6,565 nucleotides of DNA from Solirubrobacteraceae bacterium (lineage in GTDB: Bacteria > Actinomycetota > Thermoleophilia > Solirubrobacterales > Solirubrobacteraceae). The stretch lies in the NCBI GenBank assembly GCA_016462625.1, contig JAEMSV010000163.1, forward strand, positions 1 to 6,565, in the 5' to 3' direction. A program made the translations under genes and the position numbers. Within the stretch, counting starts at the first letter, position 1. Each line of letters begins with the position of its first letter. Shown here one piece after another: positions 1 through 6,565 of the stretch. The notes below the pieces were generated by a model. The model made no database searches. It worked only from the letters and a program-made list of their open reading frames with translations, and had not been told where the DNA came from.

Positions 1-1080
1 ATGGCCATCGAGTTCAACGACCGCATCAACCGCATCCCGAGCTACCCGATCGCCGGCGGCTACTCGCTGCCCGACGACGTCGCGCTGCTCGCCTCCAACG
101 AGTCGCCCGACCCGCCGCTCCCTGCGGTCATGGACGCCGTCCAGCGCGCGCTCACCGGCCTGAACCGCTATCCCGACCCGAGCTACGCCGACCTGCGCCG
201 CGCGCTGTCCGACCGCTACGACGTGCCGCAGCTGCGCATCGCGCTCGGCAACGGCTCCTGCGACATCCTGCTCGCCGCCGGCGACGCGCTGCTCGAGCCG
301 GGCGCCGAGCTCGTCTACGCCTGGCCGTCGTTCAGCGTCTACCCGCACCTCGAGGCCGCCAGCGGCGCCCGTGGCATCCGCGTCCCCCTCAACGACCGCG
401 ACGAGCACGACCTCGACGCGATGCTCGAGGAGATCACCGCCGCCACGCGCTTGGTCATCGTCTGCAACCCGAACAACCCGACGTCGACGGCGCTCCCCCT
501 CCAGCAGATCGCCGATTTCATCGCGAAGGTGCCCAAGCACGTCTGCGTGATCCTCGACGAGGCGTACATCGAGTTCTCCACCATCGAGGACCCGGACGCG
601 TCCCTCGACCTCCTCAAGGGCCACAGCAACCTCGTCCTGCTGCGCACGTTCAGCAAGATCTACGGCCTCGCGGGGCTGCGGGTCGGCTTCGCGCTGAGCG
701 CCAGCGAGGAGTTCGTCACGGCGGTCAACCAGGTCCGCCAGCCGTTCTACCTGAACATCCCCGCGCAGGCCGCGGCCGTCGAGGCGCTCAAGCACCAGGA
801 CGCCGTCACGGAGCGGGTCGAGCGCGCGATCGTCGCCCGCGTCGAGATTGAGGAGGGCCTGAAGGAGCTCGGGATCGCCGTCGCCGCCTCGCAGGCGAAC
901 TTCTGCTGGCTGCACCTGCCCGAGACCGCCGACGAGTCCGAGGTGATCGCGGGCCTCGCCGAGCGCGGCGTCATCGTCCGCTCCGGCGCGGCGCTCGGCC
1001 GTGACGGCGCGCTGCGCGTCACGTACGGGACGCCCGCGCACAACCGGCGTTTCCTCGACGCCCTGCGCGACGTCCTCTAG
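1..1080 (+). CDS. hisC: HisC-family PLP aminotransferase (histidinol-phosphate or aromatic amino-acid aminotransferase)
   Basis: A class I/II fold-type I aminotransferase of 359 residues, the usual length for HisC. Visible family motifs are ASNES (31-35), RYPDPSY near 56-62, GNGS (83-86, cofactor phosphate loop), CNPNNPT (155-161), DEAY (186-189; the Asp binds the pyridine nitrogen), RTFSKIYGLAGLRVGF (215-230) with the Schiff-base lysine at 219, and LRVTYG with the substrate-carboxylate arginine at 339. HisC enzymes convert imidazole-acetol phosphate to histidinol phosphate with glutamate, and close relatives (Pat/AroAT) transaminate phenylpyruvate and 4-hydroxyphenylpyruvate. Lying just upstream of DAHP synthase and prephenate dehydrogenase genes favours an aromatic aminotransferase role, but the sequence alone does not settle this. 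The ATG is the first base of the window, so its ribosome site is not visible and a start further upstream cannot be excluded. Family call very secure; exact substrate and the gene symbol are tentative. Confidence 0.9.
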   Translation: MAIEFNDRINRIPSYPIAGGYSLPDDVALLASNESPDPPLPAVMDAVQRALTGLNRYPDPSYADLRRALSDRYDVPQLRIALGNGSCDILLAAGDALLEPGAELVYAWPSFSVYPHLEAASGARGIRVPLNDRDEHDLDAMLEEITAATRLVIVCNPNNPTSTALPLQQIADFIAKVPKHVCVILDEAYIEFSTIEDPDASLDLLKGHSNLVLLRTFSKIYGLAGLRVGFALSASEEFVTAVNQVRQPFYLNIPAQAAAVEALKHQDAVTERVERAIVARVEIEEGLKELGIAVAASQANFCWLHLPETADESEVIAGLAERGVIVRSGAALGRDGALRVTYGTPAHNRRFLDALRDVL

Positions 1081-1083
1081 ACT
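1055..1083 (+). promoter_or_regulatory. Candidate promoter for the leader/aroF transcript
   Basis: TCGACG (1055-1060) resembles the -35 TTGACA at four of six positions, and TAGACT (1078-1083) fits the actinobacterial TANNNT -10. They are separated by exactly 17 bases. Initiation 7-8 bases after the -10 would fall at about 1090-1091, only a few bases before the ATG of the leader peptide at 1094. The peptide would then be translated from an almost leaderless mRNA, which would explain why it has no Shine-Dalgarno. The promoter overlaps the last codons and the stop of the aminotransferase gene. The match is by eye, and short boxes of this kind occur by chance. Confidence 0.4.
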
Positions 1084-1093
1084 CGAACGCCGC

Positions 1094-1174
1094 ATGACCC
1101 CGGCCAGCTCCCACCGCGCTTTTCGCAGCAGCATCGCCGCGCAGTGGACCTGGCGCGCCTATCGATTTATCTAG
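1094..1174 (+). CDS. Aromatic-rich regulatory leader peptide (26 aa)
   Basis: A short ORF, ATG at 1094-1096 and TAG at 1172-1174, encoding 26 residues that end WTWRAYRF-Ile. Aromatic codons are Phe 1121-1123, Trp 1145-1147, Trp 1151-1153, Tyr 1160-1162 and Phe 1166-1168, so four of the last nine residues are aromatic. Both Trp and Tyr as well as Phe are present, as expected for sensing all end products of the pathway that DAHP synthase opens. There is no Shine-Dalgarno; the candidate promoter at 1055-1083 would place the transcript start within a few bases of the ATG. An imperfect stem (1111-1119 with 1139-1147, one mismatch) spans its middle and ends on the first Trp codon, and could act as a pause hairpin. 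The stop codon abuts the 5' arm of the 11-bp pairing. The peptide itself probably has no function beyond being translated. Confidence 0.7.
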   Translation: MTPASSHRAFRSSIAAQWTWRAYRFI

Positions 1175-1178
1175 GCGC
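1155..1178 (+). other. Hairpin overlapping the leader aromatic codons (1:2-type)
   Basis: GCGCCTA (1155-1161) and TAGGCGC (1172-1178) are perfect reverse complements, giving 7 bp around a 10-base loop. The 5' arm lies just after the two Trp codons and includes the start of the Tyr codon; the loop holds the second Phe codon; the 3' arm contains the leader stop codon and the first five bases of the 5' arm of the 11-bp antisequestor. A ribosome stalled on Trp or Tyr would cover the 5' arm and release the 3' arm. Without translation the hairpin would hold it. The pairing is seen directly; the role is inferred. Confidence 0.5.
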
Positions 1179-1242
1179 TCGGCCGGCGGTTCCCGCAGTT
1201 CTCTTTCCCATAGCTCCCGATCTTCTTCTCAGGCCGAGCGCC
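1174..1242 (+). other. Long-range 11-bp pairing, proposed antisequestor
   Basis: GGCGCTCGGCC (1174-1184) is the exact reverse complement of GGCCGAGCGCC (1232-1242). The 47-base loop contains all of the 5' strand (1196-1222) of the helix that masks the aroF ribosome site, so forming this stem first during transcription should trap that strand. A small GCGG/CCGC hairpin (1186-1196) also fits inside the loop. The 5' arm begins on the last base of the leader stop codon, so a ribosome terminating there would cover it. No U-tract follows, so it is not an intrinsic terminator. Confidence 0.55.
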
Positions 1243-1292
1243 GTGACACCCCAGCAGGACCGATCGGGGCGACGCATGGTTGAAAGGAACTG
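1196..1292 (+). other. Shine-Dalgarno-sequestering helix before aroF
   Basis: The strand 1196-1222 can pair with 1262-1292 in one continuous nested helix. The blocks are 1196-1201 with 1287-1292, 1203-1207 with 1282-1286, 1208-1211 with 1276-1279, 1213-1214 with 1274-1275, and 1215-1222 with 1262-1269. This makes 25 base pairs, one of them G-U, interrupted by single-base bulges at 1202 and 1212 and by bulges at 1280-1281 and 1270-1273. Only two of the 27 bases of the 5' strand are unpaired. The 3' strand includes AAAGGA (1283-1288), the ribosome site of the DAHP synthase gene. The apical loop (1223-1261) contains the 3' arm of the 11-bp pairing, so both together would be a constrained pseudoknot and are probably alternatives. 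Confidence 0.6.
1283..1288 (+). promoter_or_regulatory. Ribosome binding site of the DAHP synthase gene
   Basis: AAAGGA lies 11 bases before the ATG at 1300. A second purine patch, GAGAGG at 1292-1297, is only two bases from the start and probably too close. This is the only convincing Shine-Dalgarno among the + strand genes whose upstream region is visible. It lies within the 3' strand of the proposed sequestering helix. Confidence 0.6.
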
Positions 1293-1299
1293 AGAGGCA

Positions 1300-2097
1300 A
1301 TGAAGACCGAGAGCATCGACATCGCGGGCCGCCGGATCGGCGGCGAGCACTTCGCGATGATCGCCGGGCCCTGCACGGTCGAGTCGCGCGATCAGCTGCT
1401 CACGACTGCCGACGCGATGCTGGCGGCCGGGGCGACGATGTTCCGCGGCGGCGCGTACAAGCCGAGGACGAGTCCGTACAGCTTCCAGGGTCTCGGTCAA
1501 GAGGGGCTGCGCCTGCTGCAGGAGGCCAAGGACCGAACCGGGCTGCCGATCGTCACCGAGTTGATGGACGTGCGCGATGTCGAGGCCGTCTGCGAGGTCG
1601 CCGACGTCATCCAGGTCGGCGCGCGGAACATGCAGAACTACACGCTGCTCTCGGAGATCGGTCGCAGCGGCACGCCGGCGATCATCAAGCGGGGCCTCTC
1701 GGCGACGCTCGAGGAGCTCGTCATGGCGGCGGAGTACATCCTCAAGGAGGGCAACGAGAAGGTCCTCCTGTGCGAGCGCGGCATCCGCACGTACGAGCCG
1801 GCATACCGCTTCACGCTCGACCTCATGGCCGTCCCCGTGCTCAAGGAGATGACCCACCTCCCGATCATCGTCGACCCGAGCCACGCGGCCGGGCGGCGCG
1901 ACCTCGTGCCGTCGCTCTCGCTGGCGGCGGCCGCGGTCGGCGCGGACGGCATCATCGTCGAGGTGCACCCCGATCCCGACGAGGCGATCTGCGACGGCCC
2001 GCAGCAGCTGCGCCTCGAGGATTTCCCGGCGTACCTCGAGCAGGTCGAGCGCGCGGCGGCCGTGGCCGGCAAGCAGATCAGCGCAGTGATGGCGTGA
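1300..2097 (+). CDS. aroF: 3-deoxy-7-phosphoheptulonate (DAHP) synthase, type I-beta, catalytic core only
   Basis: Condenses phosphoenolpyruvate and erythrose 4-phosphate to DAHP, the first step of the shikimate pathway, in the cytoplasm. The 265 residues show AGPC (22-25), [16 protein letters not shown] (49-64, PEP-binding), QVGARNMQN (105-113), KRG (130-132), CERG (158-161), DPSH (192-195) and EVHPDP (221-226). The four metal ligands Cys25, His195, Glu221 and Asp232 are all present. They sit at a constant offset of 77 from the Thermotoga maritima enzyme numbering (Cys102, His272, Glu298, Asp309, from memory). Thus the N-terminal ferredoxin-like regulatory domain is absent, and no chorismate mutase domain is fused. 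The enzyme is therefore probably not feedback-inhibited by itself, which suits control through the leader. The KDO8P synthase family is related, but the KPRTSP motif and neighbours favour DAHP synthase. The ATG at 1300 is supported by the upstream AAAGGA; the stop overlaps the tyrA start. Confidence 0.95.
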
Positions 2098-3152
2098 GAC
2101 TCGCGGTCCTCGGCGTCGGGCTGATCGGCGGGTCCCTGGGACTCGCTGCGCGTCAGCGGCTCGGGGCCGAGGTCGTCGGCTGGGACCGTGACCCCGCGGT
2201 CGCCGACCGGGCGATCGCGAAGGGTGCGATCGACGCCGGCGCCGCAACGATCGAAGAAGCGGTGGCGGGCACCGACCTGGTCGTGGTGGCCGCGCCCGTC
2301 GGCGCGCTGCCCGATGCCGTCGGCGCAGCCTTGGCCGCGGCGCCCGCTGACGCGGTCGTCACGGACGTGGGCTCCGTCAAGCATCCGGTCGTGACCGCCC
2401 ACGGCGCCGACGAGCGCTTCATCGGCGGCCACCCGCTCGCGGGCGCCGAGGTCGCGGGGGTCGAACACGCGCGCGCCGACCTCTTCGACGACGCCACCTG
2501 GTACCTCACGCCGACCGGCGCCTCCGGCGGGATGCTGTTCGAGCGGCTGCACCGCTTCCTGACCTCACTCGGCGCGCGGCCTCAGGCCATCGACGCCGAC
2601 GTGCACGACCGCGTCCTCGCGGCGGTCAGCCACCTGCCGCATGTCCTGGCGAACATCATGGTCGCCCAGACCGCTGGGGCGCTCGGGAACGAGGAGACGA
2701 TCCCGTCGACCGGGCCGAGCTTCCGCGATGCCACACGGGTCGCCGGGGCGAACCCGCGGATGTGGGGCGACATCTACCACGCCAACCGCGAGGCCCTCGG
2801 GGCGCAGATCGACGACGCCATCGCCCGGCTGTCGCGTGTGCGTGCGATCCTTGACACCCCCTCCGAGCTGGAGGCCTGGCAGGGCGCGGTGGCCGACGAG
2901 CGGCACCGCCTGCTGGAGGCCGGGCTGGTCGGCGGCGCCACGCGCGAGCTGCGCGTCGCCGTGCCGAACAAGCCCGGCGTGGTCGCCGAACTGGCGCTCA
3001 CCCTCGGTCGGGCCGGCATCAACATCTCCGACATGGCGCTCTCCCCAAGCCCCGACAACCGCAACGGCGTCGTCGCCCTCTGGTGCACCAGCGAGCAGGC
3101 CGGCCGCGCCGCGGAGCTCATCGGGGACCTGGGCTACCCGGTGACGACGTGA
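2094..3152 (+). CDS. tyrA: Prephenate dehydrogenase with C-terminal ACT domain
   Basis: Oxidatively decarboxylates prephenate to 4-hydroxyphenylpyruvate, the committed step to tyrosine. From the GTG at 2094 the protein has 352 residues. [10 protein letters not shown] (7-16) is the Rossmann dinucleotide loop, and Asp31 after the second strand favours NAD+ over NADP+. Further motifs are DVGSVK (91-96), GGHPLAGAE (111-119) with a conserved His113, SHLPH (179-183), and FRDATRVA (210-217) with Arg214, likely to bind the substrate carboxylate. Residues about 286-352 form an ACT domain ([14 protein letters not shown] onward), which in Bacillus-type TyrA mediates feedback by tyrosine. There is no chorismate mutase domain. 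The start overlaps the aroF stop as GTGA and has no clear Shine-Dalgarno, implying translational coupling. The open frame extends upstream inside aroF, but the Rossmann fold begins right at this GTG. Arogenate use cannot be excluded. Confidence 0.93.
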
Positions 3153-4450
3153 CCGACGTGACGTTCGCGCCGGCCACCCGCCTCCGCGGGACGGTCGTCG
3201 CGCCTCCGGACAAGTCGATCAGCCACCGCGCCGCGATCTTCGGCGCCATGGCGTCCGAGCCCGTGGCGATCACCGGCTACCTCATGGCCGAGGACACGAT
3301 CTCGACGCTGAACGCCGTCCGCTCGCTCGGTGCGCTCGTCGAGGAGCGGGGTGCCCAGGTCGTCGTGCGCGGCGTCGGCCTGCGCGACCCCAGCGAGCCC
3401 GACGGCGTCATCGACGTCGGGAACGCGGGCACGCTGATGCGGCTTCTCCCCGGCTGGCTGGCGGCGCAGGACGGCCGCTCCTTCACCTTCGACGGCGACG
3501 CCTCGATCCGCCGCCGGCCGATCGACCGGGTCGCCGTCCCGCTGCGGCAGATGGGTGCCGTGATCGAGGCGACCCATGATCGCTTCGCTCCGTTCACCGT
3601 CCACGGGCAGCGGCTGCACGGGACGAGCTACGACATGCCGGTCGCCAGCGCGCAGGTGAAATCGTGCCTGTTGCTCGCCGGTGTGGCGGCGGAGGGGCAG
3701 ACCACCGTCATCGAGCCGCAGCCCAGCCGCGACCACACCGAGCGGATGCTGCGCCGGATGGGCGTGGAGCTGCACCGGGCCGGGCGCCACGTGACCGTCT
3801 CCGCCGCAGATGAGCTCGAGGCGGAGTCGCTCGTCGTTCCCGGCGACGCGTCGAGCGCGGCGTTCTGGCTGGCCGCCGGCGTGCTGGTGCCGAACGCGCG
3901 CCTTCTCGTCAAGAACGTCAACGTGAACTGGACCCGGATCGGGTTCGTGCGCATCCTGCTGCGGATGGGCGGCGTGGTGCTCGGTGACCTCGAGGACCCG
4001 ACCGGCGAGGAGATCCCCGGCCACGAGCCGATTAGCGATCTCGACGTGGCGGCCAGTCCGCTGGAGGGCACGACGGTCGAGGCCGAGGAGGTCCCGCTCG
4101 CCATCGACGAGCTCCCGCTGGTGGCCCTCCTCGGCTGCTTCGCCGAGGGCGAGACGATCGTGCGCGGCGCCGAGGAGCTGAAGGTCAAGGAGAGCGACCG
4201 CATTGCGACGGTCGTCGACGGGCTCAACGGCCTCGGCGGCGATCTCGAGGCCACCGACGACGGCTTCATCGTGCGGGGCACTGGCGGGCTGCGCGGTGGC
4301 GAGATCGACGCCGCGGGCGACCACCGCATCGCGATGCTCGGCGCGATCGCCGGCCTCGCCTCCCGCGAGGGCGTGAAGGTCCGGGGGATGGAGGCGGCCG
4401 CCGTCTCCTACCCGACGTTCACGGACGACCTGGCTCGGCTGCTGGGCTGA
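3149..4450 (+). CDS. aroA: 3-phosphoshikimate 1-carboxyvinyltransferase (EPSP synthase), class II-like
   Basis: Transfers the enolpyruvyl group of PEP to shikimate 3-phosphate, the sixth shikimate step. The protein has 433 residues from the GTG at 3149, close to the family norm. DKSISHR (21-27) holds the shikimate-3-phosphate/PEP lysine at 22. GNAGTLMRLL (91-100) is the PEP loop, SAQVKS (167-172) and RDHTE (194-198) follow, then NWTR (260-263), DELP (320-323), KESDR (347-351) and DHRIAM (391-396). SAQXK, RXHXE and NXTR together resemble class II enzymes. In the PEP loop the glycine (94) is retained, where CP4-type tolerant enzymes have alanine, and leucine replaces the proline of class I enzymes. 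The start overlaps the tyrA stop as GTGA with no good ribosome site; a second GTG at 3158 is a weaker alternative. The last base overlaps the next ATG. Confidence 0.95.
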   Translation: MTDVTFAPATRLRGTVVAPPDKSISHRAAIFGAMASEPVAITGYLMAEDTISTLNAVRSLGALVEERGAQVVVRGVGLRDPSEPDGVIDVGNAGTLMRLLPGWLAAQDGRSFTFDGDASIRRRPIDRVAVPLRQMGAVIEATHDRFAPFTVHGQRLHGTSYDMPVASAQVKSCLLLAGVAAEGQTTVIEPQPSRDHTERMLRRMGVELHRAGRHVTVSAADELEAESLVVPGDASSAAFWLAAGVLVPNARLLVKNVNVNWTRIGFVRILLRMGGVVLGDLEDPTGEEIPGHEPISDLDVAASPLEGTTVEAEEVPLAIDELPLVALLGCFAEGETIVRGAEELKVKESDRIATVVDGLNGLGGDLEATDDGFIVRGTGGLRGGEIDAAGDHRIAMLGAIAGLASREGVKVRGMEAAAVSYPTFTDDLARLLG

Positions 4451-5127
4451 TGGCCGGGGCGCGGGCGCGGCTGGCGACGCTCGTCGTCGGGCTCGCTGTG
4501 CTGTGGCTCGTCTTCGGGCCGGTCGGCGGGGTGCTGGAGAAGGACGACGTCCGCGGCGTCGTCGACGCCGCGGGCCCGCTCGCGCCGTTGGCCTTCGTCC
4601 CGATCTCGGGGTTGCTCGCCCTGGTGCTGGTCCCCGGCCCGCTGCTCGCGGCGACCGCCGGCGCGCTGTTCGGCACGTGGGTCGGCTTTGCGGCGACGCT
4701 CGCCAGCGCGCTGACGACGTCCGCCCTCGCGCTGCTCATCGGCCGCCACGCGGGCCGTGACGGCGCGCGCGAGTTCGGCGGTCGCCGCGTTGTCGCGCTG
4801 GAGGCGTGGCTCGACCGTCAGGGCGTGGCAACGATCATCACCGCGCGACTCGTCCCGGGGCTGTCGGACGCCGCGGTGGCGTACGCCGCGGGCGCCGTGA
4901 GCGTCTCGCTCTGGCAGATCCTCCTCGGCACGGCGATCGGCGCGGCGCCGCGCGCGCTCGCGTACGCCGCGCTCGGGGACTCGATCACCGATCTGACGTC
5001 CCCACAGGGCATCGCGGCGGCGGCATTGCTCATCGCGACGGCGGTCCTGGGCGCCGAGCTGCTGCGCCGGACCGTGCGCAGCTCCAAGGCGGCGGCGCGC
5101 GCCGTCGCCGAACAGGAAAGCGGCTAA
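4450..5127 (+). CDS. VTT/DedA-like (TVP38/TMEM64 family) integral membrane protein
   Basis: A 225-residue hydrophobic protein with likely membrane segments at about 8-24, 45-62, 66-98 (possibly re-entrant plus one helix), 145-170 and 187-204, and a short basic C-terminal tail. VTT-type marks are GALFGTWVG (71-79), ARLVPG (132-137) followed by AYAAG (144-148), and the G160-T-A-I-G ... P167 ... Tyr172 ... G176 pattern near the C-terminal half. Relatives belong to the DedA/VTT superfamily, whose members include lipid scramblases or flippases and proteins affecting envelope homeostasis; the substrate here is unknown. The ATG shares one base with the aroA stop (TGATG), implying coupling to the aromatic operon. 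That placement need not mean a role in aromatic synthesis. The stop overlaps the convergent gene on the other strand. Confidence 0.8.
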   Translation: MAGARARLATLVVGLAVLWLVFGPVGGVLEKDDVRGVVDAAGPLAPLAFVPISGLLALVLVPGPLLAATAGALFGTWVGFAATLASALTTSALALLIGRHAGRDGAREFGGRRVVALEAWLDRQGVATIITARLVPGLSDAAVAYAAGAVSVSLWQILLGTAIGAAPRALAYAALGDSITDLTSPQGIAAAALLIATAVLGAELLRRTVRSSKAAARAVAEQESG

Positions 5128-6565
5128 GGCGCCGCGGTCGACGGCAGCGGCGCGAGCGGCTGGGCCGGCGCGACGCGGATCCGGATGTCCACGATCGACG
5201 CGCCGTCCGGCGTCACGATCACCGGGTTGCAGTCGAGCTCGGCGATCTCCGGGTGCGCCTCGGCCAGCGCGCCGACGCGGATCAGGATGTCCTCGAGCGC
5301 GGCCACGTCGGCCTTCGGTGCGCCCCGGAACCCGTCGAGCCGCGGGAACGTGCGCAGTTCGCGGATCATCGTTCGCACGTCGTCGCGGGAGACCGGGGTC
5401 AGCCGCACCGCGACGTCGCGGACGAGCTCAGCCTCGACTCCGCCCGCGCCGGTGACCAGCAGTGGGCCGAACAGCGGGTCGCCGACCACGCCGACGAGCA
5501 TCCGCACGCCCTGGGGGACCATCTGCTGGACGAGCAGCCGCGTTCCCTCCTTGTCGGCGGCCGCCGCCCGCGCCTGGATGCGCGCTCCCGCGGCCATGAC
5601 TCCAGCCGCGGAGTCGAGGCCGAGCGCGATCGCGTCGACGTCGGTCTGGTACGGCGGCTCAGGCGCCATCGCCTTCACGGCCACCGGGAACCCGAGGGCC
5701 TCAGCCGCGCCGACCGCCTGCTCCGGCGTGTCGGTCACGAGGCCCGGGACGAGCGGCAGGCCATACGTCTCGCACAGGCGCTCGGTCTCGTCGGGGTGCA
5801 GCCAGCCGCGTCCGTCGGCCAGCACGCGGGAGATGAGCGCGGCGGCGGCGTCGGCATCGGCGGGGACCGTGGCCGGTGGCTGGACGGGACGCGACCGCCA
5901 CGTGGCGTACTGCACCGCGCGGCCCAGCGCGCGCGCCGCCGCCTCGGGGAACGTGAACGACGCGATCCGCGCCGGTCCGGTGTGCAGCTCCTCCGGCGGC
6001 GCGGCCGTCGCGGGGAAGGCCGCGAGCACGGGGATCTCGCGCTTGGCCGCGGCGACTCCGGCCGCGATCGCCGTCGCGGCGTCGACCGCGGTCGTCACGA
6101 GCGACGGGGAGCAGATCGCGATCAGGGCCTCGACCTCCTCGTCGTCGACGAGGGCCTTCACGGCGCGGCGGATCTCGCGCGCCCCGGCGTTCGAGTAGAT
6201 GTCGACCAGCTGCGAGACTTCGAGGTCACCGTCGAGGCACGCGTCCGCGCACACCAGCGCCGGGCCGCGCGAGTTCGTCAGGATCGCCACCCGCGGGCCG
6301 GTCGGCAGGTGGGTGCCGACGAAGATCTTCGCGACGTCGAGCACCTCGTCCAGGCTCGAGGCCCGTACGACACCGACCTGCCGGCAGAGCGTGTCGACGG
6401 TGACGTCGGATCCGGCGAGGAGCGCGCCGGTCGAGGAGGCCTCGGCGTCGACGTTCGGCGGGGTGCGGCCGCCCTTCACCGTCAGCACCGGCATCGTCCG
6501 GCCCATTCGGCGCGCGATCCGCGCGAACTTGCGCGGGTTGCCGAACGACTGCAGGTACAGGAGCG
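5124..6565 (-). CDS. ADP-forming acyl-CoA synthetase / Pat-like protein, C-terminal part (partial)
   Basis: The reading frame stays open to the right edge, so the true N-terminus lies outside. The ATG at 6506 is internal, because the 19 codons upstream of it read as the conserved LQSFGNPRKFARIARR segment. The visible 479 residues contain the second succinyl-CoA-ligase-like domain (about 1-200: VLTVKGGR, then ILTNSRGP) and an ATP-grasp domain (about 250-465: YGLPLVPG, FPVAVKAM, LLVQQMVPQGV, LFGPLLVTGAGGVEAEL, IAELDCNPVIV). Full family members add an N-terminal CoA-binding domain and, in bacterial Pat proteins, a GNAT lysine acetyltransferase domain. Two positions are unusual. The SHTG motif, whose histidine is normally phosphorylated, reads SSTG here (Ser44 visible, codon 6432-6434), and the ATP-grasp HKTDVGG motif reads YQTDVDA. 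This may be a non-catalytic, sensory version as in Pat. It ends in TAG, which overlaps the TAA of the opposite gene. Confidence 0.85.
   Translation of the reverse strand, partial: LLYLQSFGNPRKFARIARRMGRTMPVLTVKGGRTPPNVDAEASSTGALLAGSDVTVDTLCRQVGVVRASSLDEVLDVAKIFVGTHLPTGPRVAILTNSRGPALVCADACLDGDLEVSQLVDIYSNAGAREIRRAVKALVDDEEVEALIAICSPSLVTTAVDAATAIAAGVAAAKREIPVLAAFPATAAPPEELHTGPARIASFTFPEAAARALGRAVQYATWRSRPVQPPATVPADADAAAALISRVLADGRGWLHPDETERLCETYGLPLVPGLVTDTPEQAVGAAEALGFPVAVKAMAPEPPYQTDVDAIALGLDSAAGVMAAGARIQARAAAADKEGTRLLVQQMVPQGVRMLVGVVGDPLFGPLLVTGAGGVEAELVRDVAVRLTPVSRDDVRTMIRELRTFPRLDGFRGAPKADVAALEDILIRVGALAEAHPEIAELDCNPVIVTPDGASIVDIRIRVAPAQPLAPLPSTAAP

Follow-up and report, generated by a model that had tools for sequence, protein, structure and literature searches.

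The DAHP synthase gene (aroF) of the window, the whole 6,565 nt stretch of Solirubrobacteraceae DNA analysed here, has in front of it a genuine leader ORF, conserved among relatives, whose most likely role is to sense aromatic amino acids through the stalling of ribosomes. DAHP synthase opens the shikimate pathway, and accounts of its control usually centre on allostery and repression. The leader would place a conserved sensor for all three end products of the pathway in front of this gene in a little-studied actinobacterial class.

The leader ORF and its orthologues

The original prediction described a 26-codon ATG-to-TAG ORF directly upstream of the DAHP synthase gene, in the only long intergenic gap on the + strand. 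All of this can be read directly from the sequence: the ATG lies at 1094, the TAG at 1172-1174, and the gap measures 219 nt between the end of hisC at 1080 and the start of aroF at 1300 (Table 1). The final nine residues, WTWRAYRFI, contain two W, one Y and one F as claimed. The residues of the ending that had been given, WTWRAYRF, are right, and only the end of the peptide was misplaced, the final I having been left out. The + strand of the window also carries a gene for a membrane protein that matches UptA weakly. A search with Rfam returned zero matches in the window at gathering scores.

Table 1. Positions of the leader, its signals and the neighbouring genes in the window.
Feature	Position	Strand	Evidence and remarks
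hisC-like aminotransferase, upstream neighbour	1..1080	+	TIGR01141; hisC matched in 122/131 kept stretches
Putative -10 box TAGACT	1078..1083	+	overlaps hisC stop codon; 10 nt before leader ATG
Leader ORF	1094..1174	+	26 codons + TAG, MTPASSHRAFRSSIAAQWTWRAYRFI; sequence, orthologues, in-frame aromatic enrichment
Regulatory codon cluster	1145..1168	+	TGG 1145, TGG 1151, TAT 1160, TTT 1166; W+Y+F in last 15 codons of 96/97 leaders
Possible small hairpin P1	1155..1178 (1155-1161 with 1172-1178)	+	encloses stop codon, overlaps P2; fold of window; third base of codon -2 C/T in 58/58 four-fold codons
Invariant tail CGATTT-ATC-TAG-GCG (pattern CGATTTNNCTAGGCG)	1163..1177	+	class-sample pattern search; rare codons kept
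P2 5' arm, GGCGCTCGGCC	1174..1184	+	begins at G of UAG stop; comparative pairing
P2 3' arm, GGCCGAGCGCC	1232..1242	+	comparative pairing; low energy-only probability in window
Shine-Dalgarno-like GAAAGGA of DAHP synthase gene	1282..1288	+	sequence; similar stretches before gene in many relatives
DAHP synthase, type I-beta (aroF), 265 aa	1300..2097	+	TIGR01361, NF006421; without N-terminal ferredoxin-like domain PF18152
Prephenate dehydrogenase (tyrA), downstream of aroF	2097..3152	+	best models prephenate dehydrogenase, all under curated cut-offs
EPSP synthase (aroA)	3152..4450	+	TIGR01356

A genome scan with the DAHP synthase protein alone as query gave at least 80 loci, the nearest of which, among the matches listed, carry titles such as Solirubrobacterales and Thermoleophilaceae, which we take to be the class Thermoleophilia. 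Twenty-two of the 27 nearest loci among these matches offered a gap between hisC and the gene; L010 is cut by a contig end, and L022, L023, L024 and L026 gave no hisC match. Searched independently of any motif, 17 of the 22 gaps contain a short ORF with the same tail (CGATTT-NNC-TAG-GC), which is absent from those of L006, L012, L013, L020 and L027; the genome of L027 carries the element at another DAHP synthase locus, L094. Close relatives thus do possess such an ORF and, as the original prediction had anticipated, clustered W/Y/F codons lie at the same place in diverged genomes between unconserved flanks. One of the records, L014, is titled Chlamydiae bacterium; it groups with Solirubrobacterales rows in the HisC tree and is probably mislabelled or mis-binned.

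A search for the pattern CGATTTNNCTAGGCG gave single sites in 17 of 23 genomes (0 control hits) and 128 sites in the class sample, spread over 126 of its 399 genomes (2 hits for the reversed-pattern control). Once sites identical over 120 nt had been removed, 134 distinct sites remained, the window included. DAHP synthase lies downstream of 131 of them by tblastn (91 type I-beta, 40 type I-alpha). The other three, L098, L133 and L171, matched the pattern without hisC or DAHP synthase, look like chance matches and were dropped. Removal of 34 near-duplicates from the 131 left a non-redundant set of 97 leaders. A covariance model of the element, R1, matches the window at 1151-1246 with 54.3 bits (E = 9.9e-11), the window itself being among the sequences from which it was built. 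R1 matches 142 of the 399 class genomes and leaves 257 without a match. In the phylum sample it matched 12 of 396 genomes, all of which are also matched in the class sample, under Infernal's stricter filters, with which weak or diverged relatives elsewhere could be missed. A spread beyond the class was considered on the basis of CGATTTNNCTAGGC, present in 22 of the 396 phylum-sample genomes (24 sites), and rejected: the reversed-pattern control gave about 22 matches (counted by eye), 10 of the 24 sites are the known element, and the other 14 (12 genomes) have no adjacent hisC or DAHP synthase and look like chance. Judged by these sequence comparisons, the leader ORF is far beyond chance.

Codon composition separates the reading frame from the other two. 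Over the 15 codons before the CGA of the tail, W/Y/F codons make up 372 of 1455 (25.6%) in frame, against 19 and 54 (1.3% and 3.7%) in the other two frames of the same 97 leaders and 84.3 on average in shuffles (sd 8.3, max 117). None of the 97 has an in-frame stop within these 15 codons, and with the fixed tail counted, W, Y and F are all present in the last 15 codons of all leaders but one. Relative to the neighbouring hisC and aroF, and with the codon next to CGA excluded, W is enriched 7.2-fold, Y 4.8-fold and F 1.6-fold; the corresponding ratios are 2.8 for Ser, 1.6 for Arg, 1.5 for Ala, 1.0 for both His and Gly, and 0.4 for Leu. The positions of the W and Y codons vary among leaders while the composition is kept, and the N-terminal half of the peptide differs between distant relatives. 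The frame-specific composition supports the interpretation of the leader as a translated ORF with codons for the end products of the pathway. A chance ORF lying over a DNA or RNA signal, conserved for reasons unrelated to translation, would accommodate a CGATTT that is kept beyond coding need (see below). It is hardly credible, because the aromatic enrichment is confined to one frame and the 15 codons before CGA are free of in-frame stops in all 97 sequences.

The leader's tail and the predicted hairpins around its stop codon

The leaders usually end in TGG-CGA-TTT-AGC-TAG (mostly TGG-CGA-TTT-NNC-TAG); the window has TAT-CGA-TTT-ATC-TAG, with TAT for TGG. Both central codons are rare: in hisC at these loci, CGA accounts for 2.8% of Arg codons and TTT for 5.2% of those for Phe. 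Both are nevertheless carried by 17/17 leaders found without the motif. Eighteen class genomes are matched by R1 without a strict pattern match; in L284 the match is not at the locus, and in the other 17, where it is, CGA is kept in 17/17 and TTT in 15/17 (TTC in L281, ACC in L280), counts that lean toward conservation because R1 scores these letters favourably and the sequences of L269 and L270 seem to be the same at this place. Among the four-fold codons at position -2, all 58 have C or T as the third base (28.2 expected), and the same third-base context is found before TGG in 114 of 200 cases within hisC and aroF. Where codon -2 encodes Tyr it is TAT in 26 leaders and TAC in 8; hisC of the same loci has 137 TAT and 743 TAC. 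The conservation points to a constraint on the tail at the nucleotide level that codon sensing does not account for. No k-mer complementary to CGAUUU was among the most enriched downstream k-mers.

A tail of this kind is reminiscent of TnaC: the C-terminal W-R-F-x and stop could stall the ribosome on a free aromatic amino acid, not on uncharged tRNA, which would explain why the tail is fixed relative to the stop codon and why W precedes CGA in 92/97 leaders. We regard an arrest peptide as unlikely, however, since the last residue varies (S 67, I 16, T 9, R 5), W is replaced in 5/97 by P (2), Y, R or L, and the conservation of CGA and TTT as nucleotides exceeds what a peptide needs. It would also leave the variable W/Y run upstream unexplained.

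The stop codon overlaps the 5' arm of a predicted hairpin, P2 (Table 1). Among 76 aligned rows this arm is 11 nt long, with the consensus GGCGYYCGGCC, and the partner arm follows 22-63 nt on (median 35). These rows (set A1) are the 97 leaders minus 16 with a P2 score below 7 and minus L169, L170, L173, L175 and L185, whose best pairing looked spurious. Of the P2 cells, 93.4% are paired versus 89.9% in shuffles; 6 of the 11 pairs have changes on both sides versus 2.2, and such cells number 52 versus 16.0, all of these values being biased toward pairing because the rows were picked partly on pairing score. Controls in which the partner was slid gave 33.0-47.5% paired. Over all 97 leaders the mean P2 pairing score is 8.3 versus 5.7 shuffled, and the region of P1 and P2 is more stable than its shuffles (mean z -1.43, n = 81). 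A sub-lineage with GGCGCTTCGG arms has a near-chance P2 score and a common CGTGAGCG motif; it may form a more compact version. In L273 and L274 the leader's UAG has become CAG, and the ORF extends into or past the P2 5' arm to the next stop.

By energy alone, P2 has a mean probability of 0.77 in the leaders folded free (>0.5 in 59/76). Masking the leader as far as the stop codon, which also hides two bases of the arm, lowers this to 0.50 (>0.5 in 42/76), so the prediction gives no sign of a stalled ribosome helping P2. For the window the probability of P2 is 0.02 when it is folded free and 0.00 when the part upstream is masked; for its kin L192 it is 1.0. The minimum-energy fold of the window has P1 instead of P2 and pairs the stretch between the P2 arms with the Shine-Dalgarno region, and the window's leader folds with no greater stability than shuffled sequences (z 0.36). 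The case for P2 is one of comparison between sequences more than of energy. P1 is suggestive only: 93.4% of its cells are paired, yet it has no covariation and shuffles equal the observed value. The predicted weight of P2 is higher, not lower, when P1's strand is left free.

Transcription signals, probable sensing mechanism and possible output

Of the 97 leaders, 64 have a -10-like box 4-22 nt ahead of a candidate start, where shuffles average 8.9 and reach at most 15. TACAAA and TGCTAC are each present in 37/97 (0.4 and 1.1 shuffled, respectively). The TAGACT of the window recurs at identical spacing in L190, L191 and L192, and is less independent as evidence because it overlaps a stop codon. 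A scan of 900-1400 for two-hexamer sigma-70 promoters found none. With boxes so placed, transcription would start at the leader ATG or slightly ahead of it. The excerpt of PMC4046766 cites, by the title of a reference, an ilvBNC leader peptide of C. glutamicum that is made without a ribosome binding site.

A second promoter-like box, TANNNT, lies 22-55 nt before the DAHP synthase start codon at 40 of 65 loci, and between -60 and -20 there are 40 such boxes versus 16.3 shuffled; none was found in the window, L190, L191 or L192. The second boxes fit a scheme in which the leader and P2 make up a separate small RNA or small protein with P2 as the 3' end, the gene itself being driven from the box behind P2. 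We consider this quite unlikely: the window and its three kin are without the second box, the N-terminal half of the peptide is unconserved between distant relatives, and at all 131 kept sites it is DAHP synthase that lies downstream.

We think it probable that the element is a cis-acting sensor of aromatic amino acid supply that is read by the ribosome, with attenuation brought about by a shortage of charged Trp, Tyr or Phe tRNAs. The outcome of the comparative test is strongly positive and supports the aromatic sensor of the original prediction, and the stalling itself we infer; that account of the locus lacked the P2 hairpin, the invariant CGATTT, the absence of a terminator and the enzyme's missing regulatory domain. 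In our model, transcription would begin a few bases before the leader ATG, as the boxes suggest, and ribosomes would load on an almost leaderless mRNA. If charged Trp-, Tyr- or Phe-tRNA were short, a ribosome would stall within the aromatic run with its leading edge near the stop codon, the P2 5' arm would be free and P2 could form. If all three were plentiful, the ribosome at UAG would cover the P2 5' arm, because P2 begins in the stop codon itself. A ribosome's footprint reaches about 12-15 nt ahead of the A site, and UAG follows the last codon of the aromatic run at a constant distance; a stall on that codon or earlier would therefore free most of the arm, so that P2 could form under starvation and would be prevented under plenty. 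In L273 and L274, where the ORF ends inside or beyond the arm, the finishing ribosome would still cover it. Geometry and pathway logic suggest that a formed P2 would mean expression on, and a blocked P2 off.

For the output step, termination of transcription that needs no U-tract is probable, with Rho as a possible agent. Downstream of P2 the sequence has only a mild excess of C (C 0.405, G 0.319), so Rho remains a guess. A canonical terminator/antiterminator switch was rejected: no terminator-like site was found in 900-1400, a U-tract after P2 is not enriched (13/81 sequences versus 11.9 shuffled), and no alternative partner for the P2 3' arm was found (best run 5.74 versus 6.08). The 80 nt that follow P2 show no special degree of structure (mean z 0.73). 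Sequestration of the Shine-Dalgarno site by P2 was likewise rejected, predicted openness being 0.509 versus 0.502 with P2 free or blocked (n = 66).

Translational or long-range control like that of the LEU element, in which the Shine-Dalgarno site before the DAHP synthase gene would be bound by leader codons or by the P2 loop, has a counterpart in the window's minimum-energy fold: there P2 is absent, and the bases between its two arms pair with the surroundings of GAAAGGAACUGAG. We judge it improbable, given that the mean predicted openness of the site over the 66 sequences is the same whether P2 is free or blocked and that a complement of CGAUUU is missing from the most enriched downstream k-mers. 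Because energy-based folding of the window does not favour P2, our confidence in attenuation was lowered slightly and that in pairing with the Shine-Dalgarno site raised by a little. Against attenuation it also counts that the second boxes in 40 of 65 relatives would bypass the leader. Codon sensing, moreover, leaves the fixed CGA and TTT unaccounted for, and the Ser enrichment counts against it too.

The enzymes behind the leader and comparison with known leaders

DAHP synthases of both type I-alpha (TIGR00034) and type I-beta (TIGR01361) follow the leader, the former substituting for the latter at 40 loci (e.g. L113-L124 and L161-L165). Parsimony on a FastTree HisC tree of 90 rows requires 11 switches of enzyme type and, within type I-beta, 5 between presence and absence of the N-terminal domain, rough counts given that 30 of the 87 inner branches are weak and that transfer of hisC would also count. 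By tblastn, 8 of the 91 type I-beta loci are without this domain (the window, L109, L110, L138, L154, L155, L182 and L191). PF18152 was found in the relative L005 and not in the window's enzyme; the close kin L190 and L192 keep the domain, and L191 has only its first residues. Repeated loss of the ferredoxin-like domain, itself likely allosteric, behind the same leader is thus likely on the present comparison. A decayed N-terminal domain in the window's gap was considered and rejected, because the aroF ATG is closely preceded by an in-frame stop and the domain had no match by tblastn.

Further arrangements were noted. L260 (G034) has type I-alpha and type I-beta in tandem by tblastn, a possible intermediate of a swap. 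In L281 (G028) tyrA follows the leader, and the fetched stretch gave no DAHP synthase match. Six loci among the matches listed (L027, L029, L031, L033, L043 and L057), titled Solirubrobacterales, Solirubrobacteraceae or Conexibacter, encode a DAHP synthase that is less closely related to the window's (60-64% identity) and has the N-terminal domain; they gave no hisC, tyrA or aroA match in the fetched stretch.

The sensor persists through a swap of enzyme subfamily or the absence of the ferredoxin-like domain, so control seems attached to the position of the gene and not to the enzyme. A bolder proposal, which we put forward tentatively and with some doubt, is that of a portable sensor that reads all three aromatics in one leader, has no intrinsic terminator, uses a new RNA signal (CGAUUU-NNN-UAG and P2) exposed only by an upstream stall, and is kept despite enzyme swap or loss of the allosteric domain. 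The missing terminator and the fixed CGAUUU bear on how attenuation works in GC-rich actinobacteria.

The E. coli TrpL leader ends in WWRTS-stop, on an RNA with a classical terminator. As in the Thermoleophilia leader, its last Trp codon stands three codons before the stop and is followed by Arg; the RNA is different and the likeness probably convergent. In the literature on Thermoleophilia, Solirubrobacter or Conexibacter leader peptides and on DAHP synthase or aroF leaders, the titles and abstract openings of the open-licence papers among the matches listed hold no description of the element.

The excerpt of PMC1262725 covers trp, leu, ilv and cys leaders of Actinobacteria and states that no conserved RNA structures were seen upstream of phenylalanine and tyrosine operons in the genomes used there. 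The Trp-type attenuators of Corynebacterium and Streptomyces described in it resemble the present element in having a Trp-codon leader peptide before a biosynthetic operon and GC-rich hairpins, but have terminators followed by poly-U, for which the Thermoleophilia leader has no such enrichment. According to the same excerpt, the LEU element of actinobacterial leuA shares with it a leader ORF and a conserved RNA structure without a classical terminator. The codon run of LEU pairs with the Shine-Dalgarno site in a pseudoknot, whereas our 66 sequences give no general effect on the openness of that site (PMC1262725).

Two known leaders stand before aroF itself. The uORFC-13-1 motif of Acholeplasma is likewise a candidate uORF with Phe codons before aroF; as described in the excerpt of PMC8632094, it differs in adjoining an apparent intrinsic terminator, in a run of U codons and in its phylum. 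In Corynebacterium glutamicum the aroR leader before aroF, which contains Phe-Tyr-Phe, was reported to respond to Phe and not to Tyr (excerpt of PMC11802643, describing Neshat et al., 2014); the C. glutamicum aroF leader also appears in the excerpt of PMC4046766. The aroR and Thermoleophilia leaders share the phylum, the target step and a short aromatic-codon leader before a DAHP synthase gene. Compared with aroR by its description in these excerpts, the Thermoleophilia leader is dominated by W and Y, with F in the fixed tail, and carries the CGATTT-TAG tail with P2, recurring over diverged genomes. Related leaders are thus already known in Corynebacterium and Acholeplasma, and what is new here is a variant with an unexplained invariant CGAUUU.
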